From: Microvirga lupini
GTDB lineage: Bacteria > Pseudomonadota > Alphaproteobacteria > Rhizobiales > Beijerinckiaceae
DNA: 64,000 nt
Direction of reading: 5' to 3'
Assembly: GCA_000517005.1 (NCBI GenBank)
Contig: KI912031.1
Coordinates: 149,382-213,381, forward strand
Below are positions 1-64,000 of this stretch, one piece after another. A program made the position numbers and the translations under genes. Numbering within the stretch: position 1 is the first letter of the stretch; the number at the start of each line of letters is the position of its first letter. The notes below the pieces were generated by a model that saw only the letters and a list, made by a program, of their open reading frames with translations, did not search any database and had not been told where the DNA came from.

Positions 1-66
1 CCACCGGTGTAACACGTCATCCCGGATCTTCGCTGACGCCGTCCAGGGCGACACTTCTCGATCCGC

Positions 67-969
67 TTACGTCTTCACCCATTCCCGGATGAGGTGGTTC
101 GCGATCGCGATGGGGGCGGGAGCGGCGTAATGCTCGTGCGTGCCCTCGAGCATGCGCCTCACATCCTCCTTCGTGAACCAGCGCGCGTCTTCCAGCTCCT
201 CGCCGTCGAAGGCGATCTCGTCGGTCAGAGCCTCCCCGATGCAGCCGATCATGATGTTGGACGGGAACGGCCAGGGCTGGGAGGTCATGTAGCGCACGGC
301 ACCCACCCGGATGCTGGCTTCCTCAAACGTTTCCCGCCGGACCGCATCCTCGATGGTCTCGCCGGGCTCCAGAAAGCCCGCGAGGCAGGAATACATCTTC
401 TCCGCAAAGCGCGGCTGGCGGCCCATGAGACACTTGTCGCCCCGCGTGATCAGCATGATCACCACCGGGTCGGTGCGGGGGAAGTGCTGGGCGCCGCACG
501 ACGCGCAGTCACGCCGGAAGCCGGCTTGGGCGGGTTGCGTCGGTGCACCGCAATTGGCGCAAAAGCGATGCCGCCGGTGCCAGTCGAGCAGGGACTTCGC
601 CATGGCGAGCAGCCCGAGTTCCTCGGCCGGAACGAGGCCGCGCACGGCGATGGAGCGCAGATCCACGACTGCGAAGGCCGGATCCTCCTGGAACAGCTCC
701 GCCGCTTCCGGTGCGGCCAGGGTCGCCACCACCGGGCGCTCCCCGAGGGTACCGAGAAAAACCTGCTCCTGATGGGCGGGAAGGCGGCTTAAAACCGAGG
801 CCGGCAGGAGGCTCGTTCCCGGCTCTCCGGCCTTGAGAATCGGCAGGTCGCCGGCCAGAACCACCATGGCGGTTTTCGGATCTCTCGCGGCCGTGGCAAG
901 CGCCTCTGGGTCCCGCTCGGCGCTGTGGCGCACGAGTGGGTTCGTGATGTAGGCGATGGGACGGGTCAT
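67..969 (-). CDS. nudC: NAD(+)/NADH pyrophosphatase (Nudix, NudC family)
   Basis: 300 residues, the usual length for a three-part NudC. The N-terminal domain is followed by a zinc ribbon (Cys137, Cys140, Cys155, Cys158) and a Nudix fold. The Nudix box spans about 198-220 (GFLEPGETIEDAV then RRETFEEASI). The NudC signature SQPWPFPSN follows at about 230-238. The family hydrolyses NADH to NMNH and AMP and removes NAD caps from RNA. The HIT hydrolase gene lies just upstream on the same strand, so the two may be co-transcribed. The ATG at 967-969 is the only reasonable start. Confidence 0.95.
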   Translation of the reverse strand: MTRPIAYITNPLVRHSAERDPEALATAARDPKTAMVVLAGDLPILKAGEPGTSLLPASVLSRLPAHQEQVFLGTLGERPVVATLAAPEAAELFQEDPAFAVVDLRSIAVRGLVPAEELGLLAMAKSLLDWHRRHRFCANCGAPTQPAQAGFRRDCASCGAQHFPRTDPVVIMLITRGDKCLMGRQPRFAEKMYSCLAGFLEPGETIEDAVRRETFEEASIRVGAVRYMTSQPWPFPSNIMIGCIGEALTDEIAFDGEELEDARWFTKEDVRRMLEGTHEHYAAPAPIAIANHLIREWVKT

Positions 970-972
970 GGG

Positions 973-1383
973 TCAGGCTGCCGCGAAAAGGGTGGCGGCG
1001 CGCTCGATCAGGGCCGTCGCCGCATGGTCGGGATAGGGGTTGCGGGTGCCATGCCCCCAGACGGGGCCGGGCCAGGCCGGATCGGAGCGGAAGCGCCCGA
1101 TCACGTGCACATGAAGCTGCGTCACGATATTGCCCAGCGCCCCCACATTCACCTTGTCAGGCTTGGAGAGCTCCAGCATCACCTTGGTGGCGATGCGGAT
1201 CTCCTGCATGAGCTGAGCGGATTGCTCCTCCGAAAGGTCGGTGAGTTCGCTCACCCCCTCGACGCGCGGCACCAGCACGAACCAGGGGAAGCGTGCGTCG
1301 TTCAGAAGCAGGACGGAGGAGAGGGCGAGGTCGCCGACGGGAATCGTGTCGGCTTCGAGCCGGGAATCGAGCTTGAATGTCAT
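973..1383 (-). CDS. HIT family nucleotide hydrolase
   Basis: 136 residues from the ATG at 1381-1383. A longer reading frame runs upstream, but that part would overlap the SRP RNA side and does not resemble the family. The active-site block is QLHVHVIGRF near residue 95, where Gln replaces the first His of the HIT motif, as in many bacterial HIT proteins. The family hydrolyses phosphate or phosphoramidate bonds on nucleotides; the exact substrate cannot be read from sequence. Only 3 bp separate it from nudC, which suggests an operon. Confidence 0.85.
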   Translation of the reverse strand: MTFKLDSRLEADTIPVGDLALSSVLLLNDARFPWFVLVPRVEGVSELTDLSEEQSAQLMQEIRIATKVMLELSKPDKVNVGALGNIVTQLHVHVIGRFRSDPAWPGPVWGHGTRNPYPDHAATALIERAATLFAAA

Positions 1384-1523
1384 GGCGCTATGTAACCGAG
1401 CCCGCGGCGTCGTGTCAGCCTGTGTTCCGCTCCGGTCCTGGAAGAGGTCGGTGGAGACCGGGGATGACGCTTGAGGGAACGCGTTTCCAACTTGCGTTTC
1501 GCGGCCGAAACGCCCATATAGCC

Positions 1524-1623
1524 GGTGGGAGGTTGGCGAGGGACGTCTCACTCGCCAACCGGGTCAGGTCCGGAAGGAAGCAGCCCTAACGAGACCGAAC
1601 GGGTCTTCGTCCAGCCTCCCACC
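1524..1623 (+). ncRNA. ffs: Signal recognition particle RNA, small bacterial type
   Basis: The conserved SRP RNA core GGTCAGGTCCGGAAGGAAGC lies at about 1562-1581. The ends pair: GGTGGGAGG at 1524-1532 is complementary to CCTCCCACC at 1615-1623, and inner helices are visible (GGTTGGCGAG with CTCGCCAACC). The length of about 100 nt fits the 4.5S-like RNA of Gram-negative bacteria. It binds Ffh and guides membrane proteins to FtsY and the translocon. It sits directly before dnaX. Confidence 0.93.
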
Positions 1624-1651
1624 TAAAAGTTTCTCCAAAGCCTTGCAGTCG

Positions 1652-3472
1652 ATGGACGATACCACAGCCGGCACGCCCCTGAACGACGAGCCGGCCCTGC
1701 CGGGCTTCCCCGCCGCGCCCGCTGTCGCAGCGCCGGCCTCGCCCTACCGCGTTCTTGCCCGCAAATACCGCCCCAGGACCTTCAACGACCTGATCGGTCA
1801 GGAGGCGATGGTGCGCACCCTCTCGAACGCCTTCGAGACCGGCCGCATCCCGCAGGCTTGGATGCTCACCGGCGTCCGCGGCGTCGGCAAGACCACCACG
1901 GCCCGCATTCTGGCCCGCGGCCTCAATTACCAGAAGACCGACGGTTCCGGCGGCCCGACGATCCACATGCCCGAACTGGGCGTCCATTGCGAAGCCATCA
2001 TGGAATCGCGGCACGTGGACGTGCTGGAAATGGACGCGGCATCCCATACGGGCATCGACGACGTCCGCCAGATCATCGACGGCATCCGCTATTCGCCGGT
2101 CTCGGCCCGCTACAAGGTCTACATCATCGACGAGGTCCACATGCTCTCCGAGAAGGCGTTCAACGCCTTCCTGAAGACGCTGGAGGAGCCGCCGCCGCAT
2201 GCGAAGTTCATCTTCGCCACCACCGAAATCCGGAAAGTGCCCGTCACGATCCTGTCCCGCTGCCAGCGCTTCGACCTGCGCCGCATCGAGGCGGACAAGC
2301 TCGTGGCCCATTTGAGCCGCATCTGCGACGCCGAGGGCGTGCAGGCGGACCAGGAGGCGCTCGCCGCCATCGCCCGCGCGGCGGAAGGCTCGGCGCGCGA
2401 TTCCCTGTCGCTGATGGACCAGGCCATCGCCCACGGCGGCGGCGTGGTCACGCCCGACACCGTGCGCGACATGTTGGGGCTCGCCGACCGCACCCAGGTC
2501 ATCGACCTCTTCGAGGCCGTGATGCGCGGCGACGTGCCGGCGGCCTTCGCGGGCCTGCGTTCGCAATACGATGCCGGCGCGGATCCGGCCGTGATCCTGT
2601 CCGATCTCGCAGCCTTCTCGCACGTCGTCACCCGCCTCAAGCTCATTCCCGAAGCCGCCAGGGATCCCGCTCTCTCCGAGATCGAGCGGATCCGCGGCAC
2701 GGACTATGCCCAGAAATTGTCGGTGCGGACCCTGTCGCGGGCCTGGCAGATCCTGCTGAAGGGCATTCCCGAGGTGCAATCCTCGAACCGCCCGATCGCC
2801 GCCGCCGAGATGGTGATCGTGCGCCTCGCCTATGCGGCCGACCTGCCGACCCCGGACGAGGCGCTGCGCGCCCTCAAGGACGGCGCGCCGGTTCCCGCGG
2901 GCGGCCCGCCCGCGCCGACCCCCAGATCCTCCGGTCCCACCACCTCCGGCACCATGGCTTTGGCGACCTCGCAACCGCATCCGCAGCCGCGGCCGCAACC
3001 GGCGCAGCCCGAGCCGACCATGCGGCTTCGCCGATTCGAGGATGTGGTGGCGCTCGCCGGCGAGAAGCGCGAGATCGTGCTCAAATCGCAGCTCGAACGG
3101 GATGTGCGCCTCGTCCGCTTCGAGGAGGGTCGCATCGAGCTCAGCCTCACCGAGACCGGCAGCCGCACCATCGCCAACGATCTCACCCGCGCCCTCCAGC
3201 AATGGACCGGCGAGCGCTGGATGGTGGCCCTGTCGTCGGAAGAGGGGGAAGCGACCCTGCATGAGAAGGCGGTCGCCGCCGAGCGCGAGCGCCGGGAGGG
3301 TGCCGCCAATCATCCCCTCGTGCAGGCGGTGCTGTCGAAGTTTCCCGGTGCGCAGATCGTGAACGTGATCGAGCGCGCGGAGAAGCCCGGCGATGATGCG
3401 GAAACGGAGATCCTCGGTGAAGCCGATGCGCTGGCCGCGCACGAGTCTGAGGCAGACGACGATCTGTTTTAA
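1652..3472 (+). CDS. dnaX: DNA polymerase III subunit gamma/tau
   Basis: 606 residues from the ATG at 1652; a TTG three codons earlier is also in frame. The AAA+ clamp-loader domain has Walker A GVRGVGKT (about 74-81), DEVH near 150 and the sensor SRC in ILSRCQRFDLRRI. A Pro/Ala-rich linker leads to a tau-like C-terminal part. The stretch after Walker A has one Cys (GVHCEAIMESRHVDV) instead of the four zinc ligands of E. coli DnaX; this is usual in alphaproteobacteria. It heads a dnaX-ybaB-recR unit, a widely conserved gene order. Confidence 0.97.
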   Translation: MDDTTAGTPLNDEPALPGFPAAPAVAAPASPYRVLARKYRPRTFNDLIGQEAMVRTLSNAFETGRIPQAWMLTGVRGVGKTTTARILARGLNYQKTDGSGGPTIHMPELGVHCEAIMESRHVDVLEMDAASHTGIDDVRQIIDGIRYSPVSARYKVYIIDEVHMLSEKAFNAFLKTLEEPPPHAKFIFATTEIRKVPVTILSRCQRFDLRRIEADKLVAHLSRICDAEGVQADQEALAAIARAAEGSARDSLSLMDQAIAHGGGVVTPDTVRDMLGLADRTQVIDLFEAVMRGDVPAAFAGLRSQYDAGADPAVILSDLAAFSHVVTRLKLIPEAARDPALSEIERIRGTDYAQKLSVRTLSRAWQILLKGIPEVQSSNRPIAAAEMVIVRLAYAADLPTPDEALRALKDGAPVPAGGPPAPTPRSSGPTTSGTMALATSQPHPQPRPQPAQPEPTMRLRRFEDVVALAGEKREIVLKSQLERDVRLVRFEEGRIELSLTETGSRTIANDLTRALQQWTGERWMVALSSEEGEATLHEKAVAAERERREGAANHPLVQAVLSKFPGAQIVNVIERAEKPGDDAETEILGEADALAAHESEADDDLF

Positions 3473-3487
3473 TTCAAGGATACGGTC

Positions 3488-3808
3488 ATGAAGGACATCA
3501 TGGGACTGATGAAGCAGGCTCAGGCCATGCAGCAGAAGCTGCAGGACGCCCAGGCCGAGCTCGACACTCTCGAAGTCGACGGCACCGCCGGCGGCGGCGT
3601 CGTGACCGTGAAGGTGACCGGCAAGGGCAGCCTCAAATCCATCAACATCGATCCTTCGCTCATGAACCCGGACGAGAAGGAGATCCTTGAGGATCTCATC
3701 GTCGCCGCCATGAACGATGCCCGCGGCAAGGCCGAGCGCGCCGCCCAGGAGCGCATGGAAAGCATCACCAAGGGCCTGCCGCTGCCGCCCGGCCTGAAGC
3801 TGTTCTGA
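3488..3808 (+). CDS. YbaB/EbfC family nucleoid-associated protein
   Basis: 106 residues, typical of the family. It begins MKDIMGLMKQAQAMQQKL and carries the conserved central region VDGTAGGGVVTVKVTGKG. The family forms small dimers that bind DNA. It starts 16 bp after the dnaX stop and recR follows 9 bp later, the classic dnaX-ybaB-recR order, which supports a role beside replication and recombination repair. Confidence 0.95.
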   Translation: MKDIMGLMKQAQAMQQKLQDAQAELDTLEVDGTAGGGVVTVKVTGKGSLKSINIDPSLMNPDEKEILEDLIVAAMNDARGKAERAAQERMESITKGLPLPPGLKLF

Positions 3809-3816
3809 GAATCTGA

Positions 3817-4422
3817 ATGGCTCAGCACGTTGCCGGCCCCGAGATCGAGCGCCTGATCCAGCTCCTCGCCCGCCTGCCGGGCCTCGGGCCACGATCGGCT
3901 AGGCGCGCCGCGCTGCATCTCATCAAGAAGCGCGAGACGCTGCTCAACCCGTTGAGCGATGCCATGCGCATCGCCAACGAGCGCATCGTCGTGTGCTCGT
4001 CCTGCGGCAATGTCGATACGTCGGATCCCTGCACCATCTGCCAGGATGCAAAGCGTGATCCCTCCATCCTCGTGGTGGTGGAAGACGTATCCGATCTCTG
4101 GGCGCTCGAACGCTCGGGCGCGATCAACGCGAAGTATCATGTGCTCGGCGGCGTGCTCTCGCCGCTCGACGGCGTGCGTCCCGAGCACCTGAACCTGGAG
4201 CGCCTCGTCGCCCGCGCGTCCGAGCCCGGCGTCGCGGAAGTGATCCTGGCGCTGAACGCGACGGTCGACGGGCAGACCACGGCCCATTACATCACCGAGC
4301 TGCTCGCGCATCTGCCCATAAAGGTGACGAAGCTCGCCCACGGCGTCCCGGTCGGCGGCGAGCTGGACTATCTCGACGAGGGCACGCTCTCGGCAGCGAT
4401 CCGGCAGCGCACGTCGTTCTGA
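3817..4422 (+). CDS. recR: Recombination mediator RecR
   Basis: 201 residues, the normal RecR length. An N-terminal helix-hairpin-helix ([16 protein letters not shown]) is followed by a C4 zinc finger ([16 protein letters not shown], near 57-72) and a Toprim domain beginning [14 protein letters not shown]. RecR works with RecF/RecO to load RecA on gapped DNA. It is the third gene of the dnaX operon. Confidence 0.97.
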
Positions 4423-4499
4423 ATCGAACGTCTTGCAGGTGACAGGCCCGAGCGCCGTTGCTAATCAGGCGACAACGAAACCCTTGCTCCGAGTTGCCC

Positions 4500-5342
4500 A
4501 TGTCCACCGCTGATCTCGCCCGTACCATCGACGCCGCCTGGGAAGACCGGGCCAATGTGAATCCTTCGACGACTGGCACTGTCCGCGAAGCCGTCGAGGA
4601 GTCGATGAACCTTCTCGATTCCGGCAAGGCCCGCGTCGCCGAAAAGGCGGGCGGCGAGTGGCAGGTTCATCAATGGCTGAAGAAGGCGGTGCTGCTGTCG
4701 TTCCGCCTCAACGACATGGAAGTCATCGGCGGCGGACCGGGCGAGGCGACTTGGTGGGACAAGGTTCCCTCGAAGTTCGCCGGATGGGGCGAAAACCGCT
4801 TCCGGGCCGCAGGCTTCCGTGCCGTTCCGAACTGCACCGTGCGGCGCGGCGCCTATATCGCGCCCGGCGTCGTGCTGATGCCGTCCTTCGTCAATCTCGG
4901 CGCCTACGTGGACGAGAACACCATGGTCGATACCTGGGCGACGGTCGGTTCCTGCGCCCAGATCGGGAAGAACGTGCACCTCTCCGGCGGCGTCGGCATC
5001 GGCGGCGTGCTGGAGCCGCTCCAGGCCAATCCCACCATCATCGAGGACAATTGCTTCATCGGCGCCCGCTCCGAGGTGGTGGAAGGCGTGGTCGTAGGCG
5101 AGGGCTCGGTGCTCTCCATGGGCGTGTTCATCTCCGCCTCGACCAAGATCATCGACCGCAACACCGGCGAGGTCTTCGTCGGCCGCGTGCCGCCTTACTC
5201 CGTGGTTGTCCCCGGCTCGCTTCCCGGCAAGCCGCTCCCGGACGGCACCCCCGGCCCGTCCCTCTACTGCGCCGTCATCGTGAAGCGCGTTGACGCGCAG
5301 ACGCGGGCGAAGACGGGGATCAACGAGCTGCTCCGCGATTGA
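4500..5342 (+). CDS. dapD: Tetrahydrodipicolinate N-succinyltransferase
   Basis: 280 residues from the ATG at 4500 ([17 protein letters not shown]), matching known DapD starts; an in-frame extension upstream is not conserved-looking. The C-terminal half is a left-handed beta-helix of hexapeptide repeats (for example [20 protein letters not shown]). It transfers succinyl from succinyl-CoA to tetrahydrodipicolinate in lysine and meso-diaminopimelate synthesis. dapE follows after 4 bp, so two steps of the same pathway are co-transcribed. Confidence 0.95.
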
Positions 5343-5346
5343 TCCG

Positions 5347-6504
5347 ATGGAACACTCACCGCTTTCCCTGGCCCAATTCCTCCTGCGCTGCCCCTCGGTG
5401 ACGCCGGAGGAGGGCGGGGCGCTCGCCTTCATCGAGAGCGTGCTGAAGGAGGCAGGCTTCGAGGTTCATCGCCCGGTCTTTTCCGAGCCCGGCACGCCCG
5501 ATGTCGAGAACCTCTATGCCCGCTACGGCAAGGGTGAGCCCTACCTGCTCTTCGCCGGGCACACGGACGTGGTGCCGCCGGGGGATCTGAGCCGCTGGAC
5601 GTACGATCCGTTCGGCGGCGAGATCCATGGCGGCGAGCTCTACGGGCGCGGTGCGGTGGACATGAAGGGCGGCATCGCCTGCATGATGGCGGCGCCGCTC
5701 GACTTCATCCGCGATAACCCGGACTTCAAGGGCTCCATCGGCTTCCTGATCACGGGAGACGAGGAGGGGCCGGCCGTCAACGGCACGGTGAAGCTCCTCG
5801 AATGGGCGAAGGGCCGCGGCGAGCGGTTCGACCATTGCATCCTGGGCGAGCCGACCAATCCGAACCAGCTCGGCGACATGATCAAGATCGGGCGGCGCGG
5901 CTCGCTGACCGGCAGGATCGTCGTCGAGGGCAAGCAGGGCCACGTGGCCTATCCGCATCTGGCGGACAATCCCATTCCCGGCATGATGCGCCTGCTCGAA
6001 GGGCTCCTGAAGGAGCCGCTCGATCGGGGAACGGATCACTTCGACGCCTCGAACCTGGAAGTGACCACCGTCGATGTGGGCAATCCGGGGTCCAACGTGA
6101 TCCCGGCAGACGCGAAGGCGACCTTCAACATCCGTTTCAACGATCTCTGGACGCCGCACAGCCTGGAAGCGGAGATCGAGCGCCGCCTGCGCGAGGCCGC
6201 CGGCAATACGGTGCGCTACACCCTGACGGTGGAGCCGACCAATGCGGTCGCCTTCCTCACGCCTCCGAACGAATTCGTTAGCTTCATCGCCGATGCCATC
6301 AAGGCCGAGACCGGCTCGCATCCGAAACTCTCCACCACGGGCGGCACCTCGGATGCTCGCTTCATTGTGAAGTACTGCCCCGTCGTCGAGTTCGGCCTCG
6401 TCGGACAGACCATGCACCAGATCGACGAGCGGGTGGCCGTTGCCGATTTGGACCGGCTGGCAGTGATTTACCGTAAGGTCCTCGACGCCTATTTCGCCGC
6501 GTGA
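5347..6504 (+). CDS. dapE: Succinyl-diaminopimelate desuccinylase
   Basis: 385 residues from the ATG at 5347 ([20 protein letters not shown]). An M20 family di-zinc peptidase with metal-site motifs [12 protein letters not shown] and [10 protein letters not shown], then [13 protein letters not shown] with the catalytic Glu pair. It removes succinate from N-succinyl-L,L-diaminopimelate. It sits 4 bp after dapD. Confidence 0.96.
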
Positions 6505-6612
6505 GCTCAAGCCGGGAGACTTGACTATTTAGACTAAAGTCGAAGAATGGCCGGAACGTTTTGCGAGGTCGGTCCATTTCCGAGGGCAATCGTCTTCGAA
6601 AAGAGGCCGCTC

Positions 6613-7200
6613 ATGATCGTCACGGCTGATGAGGTCAACCGCTCGTTCAGGGGAACGCTCGATCTGCTCAACAGCAGGTCCGAGGGCCTGAAATCCTTCG
6701 ATATGAGCGAGCGGGGCTTCTGGCGCTCTTTCCTCGCGATCTGGCTCACGCTTCCGGCCTATGTCGTATCATTGGCCTTCGAACGTCTCCGCCTCGGTCT
6801 CCTTCAGCCGGACCGGTCGCTCCTCGACAATCTCTGGGTCGATGTCGTGGTGGCTCTGGGCCATGTGGCGGGCTTCGTCGCCCTGCCGCTGGCCATGATC
6901 TGGATTGCGCGCTGGTTCCGGCTTGAGAAGGCCTATGTGCCCTTCGTGATCGTGACGAACTGGATCTCGGTCATCGGCATGCTGGTGCTTTCGGTGCCGG
7001 CCATGCTCATGCTCCTCGGCTGGGCGCCTCCAGGCCTCGCCAGCCTCTTCAGCCTCGCCTTCGCGGTCGTCATCGTGAGACTGCAATGGTTCGCCACCAA
7101 GGCGACGCTGAGGCTCGCAGGCGTTCCAGCCCTCGGCATCGTCGTGCTGGGCATCGTGCTCAATTTCGGCGTCGGGATGGCGATGCGGAGCCTTCTATAG
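6613..7200 (+). CDS. Conserved hypothetical membrane protein
   Basis: 195 residues from the ATG at 6613, preceded by an AGAGG ribosome-binding site; an earlier in-frame ATG at 6547 lacks one. The first 45 residues are soluble, then about four to five hydrophobic segments follow (for example VVVALGHVAGFVALPLAMIW and WISVIGMLVLSVPAMLMLL). The shape recalls Yip1-like membrane proteins, but no motif settles function. It stands alone after dapE and ends directly on a palindromic repeat. Confidence 0.75.
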   Translation: MIVTADEVNRSFRGTLDLLNSRSEGLKSFDMSERGFWRSFLAIWLTLPAYVVSLAFERLRLGLLQPDRSLLDNLWVDVVVALGHVAGFVALPLAMIWIARWFRLEKAYVPFVIVTNWISVIGMLVLSVPAMLMLLGWAPPGLASLFSLAFAVVIVRLQWFATKATLRLAGVPALGIVVLGIVLNFGVGMAMRSLL

Positions 7201-7288
7201 CATCGGACCCAAAAGTGGTCCCACTTTTGGGATCGAATCCGATGCTCCTCCTCTTGGCTGGCGCATCGTTCGGGTCCGCACGATGCGC
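7200..7288. repeat. Bipartite palindromic repeat, copy 1
   Basis: Two imperfect hairpins joined by a 15-bp linker. Arm A runs from GCATCGGACCC to its inverted partner ending TCCGATGC, with core AAAAGTGG/CCACTTTT. Arm B runs GCGCATCG to CGATGCGC. It fills the gap between the membrane protein gene and the convergent truA gene, touching both stop codons. It may act as a bidirectional terminator as well as a dispersed repeat. Confidence 0.8.
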
Positions 7289-8037
7289 TAGGTTAGATCG
7301 GGATAATCGACGCCGATCAGATAGAGACCCGTCGGCGGTGCCATCGGCCCGCAGCGCTTGCGGTCCCGTGCATCGAGCGCGCCCCGCACATCCTCCACCG
7401 ACCAGCGCCCCGCGCCGGCCCGTTCCAGCGTTCCCGTCATCGAGCGCACCTGATGATGCAGGAACGAGCGGGCGGAGGCATAGATGCGGATCTCATCGCC
7501 GATCCGTTCCACATCGAGACGGTCGAGGGTGCGGATCGGGCTGTTGGCCTGGCATTCGGCAGCCCGGAACGTGGTGAAGTCGTGTCGCCCGATCAGGAGT
7601 TGCGCGGCTTCGTGCATCACATCGGCATTGAGCGTCCAGGCCACGTGCCAGACCCGGTTCGCGTCCAGTGTCGGCGGCGCCCGGCGGTTGAGGATGCGGT
7701 AGACGTAGTGGCGCTTGATGGCGGACAGACGGGCATTGAACGTCTCGGGCACGATCTGCACTGAGAGGATCGCGACGGGAGCAGGCCTCAAATGGGAATT
7801 GGTGGCATCGCGTACCGTGTCTGGCCGCCATTCCTTGTCCAGATCCACATGGACAACCTGATGGGTGGCATGAACGCCTGAATCGGTGCGCCCGGCGCAG
7901 TGAATGCGCACGGCTGAGCCCGTAAAGCGCGCGATGGCATCCTCCACCGCCTGCTGCACGGAGAGGCCGTTCGTCTGATGCTGCCAACCGGTGAAGGGCG
8001 TGCCGTCATATTCGACGACAAGCTTGTAGCGAGGCAT
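7288..8037 (-). CDS. truA: tRNA pseudouridine(38-40) synthase TruA
   Basis: 249 residues. The catalytic Asp52 lies in [11 protein letters not shown], the TruA signature. It makes pseudouridine at positions 38-40 of the tRNA anticodon arm. On the minus strand it follows def, fmt and a GNAT gene with almost no gaps, so it is probably the last gene of a def-fmt-GNAT-truA operon. Confidence 0.96.
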
Positions 8038-8038
8038 G

Positions 8039-8545
8039 TTATTCCAGTTCTACGAAGGCCTGGGCGTACGACACCGAACCACGGGCGTCTTTCCCCTTGT
8101 CGGACAGCGCGAGGGCCTGGAGATAGGGCCCGTCATAGGGCGTTTTCAGTCGTTCCGCCAGCCGCGGCATGAAGCCAAAGCGGCTGTAATAGTGCGGCTC
8201 TCCCAGCACCAGGACCAGATCGTAGTGTTTATCCGTCAGGCGTTTCAGACTGTCCTGGACGAGGGTCGCTCCAATACCCTGTTTCTGGAAGGAGGGAGCG
8301 ACGGCCAGCGGAGCCAGAACAGCCGCTTTGACGGATGGAGCCTCATGCAGCGTCAGGCGGGAATAGGCGACATGGCCGACCGGCTCATCGGCATTGGCGA
8401 TCAGGGAGAGGACGAGATCGCCATCCTCACACATATCCTGCACGAGATCAGCCTCCGCCAATTGCCCGAAAGCGGCGGAGTAGATGGCGTAGAGTGCAGA
8501 CCTATCGGCGGATTCCTCCAAACGGATCCCCATGCCGGACCTCAT
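8039..8545 (-). CDS. GNAT family N-acetyltransferase (YhbS-like)
   Basis: 168 residues. The acetyl-CoA site is [19 protein letters not shown] (V/A-x-P-x-x-Q-x-x-G-I-G pattern), followed by [14 protein letters not shown] as in the YhbS group. The start ATG overlaps the fmt stop as ATGA (8542-8545), which points to translational coupling; a second in-frame ATG at 8533 is possible. The substrate is unknown. It sits between fmt and truA. Confidence 0.85.
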
Positions 8546-9474
8546 GCGAGTTTGGCGCCTGGCCCTAGCCTCACCCCCCGCAGGAACTCTTCGAAAGCCA
8601 CAGGTCCCTTCCCGGCGCGCTGTACTTGGATCAGGCGGATCGCCCCTTCGCCACAGGATATCGTACCATCATTGCCGATCAGTGTCGCGGGCGAACCTGA
8701 CCCTTTCCCCACAGTAGCCCGCAAAACCTTCACCCGCTCCTGGCCTTTGCCGAAATCGGCCGTGAAATAGGCGCCTGGAAAGGGCGAGAGCCCACGAATG
8801 TGGTCATGAACGGCCTGCGCCGGTTTCGACCAGTCGATCAGGGCTTCCTCGTTCCTGAGCTTATGGGCATAGGTCACGCCTTCCTCCGGCTGGGGCGTGA
8901 AGCCTAGGCCCCCGCGGGAGAGGGCGGCCAGCGCCCGCACCATGAGATCGGCACCGAGGACCATGAGCCTGTCGTGCAGTTCGCCGGCATTCATGTCCGG
9001 CGTGATCGCCACCCGCTCCACCATGGCGACGGGGCCCGTATCCAGCCCCTCTTCCATCTTCATGACGGCGGCGCCGGTCTCCTTGTCGCCTGCCATGATC
9101 GCACGCTGGATCGGCGCCGCGCCGCGCCAGCGGGGAAGGAGGGAGGCATGCAGGTTGAGGCAGCCGAGCTCCGGCGCGTCCAGAACGGCCTTCGGCAACA
9201 GCATGCCATAGGCCACCACCACCGCCACGTCGGCATTGTGGCTGCGGAAGATCTCGGCGGCTTCCTCCGTGCGCAGGGATTTCGGCGTCAGCACGGGAAG
9301 CCCGAAGCGATCCGCCATTGTGTGAACGGGGGAGGGCCTCAGCTCCATGCCGCGCCCGGCCGCTGCGGGCGGGCGGGTATAGACGGCGACCACTTCGTGG
9401 CCCTGGCCGACGATCTCCGAGAGGGTGGGCACCGCGAAATCGGGCGTGCCCATGAAGACGACGCGCAGGCTCAT
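8542..9474 (-). CDS. fmt: Methionyl-tRNA formyltransferase
   Basis: 310 residues, the usual length. N-terminal formyltransferase domain with [11 protein letters not shown] and the catalytic block [20 protein letters not shown]; the later Asp lies in [10 protein letters not shown]. The C-terminal domain contains [14 protein letters not shown]. It formylates initiator Met-tRNA. The start overlaps the def stop by 4 bp (ATGA), so def and fmt are translationally coupled. Confidence 0.97.
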
Positions 9475-9989
9475 ACCCCCGCCTCGCGTCTGGCGGCCTT
9501 CTTGAACTTGGTCATCACCCGGTCGCGCTTGAGCTTGGACAGATAGTCGATGAACAGAACGCCGTTGAGGTGATCGATCTCGTGCTGCACGCAGGTGGCC
9601 AGCAAGCCATCCGCATCCTGCTCGATCGTTTCGCCCTGCAGGTTCATGTAGCGGAAGCGCACCCTGTCGGGCCGCTCGACCTCTTCGTAGTATTCGGGGA
9701 TCGACAGGCAGCCCTCTTCGTAGACGCGCTTCTCCTCCGAGGCCCAGAGGATCTCGGGATTGATGAGCACCATCGGCTGGCGCTCATCCTCCGACTTCGA
9801 CACGTCCATGGTCACCATGCGCACCGGCACGCCGATCTGGATGGCGGCAAGGCCGACGCCTGGGGCATCGTACATGGTTTCCAGCATATCGTCCGCCAGC
9901 TGACGGATCTCGCTCGTGATTTCCTTGATGGGTTTGGAAACCAGGCGGAGCTTTGAATCGGGGAGGATAACGAGGGGTCTGATGCTCAT
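9471..9989 (-). CDS. def: Peptide deformylase
   Basis: 172 residues with all three deformylase motifs: [10 protein letters not shown] (about 45-53), EGCLSIP (metal ligand Cys94) and QHEIDHLNG (His136, catalytic Glu137, His140). It removes the formyl group from new proteins. It is the first gene of the def-fmt unit, with rmuC diverging from it. Confidence 0.97.
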
Positions 9990-10138
9990 GATCGCGGGAG
10001 ATAAGCGCTTGAGAAAGGATGGTCAAATCGTTCGTCTTATGTTCGGATGCGTCCGTCAACCGGAACTATAAGCTCCATGAACGACATCGTCCTAGTCCTC
10101 GGCAAGACATCCCTCACCTGGGGACAGATCGTCATGGG

Positions 10139-11263
10139 ATGGCGGGGTTGAGTCTCGTTCTGCTCCTGCTCGTGACCGTGCTTCTCCTGCGCACGCGGCG
10201 GGAGCGGGCGCTGGAGGCTGCCATCGCGGCCGAGCGGGCGCGGGAGATGGATGACAAGGTGGCGGAGCTGACCCGCGTGCAGTCGGAAATGACCGGGCGA
10301 ATGCGGACCATGGCCGAGGTCTTCGGCACCCGGCAGAGCGATTTCGTCCGCATGATCTCGGAACGGATCGACGGATTGCAGCATCGGGTCGGGCAAGGGC
10401 TGGAAGCGTCCACGCGCCACCAGACGGAGAACCTCTCCAAGCTGAATGAACGTCTCGCCGTGATCGACGCGGCGCAGCAGAACCTGACGAGTCTCACCGG
10501 CGAGATCGTGGGGCTGAAGGATATCCTCTCCAACAAACAGACCCGGGGCGCATACGGGCAGGGACGGATGGAGGCGATCGTCCGCGACGGGCTCCCGGCC
10601 AACGCCTTCGAGTTCCAGGCGACCCTGTCCAATCGCACGAGACCCGATTGTCTGGTGCGCCTGCCCGGCGACGAGCGTGGGCTCGTGATCGATGCCAAGT
10701 TCCCGCTGGAGGGCTTTACCCTCTTCCGGGAGGCCAAGGGGGACGAGGCCCGCAGCCGCGCGGCCGCGAAGGTCCGAAACGACATGCTCGTGCATGTGAA
10801 GGATATCGCGGAGAAGTACCTGATCCCAGGCGAGACCCAGGATATCGCCATGCTCTTCGTGCCGGCGGAGTCGATCTACGCGGATCTGGCCGAGCATTTC
10901 GACGATGTGGTCCAGAAGGCGCATCGCGCCCGTATCGTCATCGTCTCGCCCTCGCTTCTGACCCTTGCAATCCAGGTGATGCAGGCGCTGGTCCGCGATG
11001 CCCGCATCCGCGAGGAGGCGAGAGTGATCCAGGTCGAGGTGCAGAAGCTGCTGGAGGATGTGGAGCGCCTCGATGCCCGCGTGGCGAAGCTCGATAGCCA
11101 TTTCCGCCAAGCCCAGGACGATGTCTCGCAGATCCGGGTCTCGACCGACAAGATCGTCAAGCGCGGGCAGAAGATCGAAACCCTTGAATTCGATGAGGGC
11201 GAAGCCGAGGCCCGGGCCGAGTGGCTGCGTCTCCAGGGGCGGAATCTCCGGGCCGTGGAATAG
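10139..11263 (+). CDS. rmuC: DNA recombination protein RmuC
   Basis: 374 residues from an internal ATG at 10139. A transmembrane segment (LSLVLLLLVTVLLL) is followed by a coiled coil and the RmuC nuclease-like domain (RMEAIVRDGLPANAFEFQAT, then DCLVRLPGDERGLVIDAKFP). The expected family N-terminus is readable in another frame from the ATG at 10077 (MNDIVLVLGKTSLTWGQIVM) and stops at 10149-10151, so one base seems to be missing near 10137. RmuC limits DNA inversion between short repeats. The ATG at 10139 has no convincing ribosome-binding site, which supports the frameshift reading. Confidence 0.88.
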   Translation: MAGLSLVLLLLVTVLLLRTRRERALEAAIAAERAREMDDKVAELTRVQSEMTGRMRTMAEVFGTRQSDFVRMISERIDGLQHRVGQGLEASTRHQTENLSKLNERLAVIDAAQQNLTSLTGEIVGLKDILSNKQTRGAYGQGRMEAIVRDGLPANAFEFQATLSNRTRPDCLVRLPGDERGLVIDAKFPLEGFTLFREAKGDEARSRAAAKVRNDMLVHVKDIAEKYLIPGETQDIAMLFVPAESIYADLAEHFDDVVQKAHRARIVIVSPSLLTLAIQVMQALVRDARIREEARVIQVEVQKLLEDVERLDARVAKLDSHFRQAQDDVSQIRVSTDKIVKRGQKIETLEFDEGEAEARAEWLRLQGRNLRAVE

Positions 11264-11393
11264 CACATTGTGCGGACCCGGAGGGCCGCGTCGGTGAAAA
11301 GTGGCTCCGGTTTTCCGCGCCTAACGATGCGCCAGCTCAGAGGATGAGCATCGGATTGGCCCCAAAAGTGCACTCCACTTTTGGGGGCGATGC
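11263..11393. repeat. Bipartite palindromic repeat, copy 2
   Basis: Same composite as at 7200-7288 in the opposite order: arm B (GCACATTGTGCGG to CGATGCGC, with GAAAAGTGGCTCCGGTTTTC inside), a linker CAGCTCAGAGGATGA, then arm A (GCATCGGATT to GGCGATGC, core AAAAGTGC/CCACTTTT). It abuts the rmuC stop codon. Confidence 0.8.
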
Positions 11394-11401
11394 TTGACCC
11401 G

Positions 11402-11426
11402 GGAACCGCCTTCCGTCCGCGACGTT
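11402..11426 (+). promoter_or_regulatory. EcfG-type stress promoter motif
   Basis: GGAAC at 11402-11406 and CGTT at 11423-11426 are separated by exactly 16 bp, the consensus for the alphaproteobacterial general-stress sigma factor EcfG. It lies about 80 bp upstream of the DUF892 gene start. Motif match only. Confidence 0.6.
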
Positions 11427-11506
11427 CTTCCCACGCTGTACGACGCGCCACGCGGTTGATGGCGCCCGCATTTCGGTACAACTCAGAATTCGGGAAGGAT
11501 TGCGCT

Positions 11507-12010
11507 ATGGGCCTTTTGTCGAAGGACATCAAGTCGTTGGATGACCTCTTCATCCATACCCTGCAGGATATTTACTACGCCGAACAGCAGATCACGAAGG
11601 CGCTGCCGGAGATGATCGAGAAGGCAAGCGATACGCAGCTGAAACAGGCGTTCCAGGCCCATCTCGGCGAAACCCAGCAGCAGATCCAGATGGTCGAGCA
11701 GGTGTTCCGCATGCACGGCCACGATCCGAAGGGTATGACCTGCCCGGCGATCGACGGCATCATCGATGAAGCTCAGGACATCGCGGGCGACATCGACGAT
11801 CCGCAGGTTCTCGATGCGGCGCTCCTGGCTGCCGCTCAGGCGGTGGAACACTATGAGATCACCCGCTACGGAACGCTCGTCGCCTGGGCCAAGCAATTGG
11901 GCCGCGAGGATTGCGCCGGCGTCCTGCACCAGATCCTCGATCAGGAGAAGGCCACAGACCAGAAGCTCAACCGGATCGCCGAGAGCAAGATCAACACGAA
12001 GGCTGCGTAA
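11507..12010 (+). CDS. Ferritin-like DUF892 (YciE/YciF family) protein
   Basis: 167 residues from the ATG at 11507 behind an AAGGA ribosome-binding site. The DUF892 pattern is clear: LDDLFIHTLQDIYYAEQQI at the start and AAAQAVEHYEITRYGTL in the middle, with Glu/His residues placed for a ferritin-like four-helix metal site. E. coli homologues are stress-induced. A paralogue at 24667 shares the same layout and ends in the same NTKAA. An EcfG-type promoter precedes each copy. Confidence 0.9.
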   Translation: MGLLSKDIKSLDDLFIHTLQDIYYAEQQITKALPEMIEKASDTQLKQAFQAHLGETQQQIQMVEQVFRMHGHDPKGMTCPAIDGIIDEAQDIAGDIDDPQVLDAALLAAAQAVEHYEITRYGTLVAWAKQLGREDCAGVLHQILDQEKATDQKLNRIAESKINTKAA

Positions 12011-12023
12011 GGCCCTCGTTGTC

Positions 12024-12063
12024 GGAATGGAAATGGCCTCCGCAAGGAGGCCATTTCCATTCC
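12024..12063. terminator. Perfect 18-bp hairpin, probable bidirectional terminator
   Basis: GGAATGGAAATGGCCTCC pairs perfectly with its inverted copy across a GCAA tetraloop, 13 bp after the DUF892 stop. No T-run follows. The convergent HAD gene ends at 12199, so it could serve both sides. Confidence 0.75.
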
Positions 12064-12198
12064 GCATGTCCAAGTGAATCCACAGCTGTCATGGCCGAGC
12101 GTGTTCCCGGCCATCCCGATACAGGGAGGCCCGCCGCCTCAAGCAATCGAGATCACCGGCACAAGGCCGGTGATGACGCGGAGGGTATCGTTTTCGAC

Positions 12199-12930
12199 CT
12201 ACCTTGCCGGCAACGCGTAGGCGCGCAGGAAATCCGCCAAGTCGTTGGTGATGTAGTCGATATCCGGCGTCTGGACCGCCTCCTGCTCGAAGCTTTCCCG
12301 GAAGGGATCGAACGTCTTGGGAACGATGAGCGTGGTCGTCATGCCGAGTTCGTGCGGCACGGTCAGGTTCTTGGCGATATCCTCGAACATGGCGGAGCGG
12401 GCCGGTTCCACCCCGTGCTTGTCGAGGAAGATCTCGTAGGCGCGCCGGTCGGGCTTGGGCACGAAGTTCGAGGCGGCGATGTCGAAGACATCCTCGAAAT
12501 GGTCGAGGATGCCGATTTTCTTTGCCACGTTCTCGGCGTGCTTGCGCGAGCCGTTGGTGAGGATGAGCTTGCGTCCGGGCAGCTTCTCGATGGCCTCGCC
12601 CAGGCTGTGGTTCAGCTCGATATCCGTATGGTCGATGTCGTGGGCGAAATCGAGGAAGTCGTGCGGATCGATGTCGTATTCGTCGATTAACGCCCGCAGG
12701 GTCGTGCCGTACTTATGGTAGAAATACTTCTGGAGCGCCTGGGCGGACAGGCCATCGAGCCCGAAGAGTTCCGTGATGTAGAGGGTGATGCGCTGGTCGA
12801 TCTGCGGCCAGACCCGGGACGTGTGCGGGTAGAGCGTATTGTCCAGGTCGAAGATCCACGTCTCCACATGCGAGAATCGACGGGAGTCCGGGGACGACAG
12901 GTGGTTTTCGGCAGATGGCTTAGCGTTCAT
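12199..12930 (-). CDS. HAD family pyrimidine 5'-nucleotidase
   Basis: 243 residues from the ATG at 12930 (MNAKPSAENHLSS); the frame continues upstream only as argB shadow. HAD motif I is FDLDNTLYP with Asp28 and Asp30, motif II is LILTNGS, and motif III includes KPDRRAYE and then FEDIAKNL. This arrangement matches the Sdt1/PpaX-like pyrimidine nucleotidases. It lies 83 bp after argB on the same strand. Confidence 0.85.
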   Translation of the reverse strand: MNAKPSAENHLSSPDSRRFSHVETWIFDLDNTLYPHTSRVWPQIDQRITLYITELFGLDGLSAQALQKYFYHKYGTTLRALIDEYDIDPHDFLDFAHDIDHTDIELNHSLGEAIEKLPGRKLILTNGSRKHAENVAKKIGILDHFEDVFDIAASNFVPKPDRRAYEIFLDKHGVEPARSAMFEDIAKNLTVPHELGMTTTLIVPKTFDPFRESFEQEAVQTPDIDYITNDLADFLRAYALPAR

Positions 12931-13013
12931 GGATCCCAAAGACGACAATGGGGCCGTGCGGCCCCACTGACTTGAATATAGGCGTTCTCGGCCGATCCGT
13001 GAAGGGCGAGGCC

Positions 13014-13919
13014 TTACCCCCTCCGGATCAGCGTGCCCGCGCCGTGGTCCGTGAACAGCTCCAGCAGCACCGCATGGGGCACCTTGCCGTCGAGGATGAC
13101 GACCGCCTCGACGCCCTTTTCCAGGGCATAGATGCAGGTCTCGATCTTCGGGATCATGCCGTCCGTGATGGTGCCGTCGGCGATCAGGCGGCGGCAATCC
13201 TCGATGGTCATTTCCGGAATGAGGTTCTTGTTCTTGTCGAGAACGCCCGGAACGTCGGTGAGCAGCAGGAGGCGCTTGGCCGTCAGGGCTCCGGCGATGG
13301 CTCCGGCGAAGGTGTCGGCGTTCACATTGTAGGTCTGGCCGTCCTGACCGGTCGCGACCGGGGCAAGGACCGGGATCAGCTCGGCCTGGAGAACCTGGTC
13401 CAGAACCGCCCGGTTCACGTGCTCAGGCTCGCCGACGAAGCCAAGATCCACCACCTTCTCGATGTTGGAATCGGGATCGACCGTCGTGCGGGTCACCTTG
13501 CGGGCGGTGACCATGTTGCCGTCCTTGCCCGACAATCCGACGGCTTTGCCGCCCTCGGCGCCGATCCAGCCGACGATCTGCTTGTTGATGGAGCCGGCGA
13601 GCACCATCTCGACGACCTCGACGGTTGCGGCATCCGTGACGCGAAGCCCGCCCTTGAACTCGGACTTGATGCCGAGCTTTTCGAGCATCTTGCCGATCTG
13701 CGGCCCGCCGCCATGGACGACGATGGGCTTGATGCCCGATTGCTCGAGCAGAACCACGTCCTCGGCGAAGTCCTCGGCTGCCGCCCGGTCGCCCATGGCA
13801 TGACCGCCATACTTGATCACCACCACCTGCTGGTCATAGCGCTGCATGTGCGGCAGGGCCTGCACAAGCACTTCGGCCTGTACATGAACGTCGGGGAGAG
13901 GTGTGGACGGATCGGACAT
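13014..13919 (-). CDS. argB: Acetylglutamate kinase
   Basis: 301 residues from the ATG at 13919 ([14 protein letters not shown]); a second in-frame ATG lies ten codons upstream. The kinase signatures [12 protein letters not shown] and [13 protein letters not shown] are present. It phosphorylates N-acetylglutamate in arginine synthesis. The N-terminal helix ([17 protein letters not shown]) resembles arginine-sensitive hexameric forms; feedback inhibition is inference. Confidence 0.95.
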
Positions 13920-13995
13920 AGACGGCTCCGGCGCGGATATCAGGATCAAACGGCCTGCCTTCTAGCCGAAGGAGGGGCCGCTGCAAACAGGGACT

Positions 13996-14364
13996 TCAGG
14001 CTCGCAGGCGAAGAAGGGCGGAGATGCCGACCAGCAACCAGCCCAACATCAGGAGAATGCCCCCCGTGGGGGCGGCCCTGGGAAAGAGCGCCACTCCCGA
14101 AAAGGCGCGGCGGGAGAGGTCGCCGCAGAACAGGATGAGGCCGAGAACCAGAATGTAGCCGGCGATCTGGGCCAGCATGGGGTTCACGACTCCGGCTGCC
14201 ATCAGGGCGACGAGGGCCAGCAGGGCAGGGGCGTGGAAGAGCAGGAACTGCGCGGCAGTGGCGAGGTTCCCACCCGTGATATGGGCTGCAGCGGCCGAGA
14301 GGCCGACGCCCAGCAGGCCTGAGAGAGAGGCGAGGACGATCAGGAGCCGAGCCGCGAGGTTCAT
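13996..14364 (-). CDS. DUF423 family membrane protein
   Basis: 122 residues with four predicted transmembrane helices. Family landmarks are [28 protein letters not shown] and [16 protein letters not shown]. Its start overlaps the engB stop by 4 bp (ATGA at 14361-14364). Function in this family is unknown. Confidence 0.85.
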
Positions 14365-15017
14365 CCCGCGCCTCTTTCGCTCAGGAGCCGGGCAATTCCG
14401 GCGCGCAGCTCGGGAATGCCGTAGCCCGTTCGGCTCGACGTCGGCAGGATCTCGGGGAAGGCGGCGGCGCGCTTCTCGATCTTCTGCAGGGTGTCGGCCA
14501 TGCGCTTGTCGAGCTCGCCCTTCTTGAGCTCGTCCGCCTTGGTCAGGACGATCTGGTAGGAGACGGCGGCCGTGCCGAGGGTTTCCAGCACCGCCTCGTC
14601 CACCGGCTTGATGCCATGGCGGGCATCGATCAGCACGTAGACGCGGGCAAGGCTCGCCCGGCCGCGCAGGTAGTCGTGGATCAGCTGCGTCCAGGCTTGG
14701 ACCTTCTGCTTGTCGACGGCCGCATAGCCGTAGCCGGGCATGTCGACCAGGTGGAAGCGGTCGTTGATGTTGAAGAAATTGAGCTGCTGGGTGCGGCCCG
14801 GCGTGTGAGAGGTGCGGGCGAGCGTGTTGCGCCCGGTCAGAGCGTTGACGAGGCTCGACTTGCCGACATTGGAGCGGCCGGCGAAGGCGATCTCCACCTT
14901 GCTCATGGGCGGCAGGTTCTTCAGGGAATTCGCGGCCCAGATGAAATCCGCCGCGCCGGCAAAGAGCTTGCGGCCGATCTCGAGAAAGGGGTCGGTATCA
15001 GGTTCCATATCGGTCAT
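14361..15017 (-). CDS. engB: Ribosome biogenesis GTPase EngB/YsxC
   Basis: 218 residues from the ATG at 15017; further in-frame starts exist at 15053 and 15008. GTPase motifs: GRSNVGKSS (G1), VDMPGYGYA (G3) and [10 protein letters not shown] (G4). It is a small TRAFAC GTPase needed for large-subunit assembly. It is coupled to the DUF423 gene downstream. Confidence 0.94.
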
Positions 15018-15080
15018 GGGGGTCCTTATCGGCGCTTGATGCCCGGAGTTCAAGGCATCTCGCTCAAGCTTTCCCAGCGC

Positions 15081-16631
15081 TCAGGCCGTTGAGACCCAGA
15101 ACGGCTCCGCCTTGACGAGCTTCCCGGAGGCCTTTTCGGCCCGGGAGAGGAGCTTGCGCTCGCGCCGCTTCGTGTAGCCGGCGGCTTGCCGTACCGATTT
15201 CTGGAACGGCGGGTCGAGGAGGGTTCGGCCAACCTCGATATCGTTCAACTTCCCCAGCACGTCCTGCAGGCCTTCGAGAAGGTCCAACATGGCTTTTCGG
15301 CTTTTGCGCGCCGGAACGCCTGGAAACAGGGTGGCCAGGAATTCCACGCCGTAACGCAGTTTCTTGATCCGGATGCGCAGCTTGTGGCGGGCGTCTCCAT
15401 CGAGATCGGCCATTCGACGCGCATCTTTTCGGATCCGCCGCCAGCGACGCGAAAATTCCTGGGTCGCCCGGGTCTGAGCAGCCAGCTCGCGCGCCGCCTG
15501 GACCGCCGGCTTGCGGCGCGTGAGCCATCGCCCGGATTCGATCCAGGTCGCGGCTTTCAGAACAGCCCTCATGAAGCGGCGTTTGGACAGGATTCCCAGA
15601 AGGCTCTCGAAGGCTGACGCTCGCAGCCGCTCGGTTTCCTCCAGCGCCGGCAGGCTCCTGTCAGGATCGGCGGCTTTCCGCAGCCTCGCAATCAGAACAT
15701 CGAGATCCCGCACCGGGGCAAGCTTCTTCCCGGCCCAGCGGAGCTCGGCTCTGATGGCATCGCTGTCCCGATCCCGCAGCATCGGTTTGAACAGCGAAAT
15801 CGCCGCGTTGAGCCGTCGGAAGCCGACCCGCATCTGATGCAGCAGCTCAGGATCGTTGCTCTGGCGCAGAAGCGCCTCGTTGCGGATGATCTGGGATAGG
15901 CAGGAGCGCCCAATCATCTGAAACGCTTCGGCGCAGGTGGCATGGATTGGAATGACGATCCGTCCGGCTTTGACAGGCTCGGTGTCGGCCTGTCCGAGAA
16001 GCCTGTAACCGCGTTCCGATTTCGTGACGGGAGAGAGGCGAAACGGGATGCTGTCGGCGAGATCGTCGGCGAGGGAGAATAATGCGGAGGGATCGCCGTC
16101 CTTCAATTCGAGCTCGACCTCGCAGAATTGCTCAGCGCCGGAATCGGTCGATGCTTTCGCCTCGTCCAGGGCGAGCTCGATCGTAGCCCCATCGCGCTTG
16201 ATCTCGAAGGCTTGGCGATCCGTCTCCACCGTGAAAACGGGCTTGATGTCGGCTCGGACGGCCTCCTTGGCGACGAGAGCGGCAAGCGGCGTGCCCGCAG
16301 CGGCAGAAAGATCGAGCCCGTTATTGACCGGAAACTCCCATTCGCCGCGGTCGAGGGCGAAGCCACGCGTCTTGCGTTCCGCCTTGATGGTTTGTGTGCT
16401 GCGCCCGTTCTGTTCCCGCACGCGGAGGCTCATCCCCGCCTTGTGCAGGGCGCAATCCGTCGAATCGTAATAGACGGCGCGGAGGGCGCCGCCCTGATCG
16501 GGAAGGATCCGAGCCTGCGACATCAGCGGATGGCGGAGAAGATCGCCTGCTGCGTCTGCGGCGAGTTCCAGCTTCAGCTCGATCTCGCTTGTCTTCTCAG
16601 GTCCATCCCTGTTCTGCCATTCGGCGTTCAT
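15081..16631 (-). CDS. CYTH-CHAD protein, probable inorganic triphosphatase
   Basis: 516 residues. The N-terminal CYTH domain has the EIELK motif at 16-20 and basic and acidic residues for a triphosphate tunnel. The C-terminal CHAD domain (about 230-510) is rich in Arg/Lys/His (LLHQMRVGFRRLNAAISLFK and HKLRIRIKKLRYGVEFL). CYTH domains cleave tripolyphosphate; CHAD binds polyphosphate. Both domains are complete. It is not closely linked to any polyphosphate kinase in this window. Confidence 0.9.
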   Translation of the reverse strand: MNAEWQNRDGPEKTSEIELKLELAADAAGDLLRHPLMSQARILPDQGGALRAVYYDSTDCALHKAGMSLRVREQNGRSTQTIKAERKTRGFALDRGEWEFPVNNGLDLSAAAGTPLAALVAKEAVRADIKPVFTVETDRQAFEIKRDGATIELALDEAKASTDSGAEQFCEVELELKDGDPSALFSLADDLADSIPFRLSPVTKSERGYRLLGQADTEPVKAGRIVIPIHATCAEAFQMIGRSCLSQIIRNEALLRQSNDPELLHQMRVGFRRLNAAISLFKPMLRDRDSDAIRAELRWAGKKLAPVRDLDVLIARLRKAADPDRSLPALEETERLRASAFESLLGILSKRRFMRAVLKAATWIESGRWLTRRKPAVQAARELAAQTRATQEFSRRWRRIRKDARRMADLDGDARHKLRIRIKKLRYGVEFLATLFPGVPARKSRKAMLDLLEGLQDVLGKLNDIEVGRTLLDPPFQKSVRQAAGYTKRRERKLLSRAEKASGKLVKAEPFWVSTA

Positions 16632-16744
16632 GGCCAGCCGCCGCTCCGGTTTCTCTTGCCGCGATCAATTAGAGCGTTTCGCGGTGAAAGCCATGTGGAA
16701 GATCTCCGGCAGGTCCTACCAGAACGGAGCTGTCAGAAATGTAT

Positions 16745-16770
16745 CACTCCTCTTCAAAAGGGGAGGAGTG
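16745..16770. terminator. Hairpin between divergent genes
   Basis: CACTCCTC pairs with GAGGAGTG around a 10-bp loop. It lies about 65 bp before the Nudix gene start. It could be an attenuator or a leftover repeat; no T-run is present. Confidence 0.4.
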
Positions 16771-16803
16771 CATTCGACCAATGGGCCGGCATGCTGAGAC
16801 GCC

Positions 16804-17442
16804 ATGACAATGACGTCGTCCCAAGGCTGGAACATGCAGGATGCCCCTATTCTCATTCGCTCAGTCGAGGTCCTCTCGGACGACTGGGCGATCCTCAAGA
16901 AATTCACCTTCGATTATCGGCGCCGTGACGGCAGCCTGGAACGGCAGGTCCGGCAGACCTACGACCGCGGCCATGGCGCCGTGATCCTCCCCTACGATCC
17001 CGAGCGCGGCACCGTGCTGCTCGTCCGGCAGTTCCGGCTGCCGGCCTATGTGAGCGGCCATCCCGAACCGCTGATCGAGGCCTGTGCGGGGCTTCTCGAC
17101 AAGGACGATCCGGAGACCTGCATCCGCCGCGAAGCGCAGGAGGAACTCGGCTACAGGCTTCGCGATATCGAGCCCGTTTTCCACGTCTTCATGAGCCCGG
17201 GCAGCGTGACCGAGAGGCTGATGTTCTTCATTGCCCGCTATTCGCCTGGCGACCGCATCGGCCGGGGCGGAGGCGACAGGCACGAGGGAGAGGATATCGA
17301 GGTTCTGGAGATCCCTCTCGCAGAAGCCCTCGGCATGATCGGCAAGGGTGAGATCGTCGACGGCAAGACCATCATGCTGCTTCAGCACCTGACGCTCAAA
17401 GGGATTATGCAGGATCGCGAGCGGTCAGGTCGCCCTGCCTAG
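16804..17442 (+). CDS. Nudix hydrolase, NudK-like (GDP-mannose pyrophosphatase type)
   Basis: 212 residues; an alternative start lies at 16834. The Nudix box reads AGLLDKDDPETCIRREAQEE with Asp where the consensus has its first Glu, followed by FMSPGSVTERLMFFIARY, both as in E. coli NudK. That family hydrolyses GDP-mannose or ADP-ribose. GDP-mannose is also the precursor used by the alginate-type cluster at 54.8 kb, but the genes are far apart and a link is speculation. Confidence 0.82.
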   Translation: MTMTSSQGWNMQDAPILIRSVEVLSDDWAILKKFTFDYRRRDGSLERQVRQTYDRGHGAVILPYDPERGTVLLVRQFRLPAYVSGHPEPLIEACAGLLDKDDPETCIRREAQEELGYRLRDIEPVFHVFMSPGSVTERLMFFIARYSPGDRIGRGGGDRHEGEDIEVLEIPLAEALGMIGKGEIVDGKTIMLLQHLTLKGIMQDRERSGRPA

Positions 17443-17550
17443 CGCATCGTGCGGAAAAGTGGTCCCGGTTTTCCGGACCAACGATGCGCCAGCCAGGAGG
17501 ATGAGCATCGGATGAATTCTAAACGTGGATTCCACTTTTAGGTCCGATGC
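17442..17550. repeat. Bipartite palindromic repeat, copy 3
   Basis: Arm B (GCGCATCGTGCGGAAAAGTGG to AACGATGCGC), linker CAGCCAGGAGGATGA, arm A (GCATCGGATG to GTCCGATGC). Same order as copy 2. It lies between the convergent Nudix and acetyltransferase genes. Confidence 0.8.
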
Positions 17551-18188
17551 TTTAGGGCCACGAGGTCCGCTCCCCGGATGGCGTCGAGATTGCGGGTGAT
17601 CCTGTCGGTGCTCCAGTCCCACCAGCGGATGGCGAGCAGCTCCGCGATCACGTCGTCCGGAAAGCGCATGCGGACGACCTTGGCCGGGTTGCCGCCGACG
17701 ATGGCATAAGGCGGGACATCCGCCACCACGACCGACTTCGCCGCAATGATCGCCCCATCCCCGATGGTGACGCCGGGCATAATCGTCGCTTCATGGCCGA
17801 TCCACACGTCGTTCCCGACCACCGTATCGCCCTTGAAGCCGGCCTCGATGGTGGCGAGGTCGAAGCCTTCCTCCCAGCCATGGCCGAAGATGTTGAACGG
17901 AAAGGTCGAGAAGCCCGTCATGGCGTGATTGGCGCCGTTCATGATGAAGGTGGCGCCCGTGGCGATGGCACAGAACTTCCCGATGACGAGCCTGTCGCCG
18001 AGGAAGTCGTAATGATGCAGGACGCAGCGCTCCACGAAGGCTTCGGGGTCGCGCGGGTCGTCGTAATAGCTGAAGCCGCCGACTTCGATATTCGGCTGGT
18101 TCACGAAGGCCTTGAGAAACCCGACGCGGGGATGGCCCGGGAGCGGGTGAGGGTTCAGGGGATCGGGACCGGATGCCGTCATTTCCAC
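17538..18188 (-). CDS. CatB-like xenobiotic acyltransferase (hexapeptide repeat)
   Basis: 216 residues; a second in-frame ATG lies two codons in. The left-handed beta-helix is clear (VVGNDVWIGHEATIMPGVTI) and the active-site His is in FIMNGANHAMTGFSTFPFN, the block that defines the XAT group with CatB and Vat enzymes. Members acetylate hydroxyl groups of chloramphenicol or streptogramins, but many chromosomal members have unknown substrates. The 3' end overlaps repeat copy 3. Confidence 0.85.
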   Translation of the reverse strand: MEMTASGPDPLNPHPLPGHPRVGFLKAFVNQPNIEVGGFSYYDDPRDPEAFVERCVLHHYDFLGDRLVIGKFCAIATGATFIMNGANHAMTGFSTFPFNIFGHGWEEGFDLATIEAGFKGDTVVGNDVWIGHEATIMPGVTIGDGAIIAAKSVVVADVPPYAIVGGNPAKVVRMRFPDDVIAELLAIRWWDWSTDRITRNLDAIRGADLVALKHRT

Positions 18189-18255
18189 CTCGCTGTGTTC
18201 AAACGAAAATCCCCGGGACGAAGCCCGGGGATGATCATTGTCAGTCGTTTTCCGC

Positions 18256-20115
18256 TCAGCTCTTGGCAGGGCTGGCCTTGCGGCTGAATGTCTTGCGCAG
18301 GTTGTCGAAGAGCTCGATCTTCACGCCGTTGCGCTTCATGATGAAGGCCTGCTGGGTGACCGAGAGCAGGTTGTTCCAGGCCCAATAGATCACGAGGCCG
18401 GCCGGGAACGAGCCGAGCATGAAGGTGAAGATCACCGGCATCCAGGCGAAGACCTGCTTCTGGACCGGGTCCGGCGGCTCCGGGTTCATCTTCATCTGCA
18501 GCCACATGGTGATGCCCATGATGATTGGCCACACGCCGAGCATCAGGAATGGGCCCAGCACCGGCACCGCGCCCGGGTTGTAGGGCAGGAGGCCGAAGAG
18601 GTTGAAGATCGAGGTCGGATCGGGCGCGGCAAGGTCGCGGATCCAGCCGAAGAACGGCGCATGGCGCATTTCGATGGTGACGAAGAGCACCTTGTAGAGC
18701 GCGAAGAACACCGGGATCTGGATCAGCACCGGCCAGCAGCCGGCGACCGGATTGATCTTCTCCTTGCGGTAGAGCTCCATCAGCGCCTGCTGCTGCTTCA
18801 TCTTGTCGTCGGCATAGCGCTCGCGGATCGAGGTCATCTCCGGCTGCACCGCCTTCATCTTCGCCATGGAGGCGTAGGACTTGTTGGCGAGCGGGAAGAA
18901 CAGGATCTTCAGCAGCACTGTGACGAGCAGGATCGCGATGCCGAAGTTCCCGAACAGGCGGAAGAAGAAGTCGAGCACCTTAAAGAGCGGCTTGGTGATG
19001 AAGTAGAACCAGCCCCAATCGATCAGGAGATCGAAGTTCTTGATGCCGTACGTCTCGTGATAGGCATCGACGGTCGCAACCTCTTTGGCGCCGGCGAAGA
19101 GGCGCTGGGTCACTTCCGTCGTGGCGCCGGGTTGAAGCGTCTGTGACGCGCCGGCGATCGTGGCCTGATAGGTGCGATCCGTCGTCTGGCCCTGCTGCGA
19201 CGTGAAGGAGCCCTGGAAGGGCTGCGTCTGATCGGGAATGACGGCCGCGGCCCAGTATTTGTCGGTGATGCCGAGGAAGCCTCCGGTGACCGAGTTCCAG
19301 ATCTGGCCGACCGTGTTGCCGCCCGCGATCGGCTCCTCCTTGTCCAGGTTCGCGTAGGTGATCTCCTGGAGGCCCTCGTCGCCGAGAACGCCGATCATGC
19401 CCTCGTGCAGCACGTAATAGCCGAGGGTGACCGGGCGGCCGTGGCGGGAAACGAGGCTGTAGGACTGGAGGGTCACGGGAGCCGAGCCGCGGTTCTCGAC
19501 CGCGTCCTTCACCGTGAACATGAACTTGTCGTCCACCGAGATCGTGCGACGGAAGACCAGCCCCTGCTCGTTCTGCCAGGTCAGGGTGACGGGGCTGCCG
19601 GGGGTCAGCGAGGTCTTGTCGGCCGTCCACACGGTGTTCTGGTTCGGCAGGCTGCCGGCCTGGGCGCCGACCCAGCCGAATTCCGCATAATAGGGATTCT
19701 GGGTGCCGGTGGGCGACAGGAGCACGATGTTCGGGCTCTTGGGGTCGACGGTCTCGCGGTAGTTCTTCAGCGCCACGTCGTCGATGCGGCCGCCGCGCAG
19801 GTTGATGGAGCCGAAGATCGCAGGCGTATCGATGGTCACACGCGGCGAGCTGGCAAGGGCTGCCTCACGGGTCTGGACGGTCGGACCCGCCGGCGTGCTC
19901 GGAACGGTTCCCGGCACGGTGGGCGAGGCGCCGCCAGCCTGACCCGGGCTCGGAGGCGGATTCGGCGCCGTGGGATTGACCTGCGTGGACTGCGCTTGCT
20001 GGGCGGCCTGCCGCTGCCTTTCGGCCTGGGGAGTCGCAAAGAAGTACTGCCAGCCTAGCAAGACCGCCAGCGACAGCGCGATGGCGACGATGAGGTTTCG
20101 ATTGTCTTCACGCAT
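18256..20115 (-). CDS. yidC: Membrane protein insertase YidC
   Basis: 619 residues. An N-terminal helix ([19 protein letters not shown]) leads to a Pro/Gly-rich linker, a large periplasmic beta domain and the C-terminal five-helix insertase core (from about 370). It inserts membrane proteins alone or with SecYEG. It follows rnpA with an 8-bp overlap in the conserved rpmH-rnpA-yidC order. Confidence 0.97.
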
Positions 20116-20542
20116 GGGAATGTCCGCGACGCTCGCCGTTGGGGGGAGGTGAGGAGGTATGGCGACGCTCTGCAGGCGGTGCGCTTTTCGGCTTGGTGAC
20201 CGCTCGCAGCGCGCGCCGGAGATCGTCGATGAGCAGATCGAAATCGGCGGAGAGGATGTCGCGCCGTCCGATGACGACCACGTCCGCGTCGATATTCGCG
20301 TAATCCTTGCCCGCCGTGGGAATGGCAGCCCGGAGTCGGCGTTTGATCCGGTTGCGTTCGGTGGCGTGGCCGACCCGCTTCGTGACCGTGAGGCCGAAGC
20401 GCAGGCCGAGGCCCGAGCCCTCGCGCAATCGGGCCTGAACCGTCATCCGCTCGGTATGAAAGCGGCGGCCGGAGGCCGCCGCGACGAAGTCAGGTCTTTT
20501 CATCAGACGCCCGAGGCTTAACTCTGCGCGAGGCTCGCGCAT
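20108..20542 (-). CDS. rnpA: Ribonuclease P protein component
   Basis: 144 residues. It contains the RNase P protein signature [15 protein letters not shown] and the N-terminal [10 protein letters not shown] region. It assists RNase P RNA in tRNA 5' maturation. The tail after about 120 ([19 protein letters not shown]) is low-complexity. An ATG at 20503 is an alternative start. It lies between rpmH and yidC. Confidence 0.95.
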
Positions 20543-20560
20543 CGGGCGATCCTAGGCTGC

Positions 20561-20695
20561 TTACGCCGACAGGCGCTTGCGGCCATGGGCGCGGCGAGCG
20601 GCAATGACCTTGCGGCCACCCTTGGTCGCCATGCGCGCACGGAAGCCGTGGCGGCGCTTGCGAACCAGCTTGCTCGGTTGATACGTCCTCTTCAC
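20561..20695 (-). CDS. rpmH: 50S ribosomal protein L34
   Basis: 44 residues from a GTG start at 20693-20695, reading [18 protein letters not shown] and ending AHGRKRLSA. It is the standard L34 length and sequence, including the basic core [15 protein letters not shown]. It is the first gene of rpmH-rnpA-yidC. The GTG start is the oddity; no in-frame ATG precedes it. Confidence 0.97.
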
Positions 20696-20962
20696 GGCAC
20701 ATCTCCGGTCGAATGGGGCAGCGGTGCTCGATGGCTCGCGCCCGTCTGGTTTAAGATGGGGTCGCCCCCGAAACTGTCTCGAAAAAACGATCAGCGCCCC
20801 AGAAGAGCGCTGTCAGCTTGCCGGCTTATGACGGAATGGAGGGGCAAAGTCAACGCCGCTCTGGCCTTTATGCGGCAATCGGCCCGGCGTCATCGCTGCC
20901 GCTAAAACCCGTAGGCCTGGCCTTGCCGAGCACTACATATCATAGGGAATCCAGGGGGATCC

Positions 20963-21760
20963 GTGGTCGACCCGCAACCAGAGCCTCATAGCCCAGAGAA
21001 GCCGGCTCGTCTCTGGCGCATTCTGCCTCTCGTGCTGCTCGTTCTGGCCTTGGGCGGAATCTTTGCAACGGGCCTGCACCGCTCCTTCGGTTTCGAGGCC
21101 TTTCTCCGCTATCAAACTTGGCTTCAGGACCTCGCCGCCGCCCATCGCTGGGCGATGCTGGCGTTATTCTGCCTGATCTACGTGACGGCGGTGACCCTGT
21201 CCCTGCCGGTTTCGGCATTTCTGACCACCATCGGGGGCTATCTGTTCGGCTGGGCGCTCGGCGGGATCGCGGCCTCCATAGCGGCGACACTCGGGGCAAC
21301 CAACATCTTTCTCATTGCCCGCACGTCCCTGGGGCGGCCCCTCCTGGAGAGGGCTGGTCCCCGGATCCAGGGCCTCGCGGCGGGCTTCCGGAGACAGGCC
21401 TTCCTTTATCTGCTGTCCCTGCGCCTGATTCCCGTGGTGCCGTTCTGGCTGACGAATCTCGCCGCCGCCTTCTTCGGCATGGGTGCGAGGCCTTTCGTGC
21501 TTGCGACCCAATTGGGCATGCTGCCGATCTCCTTTGCTTTCGCCTTTGCCGGATCGGGGCTCGACGAGGCAATGACCCGGCACGAGAAGCTTCGTGCCGA
21601 TTGCCTGGCGGCTGGCCGAGGCGAGTGCGGCGTCGATTTCGACGCCGGAAGCCTGTTGACGCCCGAGTTGATGATCGCTCTAGCTATCCTGGGAATTTTG
21701 GCGCTGGTTCCGGTTGCGCTCAAGACTTGGCGCAGGCGCGTCGCCGACGAGGGGTTATGA
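20963..21760 (+). CDS. TVP38/TMEM64 family membrane protein
   Basis: 265 residues from a GTG start. The SNARE-associated (VTT) domain lies at about 70-190, with LPVSAFLTTIGGYLFGWALG and RLIPVVPFWLTNLAAAFFGM. About six membrane helices are predicted. The family includes DedA-like transporters and lipid scramblases. Its role here is unknown. Confidence 0.85.
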   Translation: MVDPQPEPHSPEKPARLWRILPLVLLVLALGGIFATGLHRSFGFEAFLRYQTWLQDLAAAHRWAMLALFCLIYVTAVTLSLPVSAFLTTIGGYLFGWALGGIAASIAATLGATNIFLIARTSLGRPLLERAGPRIQGLAAGFRRQAFLYLLSLRLIPVVPFWLTNLAAAFFGMGARPFVLATQLGMLPISFAFAFAGSGLDEAMTRHEKLRADCLAAGRGECGVDFDAGSLLTPELMIALAILGILALVPVALKTWRRRVADEGL

Positions 21761-21917
21761 TCAAGCAGGCGGAAAGGACTGGCGGAGAGCGTCTATCCCC
21801 ACCTACTTTTATCACAGCTGATGCAGAGCGCGGCGATGGAGTTTCTCAGACCACCGGCCCAAAATCCTTGAGCGGGGCGGCTGGTTCACGTGGTTCGCCG
21901 CCTGGAATGAAACGGGA

Positions 21918-23348
21918 ATGAGCCGCGAGTCGACCACTTTCGCAGGGCGCTTTTTGAGCCAGTTCGGGCTTTCTGCGCGCCTGCTCCTGCTGACGGTTCT
22001 CTTCGTGATGATCGCGGAGGTGCTCATTTATGTGCCCTCCGTGGCCAATTTCCGGCTGACATGGCTCAATGACCGCCTGGCGGCGGCCCAGATTGCCGCC
22101 ATGGTCCTCGATGCCGCGCCTGAGGAATCCCTGTCGGAAGAGCTGGAACTGCGCCTCCTGCACGGGGTCGGCGCCAAGGCCATTGCCCTGAAGGGAGGGG
22201 GGCGCCGGAGCCTGCTCGCGACGAGGGATGTGCCGCCGGAGGTGAGCAAGACGGTCGATCTGCGCGACGCGAAATGGATGATCCTGGTTCAGGACGCCTT
22301 CGCGACCCTGTTCAACCCTGCGGACAAGCCGATTCGCGTGATTGGGGCCGGCATGGGGGTGGAGTTCGTCGAGATGATCCTCGACCAGGCGCCCCTGCGC
22401 CATGCCATGATCGAGTTCTCGCGCAACATCCTGTTCCTGTCCCTCTTCATCTCCATCATCACGGCGAGCCTCGTCTACCTCACCCTGCAATGGGTGATCG
22501 TGCGTCCCGTGCGGCGGCTCACGGGCAACATCGCGGAATTCTCCAGCAACCCGGAGGACGCCTCTCGGGTCATCCAGCCGACCGACCGCGTCGACGAGAT
22601 CGGCCTCGCCGAACAGGCGCTGGCTCGCATGGAGACGACGCTCGCCGACGAGCTGCGCCAGAAGCGGCGCCTGGCGCAGCTGGGGCTGGCGGTCAGCAAG
22701 ATCAATCACGAGCTGCGCAACATGCTCACCACGGCCCAGCTTCTCACCGATCGTCTCGACCGTGTCAGCGACGAGAGCGTCCAGCGCATCGCCCCCAGGC
22801 TCGTCAGCACCCTCGACCGGGCCATCGCTTTCTGCGAGACCACCCTGGCCTATGGCAGGGCGACGGAGCCCCTGCCGCAGCGGCGGCTCATTCCCCTGGC
22901 ACCTGTGATCGAGGAACTGTCGAACCTGACGGATCTCGCGCCGGAGGTCGGCATCGCCTTCGAGGCGCAGGTGCCGGACGACCTGATGATCGATGCCGAT
23001 CCGGACCAGCTCTCCCGGGTTCTGGTGAATGTGGTCCGCAATGCGGTCCAGGCGCTGAGCCAGACCGGATCGCCCGAGGGACAACCGCGGATCGAGGTGA
23101 CCGCGTCGCGGGAGGGCGGCACGGTCTGCATCCTGATCAAGGACAATGGCCCCGGCATCCCCGAGCGGGCGAAGGTCAACCTGTTCACCCCCTTCCAGGG
23201 CTCGGCTCAGAAAGGCGGGACGGGCTTGGGCCTGCCGATTGCGGCCGAGCTCGTTCAGCTCCACGGCGGAACGATCGCTCTCGATGAGAGCCAGGGCAAG
23301 ACCTGCTTCAAGATCGCGATCCCGGACCGGCTCTCCCCGGAAGGGTAA
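21918..23348 (+). CDS. Sensor histidine kinase
   Basis: 476 residues. Two membrane helices (about 22-40 and 171-192) flank a periplasmic sensor domain, followed by HAMP (about 193-245), a dimerisation helix with phospho-acceptor His264 in KINHELRNML, and an ATPase domain with NVVRNAVQAL (N box), DNGPGIP and GTGLGLPIA. No response regulator gene is adjacent, so it is an orphan kinase. The signal is unknown. Confidence 0.9.
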   Translation: MSRESTTFAGRFLSQFGLSARLLLLTVLFVMIAEVLIYVPSVANFRLTWLNDRLAAAQIAAMVLDAAPEESLSEELELRLLHGVGAKAIALKGGGRRSLLATRDVPPEVSKTVDLRDAKWMILVQDAFATLFNPADKPIRVIGAGMGVEFVEMILDQAPLRHAMIEFSRNILFLSLFISIITASLVYLTLQWVIVRPVRRLTGNIAEFSSNPEDASRVIQPTDRVDEIGLAEQALARMETTLADELRQKRRLAQLGLAVSKINHELRNMLTTAQLLTDRLDRVSDESVQRIAPRLVSTLDRAIAFCETTLAYGRATEPLPQRRLIPLAPVIEELSNLTDLAPEVGIAFEAQVPDDLMIDADPDQLSRVLVNVVRNAVQALSQTGSPEGQPRIEVTASREGGTVCILIKDNGPGIPERAKVNLFTPFQGSAQKGGTGLGLPIAAELVQLHGGTIALDESQGKTCFKIAIPDRLSPEG

Positions 23349-23459
23349 AGTGAGGCTTTCCGCAGATCTTCTGCACGAAGAGGCTTGCCAACCGGATCAG
23401 ATCCCTCTATGTCACCGGCCTCGGCCAACGTTGCTTCCCAAGAGCGATCTGCCGATCAA

Positions 23460-23536
23460 GCGCCCGTAGCTCAGCTGGATAGAGCACCAGACTACGAATC
23501 TGGGGGTCAGAGGTTCGAATCCTTTCGGGCGCGCCA
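23460..23536 (+). tRNA. tRNA-Arg (anticodon ACG)
   Basis: 77 nt with CCA encoded. The acceptor stem GCGCCCG pairs with CGGGCGC. The D arm contains GCTCAGCTGGATAGAGC, the T arm has GGTTCGAATCC, and the anticodon loop CTACGAA gives ACG at 23494-23496, read as inosine-CG after deamination. Confidence 0.97.
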
Positions 23537-23624
23537 TTTTCTCCTTACATCGATGCAGGCAAGGCGAAGGTTCGAGGCTACGGTCTCGCGTACCGCAGCC
23601 CCTGGTATGTCCAAGGTCTTGGTT

Positions 23625-23807
23625 CTAAACCTCGGCGGCTGGAGTGATGCCGAGGTCGTTGAGCTTGGCGCGAATCTCCGTAACCGGCCGTTTCAGCTTC
23701 AGGCTGATCACCGATACCGGGGCTCCCTCTCGTGCGAGGGACAGAAGAGCTTGAACGGCCTCGTAATTCCAATGTTCTCCAGCAGGGTTCATGGCTTTCT
23801 TCTCCAT
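23625..23807 (-). CDS. Small conserved hypothetical protein
   Basis: 60 residues, or 55 from the second ATG at 23792. One compact helical domain is visible (VQALLSLAREGAPVSVISLK then VTEIRAKLNDLGI), reminiscent of a small helix-turn-helix. No family can be named. It lies between tRNA-Arg and the divergent GlsB-like gene. Confidence 0.6.
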   Translation of the reverse strand: MEKKAMNPAGEHWNYEAVQALLSLAREGAPVSVISLKLKRPVTEIRAKLNDLGITPAAEV

Positions 23808-23879
23808 GTGAACGGGGCGCCAGCCTCCGCCGCAAGTGCGGCGAGATGATGAAAAGCGCGCTTTGGAGAACCTTCCGCC

Positions 23880-23904
23880 GCAACCTTAGCCGAAGCTGTG
23901 CGTT
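23880..23904 (+). promoter_or_regulatory. Near-consensus EcfG-type promoter
   Basis: GCAAC at 23880-23884, 16 bp, then CGTT at 23901-23904. One mismatch (GCAAC for GGAAC). It lies 34 bp upstream of the GlsB-like start. Confidence 0.35.
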
Positions 23905-23937
23905 CCTTGTGGAGGCAACGCAGACTAAGGACCCATC

Positions 23938-24204
23938 ATGAGCATCATCTGGACCATCATCATCGGCTTCGTGGCTGGCGTGATCGCAAAGTGGATCATG
24001 CCAGGTCGGAACGAGCCATCCGGGTTCATCCTCACGACCATTCTCGGCATCGTAGGCGCCGTCGTCGCTACCTATCTCGGTCAGGCTCTGGGCTGGTACC
24101 GGGCCGATGAGGGGGCAGGGTTCATTGGTGCCATCGTCGGGGCGATTGTCGTGCTCTTCATCTATGGCCTGATCGCCGGGCGCCGTTCGACATCGTCGTA
24201 CTGA
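23938..24204 (+). CDS. GlsB/YeaQ/YmgE family stress membrane protein
   Basis: 88 residues with three membrane segments. Family hallmarks are IIGFVAGVIAKWIMPGRN, FILTTILGIVGAVVATYLG and GAIVGAIVVLFIYGLI. These transglycosylase-associated small proteins are stress-induced in many bacteria. AAGGACC precedes the ATG, and a hairpin terminator follows. Confidence 0.9.
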   Translation: MSIIWTIIIGFVAGVIAKWIMPGRNEPSGFILTTILGIVGAVVATYLGQALGWYRADEGAGFIGAIVGAIVVLFIYGLIAGRRSTSSY

Positions 24205-24232
24205 TCGATTCCACGGTCGAGACCGGAATGCC

Positions 24233-24259
24233 AAGGGCCACAGCACAACTGTGGCCCTT
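24233..24259. terminator. Hairpin terminator
   Basis: AAGGGCCACAG pairs with CTGTGGCCCTT around a 5-nt loop, between the convergent GlsB-like and DUF2892 genes. Confidence 0.7.
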
Positions 24260-24266
24260 GCCGTAT

Positions 24267-24527
24267 TCAGCTATGGTGAGCAATCCGGTCGCTCCCATGC
24301 GAACCCGTGAGAGCTGCCTTGATGGGACAGTTGCCGACATAGCCACGCCAGGCGAGATAGGAACCGCCCAGGAGCGCCAGGATGTTCAAGAGCGGATTGG
24401 GGCGCGGTTTGGCCGCCGCGGCCGCAAGGCCGAGACCGGCCAGCATATAGGCGCCGCGCTCGGTCGTGCTGAGATTGGGTTCGCCATTCATCAGCGATCC
24501 AGTGCTTGCCGGGAGCATGTTCGTCAC
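24267..24527 (-). CDS. DUF2892 (YgaP-like) small membrane protein
   Basis: 86 residues from a GTG at 24525-24527, chosen because GGAGA sits 6 nt upstream; an ATG at 24518 is the alternative. The DUF2892 core is STTERGAYMLAGLGL, then NILALLGGSYLAWRGYVGNC followed by PIKAAL, with two membrane helices. Function is unknown. It diverges from a DUF892 gene, and both sides carry EcfG-type motifs. Confidence 0.8.
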   Translation of the reverse strand: MTNMLPASTGSLMNGEPNLSTTERGAYMLAGLGLAAAAAKPRPNPLLNILALLGGSYLAWRGYVGNCPIKAALTGSHGSDRIAHHS

Positions 24528-24556
24528 GTCGGTTCTCCATGAATTCACCTTGGCCG

Positions 24557-24582
24557 AACGCGGCGTGAAGCGGGGTTGTTCC
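24557..24582 (-). promoter_or_regulatory. EcfG-type promoter for the DUF2892 gene
   Basis: On the minus strand GGAAC (24582-24578), 17 bp, then CGTT (24560-24557). About 30 bp upstream of the GTG start. Confidence 0.55.
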
Positions 24583-24611
24583 TTTGAATCCTTGCGACGC
24601 CGAAATCGGGG

Positions 24612-24636
24612 GGAACCCCGAAGCTTGACCTTCGTT
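24612..24636 (+). promoter_or_regulatory. EcfG-type promoter for the DUF892 gene
   Basis: GGAAC at 24612-24616, 16 bp, CGTT at 24633-24636, ending 30 bp before the ATG at 24667. It is back to back with the motif at 24557-24582. Confidence 0.6.
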
Positions 24637-24666
24637 GAGTCCACGCTCAACCGAGGAGATGTTAGA

Positions 24667-25161
24667 ATGGCAGCCAAGGAAAAGACCTTGAACGACCTGT
24701 TCCTTCATACGCTGAAGGATGTTTTCTACGCCGAGAAGCAGATCCTGAAAGCCCTGCCGAAGATGGCCAAGAACGCCGAATCCGAGGAGCTGAAGCAGGC
24801 TTTCGAGAAGCACCGTGAAGAGACGGAAGGCCAGATCGAGCGGCTCGAGAAAGTCTTCGAGATGCTCGGCAAGCCGGCCCGCGGCGTGCAGTGCGAAGCC
24901 ATCAACGGCATCATCGAGGAAGGCAAGGAGGTCATGGAGGACTTCGCGGACAGCGAGGCTCTCGATGCCGGCATTCTCGCTGCGGCGCAGGCCGTTGAGC
25001 ATTACGAGATCACCCGCTACGGCTCCCTGAGGACCTGGGCCGAAGAGCTTGGCATGAACGATGCCGCAAAGCTCCTCGATCAGAACCTTCAGGAGGAGAA
25101 GAAGACCGACAAGTTGCTGACCGAACTCGCCGAAGCCCGCGTGAACACGAAGGCGGCATAA
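24667..25161 (+). CDS. Ferritin-like DUF892 (YciE/YciF family) protein
   Basis: 164 residues from the ATG at 24667 after GAGGAG. It shares LNDLFLHTLKDVFYAEKQI and LAAAQAVEHYEITRYGSL with the paralogue at 11507, and both end in NTKAA. A four-helix ferritin-like bundle is expected. A strong terminator follows. Confidence 0.9.
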   Translation: MAAKEKTLNDLFLHTLKDVFYAEKQILKALPKMAKNAESEELKQAFEKHREETEGQIERLEKVFEMLGKPARGVQCEAINGIIEEGKEVMEDFADSEALDAGILAAAQAVEHYEITRYGSLRTWAEELGMNDAAKLLDQNLQEEKKTDKLLTELAEARVNTKAA

Positions 25162-25179
25162 GGGACGCTCTGCAAAGGC

Positions 25180-25219
25180 AAGGCCTCGTGCTCGTGGGAG
25201 CGCGAGGCCTTTCTTTTTA
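25180..25219 (+). terminator. Rho-independent terminator
   Basis: Stem AAGGCCTCG / CGAGGCCTT followed by TCTTTTT, 18 bp after the DUF892 stop. Confidence 0.85.
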
Positions 25220-25241
25220 CTGTCGTTCGAGACGATAGGCT

Positions 25242-25490
25242 TCAATGCCGATGGGCAGGGTCCGGTGCGACCCTCGTGTCCAAGGTTAGGCGCATGGATC
25301 CCGAAGGAGTGATCTCGAGCGAGGCTCTCAACGTATCGGGATATTCCACCAGATGCATGAAGGCGAGGAGCCGCAAACGCGCGATGGGAGGAAATTGCGC
25401 AAGACAATGCACCAAATTCTGAGATGCGCGATCGATCATCTCCTCTTGGACGACAAAGGAGAGGGGAGGATTCTCTTCAGGCAGCGACAT
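25242..25490 (-). CDS. Small hypothetical protein overlapping luxI 3' end
   Basis: 82 residues from the ATG at 25490, overlapping the luxI-like stop by 14 bp, which suggests translational coupling. Mostly helical (EEMIDRASQNLVHCLAQFPP then IARLRLLAFMHLVEYPD). I do not recognise a family. The overlap with an AHL synthase hints at a quorum-sensing accessory role, but that is inference from position only. Confidence 0.5.
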   Translation of the reverse strand: MSLPEENPPLSFVVQEEMIDRASQNLVHCLAQFPPIARLRLLAFMHLVEYPDTLRASLEITPSGSMRLTLDTRVAPDPAHRH

Positions 25491-26123
25491 ATGGCACCCG
25501 ATCGCGATGAGAGGAGACGCCGGAATCCCGCGAGAGGCAGGACCCGCGCAGACCGGCCAGCCTGCTGATATGCTCGAGACTTTCCTCAGAAATACGAATG
25601 GCCGCTGCGATGCAGGGCTGGCCCTCGACCACGGTCGGCAGACCGAGCGGGCGGACCTTGAACCCGGCCTGGTGCCAGTGAGGCAACCGCCACATCTCAA
25701 CGACGGCAGTGACCTCCGTGATGCCCTCCTCGAGACAGAATTGCTGGAATGCTGCCAGAAGGCGGCAATCCGTACGGCCGGTCCGCCGCTCCTTGACGAT
25801 GAAGTAGCGCGTGCATTCGAGGATGGTGGCACCGGTCAGGACGCCGCGCTCCTTCACGAGATGAGGAAAGGCCTCGCTGATCATATGCGGCAGGAGCGTG
25901 GGATAAAGCCTCAGCCCTCCGATGACTCGGCCCTTGTCGAGAGCGACCAGGTAGGTCGCGTGGTCATTGTCGTAGGCATCCACCTCTCGTCCATCGGGAC
26001 GCCGGAGATCGTGCCCCCCCCCCGTTCGTCAACGAAAACCTTGTGCCGAAGGCGGAAGTACTCGTCGAGAACATCTGAATAATGGCTTTTGTTGTCTTGG
26101 GTAATCACTTGAATCGAGATCAT
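25477..26123 (-). pseudogene. LuxI-type acyl-homoserine lactone synthase, frameshifted
   Basis: The N-terminal part (MISIQVITQDNKSHYSDVL then YFRLRHKVFVDERG) and the rest (HDLRRPDGREVDAYDNDH, then GGLRLYPTLLPHM and LECTRYFIV) are both clear LuxI family sequence but lie in different frames. The break falls in ten consecutive G on the coding strand (26014-26023). Eleven or eight G would restore one frame; eight gives the family's length, with Gly where LuxI proteins have a conserved Trp after ERG. The result is a pseudogene, a phase-variable gene or an assembly error. The LuxR partner gene lies directly upstream. Confidence 0.75.
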
Positions 26124-26178
26124 GCCCCTGCTCCCCGTTTTCTGGGAAGAGCAGTGTCCACAGCCTATGGCATTTGAA

Positions 26179-26198
26179 TATTGTAGGAAATTACAGGT
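26179..26198. promoter_or_regulatory. Candidate lux box
   Basis: A 20-bp imperfect dyad, reading ACCTGTAATTTCCTACAATA on the minus strand, centred on TGT-N8-ACA. It lies about 55-75 bp upstream of the luxI-like start, a usual place for a LuxR-type activator site. Symmetry is weak. Confidence 0.35.
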
Positions 26199-26207
26199 GC
26201 TTTTACG

Positions 26208-26960
26208 TCAGATATCAATGAGACGGTGCTGAAGCGCCCGGGCCACGGCATGGGTCTTGTTGGCGGCGCTCAGCTTTTGGCAGGCGCTGCAGATATGGGC
26301 GGTAACGGTTCTTTCCGTCACGCCCAGGATCTCGCCCGTATCCGCAGCGGACTTTCCCAAAGCCGCCCAGCGCAGGGTCTCCTTCTCGCGGGCGGTCAGC
26401 GGGTTGGGCTGGGGAGAGGGGGCAAGAACCAGCCTGGCCCGTTCGAAAGCGTAGATGGCCATCAGGTGGAGGGCGGGCTTGGTCTGCGGCGTCAGATCGA
26501 GCTGGGGACCGCTCATGGAGAGGCAGGCCTCGAAACCGTTCAGACCATGAATCGGTAGGCAATAGCCCTGCTTCATGCCGAATTCCGCCGCCCCGCGCAT
26601 GATCTCCGCTCCCTTGGGGTTCATTCCGGGATCGCACGGCGCCTCGGCCCATTCGAAGGGCTGGACGGTCTGCCGGCACAGGCGGATCACGGGATCATGG
26701 CGGTCATATCCGTTCTGGGTGTAACGGCGGTACCAGTCCAGCGGCCATTTCTTCAGAAGGACCAAGGTTTCGATCCGCTGATCCGGATGCGGCAGCCCGG
26801 TCATGATGAAATTCTCGAAGCCGAAACGGGCAAAGGACCGCTCCATGGCATCAACAATCTCCTCGGGCGTGGCCAGATGATCCAATTCTTCAATGAAACC
26901 AAAGGCTTCTGCAGAGTGATCAAGGCTGCGGCCGCTCAAGGGCACCTCCGAAGGGTTCAA
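26208..26960 (-). CDS. LuxR family AHL-responsive transcriptional regulator
   Basis: 250 residues. The N-terminal autoinducer-binding domain keeps the typical W..Y..YD.HDP pattern (WYRRYTQNGYDRHDPVI) and PFEWAE. The C-terminal HTH is LTAREKETLRWAALGKSAAD then VTERTVTAHICSACQKLSA. It probably binds an acyl-homoserine lactone and controls luxI. It lies 84 bp from luxI on the same strand. Confidence 0.9.
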   Translation of the reverse strand: MNPSEVPLSGRSLDHSAEAFGFIEELDHLATPEEIVDAMERSFARFGFENFIMTGLPHPDQRIETLVLLKKWPLDWYRRYTQNGYDRHDPVIRLCRQTVQPFEWAEAPCDPGMNPKGAEIMRGAAEFGMKQGYCLPIHGLNGFEACLSMSGPQLDLTPQTKPALHLMAIYAFERARLVLAPSPQPNPLTAREKETLRWAALGKSAADTGEILGVTERTVTAHICSACQKLSAANKTHAVARALQHRLIDI

Positions 26961-27076
26961 CTGAAAGAGGATATGTGATAACTTTACTAAACTTATACGT
27001 TAGTGCAATGATTATGCTACCAAAAGTTCTGAGTCTGACCTAGATAGGAAAGCTAGGCAGAAAGCAGGAGCGTCGC

Positions 27077-27463
27077 TTGCAAAAGAAATCTCCCAACGAG
27101 ATCGACAAGCATATCGGCCGTCGCGTTAGGACCCGACGGATCATGCTCGGGATGAGCCAGGAGAAGCTTGCTGAGGCCCTGGGGCTTACGTTCCAGCAGG
27201 TTCAGAAATACGAAAAAGGCGTCAATCGCATCGGCGCGAGCCGTCTGCTCCACATTGCCGGCATTCTGGACGTCAATATCGAGTTCTTCTTCGAACGAAT
27301 TCCCGGATTGCGTGCCGGCGGGTTCTCCGACGACAGCCTCGTGGCCGAATTTCTGACGCGATCGGAAAGCGACCGCCTCGTGCGCGGCTTCCTGAAGCTG
27401 AAGGATGGCGAGGCCCGTCGGAGGGTGGCGGATCTCGTCGATTGGCTCGCATCGGCCAGCTAG
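27077..27463 (+). CDS. XRE family helix-turn-helix regulator
   Basis: 128 residues from a TTG start preceded by CAGGAG. HTH at about 12-66: RRIMLGMSQEKLAEALGL then FQQVQKYEKGVNRIGASRL. The C-terminal helices are typical of a Rhizobiales-wide XRE group. It is near, and divergent from, the luxR-luxI pair; targets are unknown. Confidence 0.88.
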   Translation: MQKKSPNEIDKHIGRRVRTRRIMLGMSQEKLAEALGLTFQQVQKYEKGVNRIGASRLLHIAGILDVNIEFFFERIPGLRAGGFSDDSLVAEFLTRSESDRLVRGFLKLKDGEARRRVADLVDWLASAS

Positions 27464-27464
27464 A

Positions 27465-27506
27465 GCATTTTCCGTGAAATGGCTCCGGTTCGACCTCAAG
27501 GAATGC
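27465..27506. repeat. Dispersed palindrome, other type
   Basis: GCATTTTCCGTGAAATGGC to GGAATGC with CCGGTTCGACC inside. It differs from the five bipartite repeats and resembles a dispersed element seen in Rhizobiales intergenic regions; that comparison is from memory. A shorter relative may begin at 16671. Confidence 0.4.
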
Positions 27507-27621
27507 GACAAGGCATGAAGAGAGATGATTCCACGCAAGAGGAAACAGCTCTCGGATCCTCGCCCGGCGAGCCTCGACAAAGGCGCCTCAACCCCTAAAG
27601 CATTGAGCTTCTGAGACGTTC

Positions 27622-27646
27622 GGAACCTGCCGCGCTTCTAATGGTT
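27622..27646 (+). promoter_or_regulatory. EcfG-type promoter for the 27.7 kb operon
   Basis: GGAAC at 27622-27626 and GTT at 27644-27646 with 17 bp between, ending 29 bp before the first ATG of the operon. The base before GTT is G rather than C. Confidence 0.5.
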
Positions 27647-27674
27647 ACTCACTCACGATTGAGAGAGGTTGACC

Positions 27675-28202
27675 ATGGGCGTGGGACAGCAAGACACCAA
27701 CAGACAGCAAGACAATGGCAATGAGGATTGGGATGCGCTCAAGGACGATGTCGGCGACATCGCAGGCGTTGCAGTAGAGCGCAGCCGGTACTTCATCGAT
27801 TCCGCGCGAGAGCAGGCGACGGATTATGCCGGACGCCGCAAGGACGATGTCGCGCAGTCCGTTGCCGATTTCGCCACCTCCTTGCGCGAATCCACCCGGT
27901 CCTTCGATGAGCGGCCCAATATCCGGGCCGTCGTCGACACGGCAGCCGAAGGATTGGAGCAGCTTGCCGATTCCATCCGCGAACGCACCTTTGCAGATAT
28001 CTTCAACGAGTTCGAGGATGTGGTCCGCCGCCGTCCGGCGACCGTGGCCGCTGTATCCGTCGCCGTCGGCTTCCTTGCGGCGCGCTTCATCAAGAGCACG
28101 GCAGAGGATCTTCGCTATGATGGCGTGAACGCGAGCCAAGCTCAGAGTAGGCAGACCCGTGCGCGGCAGGCCCAGCGTTCGCGCTCTGGAACCGGCGCCT
28201 GA
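27675..28202 (+). CDS. Hypothetical stress-operon protein, membrane-anchored
   Basis: 175 residues from the ATG at 27675 after GAGAGAGG. A long polar helical region with apolipoprotein-like spacing (FIDSAREQATDYAGRRKDDV and VADFATSLRESTRSF) leads to a short hydrophobic segment (ATVAAVSVAVGFLAARFI) and a basic tail. The shape resembles ElaB/YqjD-type ribosome- or membrane-bound stress proteins. First of four tightly spaced genes. Confidence 0.75.
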   Translation: MGVGQQDTNRQQDNGNEDWDALKDDVGDIAGVAVERSRYFIDSAREQATDYAGRRKDDVAQSVADFATSLRESTRSFDERPNIRAVVDTAAEGLEQLADSIRERTFADIFNEFEDVVRRRPATVAAVSVAVGFLAARFIKSTAEDLRYDGVNASQAQSRQTRARQAQRSRSGTGA

Positions 28203-28215
28203 GATGGAGGCCGCC

Positions 28216-28608
28216 ATGCAGGGCAACGGTAATCAAACCATTCAGGGCCTCGTCGGTGAGGCACTGCGGGAATCGACCGATCTCGCGCAGAAGGAATTCA
28301 CCCTTTTCAAGACCGAGGTGTCGCAGAACATCCGCACTCTTTTTATGGGCCTTGCCATGGTGGTCGTGGCGGCGGTCTTTGCCGTCGCGGCCGTCATGCT
28401 GCTGACCGAGTCCCTGGTCGAGTGGCTCGCCACCGTTGTCAATTCCGAGGCGCTTGCTGCGCTCATCGTGGGCGGAGTGCTGGCACTGATCGCCATCGGT
28501 CTCGGACTATGGGGACGCAGCGCCATGACCTCGTCCGCGCTCATGCCGCAACGGACGATGCGCTCGCTCAAGCGCGACGCTGAAGTCCTGTCCGAACGAG
28601 GTGCATAA
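28216..28608 (+). CDS. Phage-holin-like (Actinobacteriophage holin / YqjE type) membrane protein
   Basis: 130 residues from the ATG at 28216, which has GGAGG 6 nt upstream. A polar helix (LVGEALRESTDLAQKEFTLF) precedes two membrane spans. This matches the PF07332-type proteins found beside DUF3618 proteins. The stop overlaps the next ATG (TAATG). Despite the family name it is unlikely to be a phage gene. Confidence 0.8.
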   Translation: MQGNGNQTIQGLVGEALRESTDLAQKEFTLFKTEVSQNIRTLFMGLAMVVVAAVFAVAAVMLLTESLVEWLATVVNSEALAALIVGGVLALIAIGLGLWGRSAMTSSALMPQRTMRSLKRDAEVLSERGA

Positions 28609-29024
28609 TGACGACACAGAGTCTGCAGGAGATGGAGAGGGACATCGAGCGCAGCCGCGCTCAGCTCGACCGCACCATCGATCGTCTTCAGGACAAGATG
28701 TCCGTCTCAGGTGTCGTCGACGACATGCTCGGTACGGCTCGCAATGGCCAGTACGGACCGCTTTACGACAGGGTTCTGGACACGGTCAGGAAAAATCCGG
28801 TGCCGGTCATGCTGATCGCCATGGGCATCGGGCTTCTCGCTTATCGGCTCGGGCGGTCTGCGGCACCTCGGAGAACCCGATTGATCGCGGCCGACGAGGA
28901 TCTGATCACCGAAGAGCATCTCATGATGGAGATGGAGGATCCTCGCCTCTACGGAGCGGAAGCCGCGCCTCTGCGCTCGTCCGATCCGATGTTCGAGCGT
29001 CCCGCCACGAATTCTCGATTTTGA
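28608..29024 (+). CDS. DUF3618 family protein
   Basis: 138 residues. The DUF3618 N-terminus is LQEMERDIERSRAQLDRTI followed by DRLQDKM. One membrane helix (VPVMLIAMGIGLLAYRLG) lies near the middle. Overlaps the holin-like gene by one base. Usually found with YqjE-like proteins; function unknown. Confidence 0.85.
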   Translation: MTTQSLQEMERDIERSRAQLDRTIDRLQDKMSVSGVVDDMLGTARNGQYGPLYDRVLDTVRKNPVPVMLIAMGIGLLAYRLGRSAAPRRTRLIAADEDLITEEHLMMEMEDPRLYGAEAAPLRSSDPMFERPATNSRF

Positions 29025-29045
29025 CGAATAGAACAGGAGTTTTCC

Positions 29046-29741
29046 ATGGCCAACACCAAGAACGAAACCGGCAAGACGAGCGGAACTCAGGCCGGCACAA
29101 CGGGTAACGTTTCCGCCGGGACGTCGGTCGGAAATATTGGCGAGCCGCCCATGCCTCATGCCCATGAACAGCGGTCAGCCCAAGGCTCCGGCACGAGCAG
29201 CGGCAATCAGGCATCCGGCCAGCAGAGGAACCAGTCGTCGCAGCAAGGCGCGCAGGACCAAAGTGGTTCGATGGCCGACAAGGCTCAACAGACCGCGGAG
29301 CAGGTGCGTCAGAAGGCAGAAGACACCTATGAGGGCGCTTCCGAATGGGCGCGTGATACGTATGAGCGCGCATCCCATTGGGCATCCGATACCTATGAGG
29401 GTCAGCGCCGTCGGGCGAACAAGATGCGGGGTCGTTCGGCGCGCGCCTTTGGCCATGCCCGCGGCGGCGTTCAGAACTACGTATCCGAAAATCCGATGGT
29501 CGTCGGCCTCGTCGGGTTGGCCGCGGGCCTTCTCCTGGGTGCTCTGCTGCCGCGCACCCGTCGGGAGAACGAGATGTTCGGCGAATGGGCGGACGAGGTT
29601 CGCAACCAGGGACTTCGCTATGCCCGTGATGCCGCCAATCGCGGTCGCGAATATGTCGAAGATGCCTTCAGCGGCGAAGAGGCGCGCTTCAGCCGGCACG
29701 AGAGCGAGTTCGACGGCCAGCGGGATGCCAACCGCCATTAA
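29046..29741 (+). CDS. Hydrophilic repeat protein with C-terminal membrane helix
   Basis: 231 residues. The first 75 are Gln/Ser/Gly-rich and probably disordered. Then come two imperfect repeats (YEGASEWARDTYERASHWA and SDTYEGQRR) recalling LEA/DUF883 proteins, a glycine-zipper membrane helix (VVGLVGLAAGLLLGALL) and a charged tail. Last gene of the operon; ends at a strong terminator. A desiccation or osmotic-stress role is inference. Confidence 0.75.
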   Translation: MANTKNETGKTSGTQAGTTGNVSAGTSVGNIGEPPMPHAHEQRSAQGSGTSSGNQASGQQRNQSSQQGAQDQSGSMADKAQQTAEQVRQKAEDTYEGASEWARDTYERASHWASDTYEGQRRRANKMRGRSARAFGHARGGVQNYVSENPMVVGLVGLAAGLLLGALLPRTRRENEMFGEWADEVRNQGLRYARDAANRGREYVEDAFSGEEARFSRHESEFDGQRDANRH

Positions 29742-29763
29742 GCTTGAACTCCGAAGACGATGA

Positions 29764-29792
29764 AAAGCGCCGGTTTTCGCCGGCGCTTTTTC
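29764..29792 (+). terminator. Rho-independent terminator
   Basis: AAAGCGCCGG pairs with CCGGCGCTTT around TTTTCG, followed by T residues; 22 bp after the last gene of the stress operon. Confidence 0.88.
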
Positions 29793-30190
29793 GTTGACTC
29801 AACGCAAGCCCGAGAGGGGCCGGAGGCATGTGTCAATGAGAATGGCTTGGTTGAAATGGCAACGGTCACGGCGAGATGATGCGCGTACATCCGGCGTCAT
29901 CGTCTCGGCATCGTGACCGCTTCTGGTGAGCGATTGCGCCACCAGCTTGCTCATGAGATAGGAACGCAGCCTCCGATTTCAAGGACCTTATGGTGCATTG
30001 CTCACGTCCGGTCCGAAGAACGGTGCCAGTTTCTTAACCGTAAATCTCGAAAAAGCTTGGATCGCAAAGCCCGATCTGGAACGAGGCGCAGCCGAACCAG
30101 TTGCCTCTGTGCAAGGACAAAGTTTCCTATTCTCTGGGAGCTTGATGAGAGAGACGATCCAATCGAAGGATCGGGTGTTGGAGTTGGGGC
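29793..30190. other. Intergenic stretch without a supported gene
   Basis: About 400 bp. Short open frames here continue into the response regulator in other frames and look like shadows. The only clear element is the EcfG-type motif at 30078-30102. Confidence 0.6.
30078..30102 (+). promoter_or_regulatory. EcfG-type promoter for a response regulator
   Basis: GGAAC at 30078-30082, 17 bp, GTT at 30100-30102 (preceded by A, not C). About 88 bp upstream of the ATG at 30191. Confidence 0.45.
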
Positions 30191-30544
30191 ATGCGTATTC
30201 TGATCCTGGAAGACGATCCGTGGATTGCGACCGACCTGCAAGCCATTCTCGAAGCCGAAGGACACGAGATCGTCGATTCTCTCGGCTCCCTTGACGAAGC
30301 CTACCGGCATCTCGACGATGAATTCGATTGTGCCTTGCTCGATATCGATGTGATCGGCGGCAAGAGTTTCGGCGTGGCCGAGGCTCTCATCGAACGACAG
30401 ATTCCTTTTGCCTTCGTCTCGGCGTCCAAACCCTCCGACTTGCCTCAGGCCCTTCGACAGGCGGCCTTCGTCGCAAAGCCTTTCGAGGAGCGGACGCTTC
30501 TTAAATCCGTGGAGCATCTCACTCTCAATCGCTTGCCCTGCTGA
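30191..30544 (+). CDS. Single-domain response regulator
   Basis: 117 residues, receiver domain only. Acidic pocket Asp8/Asp9, phospho-acceptor Asp51 in CALLDIDV, switch Ser in FVSAS and Lys in FVAKPF. No output domain, so it probably acts by protein contact. It lies 31 bp before uvsE. Confidence 0.9.
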   Translation: MRILILEDDPWIATDLQAILEAEGHEIVDSLGSLDEAYRHLDDEFDCALLDIDVIGGKSFGVAEALIERQIPFAFVSASKPSDLPQALRQAAFVAKPFEERTLLKSVEHLTLNRLPC

Positions 30545-30575
30545 TGACATCTCAGGCGGGAACTGCCACGGCCCG

Positions 30576-31625
30576 ATGACGTCATCCTTCATCATGCAAG
30601 ATTCCCGCTTCGGCTTCTGCTGCAAATACATTCCCGAAGATGGCGACGCCCAGGCCGCGCGGGCGATGAACACGAGCACGGTGACGATGGCCTATCTCGG
30701 CCGGCTCGATCCAAAAGCCGGATACGATAAACTGAGCGCCGTCGTGGCGCATAATCTGGAAGCGTTCCGGCTGCAGATCGCGCATGTGGCGGCACGGCCG
30801 AAGGTCGAGCGTCTGCACCGCCTGTCGAGCGATCTTCTTCCCGGATACACTCATCCAAGCTGCAAGGAGTTCTACCGCGATCCGGATCTGCGCCGCCTGA
30901 TCGAAACGAAACTTGCTGCGATGGGGCAACTCGCCCGTGACGACGATGTTCGGCTCAGCATGCATCCCGGCCAGTTCTGCGTGATCGCGTCGGCCAATCC
31001 GTCAGCGGCCGCAAACGGACTGGCGGAGTTCGAGTACCATGCCGAGATCATGGCGCTCATGGGTTACGGCGACGGCTGGCATCCACACGGGGCGCATATC
31101 AACATCCATGGCGGTGCGAAGGCTTTAGGCGTTGAGGGCATCCGGGGCGGGCTTGCGCGCCTGTCGAGCACGGCCCGCAATCTGATCACGCTTGAGAACG
31201 ACGAAGTCAGTTTCAGCCTCGACGATCTTCTGCCTCTTGCGGACGACGTGCCGCTCGTCCTCGATTTGCATCACCACTGGATCATGAGCCAGGGCGAATA
31301 CATCGAGCCGGAGGATCCCAGGATCGCACGCATCATCGCCTCATGGCGGGGCGTGCGTCCGGTGAGCCATGTCAGCGTCTCCCGGGAGGATCTGCTGCCC
31401 GATCAGGACAGCGGAACTCTTCCGGATTTCAAGGCCCGTGTCGCGGCAGGGATCAAGCCGAGGGAACTGCGCGCCCATTCGGATCTCATGTGGAACGAGG
31501 CTGTCAATGACTTGGTGATGCGCCACCTGACTTGGTCGGATTTCGAAATCGAAGCCAAACTCAAGAACATCGCCTCGGAAGGCTTGGCGCACCATGTGAA
31601 GCAGCGGAAGTCGGGCACCTTTTGA
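30576..31625 (+). CDS. uvsE: UV damage repair endonuclease UvsE/UvdE
   Basis: 349 residues from the ATG at 30576; an ATG at 30594 is possible. TIM-barrel endonuclease with family residues in LSMHPGQFCVIAS, HINIHGGAKALG, LENDE and VLDLHHHWI, which hold the metal ligands. It nicks 5' to UV photoproducts as an alternative to UvrABC. Placement after a stress-type regulator suggests stress control. Confidence 0.92.
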   Translation: MTSSFIMQDSRFGFCCKYIPEDGDAQAARAMNTSTVTMAYLGRLDPKAGYDKLSAVVAHNLEAFRLQIAHVAARPKVERLHRLSSDLLPGYTHPSCKEFYRDPDLRRLIETKLAAMGQLARDDDVRLSMHPGQFCVIASANPSAAANGLAEFEYHAEIMALMGYGDGWHPHGAHINIHGGAKALGVEGIRGGLARLSSTARNLITLENDEVSFSLDDLLPLADDVPLVLDLHHHWIMSQGEYIEPEDPRIARIIASWRGVRPVSHVSVSREDLLPDQDSGTLPDFKARVAAGIKPRELRAHSDLMWNEAVNDLVMRHLTWSDFEIEAKLKNIASEGLAHHVKQRKSGTF

Positions 31626-31654
31626 AATAAAGTTCCATTTTTTGGTTCGGGCTT

Positions 31655-31679
31655 GGAACCAAACCGTTTTGGCGGCGTT
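31655..31679 (+). promoter_or_regulatory. EcfG-type promoter for a response regulator
   Basis: GGAAC at 31655-31659, exactly 16 bp, CGTT at 31676-31679; 31 bp before the ATG at 31711. A full consensus match. Confidence 0.6.
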
Positions 31680-31710
31680 GTTGGGCATTGTGCAGTGAGT
31701 CAAGAAGTCG

Positions 31711-32160
31711 ATGGCAGACCCCTCCACCGTTCTCCTCGTCGAAGACGAACCCCTCATCCGCCTCTTCATTTCAGATCTTCTCGAAGACGCCGGCTTCAAG
31801 GTGGTCGAGGCTGCCAATGCCAAGGAGGCCCTGGTGCTTCTGGAGGCGGGCCTGCCTGTCAACGTGCTCCTGACGGATGTGGACATGCCCATGGGCTGCA
31901 GCGGCTTCGAACTGGCACACCGGGTCCATCGGTCTTGGCCTGAGACCGAGATCCTCATCATGTCGGGCCGGCAGTGGCCTTCTGAAGGAGACCTTCCGCC
32001 GGGAGCTGCGTTCTTGGCGAAGCCTTGCCCCAACGAGGCCATCGTGTCCCATGTGATTTCCGCGGCGGAGCGGACGAAGCGCCCCAGCCATGTTGCCAAA
32101 AATCCACGGCCTTCGGCCGAACACGCGGCCAAGATCCTCCCCTTTCCGAAAACCGCCTAA
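31711..32160 (+). CDS. Response regulator, receiver domain
   Basis: 149 residues. Receiver domain with Glu11/Asp12, phospho-acceptor Asp56 in LLTDVDMP, MSG switch and Lys in FLAKPC, then a short polar tail without a known output domain. It belongs to the CheY-like regulators common in Rhizobiales with an EcfG-type promoter. Confidence 0.9.
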   Translation: MADPSTVLLVEDEPLIRLFISDLLEDAGFKVVEAANAKEALVLLEAGLPVNVLLTDVDMPMGCSGFELAHRVHRSWPETEILIMSGRQWPSEGDLPPGAAFLAKPCPNEAIVSHVISAAERTKRPSHVAKNPRPSAEHAAKILPFPKTA

Positions 32161-32345
32161 ATTCCTGAACTCCGGCTTGCTGATGACGTTGAGGGGACAT
32201 AAGCTCTGCCGGAATTGACCTTCTGTCAGGGGGCCGGGCTCCGGTAAGCCATTCCGCGACGCCCGACCGAAGGCTGGTCAATGAGCTTTTCGGGCCTGGT
32301 TCAGGGCTGTCGACGAGCTTTCCCATACCATTCCCGGAGGAATAG

Positions 32346-32669
32346 ATGCCGACCAAGACTACAGACGGAAAAGCCGGTGCGAAGAAGGCTGGAGACAAGC
32401 CTGCCGCTAAGAAGGCTGCCGGCTCGAAGCCCAATGCTCTTCAGAAGCCTTTGCAGCCGTCCAAGGAACTGGCCGCCATTGTAGGCTCGGACCCCCTGCC
32501 GCGCGGCGAAGTCGTGAGCAAGATCTGGGATTACATCAAGAAGAACAACCTTCAGAATCCCGAGAACAAGCGCGAGATTCTGGCCGACGACAAGCTGAAG
32601 CCGATCTTCGGCAAGCCGAAGGTGACGATGTTCGAGATGAACAAGCATCTCGCCCAGCACCTGAAATGA
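32346..32669 (+). CDS. SWIB/MDM2 domain protein
   Basis: 107 residues after GGAGGAAT. The first 30 residues are Lys/Ala-rich, like a histone H1 tail. The SWIB domain follows (LAAIVGSDPLPRGEVVSKIW and YIKKNNLQNPENKREILADD, ending FEMNKHLAQHLK). SWIB domains occur in eukaryotic chromatin remodellers and, singly, in some bacteria such as Chlamydia. A DNA-associated role is plausible but unproven. Confidence 0.88.
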   Translation: MPTKTTDGKAGAKKAGDKPAAKKAAGSKPNALQKPLQPSKELAAIVGSDPLPRGEVVSKIWDYIKKNNLQNPENKREILADDKLKPIFGKPKVTMFEMNKHLAQHLK

Positions 32670-32689
32670 GTCTGCTGCGATAAGGCTGC

Positions 32690-33304
32690 TTACGAATCCT
32701 GCCGCCACCGCGTGAGCGGCAGGATATCCGGCCGCTGGCCGGGCGCCTTCTCCCAGGGATCCACGGCCCAGGCCGCCCCCGTCCGCTTCTCGGCAATGAC
32801 CGCCGTGAAATGTGGATAGCGTCCATCGAGAAAGAAGCCGCGCGATTCCGGGTGTTCCACCACATGATGGGCCAGAAGACCCTGTTCCTGCAGAACCAGC
32901 AGCAGGCTCGTGGTGTTCGCCGTCTCGTCCAGGCAGTCCATTTGCCCGTAAACACCGGACAGCTGCGGGGGCGAGCCCGGTGCGTCGGGCTTCCCGCCCA
33001 ACGAGGTGGCAAGATAGGCGGTATAGGATCTGATCACCTCGCCCAGAGCCCGCCGCTCCGCATCGGGCGAACCCTGGCCCGATCTCAGGGCGGCCCTGGC
33101 CCGGCTAATCCATGCCCCGTCGACCGAGATCGCCATCCGGCGCGTGCATCCATAGCCGTGGCAGGCGATGATCCGGCTCCCCGATGGCCCGACATAGCCT
33201 TGCTGGTTGAACCAGCTCTGGGCCGGCAGCGAGCCTGCGAAGGCCGGTGACATCGTGAACAGGAACGGCAGAGCTTTCAAAATGAGAAGTGGCGTCGATC
33301 TCAT
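32690..33304 (-). CDS. Hypothetical exported protein with a Cys-His-Asp pattern
   Basis: 204 residues from the ATG at 33304 (an earlier ATG is at 33328). Signal peptide MRSTPLLILKALPFLF then MSPAFA. The mature part has Cys in GQMDCLDETANTTSLL, His in GRYPHFTAVI and Asp in WAVDPW, in the order and spacing of transglutaminase-like cysteine enzymes. No family is certain. Confidence 0.7.
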   Translation of the reverse strand: MRSTPLLILKALPFLFTMSPAFAGSLPAQSWFNQQGYVGPSGSRIIACHGYGCTRRMAISVDGAWISRARAALRSGQGSPDAERRALGEVIRSYTAYLATSLGGKPDAPGSPPQLSGVYGQMDCLDETANTTSLLLVLQEQGLLAHHVVEHPESRGFFLDGRYPHFTAVIAEKRTGAAWAVDPWEKAPGQRPDILPLTRWRQDS

Positions 33305-33418
33305 GATGGGGGTACCTATCGCCAGCATCGCTGCAGGTGCCCCGGGTCATATAGATCGGGCGGTTCATCTGCCCATAGGTTAAGCTTGATTGAGTCGGGT
33401 TACGACTTTGGAGTTCTC

Positions 33419-34282
33419 ATGTCCCGCATCGTCTTCCTGAATGGATCCTTCCTGCCGATCGAAGAGGCCAAGGTGCCTTTCATGGACCGAGGCTTTATGT
33501 TCGGCGACGGCGTCTATGAAGGCATCGGCATGCTCGACGGGCGCCTGGTCGACAACGAGGCGCATCTGGAGCGTCTGGAGCGCTCGCTGGCCGAGATCCG
33601 CATCCCCAATCCCTATTCCAAGGCCGAGTGGACGCACCTTCAGGAGGAGCTCGCGCGCCGGAACGGCATGACGGAAGGCTTCATCTACTTCCAGGTCACC
33701 CGCGGCGTCGCGGAACGGGACTTCTTCTTCCCTGACGATGCCAAGCCCACGGTCGCGATGTTCACCCAGGCCAAGTCCATCGCCAACGCTCCGGCGGCCC
33801 AGACGGGAATCGCCGTCGTCACGGTGCCGGATCTGCGCTGGCAGCGGCGGGACATCAAGTCGATCAATCTGCTCGCCCAGGTTCTCGCCAAGCAGGCGGC
33901 GAAGGAGGCAGGGGCACAGGAAGCGTGGCTGGTGGAGGACGGCTTCGTGACGGAGGGCGGCTCGTCGAGCGCCTTCATCGTCACGAAGCAGGGCAGCATC
34001 GTCGTGCGCCCGCTCTCGAACGCCATTCTGCCGGGCATCACGCGCAAGTCCCTGCTGCGGCTCTCGGAAGAGGCCGGGATCACGCTCGAGGAGCGCCGCT
34101 TCACGGTTGAGGAGGCCTACGATGCCGCCGAGGCCTTCCTGACCAGCGCCTCGAACTTCGTTCTTCCCGTCGTGTCCATCGACGGACGCTCGGTCGCCGA
34201 CGGCAAGCCGGGTCCGATCACGAAACGGCTGCGCGAGCTTTACTTGACCATGGCCAGTGCACCGGCCATGGCGGCCGAATAG
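33419..34282 (+). CDS. dat: D-amino-acid transaminase (class IV aminotransferase)
   Basis: 287 residues from the ATG at 33419. PLP fold-type IV: FMDRGFMFGDGVYEG near the start, PLP Lys in RRDIKSINLLAQVLAKQ and TEGGSSSAFIV. These fit D-alanine aminotransferase better than branched-chain enzymes. It would make D-Glu or D-Ala for peptidoglycan. Confidence 0.88.
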   Translation: MSRIVFLNGSFLPIEEAKVPFMDRGFMFGDGVYEGIGMLDGRLVDNEAHLERLERSLAEIRIPNPYSKAEWTHLQEELARRNGMTEGFIYFQVTRGVAERDFFFPDDAKPTVAMFTQAKSIANAPAAQTGIAVVTVPDLRWQRRDIKSINLLAQVLAKQAAKEAGAQEAWLVEDGFVTEGGSSSAFIVTKQGSIVVRPLSNAILPGITRKSLLRLSEEAGITLEERRFTVEEAYDAAEAFLTSASNFVLPVVSIDGRSVADGKPGPITKRLRELYLTMASAPAMAAE

Positions 34283-34289
34283 CCTGGCC

Positions 34290-34314
34290 GGAACCCGCTC
34301 CTGGGTCGCCCGTT
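34290..34314 (+). promoter_or_regulatory. EcfG-type promoter for a secreted protein
   Basis: GGAAC at 34290-34294, 16 bp, CGTT at 34311-34314; 21 bp before the ATG at 34336. Full consensus match. Confidence 0.6.
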
Positions 34315-34335
34315 GCCTTTTCAAAGGAGCGGCCC

Positions 34336-34689
34336 ATGAAGCGTGTCTTGATGTTATCCACGATCCTGGCAACCGGCCTTGGCACGGCTGCCCTCGCGCA
34401 AAATCCCGAGGTGCTGCAGCAGCGGCCTCCCAACATGCCTGCGCCGAACCAGATGCCGGCCGAAAAGATTGAGCCGAATGCGAACGGGTCTCAATCCAAC
34501 GATCCGTCGACAACAGGCTCGACCAATACTCTGAGCGACAAGCTGGAGCGGTCAGACGGGGTGATCCGTCCGCCGGAGACCGCCACGCCCGACATCACTG
34601 TCCCGGCGCCGGTGCCCGATCCCGGCACGACCCCCGTCATCCCCCCGCCGGGCAGCCCCGGCGGCAATCCGCAACTGGATCCGCGGTAA
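34336..34689 (+). CDS. Secreted proline-rich hypothetical protein
   Basis: 117 residues after AAGGAGC. Signal peptide MKRVLMLSTILATGLGTA then ALA. The mature chain is Pro/Asn/Thr-rich and probably disordered, with a proline-rich end (PVPDPGTTPVIPPPGSPG). No family. An EcfG-type promoter suggests a stress-induced envelope protein. Confidence 0.75.
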   Translation: MKRVLMLSTILATGLGTAALAQNPEVLQQRPPNMPAPNQMPAEKIEPNANGSQSNDPSTTGSTNTLSDKLERSDGVIRPPETATPDITVPAPVPDPGTTPVIPPPGSPGGNPQLDPR

Positions 34690-34710
34690 GCTTGCGATCG
34701 GCCGGGAAGG

Positions 34711-35718
34711 CTACTTTCCCGCCGATCGACGGCGCTTGCCTTCGCGGGACCGATTGTTCTCGCGCGCTTTTCCGTTGCCGGACTGGCCGCTGCCGCTCTT
34801 CATGATCTGAGCGGCCACGTCTGAAATCTGGCGGCGCAGCTCGTCGTTCTGGCCTGTGGAACTCTCCAGGTCAGCAAGGCGGCTTTGGGCCTCGTCCCGC
34901 TCGCTTTCGATCTCGCGGATCCGCTGCTCCAGGATCAGGCCGCGCTCCTGCTCGGCCGCAAGGCTCTTGGCCAGTTCGGCCAAGCGAAGGCGCTCATCCG
35001 AGAGCTCGCTGTGGCGCTCGCCCAGGGCCCGCTCGAAATCGTTGCCCCGGGCGGTCTGAGTCATCAGGCGGGTTTCGAGATCCGAGATGGTGATGCGCTT
35101 GGTGTCGAGCTCGCTCAAGGAAGCCGTGAGGCGTCGCTGCGAGTCGGTGAACTCGGTCTCCAGGCGAGCGAGTTTCTCCTCCGCGTGGATGAGTTCGGTC
35201 TTAAGCTTGGAACGCTCGTGCTGTGCAAGGTCCAGTTCCATGCGGGTATTGGACAATTCGTTCAAGGTCGCGCGGTGGGCATTCTCGAGGGCGCTCAGCG
35301 TCTCGCGGGTACCCGAGAGATAGGTCTGCGTCTGTGTCTGATCGGCCTCGATGGACGCGAGCCGGGTCTGCGTCTCGGCCAATTTGGTCACGAGCTCGGA
35401 AACCGTCCGGTCCCGCTCGGCGAGGGTGGCCTCTAGGGCTTCGATCCGGATGGCCCGCCGGCCGAGCTCCTCCATGCTCTCGTGCTTGACGGCGAGAGCT
35501 TCCTCGGCCTTGCGCTCGATCCGCCGCTGCAGAACGGCAAATTCGGCCCGCAGGTGATCCTTCTCCGCCGTCAATTCCGAGATCGACATGGGAAACAGCG
35601 CCTCGGCCCTGCGGCGGGCCAGACGTTCCGCGCGGGCATTGATGGCCGGAATGATGAGTAGCGCGATGAGGGATGCTGCGACGAACCCCAGCGCAAAGAT
35701 CATGATGCTTTCGATCAC
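34711..35718 (-). CDS. Coiled-coil membrane-anchored hypothetical protein
   Basis: 335 residues. One N-terminal membrane helix (IMIFALGFVAASLIALLIIP) is followed by about 250 residues of continuous coiled coil rich in Glu/Arg/Leu, then a basic tail (NRSREGKRRRSAGK). No catalytic motif. The shape suits a cytoplasmic structural or scaffold protein tethered to the membrane. Confidence 0.8.
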   Translation of the reverse strand: MIESIMIFALGFVAASLIALLIIPAINARAERLARRRAEALFPMSISELTAEKDHLRAEFAVLQRRIERKAEEALAVKHESMEELGRRAIRIEALEATLAERDRTVSELVTKLAETQTRLASIEADQTQTQTYLSGTRETLSALENAHRATLNELSNTRMELDLAQHERSKLKTELIHAEEKLARLETEFTDSQRRLTASLSELDTKRITISDLETRLMTQTARGNDFERALGERHSELSDERLRLAELAKSLAAEQERGLILEQRIREIESERDEAQSRLADLESSTGQNDELRRQISDVAAQIMKSGSGQSGNGKARENNRSREGKRRRSAGK

Positions 35719-35876
35719 GCGGACGCCAACTCCAGGATGCTTGACCGGTAACGCTCAAGCACCTTGCCTTGTGCCTGCGCAGCTTTCCAGAGCCATCATG
35801 CTCCAGACCGCCCGTTGTAGCGCATTCGGAGGCGGTTTCCACTGGCCCTGTAGAGGCTCGCCTTCACACCATGATC

Positions 35877-36470
35877 TCAGAAGGGATTCCAGGTCGGTTC
35901 CGGCGTGAACTTCAGGTAGCCGATATTGACGCCCAGGCGGGCCCCGACGCCGGCGCGGATCGGCACCACGATCATCTCGTCCGCCGCGACGGCCGTCACC
36001 CCAAAGCCGCCGATGAAATAGGCGGAGCCGTCGACGCCCACGAAACGCTTATAGAGGGCGTCCGTGAAGGGCATGTTGTAGACCAGCATCATGGTGCGGG
36101 CACCATCGCCACCCACATCGAAGCCCAGGGACGGACCCTGCCAGAAGACCTTGCGCTCACCGGCATTGCGGGTGAAGAGCTTGCCCTCGCCGTAGCGCAG
36201 CCCGCCGAAGAAGGCACCGGAGGCTTCCTGGCCCAGGATGTAGCCGTTGGGCTCGCCCCAACGCCGGACGGCTTCCTGGAGGGCGAGAGCCAGGCCGCGC
36301 GAGGCCGAACCGAAGAACTGATGGCCTGACTCGACCAGTTCATTCGAATTGAACGAGTTGGGATTGCTCGCATAGGCGCGTTGGACGGTTTGGGCCGAGG
36401 CCTGCAGGGGCAGGGCGCTGACGAGGGCGGCGAAGACCGCTGCCGCAAGAATCGTGGATCGGGAGCGCAT
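35877..36470 (-). CDS. eipA: DUF1134 envelope integrity protein (EipA family)
   Basis: 197 residues. Signal peptide ending LQASAQ. The DUF1134 core has SGHQFFGSASRGLALALQEA, ILGQEASGAFFGGLRYGEG and FIGGFGVTAVAADEMIVVPI. In Brucella EipA is a periplasmic beta-barrel-like protein needed for envelope integrity. Length and order fit. Stand-alone gene. Confidence 0.85.
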   Translation of the reverse strand: MRSRSTILAAAVFAALVSALPLQASAQTVQRAYASNPNSFNSNELVESGHQFFGSASRGLALALQEAVRRWGEPNGYILGQEASGAFFGGLRYGEGKLFTRNAGERKVFWQGPSLGFDVGGDGARTMMLVYNMPFTDALYKRFVGVDGSAYFIGGFGVTAVAADEMIVVPIRAGVGARLGVNIGYLKFTPEPTWNPF

Positions 36471-36654
36471 GGGCTATCTCCTCGCATGAGACAGGGGGCA
36501 AACCGGCCTGGAAAGGCCGGAAGTCTGCTATCGAGGGTCGAACTTTAAGATCATCAACCCTAACAATCTCTGTACGGAATGCCTTTTGACGAGCGCAGGA
36601 TTAATCGTTCGGGCCGAAAGTATCCAGTGAAGGTCTGATGAGCGCGGCGGGATT

Positions 36655-37488
36655 TCAGGCTGCCGAGGCTGAAACGGGCAGGTCGAGGCGGGGCGCCAGG
36701 GCCGGATCGCCGATAGCCGCGAAGGGGCCGTTCCGGTAGCCTCTGTCCTCATGGCCATAGGTCAGGGGATTGCCGCCGGGGCCGACGACGCTGCCGCCGG
36801 CGCAGGTGAGAATGTGATCGCCCGCTGCCGTATCCCATTCCATGGTCGGGCCGCAGCGCACATAGACGTCGGCCTCGCCGGACGCGATGAGGCAGAATTT
36901 CAGGGCCGACGAGGTCATGCGCCGCGTGCCGATCGACAGGACGGAAAGGCAGGCTTCCGTGGCAATGTCGCCATGACGGCGGCTCACCAGGGCCACGAGG
37001 TCCTTCTCGGGAGCCGGGCGGACCTTCGCCTCCCGCCAGTCGAACCCTATCTCTGCTCCGTTGGGGAGGGGGCTTTTCCAGGCAGTCTCGCCAGCCATCC
37101 AGATCGATCCCATGGCCGGAGCGGACACGACGGCCGCCATGGGCCTGTTGCCCCGGATCAGGGCGATGTTGACGCTGTACTCGCCGGTGCCATGGATGAA
37201 GTCGCCCGTGCCGTCGAGCGGGTCGACCAGGAAGAAGTAATCGTCTGCATGCGTGGAGCTGGAGGTTTCCTCCGCCACGACAGGCACTCCCGACCAAGCC
37301 TCGTCAAGGCGTTTGATGATCAACTCTTCGGCAGCCAGATCGGCTGCCGTCGACGGGGTTCCGTCATCCTTGATGCGCTTGTCGATGAACGCACTTTCCA
37401 TGCTGCGCAAGACGCGACCCGCCTCCCAAGCGATATGAGCGAGCTTCTGGGCGATCTCGTCGGAATTTTGATCATCGAAGCGCATCAT
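36655..37488 (-). CDS. cysQ: 3'(2'),5'-bisphosphate nucleotidase (CysQ) / inositol monophosphatase family
   Basis: 277 residues from the ATG at 37488 (a second at 37485). Metal-site motifs: VVAEETSS, FFLVDPLDGTGDFI and EWDTAAGD. This is the Li-sensitive phosphatase superfamily; CysQ fits the length. It would clear PAP formed in sulfate assimilation. A related inositol phosphatase cannot be fully excluded. Confidence 0.85.
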   Translation of the reverse strand: MMRFDDQNSDEIAQKLAHIAWEAGRVLRSMESAFIDKRIKDDGTPSTAADLAAEELIIKRLDEAWSGVPVVAEETSSSTHADDYFFLVDPLDGTGDFIHGTGEYSVNIALIRGNRPMAAVVSAPAMGSIWMAGETAWKSPLPNGAEIGFDWREAKVRPAPEKDLVALVSRRHGDIATEACLSVLSIGTRRMTSSALKFCLIASGEADVYVRCGPTMEWDTAAGDHILTCAGGSVVGPGGNPLTYGHEDRGYRNGPFAAIGDPALAPRLDLPVSASAA

Positions 37489-37660
37489 GGCTTTGTGCCT
37501 GTTCCCTTGAGAACTGTCGATCTCTTTTTGCCCGCTTCCCAAAGAACTCGTAGCCGGGTATCCGGGTTCACGTTCTCTTTCCTGTTTGGCTGTATGCATG
37601 CGAGTCGAAATCTCGATTTCATGAACACATAGCTGACGTTACGGTGCCTCCGGAGCCCTC

Positions 37661-38302
37661 ATGGCCACGATCTCGCTCGATTCGCTCGACCTCGCCGCTC
37701 TCCTCTGCTCGCGCGTCTGCCACGACGTGATTTCCCCGGTGGGCGCGATCGTCAACGGGTTGGAAGTCCTGGAGGACGACAGCGATGCGTCCATGCGGGA
37801 CTTTGCGCTCGACCTGATCCAGAAGAGCGCCAAACAGGCCTCGGCCCGTCTCCAGTTCGCGCGCCTTGCCTTCGGGGCAGCCGGATCGGCCGGCGCCTCC
37901 ATCGATCTCGGCGATGCCGAGCAGGTGGCCCGCGGCCTCTTTCTGGACGACAAGATCTCCTTCTCCTGGTCTTCGCCCCGGCTCCTGTTCCCGAAGAACC
38001 GGGTGAAGCTGCTCCTCAATCTGGTCATGATCGCCACCACGGCCATCCCGCGGGGCGGCTCGATTGCCGTGACCGTGACGGGAGACGCGGAGAACTGCGC
38101 CTTCACCATCGTCTCGAAGGGCCTGAATGCCCGCATTCCCGCGCATTCCGAGGCGCTGCTGGCCGGGAATTCGGAGACCGGCACGGTCGATGCCCATGGC
38201 ATCCAGATCTACTATGCCGGCATGGTGGCTCGCGCCTCGAACATGAATGTCGCCTTTAGCATCGAGGGCGACGAGGTGACGATCAGGGCTGCTACGGTTT
38301 AA
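37661..38302 (+). CDS. chpT: Histidine phosphotransferase ChpT
   Basis: 213 residues. The phospho-acceptor His21 lies in LCSRVCHDVISPVGAIVNGL, followed by a degenerate ATPase-like domain, the ChpT layout. ChpT passes phosphate from the CckA kinase to CtrA and CpdR. ctrA lies only 650 bp away on the opposite strand. Confidence 0.92.
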   Translation: MATISLDSLDLAALLCSRVCHDVISPVGAIVNGLEVLEDDSDASMRDFALDLIQKSAKQASARLQFARLAFGAAGSAGASIDLGDAEQVARGLFLDDKISFSWSSPRLLFPKNRVKLLLNLVMIATTAIPRGGSIAVTVTGDAENCAFTIVSKGLNARIPAHSEALLAGNSETGTVDAHGIQIYYAGMVARASNMNVAFSIEGDEVTIRAATV

Positions 38303-38311
38303 GGCGCTAGA

Positions 38312-38428
38312 GCATCGGATGGATCCCAAAAGTGGATTTGCACTTTTGGGATCCATCCGATGATCAGTTATTTTGATAAGCGCATCGTCCGGGGCGGAAA
38401 ACCGGGTCCACTTTTCCGCACGATGCGC
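38312..38428. repeat. Bipartite palindromic repeat, copy 4
   Basis: Arm A (GCATCGGATGGATCCCAAAA to GGATCCATCCGATG, core AAAAGTG/CACTTTT), 17-bp linker, arm B (GCGCATCGTCCGG to CACGATGCGC). Order A-B as in copy 1. It sits between convergent chpT and the transporter gene. Confidence 0.82.
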
Positions 38429-38434
38429 TGATAT

Positions 38435-38872
38435 TCACGCCTTGTAGGCGACGAGAACGGCCCCCGAGGCGATCAGGGCGATGCCGATCCAGTTCGGCAT
38501 CGTCAGCTTCTCTCCCAGAAAAAGCACGCCGAACAGGGCGACAAGCACGACGCTGAGCTTGTCGAGCGGGGCGACGCGTGCCGCATCGCCGAGCTTCAGG
38601 GCCCGGAAGTAGCAGAGCCAGGATGCCCCCGTGGCAAGCCCGGAGAGGACGAGGAAGAGATAGGTCCTGCCGGAAACGGATGTCGGAGCCTGCCACTGGC
38701 CGCTGCCGATCAGGATTCCTCCGAGCACGAACAGGATCACGACGGTTCGGATGAAGGTCGCGAAATCCGAATTGATCTGTTCGATGCCGACCTTGGCGAA
38801 GATGGCCGTCAATGCCGCGAAGGTGGCTGAAAGCAGGGTCCAGAATTGCCACGACACCAGAACGGATTTCAT
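38435..38872 (-). CDS. EamA-type small drug/metabolite transporter
   Basis: 145 residues from the ATG at 38872, which has GGAGG 5 nt upstream. A single EamA domain with about five helices (VVILFVLGGILIGSGQW, LDKLSVVLVALFGVLFLGE and WIGIALIASGAVLVAYKA). Half the size of normal DMT transporters, so it would act as a dimer. Substrate unknown. Confidence 0.82.
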   Translation of the reverse strand: MKSVLVSWQFWTLLSATFAALTAIFAKVGIEQINSDFATFIRTVVILFVLGGILIGSGQWQAPTSVSGRTYLFLVLSGLATGASWLCYFRALKLGDAARVAPLDKLSVVLVALFGVLFLGEKLTMPNWIGIALIASGAVLVAYKA

Positions 38873-38895
38873 GGGAACCTCCATGCGTTCATCAA

Positions 38896-38928
38896 CAAAA
38901 AAGCCCGGGATTGAACCGGGCCTTTTTG
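38896..38928 (-). terminator. Rho-independent terminator of ctrA
   Basis: Inverted repeat GCCCGG / CCGGGC flanked by A- and T-runs. Read on the minus strand it is a hairpin followed by TTTTTT, 22 bp past the ctrA stop. Confidence 0.88.
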
Positions 38929-38949
38929 ATTGGCAGTCGATCGAGCGTT

Positions 38950-39651
38950 TTAGATCGCGATGCGCTCTTCCGTCTCGTTCGGCTCGCGCAGCACGTAGCC
39001 GCGGCCCCAAACGGTCTCGATGTAGTTGCGGCCCTGCGAGGCATTGGCGAGCTTCTTGCGCAGCTTGCAGATGAAGACGTCGATGATCTTCAGCTCAGGC
39101 TCGTCCATGCCGCCGTAGAGGTGGTTGAGGAACATCTCCTTCGTCAGGGTCGTGCCCTTGCGCAGGGAGAGGAGTTCCAGCATCTGGTATTCCTTGCCCG
39201 TCAGGTGAACGCGGGCGCCGCCGACTTCGACCGTCTTGGTGTCGAGGTTCACGATCAGGTCGCCGGTGGTGATCACCGATTGGGCATGGCCTTTCGAGCG
39301 GCGGACGATGGCATGGATGCGGGCCACCATCTCGTCCTTGTGGAACGGCTTGGTGAGGTAATCGTCGGCGCCGAAGCCGAGGCCCTTCACCTTGTCCTCG
39401 ATGCCGGCCATGCCGGACAGAATCAGGATCGGGGTCTTCACCTTCGCGACGCGGAGCGTCCGCAGAACCTCGTAGCCCGACATGTCGGGGAGGTTCAGGT
39501 CGAGAAGGATGATATCGTAATCGTAGAGTTTGCCGAGGTCGATGCCCTCTTCTCCGAGATCCGTCGTATAAATGTTGAAGTTCTCGGACTTCAGCATCAG
39601 TTCGATGCTTTGCGCAGTCGCGCTGTCGTCTTCAATCAGAAGTACGCGCAT
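38950..39651 (-). CDS. ctrA: Cell-cycle response regulator CtrA
   Basis: 233 residues from the ATG at 39651. Receiver domain with Asp7-9 ([15 protein letters not shown]) and phospho-acceptor Asp51 in [15 protein letters not shown], the same number as in Caulobacter. The OmpR-type winged helix includes [20 protein letters not shown] and [13 protein letters not shown]. CtrA is the alphaproteobacterial master regulator of cell cycle and motility. Confidence 0.97.
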
Positions 39652-40170
39652 GTTCAATCCCCAGCCCTTGCCCTTGAGCCTGTGAACAGCGGGAGGCTGC
39701 CCATCCGCCGCCGGGCCTGCGACGGATGCTCTTTTGAACTGATTCGAAACGCTAATTCAGAATGGTTAACAAACCCTGATTCTGGGATGCAAGCGCTTAA
39801 CGACCTTGGCCGGCAGATCATCCGCCGAAGACGATTATCCTGTGGATTCTGGGTAACCATAGGGAACCGCCTCACATCATCCCAAATTCTTGTAACCTAA
39901 GCGTTCCAGGTGAATCCGGAGGCGGATCCGAAGAGGCCGCGCCCGTGACCGAGCCAGTCTTAATGAAATCGGTAAACGAAAGGTTTACGAGGCTCGAAGG
40001 CGGCCGCCTCGGGGCAGAGTGCGCCCAGGGGGAGGCGAAGGGATAGGAAATTTTTTGTCGCAGCCGGTAAGGAAAGCTCAACTTCCGTCGGCGATGGTGA
40101 CGCATGTCTGGCGGATAACTGAGCGATCCGTGAGATGCAGTGAAACAGCGACGTGTGGAGTTGAATCAAG
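39652..40170. promoter_or_regulatory. ctrA / fliJ-like divergent control region
   Basis: 520 bp without a gene. It holds four GANTC (CcrM) sites at 39741, 39778, 39845 and 39912, and a fifth at 40163 near the fliJ-like start. TTAACCAT, a CtrA-associated half site, lies on the minus strand at 39769-39762. A perfect palindrome GTAAAC-N5-GTTTAC is at 39972-39988. This fits methylation- and CtrA-dependent control of ctrA. Confidence 0.6.
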
Positions 40171-40560
40171 ATGAAGTCGCGGGATACGCTCATCCGCCTC
40201 AAGCGCTTTCAGGTCGATGAGAAGCGTCGCCGGGTGGCGCAGATCGAGATGATGATCGCCGAGTTCGACCGCATGGCGGCTGACTTGGACCGGGAAATCG
40301 CGGCGGAGGAGCAGAAGGCCGGCATCACCGACCCGAACCACTTTGCCTATCCAACCTATGCGCGTGCCGCGGCCCAGAGGCGGGACAACCTCCGCCACTC
40401 GGCTCAGAACCTGCACATCCAGCTCGACGATGCGAAGGCGGAACTCGGCGAAGCCTTCGAGGAATTGAAGAAGGCCGAGAGCCTGGAAGACCGCGAGCGG
40501 ACCCTCGATGCCGCCATCAGCCAAGCCGGACAGGGCCGCGCTATTCGCGCAACCGCCTGA
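40171..40560 (+). CDS. FliJ-like coiled-coil protein
   Basis: 129 residues, entirely helical and charged, beginning MKSRDTLIRLKRFQVDEKRR. Length and heptad pattern match FliJ, the flagellar export chaperone, and a fliJ-like gene beside ctrA is known in Rhizobiales. Coiled coils are weak evidence alone. No other flagellar genes are in the window. Confidence 0.65.
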   Translation: MKSRDTLIRLKRFQVDEKRRRVAQIEMMIAEFDRMAADLDREIAAEEQKAGITDPNHFAYPTYARAAAQRRDNLRHSAQNLHIQLDDAKAELGEAFEELKKAESLEDRERTLDAAISQAGQGRAIRATA

Positions 40561-40583
40561 TCGTCCGCTCAGTAGAGTTTCTT

Positions 40584-40616
40584 GAGAGGGCGCGTCCGGT
40601 CAGGACGCGCCCTCTC
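40584..40616. terminator. Perfect hairpin terminator between convergent genes
   Basis: GAGAGGGCGCGTCC pairs perfectly with GGACGCGCCCTCTC around a 5-nt loop, between the fliJ-like and GNAT stops. Confidence 0.85.
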
Positions 40617-41240
40617 CTATTTCTGGGATCCTAGAACCGGAACGTGAGGTGCCGCCTCAAGCGGGAGGAATCCGAGGAGGCGGGGATCGTCGGCCACCTC
40701 GATGGCCCGCCGATAGGGCGTGAAGCCCGAGCGCATATAGAAGGGGAGAGCGCTTGGGGAATCGAGCGTGCAGGTATGGACGAAGAAGCGCTCGACCGGC
40801 CTGGCGAAGGCGCGGGAGACGGCTTCGTTCATCAGGAAGCGCCCCGCCCCCTGGCCGATGAATCCGGGAACGAGACCGAGAAAGACCAGCTCGGCCTCGC
40901 CCTCCGATCGGAAGTCGAGTTCGAGCAGACCGATATCGGCGGTGCCGTCGTGCAGGGCATAGGCTTCGACCTTGGGGTCGTCGAGAATGGCTGCCAGCTT
41001 GTCATCGGCCATCACCGCCCGGCTGAACCAGAGCCAGGGCTCGCCGATCGTCTTGAACAGCGCCCGGTAGCGCCGATGGTCCTGATCGATGCGCTGAAGG
41101 CTCCAGCTGTCCGGCTTCTGGAAAGGCGAGGGGACAGGGCGCCTGCGCATCTCCAGATAGGTGACGATCGCTGCGATCTTGCCCGGCGGGAGATCCGTGT
41201 AGCCATTGAGGTTGAGAGCCGCTGCGGGTTCCGTCGCCAT
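40617..41240 (-). CDS. GNAT family N-acetyltransferase
   Basis: 207 residues from the ATG at 41240 after AGAAGG. Acetyl-CoA motif VFLGLVPGFIGQGAGRFLMN and the C-terminal SALPFYMRSGFTPYRR. Substrate unknown. Confidence 0.85.
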   Translation of the reverse strand: MATEPAAALNLNGYTDLPPGKIAAIVTYLEMRRRPVPSPFQKPDSWSLQRIDQDHRRYRALFKTIGEPWLWFSRAVMADDKLAAILDDPKVEAYALHDGTADIGLLELDFRSEGEAELVFLGLVPGFIGQGAGRFLMNEAVSRAFARPVERFFVHTCTLDSPSALPFYMRSGFTPYRRAIEVADDPRLLGFLPLEAAPHVPVLGSQK

Positions 41241-41424
41241 GTGCCATGCCTTCTGGAAGCGGTGAAGGATAAGAATGCGGTTTGATAAGGGCATCGCCTC
41301 CTGACGTCACGCTTCTTGCGGCGGGCATTGAGCGGGGCGACGATTCCTCCACGAAAATTTCCTGGTTTCCCTCTCCTGTTTCTGACGCCGGCCTTGGACC
41401 TTATGTCATGTCGCAGTAAGGCAT

Positions 41425-41449
41425 AATCCCCTTGCGGAACAAGGGGATT
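41425..41449. other. Hairpin upstream of an LPG-synthase-like gene
   Basis: AATCCCCTT pairs with AAGGGGATT around a 7-nt loop, 42 bp before the ATG at 41491. It could be an operator or leader hairpin. Confidence 0.4.
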
Positions 41450-41490
41450 GTAGGCACAGAAGAAACCAGCGAGGGAGTTCTGCCGGCTTG

Positions 41491-42504
41491 ATGAAGAATG
41501 TGCGTGAGTTCATTTGGCCCGTGATCGGGCTGCTGGCAGTCGTCGTGTCAGGCTGGCTTCTTTACCGTGAGCTGCGCGGCATGTCCCTCGACGATGTCTG
41601 GGACAGCCTGACTGCCGTTCCGGCTCATCGCTATGCGCTGGCTGCGCTCTCCACCCTCGTCGCCTATGCCGCCTTGGCTTGGTACGACCGGATCGCCCTG
41701 CTGCATCTGGGCGTCCGCCATATTTCGTGGCTGTTCGTGTCGATCACGTCGTTCACGACCTATGCCCTGTCCCACAATATCGGTGCCTCGGTCTTTTCCG
41801 GCGCCGTCGTGCGGTATCGGGCCTACACCTCGAAAGGATTGGGCGCTCCCCAGATCGCCGTGCTGGTGGCTCTGTGCTCCTTCACCTTCGGCCTGGGTAC
41901 CATTCTGCTCGGCGGCATCGTGCTGGTGGCCGATCCGACCCTGCTGCACCGGCTCGAAGATCTAATGCCGTCGGTGCTCACCAACCCTGCGACGGCCCGC
42001 ATCGTCGGTTTCCTGCTTCTCGGATTCGTCGCGCTCTACGTGGTCGGTTCCATCCTGCATCTCCCGCCGCTCGTCATCCGCAAGGCCAAGCTGGAATATC
42101 CCCGCCCGGCCGTGATGGTGCGTCAGCTGATCGCCGCGCCGCTCGAACTCTTGGGGGCAGCCGGCATCATCTATTTCGTGCTCCCGGCCCACCTCGAGCC
42201 GAGCTTCGTCATCGTGCTCGCCGTCTTCCTGGCCTCCTTCTCGGCGGCCCTGGTCAGCCATGCCCCCGGAGGGCTCGGCGTGTTCGAGCTCGTCTTCCTG
42301 ACGGCGATGCCGGACATTCCGAAGGCCGATGTGCTGGCGGCGCTCATCATCTTCCGGCTCTTCTATCTCCTGATCCCCTTTGGCCTCTCGCTCGTGGTCG
42401 TGCTGATGTTCGAGCGGGCGCGGCTGGCTCAAGCCTGGCGGGGCCGGGTTGCTGCTGCCGACGGCTCCGTGCCACCGCCGCCTCTGTCCTCATCCGATCA
42501 ATGA
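41491..42504 (+). CDS. Lysylphosphatidylglycerol synthase transmembrane-region family protein
   Basis: 337 residues from the ATG at 41491 (a TTG precedes it). Eight or so membrane helices with the family pattern SHNIGASVFSGAVVRYRAY and SHAPGGLGVFELVFLTAMP. It has the flippase-like half of MprF without the synthase domain. Its stop overlaps the next ATG (ATGA). Confidence 0.85.
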   Translation: MKNVREFIWPVIGLLAVVVSGWLLYRELRGMSLDDVWDSLTAVPAHRYALAALSTLVAYAALAWYDRIALLHLGVRHISWLFVSITSFTTYALSHNIGASVFSGAVVRYRAYTSKGLGAPQIAVLVALCSFTFGLGTILLGGIVLVADPTLLHRLEDLMPSVLTNPATARIVGFLLLGFVALYVVGSILHLPPLVIRKAKLEYPRPAVMVRQLIAAPLELLGAAGIIYFVLPAHLEPSFVIVLAVFLASFSAALVSHAPGGLGVFELVFLTAMPDIPKADVLAALIIFRLFYLLIPFGLSLVVVLMFERARLAQAWRGRVAAADGSVPPPPLSSSDQ

Positions 42505-43328
42505 CGTTCTTCTGGCGACGGCTGCGCTTCGGCCTTTCGACGCTGCTTGGCGTCAAAAGGCTCGGCTTCTTCATTCCCTATCGCTATGCCGAAAGCGTCG
42601 AGCCGCAGGATTACCCGGCTTTGCGCCCGTTGTTCGAGGCGGCGCACCCGCGTTTTTCCGCAGTGCTGGAGGATATCGAGAGCCATGCGGACGATCTGCG
42701 CGCCATCCTGCGGGGCAGGGGACCTGCGCGCTTCGATCAAAGCTGGTTTCCTCTGCTCGACGCGGCGGCCGCTTACGCCATTGTTCGCCGGGAGAAGCCG
42801 CGGCGGATCGTCGAGATCGGCTCCGGCCATTCGACCCGCTTCATGGCTCAGGCGATCCGGGACGGAGGCCTTCCCTCCCGGATCACCTGCATCGATCCCG
42901 CTCCCCGGGCCACGTTGAAAAAGCTCGATGTGGAGCATCGGCAGGCTCTTCTCCGGGACGCCGACCCGGCGGTGTTCGAGACCCTGGAAGCCGGAGACAT
43001 CCTCTTCATCGATTCCAGTCACATCGCCATGCCCGGCACCGATGTGGACCGCCTCTTCCTCGATGTACTGCCGCGCCTTGCCGGCGGGACGCTGATTCAC
43101 GTCCACGACATCACGCTGCCTTATGCCTATCCGAAGAGTTGGGATTGGCGCGGATATAACGAGCAATTGCTGGCCGGCGCTCTCCTGCAGGGAGGCGGCT
43201 ATGAGCTCGTCTTCGCGAGCCACCATATTGTGAGGGACAACGGCGATGCCCTGTCCCAGGGCATCCTGTCCGAATTGCCGCTGGTCTCCGGTGCGCACGA
43301 GACCAGCCTGTGGCTGCGGAAGCTGTAA
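42501..43328 (+). CDS. Class I SAM-dependent methyltransferase
   Basis: 275 residues from the ATG at 42501, translationally coupled to the preceding gene. SAM motif I RRIVEIGSGHSTRFMAQAI and acidic motif ITCIDPAPRATL; later LFIDSSHIAMPGTDVDR and HVHDITLPYAYP. It resembles the Methyltransf_24 group. Substrate unknown, perhaps a lipid or sugar given its partner. Confidence 0.82.
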   Translation: MTFFWRRLRFGLSTLLGVKRLGFFIPYRYAESVEPQDYPALRPLFEAAHPRFSAVLEDIESHADDLRAILRGRGPARFDQSWFPLLDAAAAYAIVRREKPRRIVEIGSGHSTRFMAQAIRDGGLPSRITCIDPAPRATLKKLDVEHRQALLRDADPAVFETLEAGDILFIDSSHIAMPGTDVDRLFLDVLPRLAGGTLIHVHDITLPYAYPKSWDWRGYNEQLLAGALLQGGGYELVFASHHIVRDNGDALSQGILSELPLVSGAHETSLWLRKL

Positions 43329-43339
43329 TCGTTACGCAA

Positions 43340-43639
43340 TCAGGCGACTGCCGGCTTCTGCCCCGGCTCCGGCACGGCGATGCCCGCTTCCATGTACTCG
43401 TTCAGCTTGTTGCGCAGGGTGCGGATCGAGATGCCGAGGATCCGCGCGGCATGGGTTCGGTTGCCGAAGCAATAGTTGAGGGTATCGAGGATGAGGTGGC
43501 GCTCCACGTCGGCGATGGTCTGCCCGACCAGGATACACCGCAGGGCGTCGATGGTCTGCTCCGCCTCGGCGGGGATGGAAGGTCCGGCATTCGCCTGGGG
43601 TAAGCCTTGCTGTTCCGACAAATCCTGGGTGCCAAGCAC
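43340..43639 (-). CDS. Fis-type helix-turn-helix protein
   Basis: 99 residues. C-terminal Fis/NtrC-like HTH: LNYCFGNRTHAARILGI then SIRTLRNKLNEYMEAG. No AAA+ or receiver domain. It resembles the DNA-binding end of FlbD, a flagellar regulator. A near-consensus CtrA box lies upstream at 43693-43707. Confidence 0.8.
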   Translation of the reverse strand: MLGTQDLSEQQGLPQANAGPSIPAEAEQTIDALRCILVGQTIADVERHLILDTLNYCFGNRTHAARILGISIRTLRNKLNEYMEAGIAVPEPGQKPAVA

Positions 43640-43692
43640 GATGGGAGCCTGCCTTAAGGGAAGTGATTCAGGAGTTTATGCTCATCCTATGG

Positions 43693-43707
43693 TTAGGAAG
43701 GTCTTAA
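43693..43707 (-). promoter_or_regulatory. Candidate CtrA box upstream of the Fis-like gene
   Basis: Minus-strand TTAA-N7-CTAA, one base off TTAA-N7-TTAA, 54 bp from the start. The same half-site pair occurs at 44118-44132. Confidence 0.4.
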
Positions 43708-43727
43708 CGGCCGAGCTTCTCGCTAGT

Positions 43728-43762
43728 AAAAAAGGCGTCGCTCACCCGAGCAGCGCCTTTTT
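43728..43762 (-). terminator. Rho-independent terminator of sciP
   Basis: AAAAAAGGCG pairs with CGCCTTTTT; on the minus strand it gives a hairpin followed by TTTTTT, just past the sciP stop. Confidence 0.85.
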
Positions 43763-43783
43763 CGTGAGGATCGAGCGGGAGGC

Positions 43784-44059
43784 TTATTGCCGGTATTGCT
43801 GAATGCGCGTCGTGCGCAGGCCGGCCAGGCCATGCTGGTCGATGGACATCTGCCAGCTCAGGAATTCTTCGGTGGTCAGCGTGTAACGCTGACAGGCCTC
43901 CTCGAGGCTGAGAAGGCCGCCGCGGACGGCAGCGACAACCTCGGCTTTGCGGCGAATGACCCAGCGGCGGGTGCTGGAGGGAGGAAGGTCGGCAATCGTC
44001 AGGGGACTGCCATCGGGCCCAATGACATACTTGACCCTTGGGCGGTGGGGTTCGGTCAT
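43784..44059 (-). CDS. sciP: CtrA inhibitor SciP (DUF1153)
   Basis: 91 residues from the ATG at 44059. DUF1153 core: RPRVKYVIGPDGSPLTIADL, TRRWVIRRKAEVVAAVRGG and LSLEEACQRY, a helix-turn-helix. In Caulobacter SciP binds CtrA and blocks its promoter activation. Finding it 4 kb from ctrA and 6 kb from chpT groups three parts of the same circuit. Confidence 0.93.
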   Translation of the reverse strand: MTEPHRPRVKYVIGPDGSPLTIADLPPSSTRRWVIRRKAEVVAAVRGGLLSLEEACQRYTLTTEEFLSWQMSIDQHGLAGLRTTRIQQYRQ

Positions 44060-44117
44060 GATACGCTCACACAAAAATTCAACGACCTTTGACAGGCTCG
44101 AACCTACGCGACGGGAC

Positions 44118-44132
44118 TTAATGTTTTCCTAA
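44118..44132 (-). promoter_or_regulatory. Candidate CtrA box upstream of sciP
   Basis: TTAA-N7-CTAA (plus-strand reading), about 60 bp upstream of the sciP ATG. One mismatch to the CtrA consensus. Confidence 0.4.
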
Positions 44133-44172
44133 GCCCATCAGGTGGTTACGAGAGTGCTTAAGCTTAGCCATA

Positions 44173-44191
44173 AACGTTAACGTTGGCTTAT
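44173..44191. promoter_or_regulatory. Second CtrA-like box and palindrome upstream of sciP/mnmA
   Basis: The perfect 12-bp palindrome AACGTTAACGTT (44173-44184) overlaps TTAA-N7-TTAT (44177-44191). It lies in the divergent sciP-mnmA promoter region. Confidence 0.35.
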
Positions 44192-44289
44192 TGCGGCGCA
44201 CTTTCCCTTTAAGAATTGTGGCACAATCGCTATAGAAGGGCCTTGGCCCCTCCCGTGCGCCGCCTTGAACGGCGCCTCTGGATGGAAAG

Positions 44290-45444
44290 ATGCTCAATTC
44301 ACTCGACCTTCCTACCGATCCCTCGAAGACCCGCGTCGTGGTTGCGATGTCGGGCGGCGTGGACTCCTCCGTCGTCGCGGCCCTGCTCAAGCGCGAGGGC
44401 TACGATGTCCTCGGCATCACGCTTCAGCTTTACGACCACGGCGCCGCCGCTCACCGGAAGGGTGCCTGCTGCGCCGGCCAGGACATTTACGATGCCCGCC
44501 GGGTGGCGGAAGCCATCAGCATCCCCCATTACGTGCTCGACTACGAAGCCCGCTTCCGCGAGGCCGTGATCGACCGCTTCACCCAGAGCTATCTGGCGGG
44601 TGAGACGCCGATCCCCTGCGTCGAGTGCAACCGCTCCATCAAGTTCCGCGACCTTCTGGAGACCGCCAGGGAACTCGGGGCCGATGTCCTCGCGACCGGC
44701 CATTACGTGGCAAGCCGCGCCCTGTCGGACGGACGTCGTGCCCTGCACCGGGCGGCCGACCCGGACCGGGACCAGAGCTACTTCCTCTATGCCACCACCC
44801 CGGAGCAGCTCGATCTCCTCCGCTTCCCCCTGGGCGAACTGCCCAAGGAGAAGACCCGTGAGCTGGCGCGCGAATTCGGGCTGACCGTGGCGGAGAAGGC
44901 GGACAGCCAGGACATCTGCTTCGTCACTCAAGGGCGATACAGCGACGTGATCGAGCGGCTGAAGCCTGGCGCCGTCCAGGGCGGGGAGATCGTCCATGTG
45001 GACGGCCGCGTTCTCGGCCGTCACGAGGGTATCATCCATTACACGGTGGGGCAGCGGAAGGGGCTCGGGCTCTCCGTGGGCGAGCCGCTCTATGTCGTGC
45101 GACTCGACGCCAAGGAGGCTCGCGTGGTTGTGGGCCCCCGGGAGGCCCTGGCCACCCGCCTGATCCGTGTGACGGATGTGAACTGGCTCGGCGACGTTCC
45201 TCTGGAGACCTTGGGCGAGAAGGGGATGGAGGTGGCCGTGCGCGTCCGCTCCACCCGCGAGCCGCGCCCGGCCATCTTAAGATCCACAGGAACCCACACT
45301 ACGGTCGAGCTGTTATCGGCGGAAGACGGGGTGTCTCCCGGTCAAGCTTGTGTCATCTATGAGAGCGATGCTCCCCGGGCACGTGTGCTTGGCGGGGGCA
45401 CCATTGCTCGCACAGTAGCCGAAGCCGCGCCCGCCGCGGCCTGA
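44290..45444 (+). CDS. mnmA: tRNA-specific 2-thiouridylase MnmA
   Basis: 384 residues. PP-loop [32 protein letters not shown], catalytic Cys in [13 protein letters not shown] and in [15 protein letters not shown]. It makes s2U34 in tRNAs for Lys, Glu and Gln. A GGAAAG ribosome-binding site precedes the ATG. Confidence 0.96.
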
Positions 45445-45466
45445 GGCGTCGATCGAAGGAACCTTT

Positions 45467-46108
45467 ATGACGGATGGAGCGACCACCGTCCTGATGCGCA
45501 AGGCCTATGCGCGTTGGGCCCCGATCTACGATCTCGTCTACGACAAGCTGACAGAACCGGCCGCCCGCGCGGCCGTGAATGCCGCCGTCGCCTGCGGGCC
45601 CAAGGTTCTCGAGGCCGGCGTCGGCACGGGGCTGTCCCTCGGCTATTATCCCAGGCATGCCGAGGTTTACGGGGTCGATCTCTCCGAGGACATGCTGCGC
45701 CGGGCCCAGGATAAGGTCGAGAAGAGGGGCTTAAGCCATGTGAAGAGCCTGCAGGTGATGGACGTCACCCGTCTCGGCTTCCCGGATGAGAGCTTCGATG
45801 CCGTCACGGCGCAGTTCATCATCACCCTGGTGCCGGAGCCGGAGACGGCTCTCAACGAGTTCATGCGCGTGCTGAAGCCGGGCGGCGAGATCGTGCTCGC
45901 CAATCATTGGGGGCAACCCTCGGGGCCGATCGCAGCCCTGGAGGAGCTGGCTTCGCCCGTCGCCAAGGCCATCGGCTGGAGCTCGGCCTTCAAGGCAGCC
46001 CGGGTCGAAGAGTGGGCGCGGGGAACCGGCCGCATGGAGGTCGTGGAACTGAGATCCCTGTTCCCGGTCGGGTTCTTCAAGCTGATGAAGATCAGAAAGC
46101 AGGCCTGA
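45467..46108 (+). CDS. pmtA: Phosphatidylethanolamine N-methyltransferase (PmtA-like)
   Basis: 213 residues. YARWAPIYDLVYDKLTEPA, SAM motif VLEAGVGTGLSLGYYP and MRVLKPGGEIVLANHW. This is the Rhodobacter-type PmtA pattern, which makes phosphatidylcholine in alphaproteobacteria. A related small-molecule methyltransferase is possible. It follows mnmA by 22 bp. Confidence 0.75.
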   Translation: MTDGATTVLMRKAYARWAPIYDLVYDKLTEPAARAAVNAAVACGPKVLEAGVGTGLSLGYYPRHAEVYGVDLSEDMLRRAQDKVEKRGLSHVKSLQVMDVTRLGFPDESFDAVTAQFIITLVPEPETALNEFMRVLKPGGEIVLANHWGQPSGPIAALEELASPVAKAIGWSSAFKAARVEEWARGTGRMEVVELRSLFPVGFFKLMKIRKQA

Positions 46109-46154
46109 AGCTTGGGCGCAAGCGGATGGGTGCAAGGATCTGACCGCTCAAGCC

Positions 46155-46179
46155 GAGAAGGCCTCCAGCGGGCCTTCTC
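46155..46179 (+). terminator. Hairpin terminator
   Basis: GAGAAGGCC pairs with GGCCTTCTC around a 7-nt loop, 46 bp after the pmtA stop. Confidence 0.7.
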
Positions 46180-46255
46180 GCCACGTGGTGACTTTCAGGG
46201 GGGCGAGCCCTATCTTAGGAAGGGCTGCCATCCGCCCATAACGAAAGCCATTCCC

Positions 46256-46474
46256 ATGCGCCTCTTCATGTTTACCTCCCAAGCCAAGGACGACCTGCAC
46301 GCGTTTGCCGGCGACGAGTCCGGCAGCAAGCTTCCGGCCAAATATGGCCCCTGGGGGTTGACCGGCACCCTAGGCTCCCGCGAGACCCCGCCGCACAAGT
46401 TCTCACGCAAAGTCATCGAACAGTCGATTTCAACCGACGGTTTTCAGCTGTGGCGCATGAAAGCCAAGGGCTGA
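46256..46474 (+). CDS. Small conserved hypothetical protein
   Basis: 72 residues from the ATG at 46256, reading MRLFMFTSQAKDDLHAFAGD and ending STDGFQLWRMKAKG. Soluble, no known domain. Similar short proteins occur in other Rhizobiales (from memory). Confidence 0.65.
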   Translation: MRLFMFTSQAKDDLHAFAGDESGSKLPAKYGPWGLTGTLGSRETPPHKFSRKVIEQSISTDGFQLWRMKAKG

Positions 46475-46620
46475 CAGATCTGCCAGGTGCATTGTCCAGA
46501 AGCTTCCGGATGGCGGGCTCGTCACAAATCCGCAGCTTACCTGCGCGTCTTTCTTGACACTGGGGGGCAACCTTCCCTATATCGCGCATGCCTGACGCGG
46601 GGCTAAGCCCCGCTTCCTGG

Positions 46621-46697
46621 GGCGGAGTAGCTCAGTTGGTCAGAGCAGAGGAATCATAATCCTTGTGTCGGGGGTTCAAATCCCTCCTCCGCTACCA
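46621..46697 (+). tRNA. tRNA-Met (anticodon CAT), elongator type
   Basis: 77 nt with encoded CCA. Acceptor GGCGGAG pairs with CTCCGCT (one G-T pair), D arm AGCTCAGTTGGTCAGAGC, anticodon loop ATCATAA, T arm GGGGGTTCAAATCCC. It lacks the unpaired first base and three G-C pairs of initiator tRNA. The arsenic module begins 86 bp later. Confidence 0.95.
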
Positions 46698-46782
46698 TTG
46701 ATCCCCTGGCAGTTGGACGCAGTACCAGGGACTGCCAGCAGATTTGTAATCAGTTCTTTGTGGATTGTTGGCCTTCTAGCCC

Positions 46783-47451
46783 TCACGCTCCGGTCCGGGC
46801 AAACAGCCGTCTCATCAACACCATAGCAGCCAGAGCGCCAAGCAATTGGGCCGCGATAAATGCGGGCACGTCGGCAGGTGCGATTCCAGCGAACGTCGCC
46901 GTCAGTGCTCGTGCAATGGTCACAGCCGGATTGGCGAAGGAAGTAGAAGAGGTGAACCAGTAGGCGGCTGTGATGTAGAGCCCAACCGCGAAGGGAATGG
47001 CCTCGATCCGAAATCGCACCACGGCGAGGATCGTCATCAACAGCCCGAAGGTCGCCACGAACTCGGCCAACCATTGCGCCCCGCCCGTCCGGGCGGTGGC
47101 AGATGCCTGGACGAGCGCCAGATCAAACATGCCATGTGCCGTGAGCGTGCCAAGGCAGCCGCCAATGACTTGAGCCATGACGTAGGGGGCGAACTCTCGC
47201 CATGGCAGCCCACCCATAATGCTTTCAACCAGGGATACCGCGGGATTGAAGTGCGCCCCCGAAACTGGGGCCAGAGCGAGGATCAGAACAACCAGGATAG
47301 CTCCTGTCGGCAGCGTGTTGCCCAGGAGAGCGAGAGCTGTGTTCCCGCCCGCCAGTTTGTCCGCCATGATGCCCGAGCCCACCACGGCTGCGACGAGGAA
47401 CCCTGTTCCGAGTGCTTCCGCCGCCATCCGCTTCGCAAGAGAGAACGTCAT
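46783..47451 (-). CDS. aqpS: Aquaglyceroporin (AqpS-like, MIP family)
   Basis: 222 residues from the ATG at 47451, overlapping arsC by 4 bp. Six helices and two NPA loops: SGAHFNPAVSLVES and TSFANPAVTIARALT. Next to arsC it matches the Sinorhizobium meliloti arrangement, in which AqpS lets arsenite out of the cell in place of ArsB. Confidence 0.88.
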   Translation of the reverse strand: MTFSLAKRMAAEALGTGFLVAAVVGSGIMADKLAGGNTALALLGNTLPTGAILVVLILALAPVSGAHFNPAVSLVESIMGGLPWREFAPYVMAQVIGGCLGTLTAHGMFDLALVQASATARTGGAQWLAEFVATFGLLMTILAVVRFRIEAIPFAVGLYITAAYWFTSSTSFANPAVTIARALTATFAGIAPADVPAFIAAQLLGALAAMVLMRRLFARTGA

Positions 47452-47990
47452 GTGGACTGCGGGGCGTTTTCGATTGTTGCGCCAGTGCTCGCGCCTTCCA
47501 GATGGCCTATCTCGCGCAGACGAGTGCCAATCGCGAACTGATCCAGGCTTGTCAGCGGGAGGTTGAGGAAAGTGCCAATCCTGTTCTTGAGGAACCGGAA
47601 TGCCTGCTCGAAGGCTTGCTCCTTGTCCATGTCGGAGCCTTTGACCCCAGCTGGGTCTTCGATCCCCCAGTGGGCAATGGAAGGGTGCCCTGGCCAGAGG
47701 GGGCAAGCCTCTCCGGCGGCGCTGTCGCAGACGGTGATCACGAAATCCATCACGGGCGCATTCGGCTGGGCATATTCATCCCAGCTTTTTGAGCGATAGC
47801 CGTCCGTGGGGTAGTCGTGAGCGCCGAGCACCTTGATTGCGAGCGGGTTCACCGTGCCTTTTGGTTGGCTTCCAGCCGAGAACGCATTGAAGCGCCCAGC
47901 CCCATCCTTTCGCAGGATGCCCTCCGCCAGAATAGATCGGGCCGTGTTGCCTGTGCAGAGAAAGAGAACATTGTAGGTTCGCGCAGTCAT
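47448..47990 (-). CDS. arsC: Arsenate reductase, low-MW phosphatase type
   Basis: 180 residues from the ATG at 47990. P-loop CTGNTARS (Cys12 to Arg18) and the later redox Cys pair in VCDSAAGEACPLWPGH mark the thioredoxin-coupled ArsC family. The C-terminal 40 residues extend past the domain. Coupled to aqpS downstream. Confidence 0.9.
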   Translation of the reverse strand: MTARTYNVLFLCTGNTARSILAEGILRKDGAGRFNAFSAGSQPKGTVNPLAIKVLGAHDYPTDGYRSKSWDEYAQPNAPVMDFVITVCDSAAGEACPLWPGHPSIAHWGIEDPAGVKGSDMDKEQAFEQAFRFLKNRIGTFLNLPLTSLDQFAIGTRLREIGHLEGASTGATIENAPQST

Positions 47991-47998
47991 GGCAGCCT

Positions 47999-48613
47999 CT
48001 AATAGCACTTGGTGTTCGAGGGAGACTTGGCGGTCGAACAGCATCCTGACACAGCGTCCCGGATAGCCTTCTCAGCGAGTGCATCACCTTCAGTCAGGCG
48101 CACCGGCTTCTCGATCCCGTTGTCTTCAAACCAGCGATCCCGAGGCTTGCATGAAGCGTGGCGCGGGGCAAGCGAGACCAGAACCCGTTCCTGTTCGGCG
48201 GCGATGCCATCGACGGCGTAAAGACCGATCACACCCAGATCGTCCCCGCACTCGAAGGTGAGGCGCGAGGCGGGATCAAGGCCAACGTCGCGGGCCACCT
48301 TGTCCATGATGGCGAGGAATTTGCCGACCGTCATCGCCCGGCTCTGTGGCTCGCCAGGAACGTCCCAGACCTGGATGAAGGTCTCGGTCCAAGCCTCCGG
48401 GTTGGCCCCGCAGTCCAGGCCCGAGAAGCGGCCTGTCTTGATTTCCGTGACGTGATAGCCCGCCCGGGTCTCACGACCGGCATAGACAATGACGAGGGAG
48501 CGAGCCCCAAAAGCTCGAAGGCTGTCGAGGAAAGCCCCAGTTGAAGGGTCTGAGATCGTCATAGCAACTGGCTGTGCCGTTGCAGAGATAGGGGTACTGG
48601 CAAGCACGGTCAT
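47999..48613 (-). CDS. DUF6428 family protein of the ars cluster
   Basis: 204 residues from the ATG at 48613 with GGAGG upstream; an ATG at 48562 is also possible. Core AGYHVTEIKTGRFSGLDCGA then WTETFIQVWD is the DUF6428 pattern. The C-terminus is Cys-rich (SGCCSTAKSPSNTKCY), perhaps metal-binding. First gene of the minus-strand ars operon. Confidence 0.78.
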   Translation of the reverse strand: MTVLASTPISATAQPVAMTISDPSTGAFLDSLRAFGARSLVIVYAGRETRAGYHVTEIKTGRFSGLDCGANPEAWTETFIQVWDVPGEPQSRAMTVGKFLAIMDKVARDVGLDPASRLTFECGDDLGVIGLYAVDGIAAEQERVLVSLAPRHASCKPRDRWFEDNGIEKPVRLTEGDALAEKAIRDAVSGCCSTAKSPSNTKCY

Positions 48614-48628
48614 GATGCGCTATCCTCC

Positions 48629-48656
48629 ATTTCAACTTTTCAAGGATTATTGAAAT
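48629..48656. promoter_or_regulatory. Candidate ArsR operator
   Basis: ATTTCAA (48629-48635) and its inverted copy TTGAAAT (48650-48656) flank 14 bp in the divergent promoter gap. The 3' arm touches the arsR ATG. Position and dyad suit ArsR self-repression and control of the operon. Confidence 0.55.
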
Positions 48657-48992
48657 ATGGATGAGCGTCAAGCCATTAGTGCGTTCGGATCACTGGCTCA
48701 GGAAACGCGTCTGCGGGTGCTGCGCCTTCTCGTTCAAGCCGGACCGGAAGGATTGGCGGCAGGAGCCATCGCCGAGAAGGTCGGAGTTTCTCCCTCGAAC
48801 ATCTCGTTCCACCTCTCGCACCTGGAACGTGCTGGGCTGATTCAGGCTCGGCGCGAGGCTCGGTCGATCATCTACAACGTGGGCTACTCTGCCCTCCGCG
48901 ACCTCATCCGGTTCTTAATGGAAGATTGCTGTGCCGGTGATCCGCGCGTGGTTTCGGCGGAATGCGACCCGTCGATAAGTGCCTGCTCCTGA
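48657..48992 (+). CDS. arsR: ArsR family metal(loid)-sensing repressor
   Basis: 111 residues. Winged helix: IAEKVGVSPSNISFHLSHLE then RAGLIQARREARSIIYNV. The C-terminal tail has Cys residues (EDCCAGD, SAECDPSISACS) that could bind arsenite instead of the classic helix-5 site. Divergent from the ars operon. Confidence 0.9.
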   Translation: MDERQAISAFGSLAQETRLRVLRLLVQAGPEGLAAGAIAEKVGVSPSNISFHLSHLERAGLIQARREARSIIYNVGYSALRDLIRFLMEDCCAGDPRVVSAECDPSISACS

Positions 48993-49124
48993 CCAAAACT
49001 CATCTAGTTGTCATTGTAACTCGGCTCGCCTTTGGGTTTTGCAACTTCGGAAGCACCGCGCTGCTGAGGGGAAGGGTGTCGCTGGATTGGTGCGAGCCTA
49101 TCCTCCGGATATCAAAGGGTACGA

Positions 49125-50639
49125 TCAGGCCGCCGCATGTGGCAGGGCGTCTCGTTGCAACCCGGCCCCGTCCTCGGGACTGCGGGCGCAGTTGCGGCCA
49201 GCCGCCTTGGCCCGGTAGAGGGCTTGGTCCGCCGCCTCGAGGAGAACGGCTCTTTCGCTTCCGCGGGATGGCTGGGCCGAGGCAATCCCGATGCTCGCCG
49301 TCACCACCTGATAGGGACTTCCATCATGCGCGATGCCCATGGCGACGATGGCTTGACGGATGTTCTCGGCAATCAACCGGGCGCCGGCGAGATCCGTCTC
49401 GGGCAGAACGATAGCGAACTCCTCGCCGCCATAACGGGCCGCAATGTCGCGAGGGCGGCGGATATGGGTGTCGAGCGTGCCGGCGATCGCGCGGAGAACT
49501 TCGTCGCCCCTCCCGTGACCATAGCGGTCGTTGAAGCTCTTGAAGTAGTCGGCATCGACATAAAGCAGTGACAGCGCAGAGCCGGAGCGAATGGCCTGAC
49601 GCCATTCGCGCTCGAAGGTTTCGCGGAAGGCGCGACGGTTCGGCAAGCCCGTCAGATCATCGGTTCGCGCGATCCGTCTGAGCTTGGTCTCGGCCCTAGT
49701 GCGGCGTTTCAATTCACGTTGAAACAGGATCGTCAGTGCGACGACCGCACAGCACAGGACCAGCGTTACCAGGCTGAGGACGAGGGCCTTTCGCTGCCAG
49801 GCCGAGAAGATCTCATCGACCGAGAGCGCAACAGTGAGAACGAGGGGATACTTGTCGAGCCGCTCGAAGGAGATGATGCGACGAATGCCATCGATGGGCG
49901 AGATCGAGTCGAACGTGCCTGATTTTGCCTGCAGGAGGCGTTGGACATGCGGAGAGCCGCTCAAGTCCTGGTTGATCTGGCTCTCATCATAGGGGTAGCG
50001 CGTCAGCAGGACGCCGTCATTGCGAAAGAGATTGATCGCTCCCTGCTGACCAAGACTCAGATTGTCGAACCGCTGATTGATGGTGGTCAGGGGCATCGAT
50101 CCCATGACGACCCCGGCAAAGCGCCCGGACGAATCCGAGAGCCTCCGGCTGATGCCGATGCTGAGGTCGCCATGCGGCGTTCTGCTCTTGAATGGACGGC
50201 TGACATAGAGGCCGATGTGATTGTTCTCTTTGTGGGCGATGAAGTACTCGCGATCCGCAACATTGAGAGATCGCGAGGCGATGACAGGACCGGCATCGGC
50301 GATGAGATTGCCGGCCTGATCCACGAGCAGCAGAGTCCCCATGAAGGACGCCGAGGCCGCGCGATCGAAGAGCATCCGGTATTGAAGGTCGGGAGGGAGC
50401 TGTGGGACGTTGAGATATCGCAGCCCCTCCATCGCCCCCTTCAGCGACAGATCGAGCAGCTCGAGATTGCCGTCGAGATCATGAGCGATGGTGGTCAGAA
50501 TATTGCGCGATGCCTTTTCGGCCTCCTGCCATGTGTTCTGACGGTCCATCCACAGCGTGTGTGCTGAAATCCCGAGGATCCCCAGGGCAATCACGCCTGC
50601 AATCAGGTGTAAGTAGACTTCTGAGAACAGACGTTTCAT
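49125..50639 (-). CDS. Diguanylate cyclase with periplasmic sensor domain
   Basis: 504 residues. Membrane helices at about 11-27 and 286-306 flank a Cache-like sensor (about 35-275). The GGDEF domain has GGEEF at 404-408 and an I-site RPRD at 395-398, exactly five residues before it, so it should make c-di-GMP with feedback inhibition. The nearby Alg44 has a PilZ domain, a possible target. Confidence 0.92.
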   Translation of the reverse strand: MKRLFSEVYLHLIAGVIALGILGISAHTLWMDRQNTWQEAEKASRNILTTIAHDLDGNLELLDLSLKGAMEGLRYLNVPQLPPDLQYRMLFDRAASASFMGTLLLVDQAGNLIADAGPVIASRSLNVADREYFIAHKENNHIGLYVSRPFKSRTPHGDLSIGISRRLSDSSGRFAGVVMGSMPLTTINQRFDNLSLGQQGAINLFRNDGVLLTRYPYDESQINQDLSGSPHVQRLLQAKSGTFDSISPIDGIRRIISFERLDKYPLVLTVALSVDEIFSAWQRKALVLSLVTLVLCCAVVALTILFQRELKRRTRAETKLRRIARTDDLTGLPNRRAFRETFEREWRQAIRSGSALSLLYVDADYFKSFNDRYGHGRGDEVLRAIAGTLDTHIRRPRDIAARYGGEEFAIVLPETDLAGARLIAENIRQAIVAMGIAHDGSPYQVVTASIGIASAQPSRGSERAVLLEAADQALYRAKAAGRNCARSPEDGAGLQRDALPHAAA

Positions 50640-51043
50640 TCGGCGGCGCGCAACTCTCTACAGAATATATTCTATAGACCATCCTAAAAGATTATTACAC
50701 CCGTGAATGGATGAGACTATTGAATAGGAAAGTTGCCTGGGAAGTTTGGCGGTTGAATTTGGTTTCGACGCAGTTTTTGCGACATCGTTACGTTAACTGA
50801 GTGTCGATATTAACATAAGTTTATTCATTAGCGCTATTTGTTTTCGTTCTGTTCTAAACTCTACGATTAGGATGAAAATTGTTCATCAGGGAATCTGCTT
50901 GAACGTCGACGATCCTGAGATTCATGGGCGACGGTGCTCTGACCCATGACTCTGCGGTGCAAGGGATCGGCGAAAGCAAACAAAGGATCCGAATAGATTT
51001 CGAGCGCAGTCGACCGGTCGACTGCGCTCGATCCTGGTTGCAG
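50640..51043. other. AT-rich intergenic stretch
   Basis: About 400 bp between the DGC start and the TerC stop, clearly lower in GC than its surroundings (50690-50900). No gene is supported. A perfect palindrome is at 51000-51031. Confidence 0.6.
51000..51031. terminator. Perfect 32-bp palindrome after terC
   Basis: A loop-less palindrome whose half is TCGAGCGCAGTCGACC, 13 bp past the terC stop. It could work as a terminator; no T-run. Confidence 0.55.
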
Positions 51044-51778
51044 CTATCGCGCCTTCTTGGCGCGCCGCGAGAGCATGTTCAGCGCCTCGACCAGGGCCGA
51101 GAAGGCCATCGCCGCGTAGATGTAGCCTTTCGGCACGTGAGCCCCGAAGCCTTCCGCGATCAGGACCATGCCGATCATGAGCAGGAAGCCGAGGGCGAGC
51201 ATAACGACCGTCGGATTGGCCTGGATGAAGCGGGCGAGGGGATTGGCAGCCAGCAGCATGACGGTCACGGCGGCAACGACGGCGACGACCATGATCGGAA
51301 CATGATCGGTCATGCCGACGGCCGTGATGATGCTGTCGATGGAAAAGACGAGATCCAGAAGCAGAATCTGCACGATCGCCGAGGCGAAGCTCATCTGAAC
51401 CTTCTCGCCTTCGAAGAGGTCCGGTCCGGGATTGGGATCGACATGGTGATGGATCTCCTTGGTCGCCTTCCAGACCAGGAACAGGCCGCCTGCGATCAGA
51501 ATCAGGTCCCGCCAGGAGAAGCCATGGCCGAAGGCCGTGAAGAGGGGCTCCGTGAGCTGGACAATGATCGCAATGGTTCCAAGCAGGCCCAGGCGAAGAA
51601 TCAGGGCGAGGCCGATGCCGATGCGCCGGGCCGTCGATTGCTGATGGGCAGGCAGCTTGTTGGTGAGGATCGAAATGAAGATGAGGTTGTCGATCCCGAG
51701 CACGACTTCCATGACGACCAGGGTCGCTAAGGCAGCCCAAGCGGCCGGATCTGCGGCCAGTGTAACGATGTAATCCAT
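51044..51778 (-). CDS. TerC family integral membrane protein
   Basis: 244 residues, seven or more helices. TerC landmarks: [18 protein letters not shown] and [17 protein letters not shown] with paired acidic residues in the membrane. Family members are linked to tellurite resistance or Mn export. No yybP-ykoY-like leader was visible upstream. Confidence 0.9.
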
Positions 51779-52084
51779 GAAGCCCTTCCTATCGCGTCAC
51801 GTCCTTATTTCGGTTATTGTCGAGCTTGCGCAAGGGTTTGGACCGGATTCCTTTTCTATTCGCCGTTTTCACAATTGGCTGATCTCGACACAAGTGCTGT
51901 TGAAGTGCGGGATCCCGGGCCCAGATGATCCGTCGAGAAGCATTGAAGTCGCCTGCACATAAGTGAGGCGAAGTGAGCTTCGACTTCAGTAGCTTAGTTT
52001 CCATATCGGCTATGCGGCGTCCGCCCTATGGAACCGCCCATGGCAGGAGAAGCGTTCCCTCATGGAATGATCTGGAGGCGTGTC
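51779..52084. other. Intergenic stretch without a supported gene
   Basis: Between divergent terC and an exported protein. It holds a near-palindrome GGGATCCCGGGCCC and a GAGGCGAAGTGAGCTTC tract. No RNA element recognised. Confidence 0.5.
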
Positions 52085-52696
52085 ATGGCAGGATTTTCAG
52101 GGCGTTGGCTGGTGGCTGCCTCGCTTGCGGGGCTTCTCGGGAGTCCATTGGCGGCTCTTGCCCAAACAGGACGGCCCTGGGTCGATCCCCCGCCCGCGTC
52201 CGACACCAAGACCCAGCCACCGGTGTCGACACCCTCGTCCCTTCCCGCGACACCGCCGACCCAAGCTGCGGCGCCTAATTCCGCAACCGCTCCCGTTCCG
52301 TCTTCCACGGAAGCCAAGGCAAGCGCGGAATCTCAGCCAGCCGAGGAGGCTTCGCCGAGTAAGACGGTCGCCGATCAGCAAACCAAGCAAAAGGCGGCCA
52401 CTGAACGGAAGGTACGTGCTTCTTCACGGCAGGCCAGTTCATCGGCACGCAGCCGGAGACGGGAAGGGCAAGTCGCGCGCCGGCGAGCAACCGGCACGCA
52501 GGTGTCGCAGGCAGAATCCCGCAGTGCCATCGAGCGTCGAGCGCGGGCGACACGTTATGGATCGGTTCAGGAAGGGCTGGATGCAGGTCTTCAGGTAATG
52601 AGACTGCGAACCATTCAGCTTCCGGACGGTCGTCGCTTCGAGGTTTTGACACGGCCTGATCAGGATATCGCATCCGGATGGCCGGACGGCTATTGA
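52085..52696 (+). CDS. Exported hypothetical protein, Pro/Ala-rich
   Basis: 203 residues from the ATG at 52085 with GGAGG 6 nt upstream. Signal peptide ending SPLAALAQ. A long Pro/Ala/Ser/Lys linker (about 35-145) leads to a short folded end (YGSVQEGLDAGLQVMRLRTI then QLPDGRRFEVL). No family recognised. Confidence 0.7.
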   Translation: MAGFSGRWLVAASLAGLLGSPLAALAQTGRPWVDPPPASDTKTQPPVSTPSSLPATPPTQAAAPNSATAPVPSSTEAKASAESQPAEEASPSKTVADQQTKQKAATERKVRASSRQASSSARSRRREGQVARRRATGTQVSQAESRSAIERRARATRYGSVQEGLDAGLQVMRLRTIQLPDGRRFEVLTRPDQDIASGWPDGY

Positions 52697-52763
52697 GCGG
52701 TCGTTCAAGGCTGGCAAAAAGTGATCCCAGCGCAAATGCCGATCCGCTTGCCGCTGGCGTTGA

Positions 52764-53380
52764 TTATTGCGCCTGGCTAACCGTTTCGATGGATTCAGGC
52801 GCATTCTGTTGAAATCGCGCCGCCATTTCTTCTGCGCGACGACGGATATCGAGCCACAAACGTTGCTCCCGTTGCGCATCCGCGAGGGCCCGGTGAGCAG
52901 CAGGACCGAGTTCATCATGGCTGCGCCGTGCCTGTGCGAGAATCTCCTGCATGATTGCGCGATGCAGATCCGCCGGGACTTGAGCATCCCGCAGCACGTC
53001 GCGCATGATCCGTCTATGAGCCATCTCGGTGTCCTTAAGCCGCAGGGCATGGCGTGGCAATCCTGCCGTGCGCAAGAGCTTGCTCAGCCACTTTCCGTCC
53101 CATGACGGCGCTGTCGCATAGAGATTGCGGCCCGTCAAAACCGCACCATGCGCTGAGCGACATCCTCAATCGGTGTCCCTTCCGATCTCAGCTGCTCTCG
53201 CGAGATGCCATGAATTTTTCCCGCTTTGATATCCCAATCGGTCCAGGATGCGGGGGGCCTGATGAGATAGCTCTCCTCCTCGCCGCTCGCGAAAACCCAG
53301 GCGACCTCGATCGGGTAGCCCTGCCTGCCGAGGGACGACGCCTCGAAGTCAAGAAATACGATATCAGACAGGCAAGCCAT
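52764..53380 (-). pseudogene. DEDD 3'-5' exonuclease, split by a frameshift
   Basis: The N-terminal piece (MACLSDIVFLDFEASSLG, PIEVAWVF, then IHGISREQL) carries exonuclease motif I and stops at 53135-53137. The second piece, in another frame, continues the same fold (GRNLYATAPSWDGKWLSKLL, RHALRLKDTE, then PAAHRALADAQREQ with the motif III His and Asp). A missing T in the four-base run at 53137-53140 explains the break. Either a recent pseudogene or an assembly error. Confidence 0.75.
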
Positions 53381-53550
53381 CGGGGATCAACTCGCGTATG
53401 TCGGCACTCGCTCCCATCTTCATGAAAGATACTACCGATGTGGAGCGATGAAACATACCGCCATCGTGCCCTCAACGCGCAAGTTGCGGCACGGCTCCAT
53501 TGTCATGGACCATTAAGCGAAACCGAAGGTCCACGCCTGCGACCCGTAGG

Positions 53551-53658
53551 GCCACATCAGTGAAAAATGAATCCTGTTTTCCGCATAGGCGATGCGCTGC
53601 CCAAAGAGCTGTGCATCGAATGGATCCCAAAAGTGGTGCCCGCTTAAGGGTTCGATGC
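53551..53658. repeat. Bipartite palindromic repeat, copy 5 (degenerate)
   Basis: Arm B is worn (GTGAAAAATGAATCC to GCGATGCGC), followed by a linker and arm A (GCATCGAATGGATCCCAAAA to GGTTCGATGC). Order B-A, next to the lytic transglycosylase stop. Confidence 0.65.
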
Positions 53659-53659
53659 T

Positions 53660-54145
53660 CTAGCGGGCATTGGCGGATGTGAAACCTGCGGAGGCGGAGA
53701 CGGTGCCGGTTGTGACAGGGTCGCTGGCGCCTGTTCTGAGAGTGTGCAGGAGGCCCTTGCGCTTGGCCTCGTAATAGTAGCCCCCGGCATAAAGTGCGAC
53801 GGCGCGATCCGGATTGCCGCCTGCGACCTTGTAGGCGTTCGCCAGATAGGGGACTGCGTAAGTCAGATTGGTATTGGCATCGAGCAGTCCGGAGACAGTT
53901 CCCCTGTATCCCATGCCGCGCGCCGTGGCATAGCGGATCTGCATGAGGCCGAAATTGCCTTTATGGGATGCGCGTGGATTGTAGCCGCTCTCGCGTCTGA
54001 TGACCCGATGCACCAATGTTTCAGGAATGCCGTGAGCCTTGGCGTGCTGCGCAACGAGCGCATCGATTTGGGCTCGTTCTTCGGATGCCGCTGCGGGCAG
54101 CGTGCAAGCAATCGCTGCGCAGGCGAGAACAAGACGAGAAATCAT
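53660..54145 (-). CDS. Lytic transglycosylase (SLT domain)
   Basis: 161 residues. Signal peptide MISRLVLACAAIACTLPAAA. The SLT domain has the catalytic Glu in VIRRESGYNPRASH, then GNFGLMQIRYATARGMGYRG and AVALYAGGYYYEAKRK. It cleaves peptidoglycan in the periplasm. It lies next to the exopolysaccharide cluster but on the other strand. Confidence 0.9.
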   Translation of the reverse strand: MISRLVLACAAIACTLPAAASEERAQIDALVAQHAKAHGIPETLVHRVIRRESGYNPRASHKGNFGLMQIRYATARGMGYRGTVSGLLDANTNLTYAVPYLANAYKVAGGNPDRAVALYAGGYYYEAKRKGLLHTLRTGASDPVTTGTVSASAGFTSANAR

Positions 54146-54834
54146 GAAGGTCCCCTTGTTTGAGGAGATTTCTCCACATCAATCGTGGCAATTGGACGTC
54201 AGCTTGGCTGTAAGCAGTGCCTGTGAAGCAGTCCATTTCGCTTGAGCCCCATTCGTGATGATTGCGCTTCGAGCGTAAGCTGTTCGGCAGATGCATGGAT
54301 CGCACCATCATTCGGAGATACAACCGCTGCTCCCTCCAAAGGGGTAGCGATGCGGCGTAATGTCGATGCGCGCGAACCCCGGCGCTTACAGTTTCTGCTA
54401 AGCTTTGGAATGGTCAATGTCGCTGACTTACTTGATGCGCCTCTTTGCCTGAAAGCAGGTGGCGAGATCACCGAATGTTTGTCACATCACATGTGCTGCT
54501 TCGAAAGTTCCACGTGAGCAAGTAGACGTTTTCAGATGCATAGGCGCAAACGATGAAAACTTGTTCACTATGGCAAAGGCCGACCCGAGTCTTTTCTCGC
54601 TTATAAGTCAAGCATAACGCAGAATAGTTGGAGCGCTGAGCAAGGGGTATGCCGTGCTCTTATGAGTTAAAATCTCCTGTTGAAAGTAGTAATTCTCTAT
54701 TTAGTCCCTAGGGAGTATCTCGCAAGCCGAAATAGTGGGACAATTTCGAATGTAGCAGTAGTATTTATGGGCTGTATCCGGCGCTTTCCAGCATTCGCGC
54801 CTCGCTTCCACTGTTATTCAGCAGGAACAGCCTA
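54146..54834. promoter_or_regulatory. 690-bp leader upstream of the alginate-type cluster
   Basis: Low-GC, gene-poor stretch before algD. Short open frames at 54199-54517 lack coding signs. Features seen are AT-rich -10/-35-like tracts near 54655-54720. No RNA element is recognised. Likely the cluster's promoter and control region. Confidence 0.5.
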
Positions 54835-56145
54835 ATGCAAATCAGTGTTTTTGGGATTGGCTATGTCGGTGCCGTTTCTGCGGCATGCCTAGCCAACGAT
54901 GGCCACAACGTCATTGCAGTCGATCCGAATCCTCAAAAAGTCGGCCCGCTCAACGAAGGCATCAGCCCGATCGTCGAACCGGGGCTGGGGGAGCTTATCC
55001 AAGGAGGCATCAGCAGCAAGCGCCTCATGGCGACGAGCGACGTACGCGAGGCCATTCAAGGGACGGATCTGTCTTTCGTGTGCGTTGGAACTCCCTCGCG
55101 TTCGAACGGCTCTCTCGATACGGCTTATGTGAGCGCCGCAGCAGAGCAGATCGGCGCCGCAATTCGAGAAAAGAACTCCTTCCACTCCGTCGTCATGCGG
55201 TCGACCATTCTGCCCGGCACGATGGAGAGCATCGTGTTGCCCGCACTCGAGCGTGTATCAGGACGTCAGGCGGGCGTGGGATTCGGCATTGCCTATTATC
55301 CTGAGTTCCTGCGGGAGAGCACCGCGATCGCAGATTATTACGATCCAGGGGCGATCATCTTCGGCCGGCACGATCAGGCAACAGTTGATCGGCTGCTCGA
55401 TCTGCACAAGATCTTCAAGGTTGAGCCAAGGATTGTTTCTCTTCGTACGGCCGAAGCCGTAAAATACACGAACAATGCATGGCACGCGCTGAAGATCAGC
55501 TTCGCGAACGAGATCGGTAATATCTGTAAGGAAGCCGGGATCGATGGTCATGCCGTGATGGAGGTACTGTGCGCGGATACGCGGCTGAACATTTCCAAAG
55601 CCTATCTGAAACCCGGATTCGCATTCGGTGGATCGTGCCTTCCGAAAGACCTGCGGGCTCTGCGTTTCGCAGCGCGTAAACTGGATGTGCCCACGCCCAT
55701 CCTCGATGCGACGATGGCAGCGAACGAAGAGCAGCTGCGTCGTGCATACGCGATGGTCGCCGCGACCGGAAAACGCCGGATCGGCATCATTGGTCTGAGC
55801 TTCAAGCCTGAGACAGATGACTTGCGGGAGAGCCCGCTGGTCGAGCTCGCAGAGCGTCTCTACGGGAGAGGCTACGACATCCGCATTTACGACCCGAACA
55901 TTCAGGTCTCAAAGCTGACCGGAGCCAACCTCCAGTTCGTCAAAGCACATCTTCCCCATCTTACCTCGCTCCTGACTGCCGATATCAACGAAGTGATCGA
56001 TCACGCAGAATCCTTCGTTCTCGGCAACCGCGATGAAGCCAAGCGGCTCATAGCTGCCTTGAGTGACGACAGGCCGCTCATCGATCTTGTGCGCATCGAC
56101 CAGACAAGGTGTTCAGGTGACCTTTATCAAGGAATCTGCTGGTAA
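54835..56145 (+). CDS. algD: GDP-mannose 6-dehydrogenase
   Basis: 436 residues, the same length as Pseudomonas AlgD. NAD-binding MQISVFGIGYVGAVSAACLA; catalytic Cys268 in GFAFGGSCLPKDLRAL, the same number as in AlgD; C-terminal GLSFKPETDDLRESPLVELA and end QGICW. It oxidises GDP-mannose to GDP-mannuronate, the committed alginate step. First gene of the cluster; alg8 overlaps its end by 29 bp. Confidence 0.95.
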   Translation: MQISVFGIGYVGAVSAACLANDGHNVIAVDPNPQKVGPLNEGISPIVEPGLGELIQGGISSKRLMATSDVREAIQGTDLSFVCVGTPSRSNGSLDTAYVSAAAEQIGAAIREKNSFHSVVMRSTILPGTMESIVLPALERVSGRQAGVGFGIAYYPEFLRESTAIADYYDPGAIIFGRHDQATVDRLLDLHKIFKVEPRIVSLRTAEAVKYTNNAWHALKISFANEIGNICKEAGIDGHAVMEVLCADTRLNISKAYLKPGFAFGGSCLPKDLRALRFAARKLDVPTPILDATMAANEEQLRRAYAMVAATGKRRIGIIGLSFKPETDDLRESPLVELAERLYGRGYDIRIYDPNIQVSKLTGANLQFVKAHLPHLTSLLTADINEVIDHAESFVLGNRDEAKRLIAALSDDRPLIDLVRIDQTRCSGDLYQGICW

Positions 56146-57661
56146 CAACAGCAGCAACCGGCTGTCAGAGTCGGTAGGGGCGCATGTGCTTTATGTGGTG
56201 GCCGTAGCAGCGTTCGCTGCTGCGCTCCCGCCGCAGGCATATGGCGCCGTAAGCGCCGGTGTCGTTGGAACCATAGGGTTCCTTGCCATCTGGCGCTATG
56301 GATGGGGTTTCCTGCACTTCATCCGTGCGCTCGTCTTCCGCAAGATGGTTTTCCCACGCATGCGGGAGGCTGCCGATGCTGCAGTAAGGCAGGAGCCCCC
56401 CAACGCCTTTCTGCTGGTCACGACCTTTCGTATCGACAGTGCGGTCAGCGCACGCGTCTATCGAGCCGTCTTCGCAGCCGCGCTCGCGGCGCCTGGGAAG
56501 GTGACGGTCGTTGCTTCAGTGGTTGAGGCCGGTGATCAGAGGCTCATCAAAAGCCTGTTCCGAACGATGTGTGGCGACGCGAAAAATGTCGATCTCGTGA
56601 TCGTGAGAATTGCCGGGACAGGAAAACGGGATGCCCTTGCCTATGGCTTCAGGGCCATTGCCCGTCGTGCGCCTGGGGCCGATGATGTCGTTGCCGTCAT
56701 CGACGGCGACAGCATCGTGCCTCCGGATCTGGTGTGGAAATGTGCAGGGTTCTTCCGTCTCGATCAGCAAGTCGGGGCTCTGACGACGGATGAGTTGAGC
56801 GAGGTTCGTGGCCGCCGCATCTTTCAGGAATGGTATTCGCTTCGCTTCGCGCAGCGCCACACCCTCATGTCTTCCGTCGGGCTGTCGGAGCGTGTCCTGA
56901 CCTTGACCGGCCGCATGGCGATGTTCCGGGCAAGCATCATCTGCAATTCCGAGTTCATACGTCAGGTCGAGCTCGACTACATCGATCACTGGCGTCTTGG
57001 CCGATTCAAGTTCCTGACCGGCGACGACAAGTCGAGCTGGTTCTGGCTGCTCCGGAGTGGTTACAAGATGCTCTACGTGCCCGATGTCGTCGTTCTGACC
57101 ATCGAGGATCCCCCCTCGGAGAGTTTCATCTCCGCCGCGGCGATGCTGATGGTACGGTGGTTCGGCAACATGCTGCGCACGAACGCGCGGGCTCTCGCTC
57201 TCGGTCCACGGAGGATCGGGCTGTTCACCTGGTGGGCGATCCTCGATCAACGCATGTCGATGTGGACATCGCTTGTCGGGTTTACACTCGCGCTGATCGC
57301 TGGAATCTTTGTCAGCGGCTATGCGCTCCTGCTCTATGCTCTCTGGATCCTGACATCGCGATACGTCCTGACCCTGTCTCTTTTGGCATCCAGGCCGCGT
57401 GTTTCGGTATTCTACCCCTTCCTACTCTACTTCAACCAGATCTTCGGATCACTGGTCAAAGTCCATGTCACCTTCCGACTGGATCGGCAGAAATGGACGC
57501 GGCAGAAGACCGCCTCGGCGAGGGTGGCGAAGCGCCCCTTTCTCGCAAGCAATTTCATGTCAGCATACATGCATTGCCTTGCGCTTGTAGCATTCGTGAC
57601 GGTTCTCGCTTGGAGCATGGACGTGCTTCCGACACCGAAATCAATGCTCTTCCTTCCTTAA
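56117..57661 (+). CDS. alg8: Alginate polymerase, glycosyltransferase Alg8
   Basis: 514 residues from a GTG at 56117 inside the end of algD; no in-frame ATG exists nearby. GT2 domain with DGD (Asp196, Asp198) in VAVIDGDSIVPPDLV and GDDK (Asp303, Asp304, Lys305) in KFLTGDDKSSWFWLL. Membrane helices lie at about 24-60 and four or so at the C-terminus. It would polymerise mannuronate at the inner membrane with Alg44. Confidence 0.92.
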   Translation: MTFIKESAGNNSSNRLSESVGAHVLYVVAVAAFAAALPPQAYGAVSAGVVGTIGFLAIWRYGWGFLHFIRALVFRKMVFPRMREAADAAVRQEPPNAFLLVTTFRIDSAVSARVYRAVFAAALAAPGKVTVVASVVEAGDQRLIKSLFRTMCGDAKNVDLVIVRIAGTGKRDALAYGFRAIARRAPGADDVVAVIDGDSIVPPDLVWKCAGFFRLDQQVGALTTDELSEVRGRRIFQEWYSLRFAQRHTLMSSVGLSERVLTLTGRMAMFRASIICNSEFIRQVELDYIDHWRLGRFKFLTGDDKSSWFWLLRSGYKMLYVPDVVVLTIEDPPSESFISAAAMLMVRWFGNMLRTNARALALGPRRIGLFTWWAILDQRMSMWTSLVGFTLALIAGIFVSGYALLLYALWILTSRYVLTLSLLASRPRVSVFYPFLLYFNQIFGSLVKVHVTFRLDRQKWTRQKTASARVAKRPFLASNFMSAYMHCLALVAFVTVLAWSMDVLPTPKSMLFLP

Positions 57662-57692
57662 AGAAAATGATACCGATCTGGAGCTTGAGGTC

Positions 57693-58901
57693 ATGACGAA
57701 GATTACGCATGAGGCCGAGGTTCAAAGGCAACATCCTCGATACCGAATTCCGGTTCGATGCATCTACAATGGGACTCAGATTTCCGTTGTCGATGTCTCA
57801 GCCGGAGGGATCGGTCTGAGGGCAGGCTCGTTGGATGTCAAACCCGGTCACATACTCGACCTCACCCTCATCTTTCCGTTCAGCGGTTATGAACTCTCAC
57901 TGCCCGTCAATGCCGAGGTCCGCTATATCACCCAAGAGCACAGCAGGATCGGCCTCCGCTTCGTCGATGTCTCGCCGCGGCAGCATAACCTTCTACGGTT
58001 CATCCTCGACGCCTATCTTGCCGGTGAGGTTGTGGATGCCGGCGACATCCTGGATGTCTCCGCACGCCGGAATGAAGGAAAAACCCGAGAGGTTCCCCAG
58101 CGACCTCAGCCTCAGGGACTGCTGGCTCAGCTGACCCATCACGGGCGCAGTGCGGCAGGCTACATCGGGATCGGCGCCGCAACGATGCTGCTCGTCGGCT
58201 TCATCGGTATGGGGGTCTTCGAGAGGATGTATATCATCCCCGCTCAATCGGCCCTGATCACCGCAGATCTCGTGACCGTGCCTGCTCCCTCGAATGGTCA
58301 AGTCACGTTCATCGCAACTGGCAACGAGGTGAAGGCAGGAGAGCCTCTTTTGACGATCCAGGGACCGCAGGGCAACAGCGTCGTCATCGACAGCCCCTGC
58401 AACTGCGTGATTCAGACGCGTTACAGTCGCACGGCCAATTTCGTCCGGGAAGGTGCGCCGATCCTGGCTCTTCGTGAGAAGACGAGCAAGCCTTACGTCA
58501 CCGCCAGCATTCCTCACGATCAGCTTCTGCGGTTCTACCGCGGGGCCAGCGCGGTGATCGAATATGCCGACGGCACACGTGTGCGGGAAGATCAGATCGA
58601 GCGCTTGCCCTCCCTGGTCAGTGAGACTGCCTCGACCGGCCCGTTCCTCGTCAAGCTCGCACCAGGCCGCGAACTCGAAATGTCCTCCATCGGGCAGCCC
58701 GTATCGGTCGTCTTCGATACGTTCTCAGGGTCCACGGTCGCGACGACGGCCAGCAAGGTGCACGCGGCTATCAACTGGGTAGGGAAAACGATCGCTGCCG
58801 CCCTCGGGCAAGGCAACGAGGTGGTGACGGAACCCAAGAAGGCCAAAGAGCCTGAAACCGGCAGCGGGAGGCGCCTTGCCGGACTGAAACCCACGGAATG
58901 A
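57693..58901 (+). CDS. alg44: Alginate c-di-GMP receptor / copolymerase Alg44
   Basis: 402 residues. The N-terminal PilZ domain has the RxxxR motif (Arg12-Arg16, RQHPRYR) and DxSxxG (Asp34, Ser36, Gly39), so c-di-GMP binding should be intact. One membrane helix (about 157-176) precedes a periplasmic HlyD-like domain with two Cys in SPCNCVIQT. Alg44 must bind c-di-GMP for polymerisation. 31 bp after alg8. Confidence 0.92.
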   Translation: MTKITHEAEVQRQHPRYRIPVRCIYNGTQISVVDVSAGGIGLRAGSLDVKPGHILDLTLIFPFSGYELSLPVNAEVRYITQEHSRIGLRFVDVSPRQHNLLRFILDAYLAGEVVDAGDILDVSARRNEGKTREVPQRPQPQGLLAQLTHHGRSAAGYIGIGAATMLLVGFIGMGVFERMYIIPAQSALITADLVTVPAPSNGQVTFIATGNEVKAGEPLLTIQGPQGNSVVIDSPCNCVIQTRYSRTANFVREGAPILALREKTSKPYVTASIPHDQLLRFYRGASAVIEYADGTRVREDQIERLPSLVSETASTGPFLVKLAPGRELEMSSIGQPVSVVFDTFSGSTVATTASKVHAAINWVGKTIAAALGQGNEVVTEPKKAKEPETGSGRRLAGLKPTE

Positions 58902-58955
58902 TCAGACCTGGGTCACGCTTAGAAGGGCTATCCTTGAATGATTTGGAGATCAGAC

Positions 58956-60374
58956 ATGAACAACATCACTCCGGTTTTGATGTGCGGCGGCTCAGGCACG
59001 CGACTTTGGCCCGTTTCACGGTCCAGCGAACCAAAGCAGTTTCATGCCCTTGCTGGTGAATCCAGCTTGTTTCAGCAGACTGTCCAGCGTTTCCGTGCGG
59101 AACAATATGCTGAGCCGATCATCGTAGTGAATACCAATCATCGCGATCTTGCCTTGCGTGAAATCGGACAATTGAGCTCTGGTGCGGCGCGATTGCTGGT
59201 CGAACCTTGCGTTCGCAGCACAGGGCCGGCGATTGCGGCCGCAGCCGCTTTGATTGCCGAGGAGGACCCGGACCGGCTGATGCTCGTTGCTCCAAGCGAC
59301 CACATCGTGGAGCAAGCCGATATCTTCTCGCAGGCAGTGGCACAGGCAGTGCAAGCCGCGCAGCAGGGACGGATTGTCCTGTTCGGTATCCGCCCGAGCC
59401 ATCCGGAGACGGGGTTCGGCTATATCGAGATTGGCGAGCCTTTCGACGATGCGAGTTTCGAGGTAGCAGGCTTCGTCGAGAAGCCGGTCCGCGCTGTCGC
59501 CGAGAAGTTGATCGCTGGAGAGCAGCATCTTTGGAACAGCGGGATCTTCATGTTTGCCGCCCGCACGATCCTCGATGAGCTTGAGCGACATGCTCCTGAA
59601 GTTCTGGCTAGTGCCCGGCGCGCTCTCGCAACAGCTCAGCGCGGCAATGACACCATCCGTCTTGCAGCTGAGTTCGATACGGCGCCTGTGATCTCGATCG
59701 ACTATGCCGTCATGGAACGCAGCGATCGACTGGTGTGCATCCCGGTTGCGCCCGACTGGAGAGACCTGGGCTCATGGTCTGCGCTCTGGGATATTGGTTC
59801 CAAGGATGGAAACGGAAACGTATCCCGCGGCGATACGCTCCTCCAGGATGTGCGCGACAGCTATGTTCACGGGGCCTCCCGTCTTGTCGCCGTCATGGGT
59901 GTCGAGAAGGTGGTCGTGATCGACACCGCCGATGCCGTTCTCGTCAGTTCCTTGGATCAGGCTCAGAACGTCGGCCGCCTAGCGGCCGAGCTCGCCGCTG
60001 CTAAGCGGCCTGAAGCGAGCCTCCACCGGAAAGTACGCCGTCCCTGGGGCTCCTACGAATCCCTGCGTGTTGGCGAGACTTTCCAGGTCAAGCACATCGT
60101 CGTCGATGTGGCCGGACGGCTGTCGCTGCAATACCATCATCACCGCTCGGAGCATTGGACGGTCGTTTCAGGAACCGCACGGGTCACCGTCGGCGAGCGG
60201 GTCTTCGTCATGACGGCAAACGAGTCCGTTTACATCCCAAAAGGCGATGTTCATAGGCTCGAGAACATCGGCGATGAGGAACTGCACCTGATCGAGGTTC
60301 AGTGCGGCACGTATCTCGGTGAAGACGACATCGTGCGTCTGGAGGATCAGTATGACCGTATCGTCACGAGCTGA
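58956..60374 (+). CDS. algA: Mannose-1-P guanylyltransferase / mannose-6-P isomerase
   Basis: 472 residues from the ATG at 58956 with GGAG upstream. Guanylyltransferase motif GGSGTRLWPVSRS (about 11-23), VAPSDHIVEQ, FVEKPVRAVAEKL, then the cupin isomerase domain with QYHHHRSEHWTVVSGTARV. It makes GDP-mannose for AlgD. In Pseudomonas algA ends the operon; here it is fourth. The next start overlaps its end by 23 bp. Confidence 0.94.
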   Translation: MNNITPVLMCGGSGTRLWPVSRSSEPKQFHALAGESSLFQQTVQRFRAEQYAEPIIVVNTNHRDLALREIGQLSSGAARLLVEPCVRSTGPAIAAAAALIAEEDPDRLMLVAPSDHIVEQADIFSQAVAQAVQAAQQGRIVLFGIRPSHPETGFGYIEIGEPFDDASFEVAGFVEKPVRAVAEKLIAGEQHLWNSGIFMFAARTILDELERHAPEVLASARRALATAQRGNDTIRLAAEFDTAPVISIDYAVMERSDRLVCIPVAPDWRDLGSWSALWDIGSKDGNGNVSRGDTLLQDVRDSYVHGASRLVAVMGVEKVVVIDTADAVLVSSLDQAQNVGRLAAELAAAKRPEASLHRKVRRPWGSYESLRVGETFQVKHIVVDVAGRLSLQYHHHRSEHWTVVSGTARVTVGERVFVMTANESVYIPKGDVHRLENIGDEELHLIEVQCGTYLGEDDIVRLEDQYDRIVTS

Positions 60375-63300
60375 CGGTTTTCGCCGCCTGAGGATAGCAT
60401 CTCTCCTCGTGTCCATGGCGCTCGTCTCGGGTGCCATGGCGCAGGACGGTAACGAGGTCACACGCCTTGCGGAGGAGGCGCGACAGGCCTTCCTTGCGGC
60501 TGAGCAGAACAATACAAGTTCGAAGCAGAAGGCCGCCCTCTATCAGGTTGTCCGGGCGAGGATCAGGCTCCTGGAGAAGTTTGCCGGCCAAGGCGCTTTG
60601 GGATCGGGTGAATTCCGGGATGGTGCGCGCGCGGAACTCACGCGCCTGGCTGACGAGGGGCTCGATCATGACATGATCAGCGCGATGCTTCTTCAAGCTT
60701 CGATCGGGGACCTCGCTGGGATCCAGGCCGGAGCCGATCGCGTGGAAGTCGGTGTGGCCTTCCATCAGGTCGCAAGTGAACAGAGATCGCCGGCCTACCG
60801 GGCCGCTGCCTTTGTTGAAGTCGCCTATGCCTATACCAAGGCAGGTCTTCAGGACCGTGCATTGAGATATGCATCCTTGGCGCTCGAAACGGCCGAGTCG
60901 ATCTCCGAGATCGGTACGCGCGCGGGTGCCCTGAACGCTGTAGCGCGGGTCACGTCCGGACTCGGAATTCGTGGAATGGCTTTGGCAAACCGAGCCATCG
61001 GCCTGATTCCGACAGGTCACGGTCAGGCCTATGCCCGTCAAGCGCTGGCGCGAGAGCAACTCAAGGGCACCGCCCTGGAGAAAGCGCCTGAAGCTAAATT
61101 GAAGATCGAAGCCAAAAAGCGCATGGCCATGGGAGACATGGCTGCCAGCATTTCTTTGGCTCTCGCATTGCCGAATGGCAGAGAACGGGATGACATTCTC
61201 TCGGCCTTGCTCGATGCTGCCATCGAGCGTCAGGACCGGGAGAGCGCACTTGCGGCGGCGCAAGGCTTCTTCGACAGCGCCAAGCAGAAAGCAGCCCTGG
61301 CGGTGATCGTGAAGAATGCCGCGGAGCGTGGAACGCCGCTCCAGGCTGCCGAACTTGTCAACAGCATGGAGGATGGTCAGGGAAAGACCTCACTCCAGGT
61401 CATTCTCGCTACTGAACTGAAGAAGGCCGGCTATGACAGGATGGCTGAGCAGCTTTCCTGGACAGGTTCGAACAGCAGTCCCGATTCCGGCGGAAAGATA
61501 GATCATCACGAGGCGGGTCAGCAAACCTCAGAAGGTAAGATTTCCAAACGGGCAGACGAACCCCTTGCTCTGTCCGAGGTCAAGAATCTCATTGCGCAGA
61601 AAAAAAGAACGCAATCTTCGGATACATCGTTGTTAGCCGGCCTCAGCAAAGTATCCGACGACAACGACAAGGCGGACATTGCTCTTGAGCTCGCCGCTTT
61701 GCCTGAAACGAGTGCGTATGCTGCCGACCTAGTCCGTTCCATCACAGACGACCGCATTCGCGTGAAGGCCTTCAGGCGTGTGGCCGAGATCCGGGCCAAC
61801 CACCTCATGAAGTCTTCGAGCAATGAACCCGGTGCAGGCTCCGAAGACACTGACTTTGCGGTTCTCGCCTCCGAGGAAGCCACTCAGGAGCTTCAGACCC
61901 GCAGAGGTGTTGCGCTGATCAGGATGAGCGCGGCACAGCCTGCAAATGCTAGCATTCAGATGCCAAAGGAATTCGCAACATCGGCCGAGGTCCGGGCAAA
62001 GACGCCATGGCCTAGTGGTGCGGTTGTCGGGAGCACCTTCGCCAATCATAATCCCTATATTGCAAAGTTCCTCGAAGATTCTGAGGGCGGGGGCATGCGC
62101 CTTGAACAGGCGATCCAGTACCAGGGTTCGCCGTCGCCGCGGGTTATTGTCGTTCAGAGCGGAACGACGACCTTGGGCATGGTCGCACGCCAGTTGCAGG
62201 GAACCGATGCGCGCGATCTGATCGGCTATGAAGGCAACGCTCTTGTTGTCCGAGCTCCCATCTTCGTTGCCCCAGGCGCGACGCTCGTCCTGTCGCGCCT
62301 AGACGTGCCGGTCTACAGATTGAGCGCCAATGCCGGGGCGTTCATCGCCAATGCGGGCGAAGTCGACATCGTTGATGCGGAGATTGTGGGTTACGATGAA
62401 AAGGCAGGACAGCCTCTGTGGTCCGACAATGAGAGGTCAGGTCTGTTCCGTCCCTTCCTTCTGACTTGGGGGGATGGCCGTATGCATGTGGCCTCCTCCG
62501 TTCTGACTGCCTTAGGCTATGACGATTTCAAGTCGTTCGGACTGACTTACTCGTCTGGTCCGGATCGCGTCGCCGAGTTTCGGGACCAGGCCCGCCCGAC
62601 CGGAACTGTTGTCGATAGCGTGTTTCGCAATCTCTATGTCGGCTTTCACTCCTATGAGGCCGAACAGGTCCATGTTGTCGGGAATGAGTACCGGGACAGC
62701 ATCGTCTATGCGGTGGACGCTCATGATGGATCCAAAGGGAACGTCATTGCCTTCAACACGGTCTACGGGACCATAGGCAGGCACGGGATTACAATCTCCC
62801 GTGATGCCGATGACAACCTGATCGTCGGGAATCTCTCATTCGGCAATGCGGGGTCCGGAATCGTCCTGGATCGCAACAGCACGAACAATATCCTTTATGC
62901 CAACAGTTCATTCCAGAACACCCAGGATGGATTGACGGTCTTCGAGAGCTCCTGCAATGTTTTAGCGAATAATCATCTTGCAGGAAACAGGCGAGATGGA
63001 TTGAAGATACGCAACAGTTTCGACGTCGGGGCATACGGAAACAGGATCGAAGCCAACGCCAGTGCCGGTGTGAGCGCCTATATTGCGAACATTTCCAAGG
63101 GATCAGATGGCCAGAGCGGCGATGCCGGACATTATGCTCCCATGACCGGTCTATCGCTCAGGAACAACAGCTTCTCGTCGAACGGCGTCGGGATCAACAC
63201 GCAAGGTGTTTCAAGCCTTGCCATGTCTTCCAATTCTTTCGTGAAGCAATCCCGTCGGCTGCTTGGCGGTGACATCCGTGGGCTGGAAGGACCGATTCTG

Positions 63301-63504
63301 CGCCTCGCTTCTCAGGGCGATGTGCTTATCGCAAGCACCTGCCGACCAGCAAAACCCGTCTTGTCCTGCCGTCTGCAGGACATGGGCTACTTCGATGGCG
63401 AGATCAATCGTCAGATCTTCGGCGCTCAGGCAGGATCCGATTGCACCGACGTCAAGGGAAGCATTCAACAGCGAGCCTTCTCCAGCTCTTCTCAAGGGAC
63501 TTAA
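60352..63504 (+). CDS. algG: Helical-repeat protein fused to AlgG-like mannuronan C5-epimerase
   Basis: 1050 residues from the ATG at 60352 (GGAGG 6 nt upstream), about twice AlgG. Signal peptide ending SGAMAQ. Residues 25-400 are tandem helices with TPR/Sel1-like Ala-rich spacing (for example YAYTKAGLQDRALRYASLAL); 400-545 is a linker. Residues 550-1050 are an AlgG right-handed beta-helix with GAFIANAGEVDIVDAEIVGY, FRPFLLTWGDGRMHV and HGITISRDADDNLIVGN. The catalytic motif reads DAHD (789-792) instead of DPHD. The epimerase turns mannuronate into guluronate in the periplasm; the helical part could stand in for AlgK. Confidence 0.88.
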   Translation: MTVSSRADGFRRLRIASLLVSMALVSGAMAQDGNEVTRLAEEARQAFLAAEQNNTSSKQKAALYQVVRARIRLLEKFAGQGALGSGEFRDGARAELTRLADEGLDHDMISAMLLQASIGDLAGIQAGADRVEVGVAFHQVASEQRSPAYRAAAFVEVAYAYTKAGLQDRALRYASLALETAESISEIGTRAGALNAVARVTSGLGIRGMALANRAIGLIPTGHGQAYARQALAREQLKGTALEKAPEAKLKIEAKKRMAMGDMAASISLALALPNGRERDDILSALLDAAIERQDRESALAAAQGFFDSAKQKAALAVIVKNAAERGTPLQAAELVNSMEDGQGKTSLQVILATELKKAGYDRMAEQLSWTGSNSSPDSGGKIDHHEAGQQTSEGKISKRADEPLALSEVKNLIAQKKRTQSSDTSLLAGLSKVSDDNDKADIALELAALPETSAYAADLVRSITDDRIRVKAFRRVAEIRANHLMKSSSNEPGAGSEDTDFAVLASEEATQELQTRRGVALIRMSAAQPANASIQMPKEFATSAEVRAKTPWPSGAVVGSTFANHNPYIAKFLEDSEGGGMRLEQAIQYQGSPSPRVIVVQSGTTTLGMVARQLQGTDARDLIGYEGNALVVRAPIFVAPGATLVLSRLDVPVYRLSANAGAFIANAGEVDIVDAEIVGYDEKAGQPLWSDNERSGLFRPFLLTWGDGRMHVASSVLTALGYDDFKSFGLTYSSGPDRVAEFRDQARPTGTVVDSVFRNLYVGFHSYEAEQVHVVGNEYRDSIVYAVDAHDGSKGNVIAFNTVYGTIGRHGITISRDADDNLIVGNLSFGNAGSGIVLDRNSTNNILYANSSFQNTQDGLTVFESSCNVLANNHLAGNRRDGLKIRNSFDVGAYGNRIEANASAGVSAYIANISKGSDGQSGDAGHYAPMTGLSLRNNSFSSNGVGINTQGVSSLAMSSNSFVKQSRRLLGGDIRGLEGPILRLASQGDVLIASTCRPAKPVLSCRLQDMGYFDGEINRQIFGAQAGSDCTDVKGSIQQRAFSSSSQGT

Positions 63505-63513
63505 GCGCGCAGC

Positions 63514-64000
63514 ATGATTCGGATCCTTGCCTTCTCGATCCTGAGCCTTCTTGCAACGGTGCCGTCCTATGCTCAGACAAAGGGGCAGGGACTGTTCGAT
63601 GTCGAGGCTCGACACATTGCGCTCGCACAGCCTGCCTTTGCGAGCGTCCGAGCTGCCTGCCTCGCGATCCCTCGCGATCCTTCTTGGGTAAATCTCAGGC
63701 CTATCGACAGGTTCTCGGCCGAAGGTTCAGGCACGGATGGAGGCGCAAATAATTATGCATGGGCCGTCATGGTGCTGACCGGGCGAGCTCTGGCTGGAGA
63801 CCCGGCATCGGAAACATCCCTGCGCGATCTTCTACTCGCCTGGGCCAAAGCGAGAGCCTTCGAGAACACGGAAGACGAGGGAGGCGCTTACCATGCTCTG
63901 AAGCGCGTGCTCCTGCCGACCATAGCGGCCTATTCCGTGCTGCACCGTAGCTTAGACGAGAGCCAGCGACAGATCGTTTCGAGGTGGGTCGTTTCTCTTG
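63514..64000 (+). CDS. AlgL-like alginate lyase family protein, partial
   Basis: Open to the window edge; 162 residues seen. Signal peptide MIRILAFSILSLLATVPSYA. The mature part has helical alginate-lyase-like features: NNYAWAVMVLTGRALAGD, LLLAWAKARAFENTED and GGAYHALKRVLLPTIAAYS. AlgL clears misplaced polymer from the periplasm and usually sits in alginate operons. It starts 9 bp after the algG fusion. Confidence 0.65.
   Translation, partial: MIRILAFSILSLLATVPSYAQTKGQGLFDVEARHIALAQPAFASVRAACLAIPRDPSWVNLRPIDRFSAEGSGTDGGANNYAWAVMVLTGRALAGDPASETSLRDLLLAWAKARAFENTEDEGGAYHALKRVLLPTIAAYSVLHRSLDESQRQIVSRWVVSL

Follow-up and report, generated by a model that had tools for sequence, protein, structure and literature searches.

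The window analysed here is a stretch of 64,000 nucleotides of Microvirga lupini contig KI912031.1, and from position 54835 onward it carries six neighbouring plus-strand genes which were identified by open reading frame and profile checks as algD, alg8, alg44, algA, algG and algL. Reading of the sequence beyond position 64000 established the full module as algD-alg8-alg44-algA-algG-algL-selA-selB-selC, nine genes covering 17.0 kb. A minus-strand gene for a transglycosylase of the SLT type (53660..54145; PF01464, 7e-15) lies outside the module on its left flank and marks the left border. The original prediction that the six adjacent genes represent core alginate families, and that alginate-type synthesis occurs in an alphaproteobacterium, was borne out, with profile and structure matches far above chance. 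In Pseudomonas and Azotobacter the alginate operon has the order algD-8-44-K-E-G-X-L-I-J-F-A. Common to that operon and the Microvirga module are AlgD, Alg8, an Alg44 with a PilZ domain, AlgA, an AlgL-family gene, the fold and catalytic columns of AlgG, and Sel1 proteins with similarity to AlgK; the Microvirga module differs in that algA stands fourth, AlgE, AlgX, AlgI/J and AlgF are missing from it, AlgG is extended by a solenoid of approximately 450 residues, three Sel1 proteins follow algL, and the catalytic residues of AlgL are lost. The fourth place of algA, and the lack of AlgK and AlgE between Alg44 and AlgG, had been read correctly from the window, AlgK-like Sel1 proteins being encoded downstream of AlgL. 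The tight gene overlaps were also confirmed, at 29 nt for AlgD/Alg8 and 23 nt for AlgA/AlgG with the starts used here (the GTG start of alg8 at 56117 was picked by comparison with relatives, the open reading frame tool giving 56063; algA and algG were started at 58956 and 60352, as against 58938 and 60319 in the tool output).

Precursor supply and polymerisation

The algD gene (54835..56145, plus strand) encodes a GDP-mannose 6-dehydrogenase of 436 aa, which matches TIGR03026 and aligns over residues 1-436 with the GDP-mannose dehydrogenase 1mfz (4.8e-140, 470 bits), its best match to a UDP-glucose dehydrogenase reaching 258 bits. The mannose-1-phosphate guanylyltransferase/mannose-6-phosphate isomerase specified by algA (58956..60374, plus strand; 472 aa) scores 590.6 bits with the NCBIfam model GMP_PMI (TIGR01479; cut-off 372.95). 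As judged by profile and sequence match, the enzymes for GDP-mannuronate supply are present, where AlgA would make GDP-mannose and AlgD would convert this to GDP-mannuronate.

The product of alg8 (56117..57661, plus strand; 514 aa) is a family-2 glycosyltransferase which was assigned as the mannuronan polymerase by profile, identity and tree. It matches Pfam Glyco_tranf_2_3 at 6e-33; the profiles tried included none dedicated to Alg8, and none gave an Alg8 match for this protein or for an undoubted Alg8. The name was given because the protein is 46-50% identical to 12 sequences of family f215, probably Pseudomonadaceae, that lie beside AlgD and Alg44, and with which it shares a clade in the tree; the gene order is algD-alg8-alg44 at 11 f215 loci (L154-L164), and the Alg44 of the one locus tested (L155) matches solved Alg44 at 1e-31. 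Identity is 51-66% to other Rhizobiales (best segment) and 49% to the alphaproteobacterium G155. Alg44 (57693..58901, plus strand; 402 aa), the PilZ co-polymerase, matches Pfam PilZ (1.8e-10), HlyD_3 (2.4e-05) and the Alg44 PilZ structure 4rt0 (2.8e-12), and retains the QRQxxR and DxSAGG motifs; it carries a PilZ domain of the c-di-GMP type, with predicted binding. Alg8 and this PilZ partner would build the polymer across the inner membrane.

AlgG, AlgL and the Sel1 proteins

AlgG (60352..63504, plus strand; 1050 aa) comprises a solenoid at residues ~32-487 followed by an AlgG beta-helix epimerase region at ~530-965. It matches the NCBIfam model epimerase_AlgG (7e-75, 252.6 bits, under the 700-bit cut-off) and 4ozz (3.4e-59 and 9.8e-60), and in an AF2 model (pLDDT 79.8) the epimerase half superposes on solved AlgG 4nk6 with a VIA-align Z of 40.8 and an rmsd of 1.9 over 421 aligned residues. 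Residues D789, H791, D792 and R817 are invariant in all 19 aligned sequences, and H791 and R817 are presumably the catalytic pair His319/Arg345. AlgG is described here as a predicted periplasmic mannuronan C5 epimerase that has the presumed catalytic His and Arg and is joined to a helical-repeat solenoid; it would convert M to G residues in the periplasm. In a structure search the solenoid matched generic repeat proteins best (top Z 11.0, rmsd 10.0); no AlgK structure was among the listed matches, an absence that proves nothing.

That these alginate-like enzymes have changed substrate and make some other polyuronate is a reading we regard as unlikely. Such a change would be in keeping with an Alg8 that is just 46-50% identical to the f215 sequences and with the AlgG motif DAHD, present in three Microvirga species where DPHD is expected; however, AlgD is of the GDP-mannose type, AlgA gives GDP-mannose, the acidic, His and Arg columns of AlgG are intact, and an AlgE4-type epimerase and PL7 lyases are encoded beside the genes in relatives. 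Among 15 relatives' sequences read downstream, four (L138, L140, L141 and L148) have the Sel1 genes followed by a gene for a long secreted-type protein, of one kind in all four, and the one tested, from L140, matches AlgE4 (2pyg) at 3.3e-86. PL7 alginate lyases are found in L140 and L142, and these lyases and the L140 epimerase are RTX-bearing and belong to loci of the same Alg8 clade. Since genes for secreted mannuronan epimerases or for PL7 lyases adjoin the cluster in some related Rhizobiales, the product is most likely alginate.

The first part of the algL-like gene occupies 63514..64000 (plus strand), and the whole gene ends at ~64608, past the window edge (L001:10896-11990; 364 aa). Its product matches Pfam Alginate_lyase (PF05426, 1.3e-17) and has family and length in common with the PL5 alginate lyase A1-III/AlgL, but the His, Arg and Tyr catalytic columns of the latter are replaced: His192/202 by Gln, Arg239/249 by Gln and Tyr246/256 by His, in the numbering given in passages of PMC8829089. 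This loss of residues is natural in four Microvirga species, whereas the AlgL of L085, for one, has the motif intact, and in genome G036 just a remnant of AlgL is left, corresponding to residues 259-330 of the M. lupini protein at 41% identity. As part of the best explanation, AlgL of M. lupini would be a catalytically dead remnant or a structural pseudo-enzyme. AlgL is described as dispensable in a passage of PMC5099689, and as needed for viability during alginate synthesis in passages of PMC8829089, according to which loss of Arg249 or Tyr256 in P. aeruginosa AlgL harms cells during synthesis and alginate accumulates in the periplasm. The residue loss in four Microvirga species bears on this disagreement, in so far as these passages present it.

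Downstream of algL and outside the window lie selA, split into two frames in the M. lupini draft (~64590-66440 and 66413-67531), selB (67543-70446) and selC (70499-71866). SelB matches the AlgK-type model NF038194 at 2.4e-28 (99 bits; cut-off 700 bits), and MerG, MotX or ExoR Sel1 models fit SelA and SelC better than AlgK does. By-eye inspection found no lipobox in the Sel1 proteins, and they were discounted as outer-membrane barrels as a profile search gave no barrel domain. SelA, SelB and SelC may form a periplasmic scaffold replacing AlgK.

Exporter and acetylation genes

It had been suggested that AlgI/J/F/X and AlgE might lie past the right edge, yet none was found in the ~19.5 kb read beyond 64000 (to ~83,500 in window numbering; open reading frames of at least 150 or at least 170 aa), AlgI (MBOAT) included, and the module itself contains no AlgE exporter. 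Genome-wide searches of M. lupini with PF16822 (AlgX/AlgJ) and PF11182 (AlgF) were also empty. Among 16 module-bearing Microvirga, AlgF was found in none and AlgX/AlgJ in one, unlinked to the module, and AlgE (PF13372) was present in two of nine, again unlinked, and absent from seven. As controls, PF16822 and PF11182 match genomes G453 and G463, and all three profiles match inside the cluster of G196. The PF13372 copy of M. lupini was rejected as the exporter, lying on contig C61 with unrelated neighbours (genes for isochorismatase, patatin, Fe-ADH and MFS proteins). Two findings had been named as counting against an alginate cluster: the lack of export or acetylation genes downstream, which is indeed observed, and a non-uronate affiliation of the closest relatives of Alg8 and AlgG, which is not, as these are alginate proteins. 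Because AlgX/AlgJ and AlgF are missing, the product is probably not acetylated, and the polymer, if exported, would exit by an outer-membrane route other than AlgE.

No AlgE-family barrel above cut-off was found in 15 of 16 non-Microvirga Rhizobiales genomes bearing the cluster, and in the sixteenth it is on a contig other than that of the cluster. M. lupini is a soil and root-nodule bacterium, and relatives across the order share the missing exporter. The BBP2_2 barrel PF10082 was considered as a substitute and rejected, as it was found in none of the 16 Microvirga. Such a barrel adjoins the cluster in G155 (L070:860-2215), and a 29% relative is encoded near Alg8 in L112; in 13 other Rhizobiales genomes with PF10082 matches no match shares a contig with the first Alg8 copy, though in Root274 both matches are on contig C7 with the second Alg8 copy, more than 200 kb from it. 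The lack of AlgE in the module, of the BBP2_2 barrel in Microvirga and of AlgX in M. lupini would also suit a polymer that is made and epimerised but kept in the periplasm, no exporter existing. We consider such retention improbable, as the RTX-bearing epimerase (L140) and PL7 lyases (L140, L142) suggest an extracellular polymer in those relatives, and loss of AlgL Arg249 or Tyr256 in P. aeruginosa is harmful through periplasmic build-up according to passages of PMC8829089, yet AlgL is predicted to be dead here.

A comparable loss of outer-membrane (algKE) or modification genes characterises the 'atypical' alginate operons of a 1733-genome survey (PMC7112194); in the passages of that paper at hand these belong to deep-sea bacteria according to a figure legend, Rhizobium is named once, in the reference list and for cellulose, and Sel1 expansion and AlgG fusion do not appear. 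Six Rhizobiales clusters do have acetylation genes, namely those of Devosia (L092/L136), Pararhizobium (L102/L137), Chthonobacter (L104/L139), Labrenzia (L109/L143) and Rhizobium mongolense (L115/L144) and the second copy of R. tibeticum (L152). As in Microvirga, they have a related Alg8, Sel1 proteins and a long AlgG, except that the AlgG of the R. tibeticum second copy is 506 aa, unlike that of the other five. AlgX-, AlgJ- and AlgI-like genes were recognised in them by similarity (with Pfam support in L136), whereas none was seen in the Microvirga module, and AlgF is present in L136 and L144, the two scanned, and lacking in Microvirga. No AlgE-family barrel above cut-off was found in any of these six genomes. 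The cluster of Rhizobium mesoamericanum (L095/L135) resembles that of Microvirga in having neither AlgX-family nor AlgE genes above cut-off.

Distribution, borders and selection

The presence of such genes in Rhizobiales had been called unexpected, which did not hold, since one scan gave 59 loci, 18 of them from Microvirga and 33 from other Rhizobiales. Occurrence is patchy in even draws of genomes: the AlgG profile matched in three of 385 genomes of the class and Alg8 was found in 24 of 398 genomes of the phylum. In one tree search the Microvirga Alg8 sequences form one clade (100/100) within a 54-sequence, mostly Rhizobiales clade, and the alphaproteobacteria G155 and G196 cluster with f215; given this nesting, an f215 source for the Microvirga module is not favoured. 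No paper on Rhizobiales alginate clusters was found in the open-licence literature searched, where absence proves nothing.

The module borders were set by empty sites and a half-deleted copy (L187). Ten module-free sister genomes have the left flank, and in five of them it directly meets the right one, the SLT gene adjoining the luxR-type gene of the right flank. In M. lupini selC is followed by genes for two regulators of the luxR type, a GMC oxidoreductase and a permease for branched-chain amino acids, and these genes also flank the empty sites or share that neighbourhood in genomes without the module. Full-length Alg8 is missing in 20 of 37 genomes of the genus, and all 16 relatives compared have the genes in the same order, as far as the contigs extend. 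Within the three-species group of M. lupini dN/dS was 0.022-0.029 for AlgD, 0.041-0.052 for AlgA and 0.045-0.074 for Alg8, values which mean that strong purifying selection still acts on these sequences. For most module genes dN/dS was higher in this group than in three other pairs, by ~1.5 to 3 fold for AlgL, AlgA, Alg44 and SelB, and relaxed selection, as read from these ratios, is not particular to AlgL, since AlgA, Alg44 and SelB are raised too.

The presumably dead lyase, the split selA, the 20 of 37 genomes without a full-length Alg8 and the raised dN/dS together indicate that the system is dispensable, and it could be decaying in this species. That the cluster is already a relic from which polymer is no longer made is nevertheless doubtful: the lost AlgL active site, selA in two frames, the missing or half-deleted module in sister genomes and the raised ratios point that way, but dN/dS for AlgD, AlgA and Alg8 is low, the other frames are open, the gene order is conserved, the selA frameshift may be a draft error, and a passage of PMC4149012 records colonies of M. 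lupini LUT6 as moderately mucoid on one medium. We favour, with reasonable though not strong confidence, an alginate synthesis module of a Rhizobiales type, gated by c-di-GMP, whose product is probably unacetylated and, if exported, exits without AlgE. A wider proposal is put forward tentatively, that a distinct branch of alginate-secreting machines without AlgE is scattered through the Rhizobiales, in which several large Sel1 solenoids and the epimerase-solenoid replace the AlgK-AlgX-AlgE conduit and feed an outer-membrane exit from a family so far not connected with alginate, the Microvirga version having nine genes, no acetylation and, in some species, no working clean-up lyase.

The module suggests that alginate-type synthesis reaches beyond Pseudomonas and Azotobacter to plant-associated Rhizobiales. 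Its reduced gene set may yield a non-acetylated alginate, and if the exit were located, the synthase-dependent polysaccharides would gain a further route across the outer membrane.

The alginate-type module and its borders in Microvirga

The window, which lies at G000:C100:149382-213381 in a host genome of 9,633,614 bases and 160 contigs, carries all six of the alginate-type genes that had been claimed for it, algD, alg8, alg44, algA, algG and algL, tightly packed on a single strand and in the order originally described, with each gene name backed by profile and structure searches. The last of these, algL, ends past the window edge at about 64608, and is followed by three Sel1-repeat genes: selA, present as two overlapping open frames (about 64590-66440 and 66413-67531; L001:11972-14913 of the fetched stretch, that is, window about 64590-67531), selB (67543-70446) and selC (70499-71866). 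In M. sesbaniae (L073) and VF16 (L074) selA is a single frame of 980 aa, and the split in the window strain represents either a real frameshift or a draft error. Similarity to AlgK was highest for SelB (2.4e-28), yet far under the profile cut-off, and SelA and SelC scored better with other Sel1 models than with AlgK.

Full-length Alg8 was present in 17 of the 37 genomes of the genus (window counted), with a fragment besides in G004. The order AlgD, Alg8, Alg44, AlgA, AlgG was the same in the 16 relatives fetched (L024-L039), AlgD being cut by the short contig of L029; AlgL gave no match in M. flocculans (L035) and is only a remnant in L039 (G036). Alg8 of the 'M. lupini AT3.9' genome (L085) shares just 83% identity with that of the window. 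Ten of the 20 genus genomes without full-length Alg8 hold a gene closely similar (68-87% identity) to the transglycosylase SLT gene that flanks the module on its left. In five of these (empty sites L178-L182) about 360-400 bp, free of alginate genes, separate it from the luxR-type gene of the right flank, in one (L177) the contig runs out there, and in four (L183-L186) the surroundings on neither side of it were recognisable as those of the window. The G004 copy (L187:10963-14771) is half-deleted, with AlgD and AlgA kept, Alg8 and Alg44 reduced to remnants and no sign of AlgG, AlgL or the Sel1 genes, and sits among genes of the same neighbourhood. On account of these empty sites and the half-deleted copy, the module is taken to extend from 54835 to 71866 (17,032 bases), and it seems to have been lost or gained as one block.

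Epimerisation, acetylation and export

AlgG exceeds the solved AlgG proteins in length. In a model built with AlphaFold2 from 19 sequences (mean pLDDT 79.8, pTM 0.77) residues about 32-487 form a helical solenoid, which when modelled separately matched generic repeat proteins only, and the modelled beta-helix aligned with the solved AlgG 4nk6 over 421 residues (Z 40.8, rmsd 1.9). Residues D789, H791, D792 and R817 do not vary among the 19 aligned AlgG proteins, and the Pro of the DPHD motif is replaced by Ala in the window, M. sesbaniae and VF16, by Leu in L076 and by Thr in L085. Judged by its genes, the cluster would operate as alginate synthesis as far as epimerisation. Ten loci (L104, L109, L110, L111, L114, L115, L116, L117, L119 and L122) have an additional gene with weak similarity to Alg44 (19-27% identity) between AlgA and AlgG.

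The original prediction had suggested that AlgE, AlgX, AlgI, AlgJ and AlgF may lie past the right edge, where none was present in the stretch read, to about window position 83,500. The AlgX/AlgJ profile PF16822 found nothing in the window's genome and matched one of the 16 module-bearing Microvirga (G009, on a contig other than the module's), and the AlgF profile PF11182 matched 0 of 16 Microvirga and all three comparison genomes. The AlgE profile PF13372 matched two of nine Microvirga, neither linked to the module; across a second sample, 23 genomes carrying an Alg8 relative (five Microvirga, 16 other Rhizobiales, one Billgrantia and one cyanobacterium) it passed the cut-off in two, VF16 again and G460, whose copy and Alg8 are on separate contigs. 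The R. mesoamericanum match covers 46 positions, is under the cut-off and has an internal stop. Such profile absence of AlgE is compatible with a very divergent barrel.

Acetylation genes are retained in some sister clusters, and a further copy of Alg8, with AlgX-family genes no more than about 10 kb away, is present in R. tibeticum and Rhizobium Root274. The cluster is a true alginate-type cluster, and it is more reduced in Microvirga.

A BBP2_2-family beta-barrel gene adjoins an alginate-type cluster in G155 (L070:860-2215) and a 29% relative lies near Alg8 at L112:6328-7638; this barrel, found in 0 of 16 Microvirga, is a candidate alternative exporter in those two lineages. The 2.0-Mb alphaproteobacterial genome G196 (L053) holds a nearly complete classical set, on both strands and in unusual order, comprising AlgE (PF13372), two AlgX-family proteins (PF16822), AlgF (PF11182), AlgG, Alg8, Alg44, AlgD, AlgL-like and AlgI-like proteins, and an AlgA split over two frames.

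Spread of the cluster and nature of the polymer

One scan of genome contigs gave 59 loci (18 Microvirga, 33 other Rhizobiales, two alphaproteobacterial bins, five Halomonadaceae and one cyanobacterium), and the 33 place the cluster in more Rhizobiales than was supposed when such a host was called unexpected. In an Alg8 tree of 88 rows the 19 Microvirga rows, window included, form one clade (100/100) nested in a 54-row, mostly Rhizobiales clade, separate from that of f215, the family whose Alg8 rows served as alginate reference. The distribution is patchy: the AlgG profile matched three of 385 genomes in a class-wide draw, Alg8 was found in 24 of 398 in a phylum-wide draw, and other families of the same order gave matches in two of 24 genomes, both divergent. 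An Alg8 relative is present in 14 plasmid records, of which nine are from Rhizobium. Divergent Alg8 proteins (36-40%) in two genomes of the order (L040 and L041, from G052 and G060) occur with an Alg44-like gene, in G060 also with AlgD and AlgA relatives in the same stretch, and may belong to another polyuronate system. A more distant Alg8/Alg44 cluster of Billgrantia/Halomonas (L125-L129; Alg8 identity 39-42%) has AlgL-like and Sel1 proteins and no AlgG match.

In four of 15 downstream stretches (L135-L149), namely L138, L140, L141 and L148, the Sel1 genes are followed, directly or one gene on, by a long protein of one kind; the four look alike, and the one examined, that of L140, has RTX repeats and matches the epimerases AlgE4 and AlgE6. 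RTX repeats also occur in the PL7 alginate lyases found in L140 and L142, and neither an AlgE4-type epimerase nor a PL7 lyase was seen in the Microvirga stretch read. These neighbours bear on the polymer as an association in relatives, not as proof in LUT6. Colonies of M. lupini LUT6T are described as moderately mucoid on one medium in a passage of PMC4149012.

AlgL residues and constraint

AlgL columns were fixed by alignment to the PL5 lyase A1-III, its mutants 4f10 and 4f13, and 7fi2. The comparison covered 38 AlgL proteins, that of the window plus 37 recovered from the 59 loci at a threshold of 1e-30, at which 22 loci gave none; some of these 22 hold a more distant AlgL-like gene. Asn-Asn-His, Arg and Tyr are intact in 34 of the 38 (14/18 Microvirga, 20/20 others). 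Four proteins depart from this pattern: that of the window reads Asn-Asp-Gln, with Gln for Arg and His for Tyr; M. sesbaniae has Thr-Gly-His, with His for Tyr; VF16 has Asp-His-Gln, with Phe for Tyr; and M. arsenatis has Ser-Ser-His, with Phe for Tyr. Passages of PMC8829089 report that P. aeruginosa AlgL changed at His202, Arg249 or Tyr256 had no detectable in vitro activity, and that in cells making alginate the Arg249 and Tyr256 changes impaired growth and His202Ala did not. With the loss of an active lyase predicted from sequence, the cluster of the window would differ from the classical alginate operon in three defining features, AlgE, the acetylation genes and the active lyase, and is therefore classed as a variant rather than a standard member.

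Values of dN/dS for three pairs of the window's three-species group versus three other Microvirga pairs were 0.146-0.194 vs 0.069-0.082 for AlgL, 0.041-0.052 vs 0.021-0.028 for AlgA, 0.091-0.136 vs 0.038-0.077 for Alg44, 0.158-0.180 vs 0.096-0.116 for SelB, 0.145-0.154 vs 0.112-0.129 for AlgG, 0.116-0.135 vs 0.089-0.102 for SelC, 0.045-0.074 vs 0.043-0.048 for Alg8 and 0.022-0.029 vs 0.018-0.028 for AlgD. From this comparison, constraint on most module genes, AlgL included, is estimated to be weaker in the window's group, though far from gone. The literature disagrees on the need for AlgL, which is described in PMC5099689 as dispensable, with yield rising on its loss, whereas PMC8829089 holds that viability during synthesis requires functional AlgL; Microvirga is a natural test of this disagreement.
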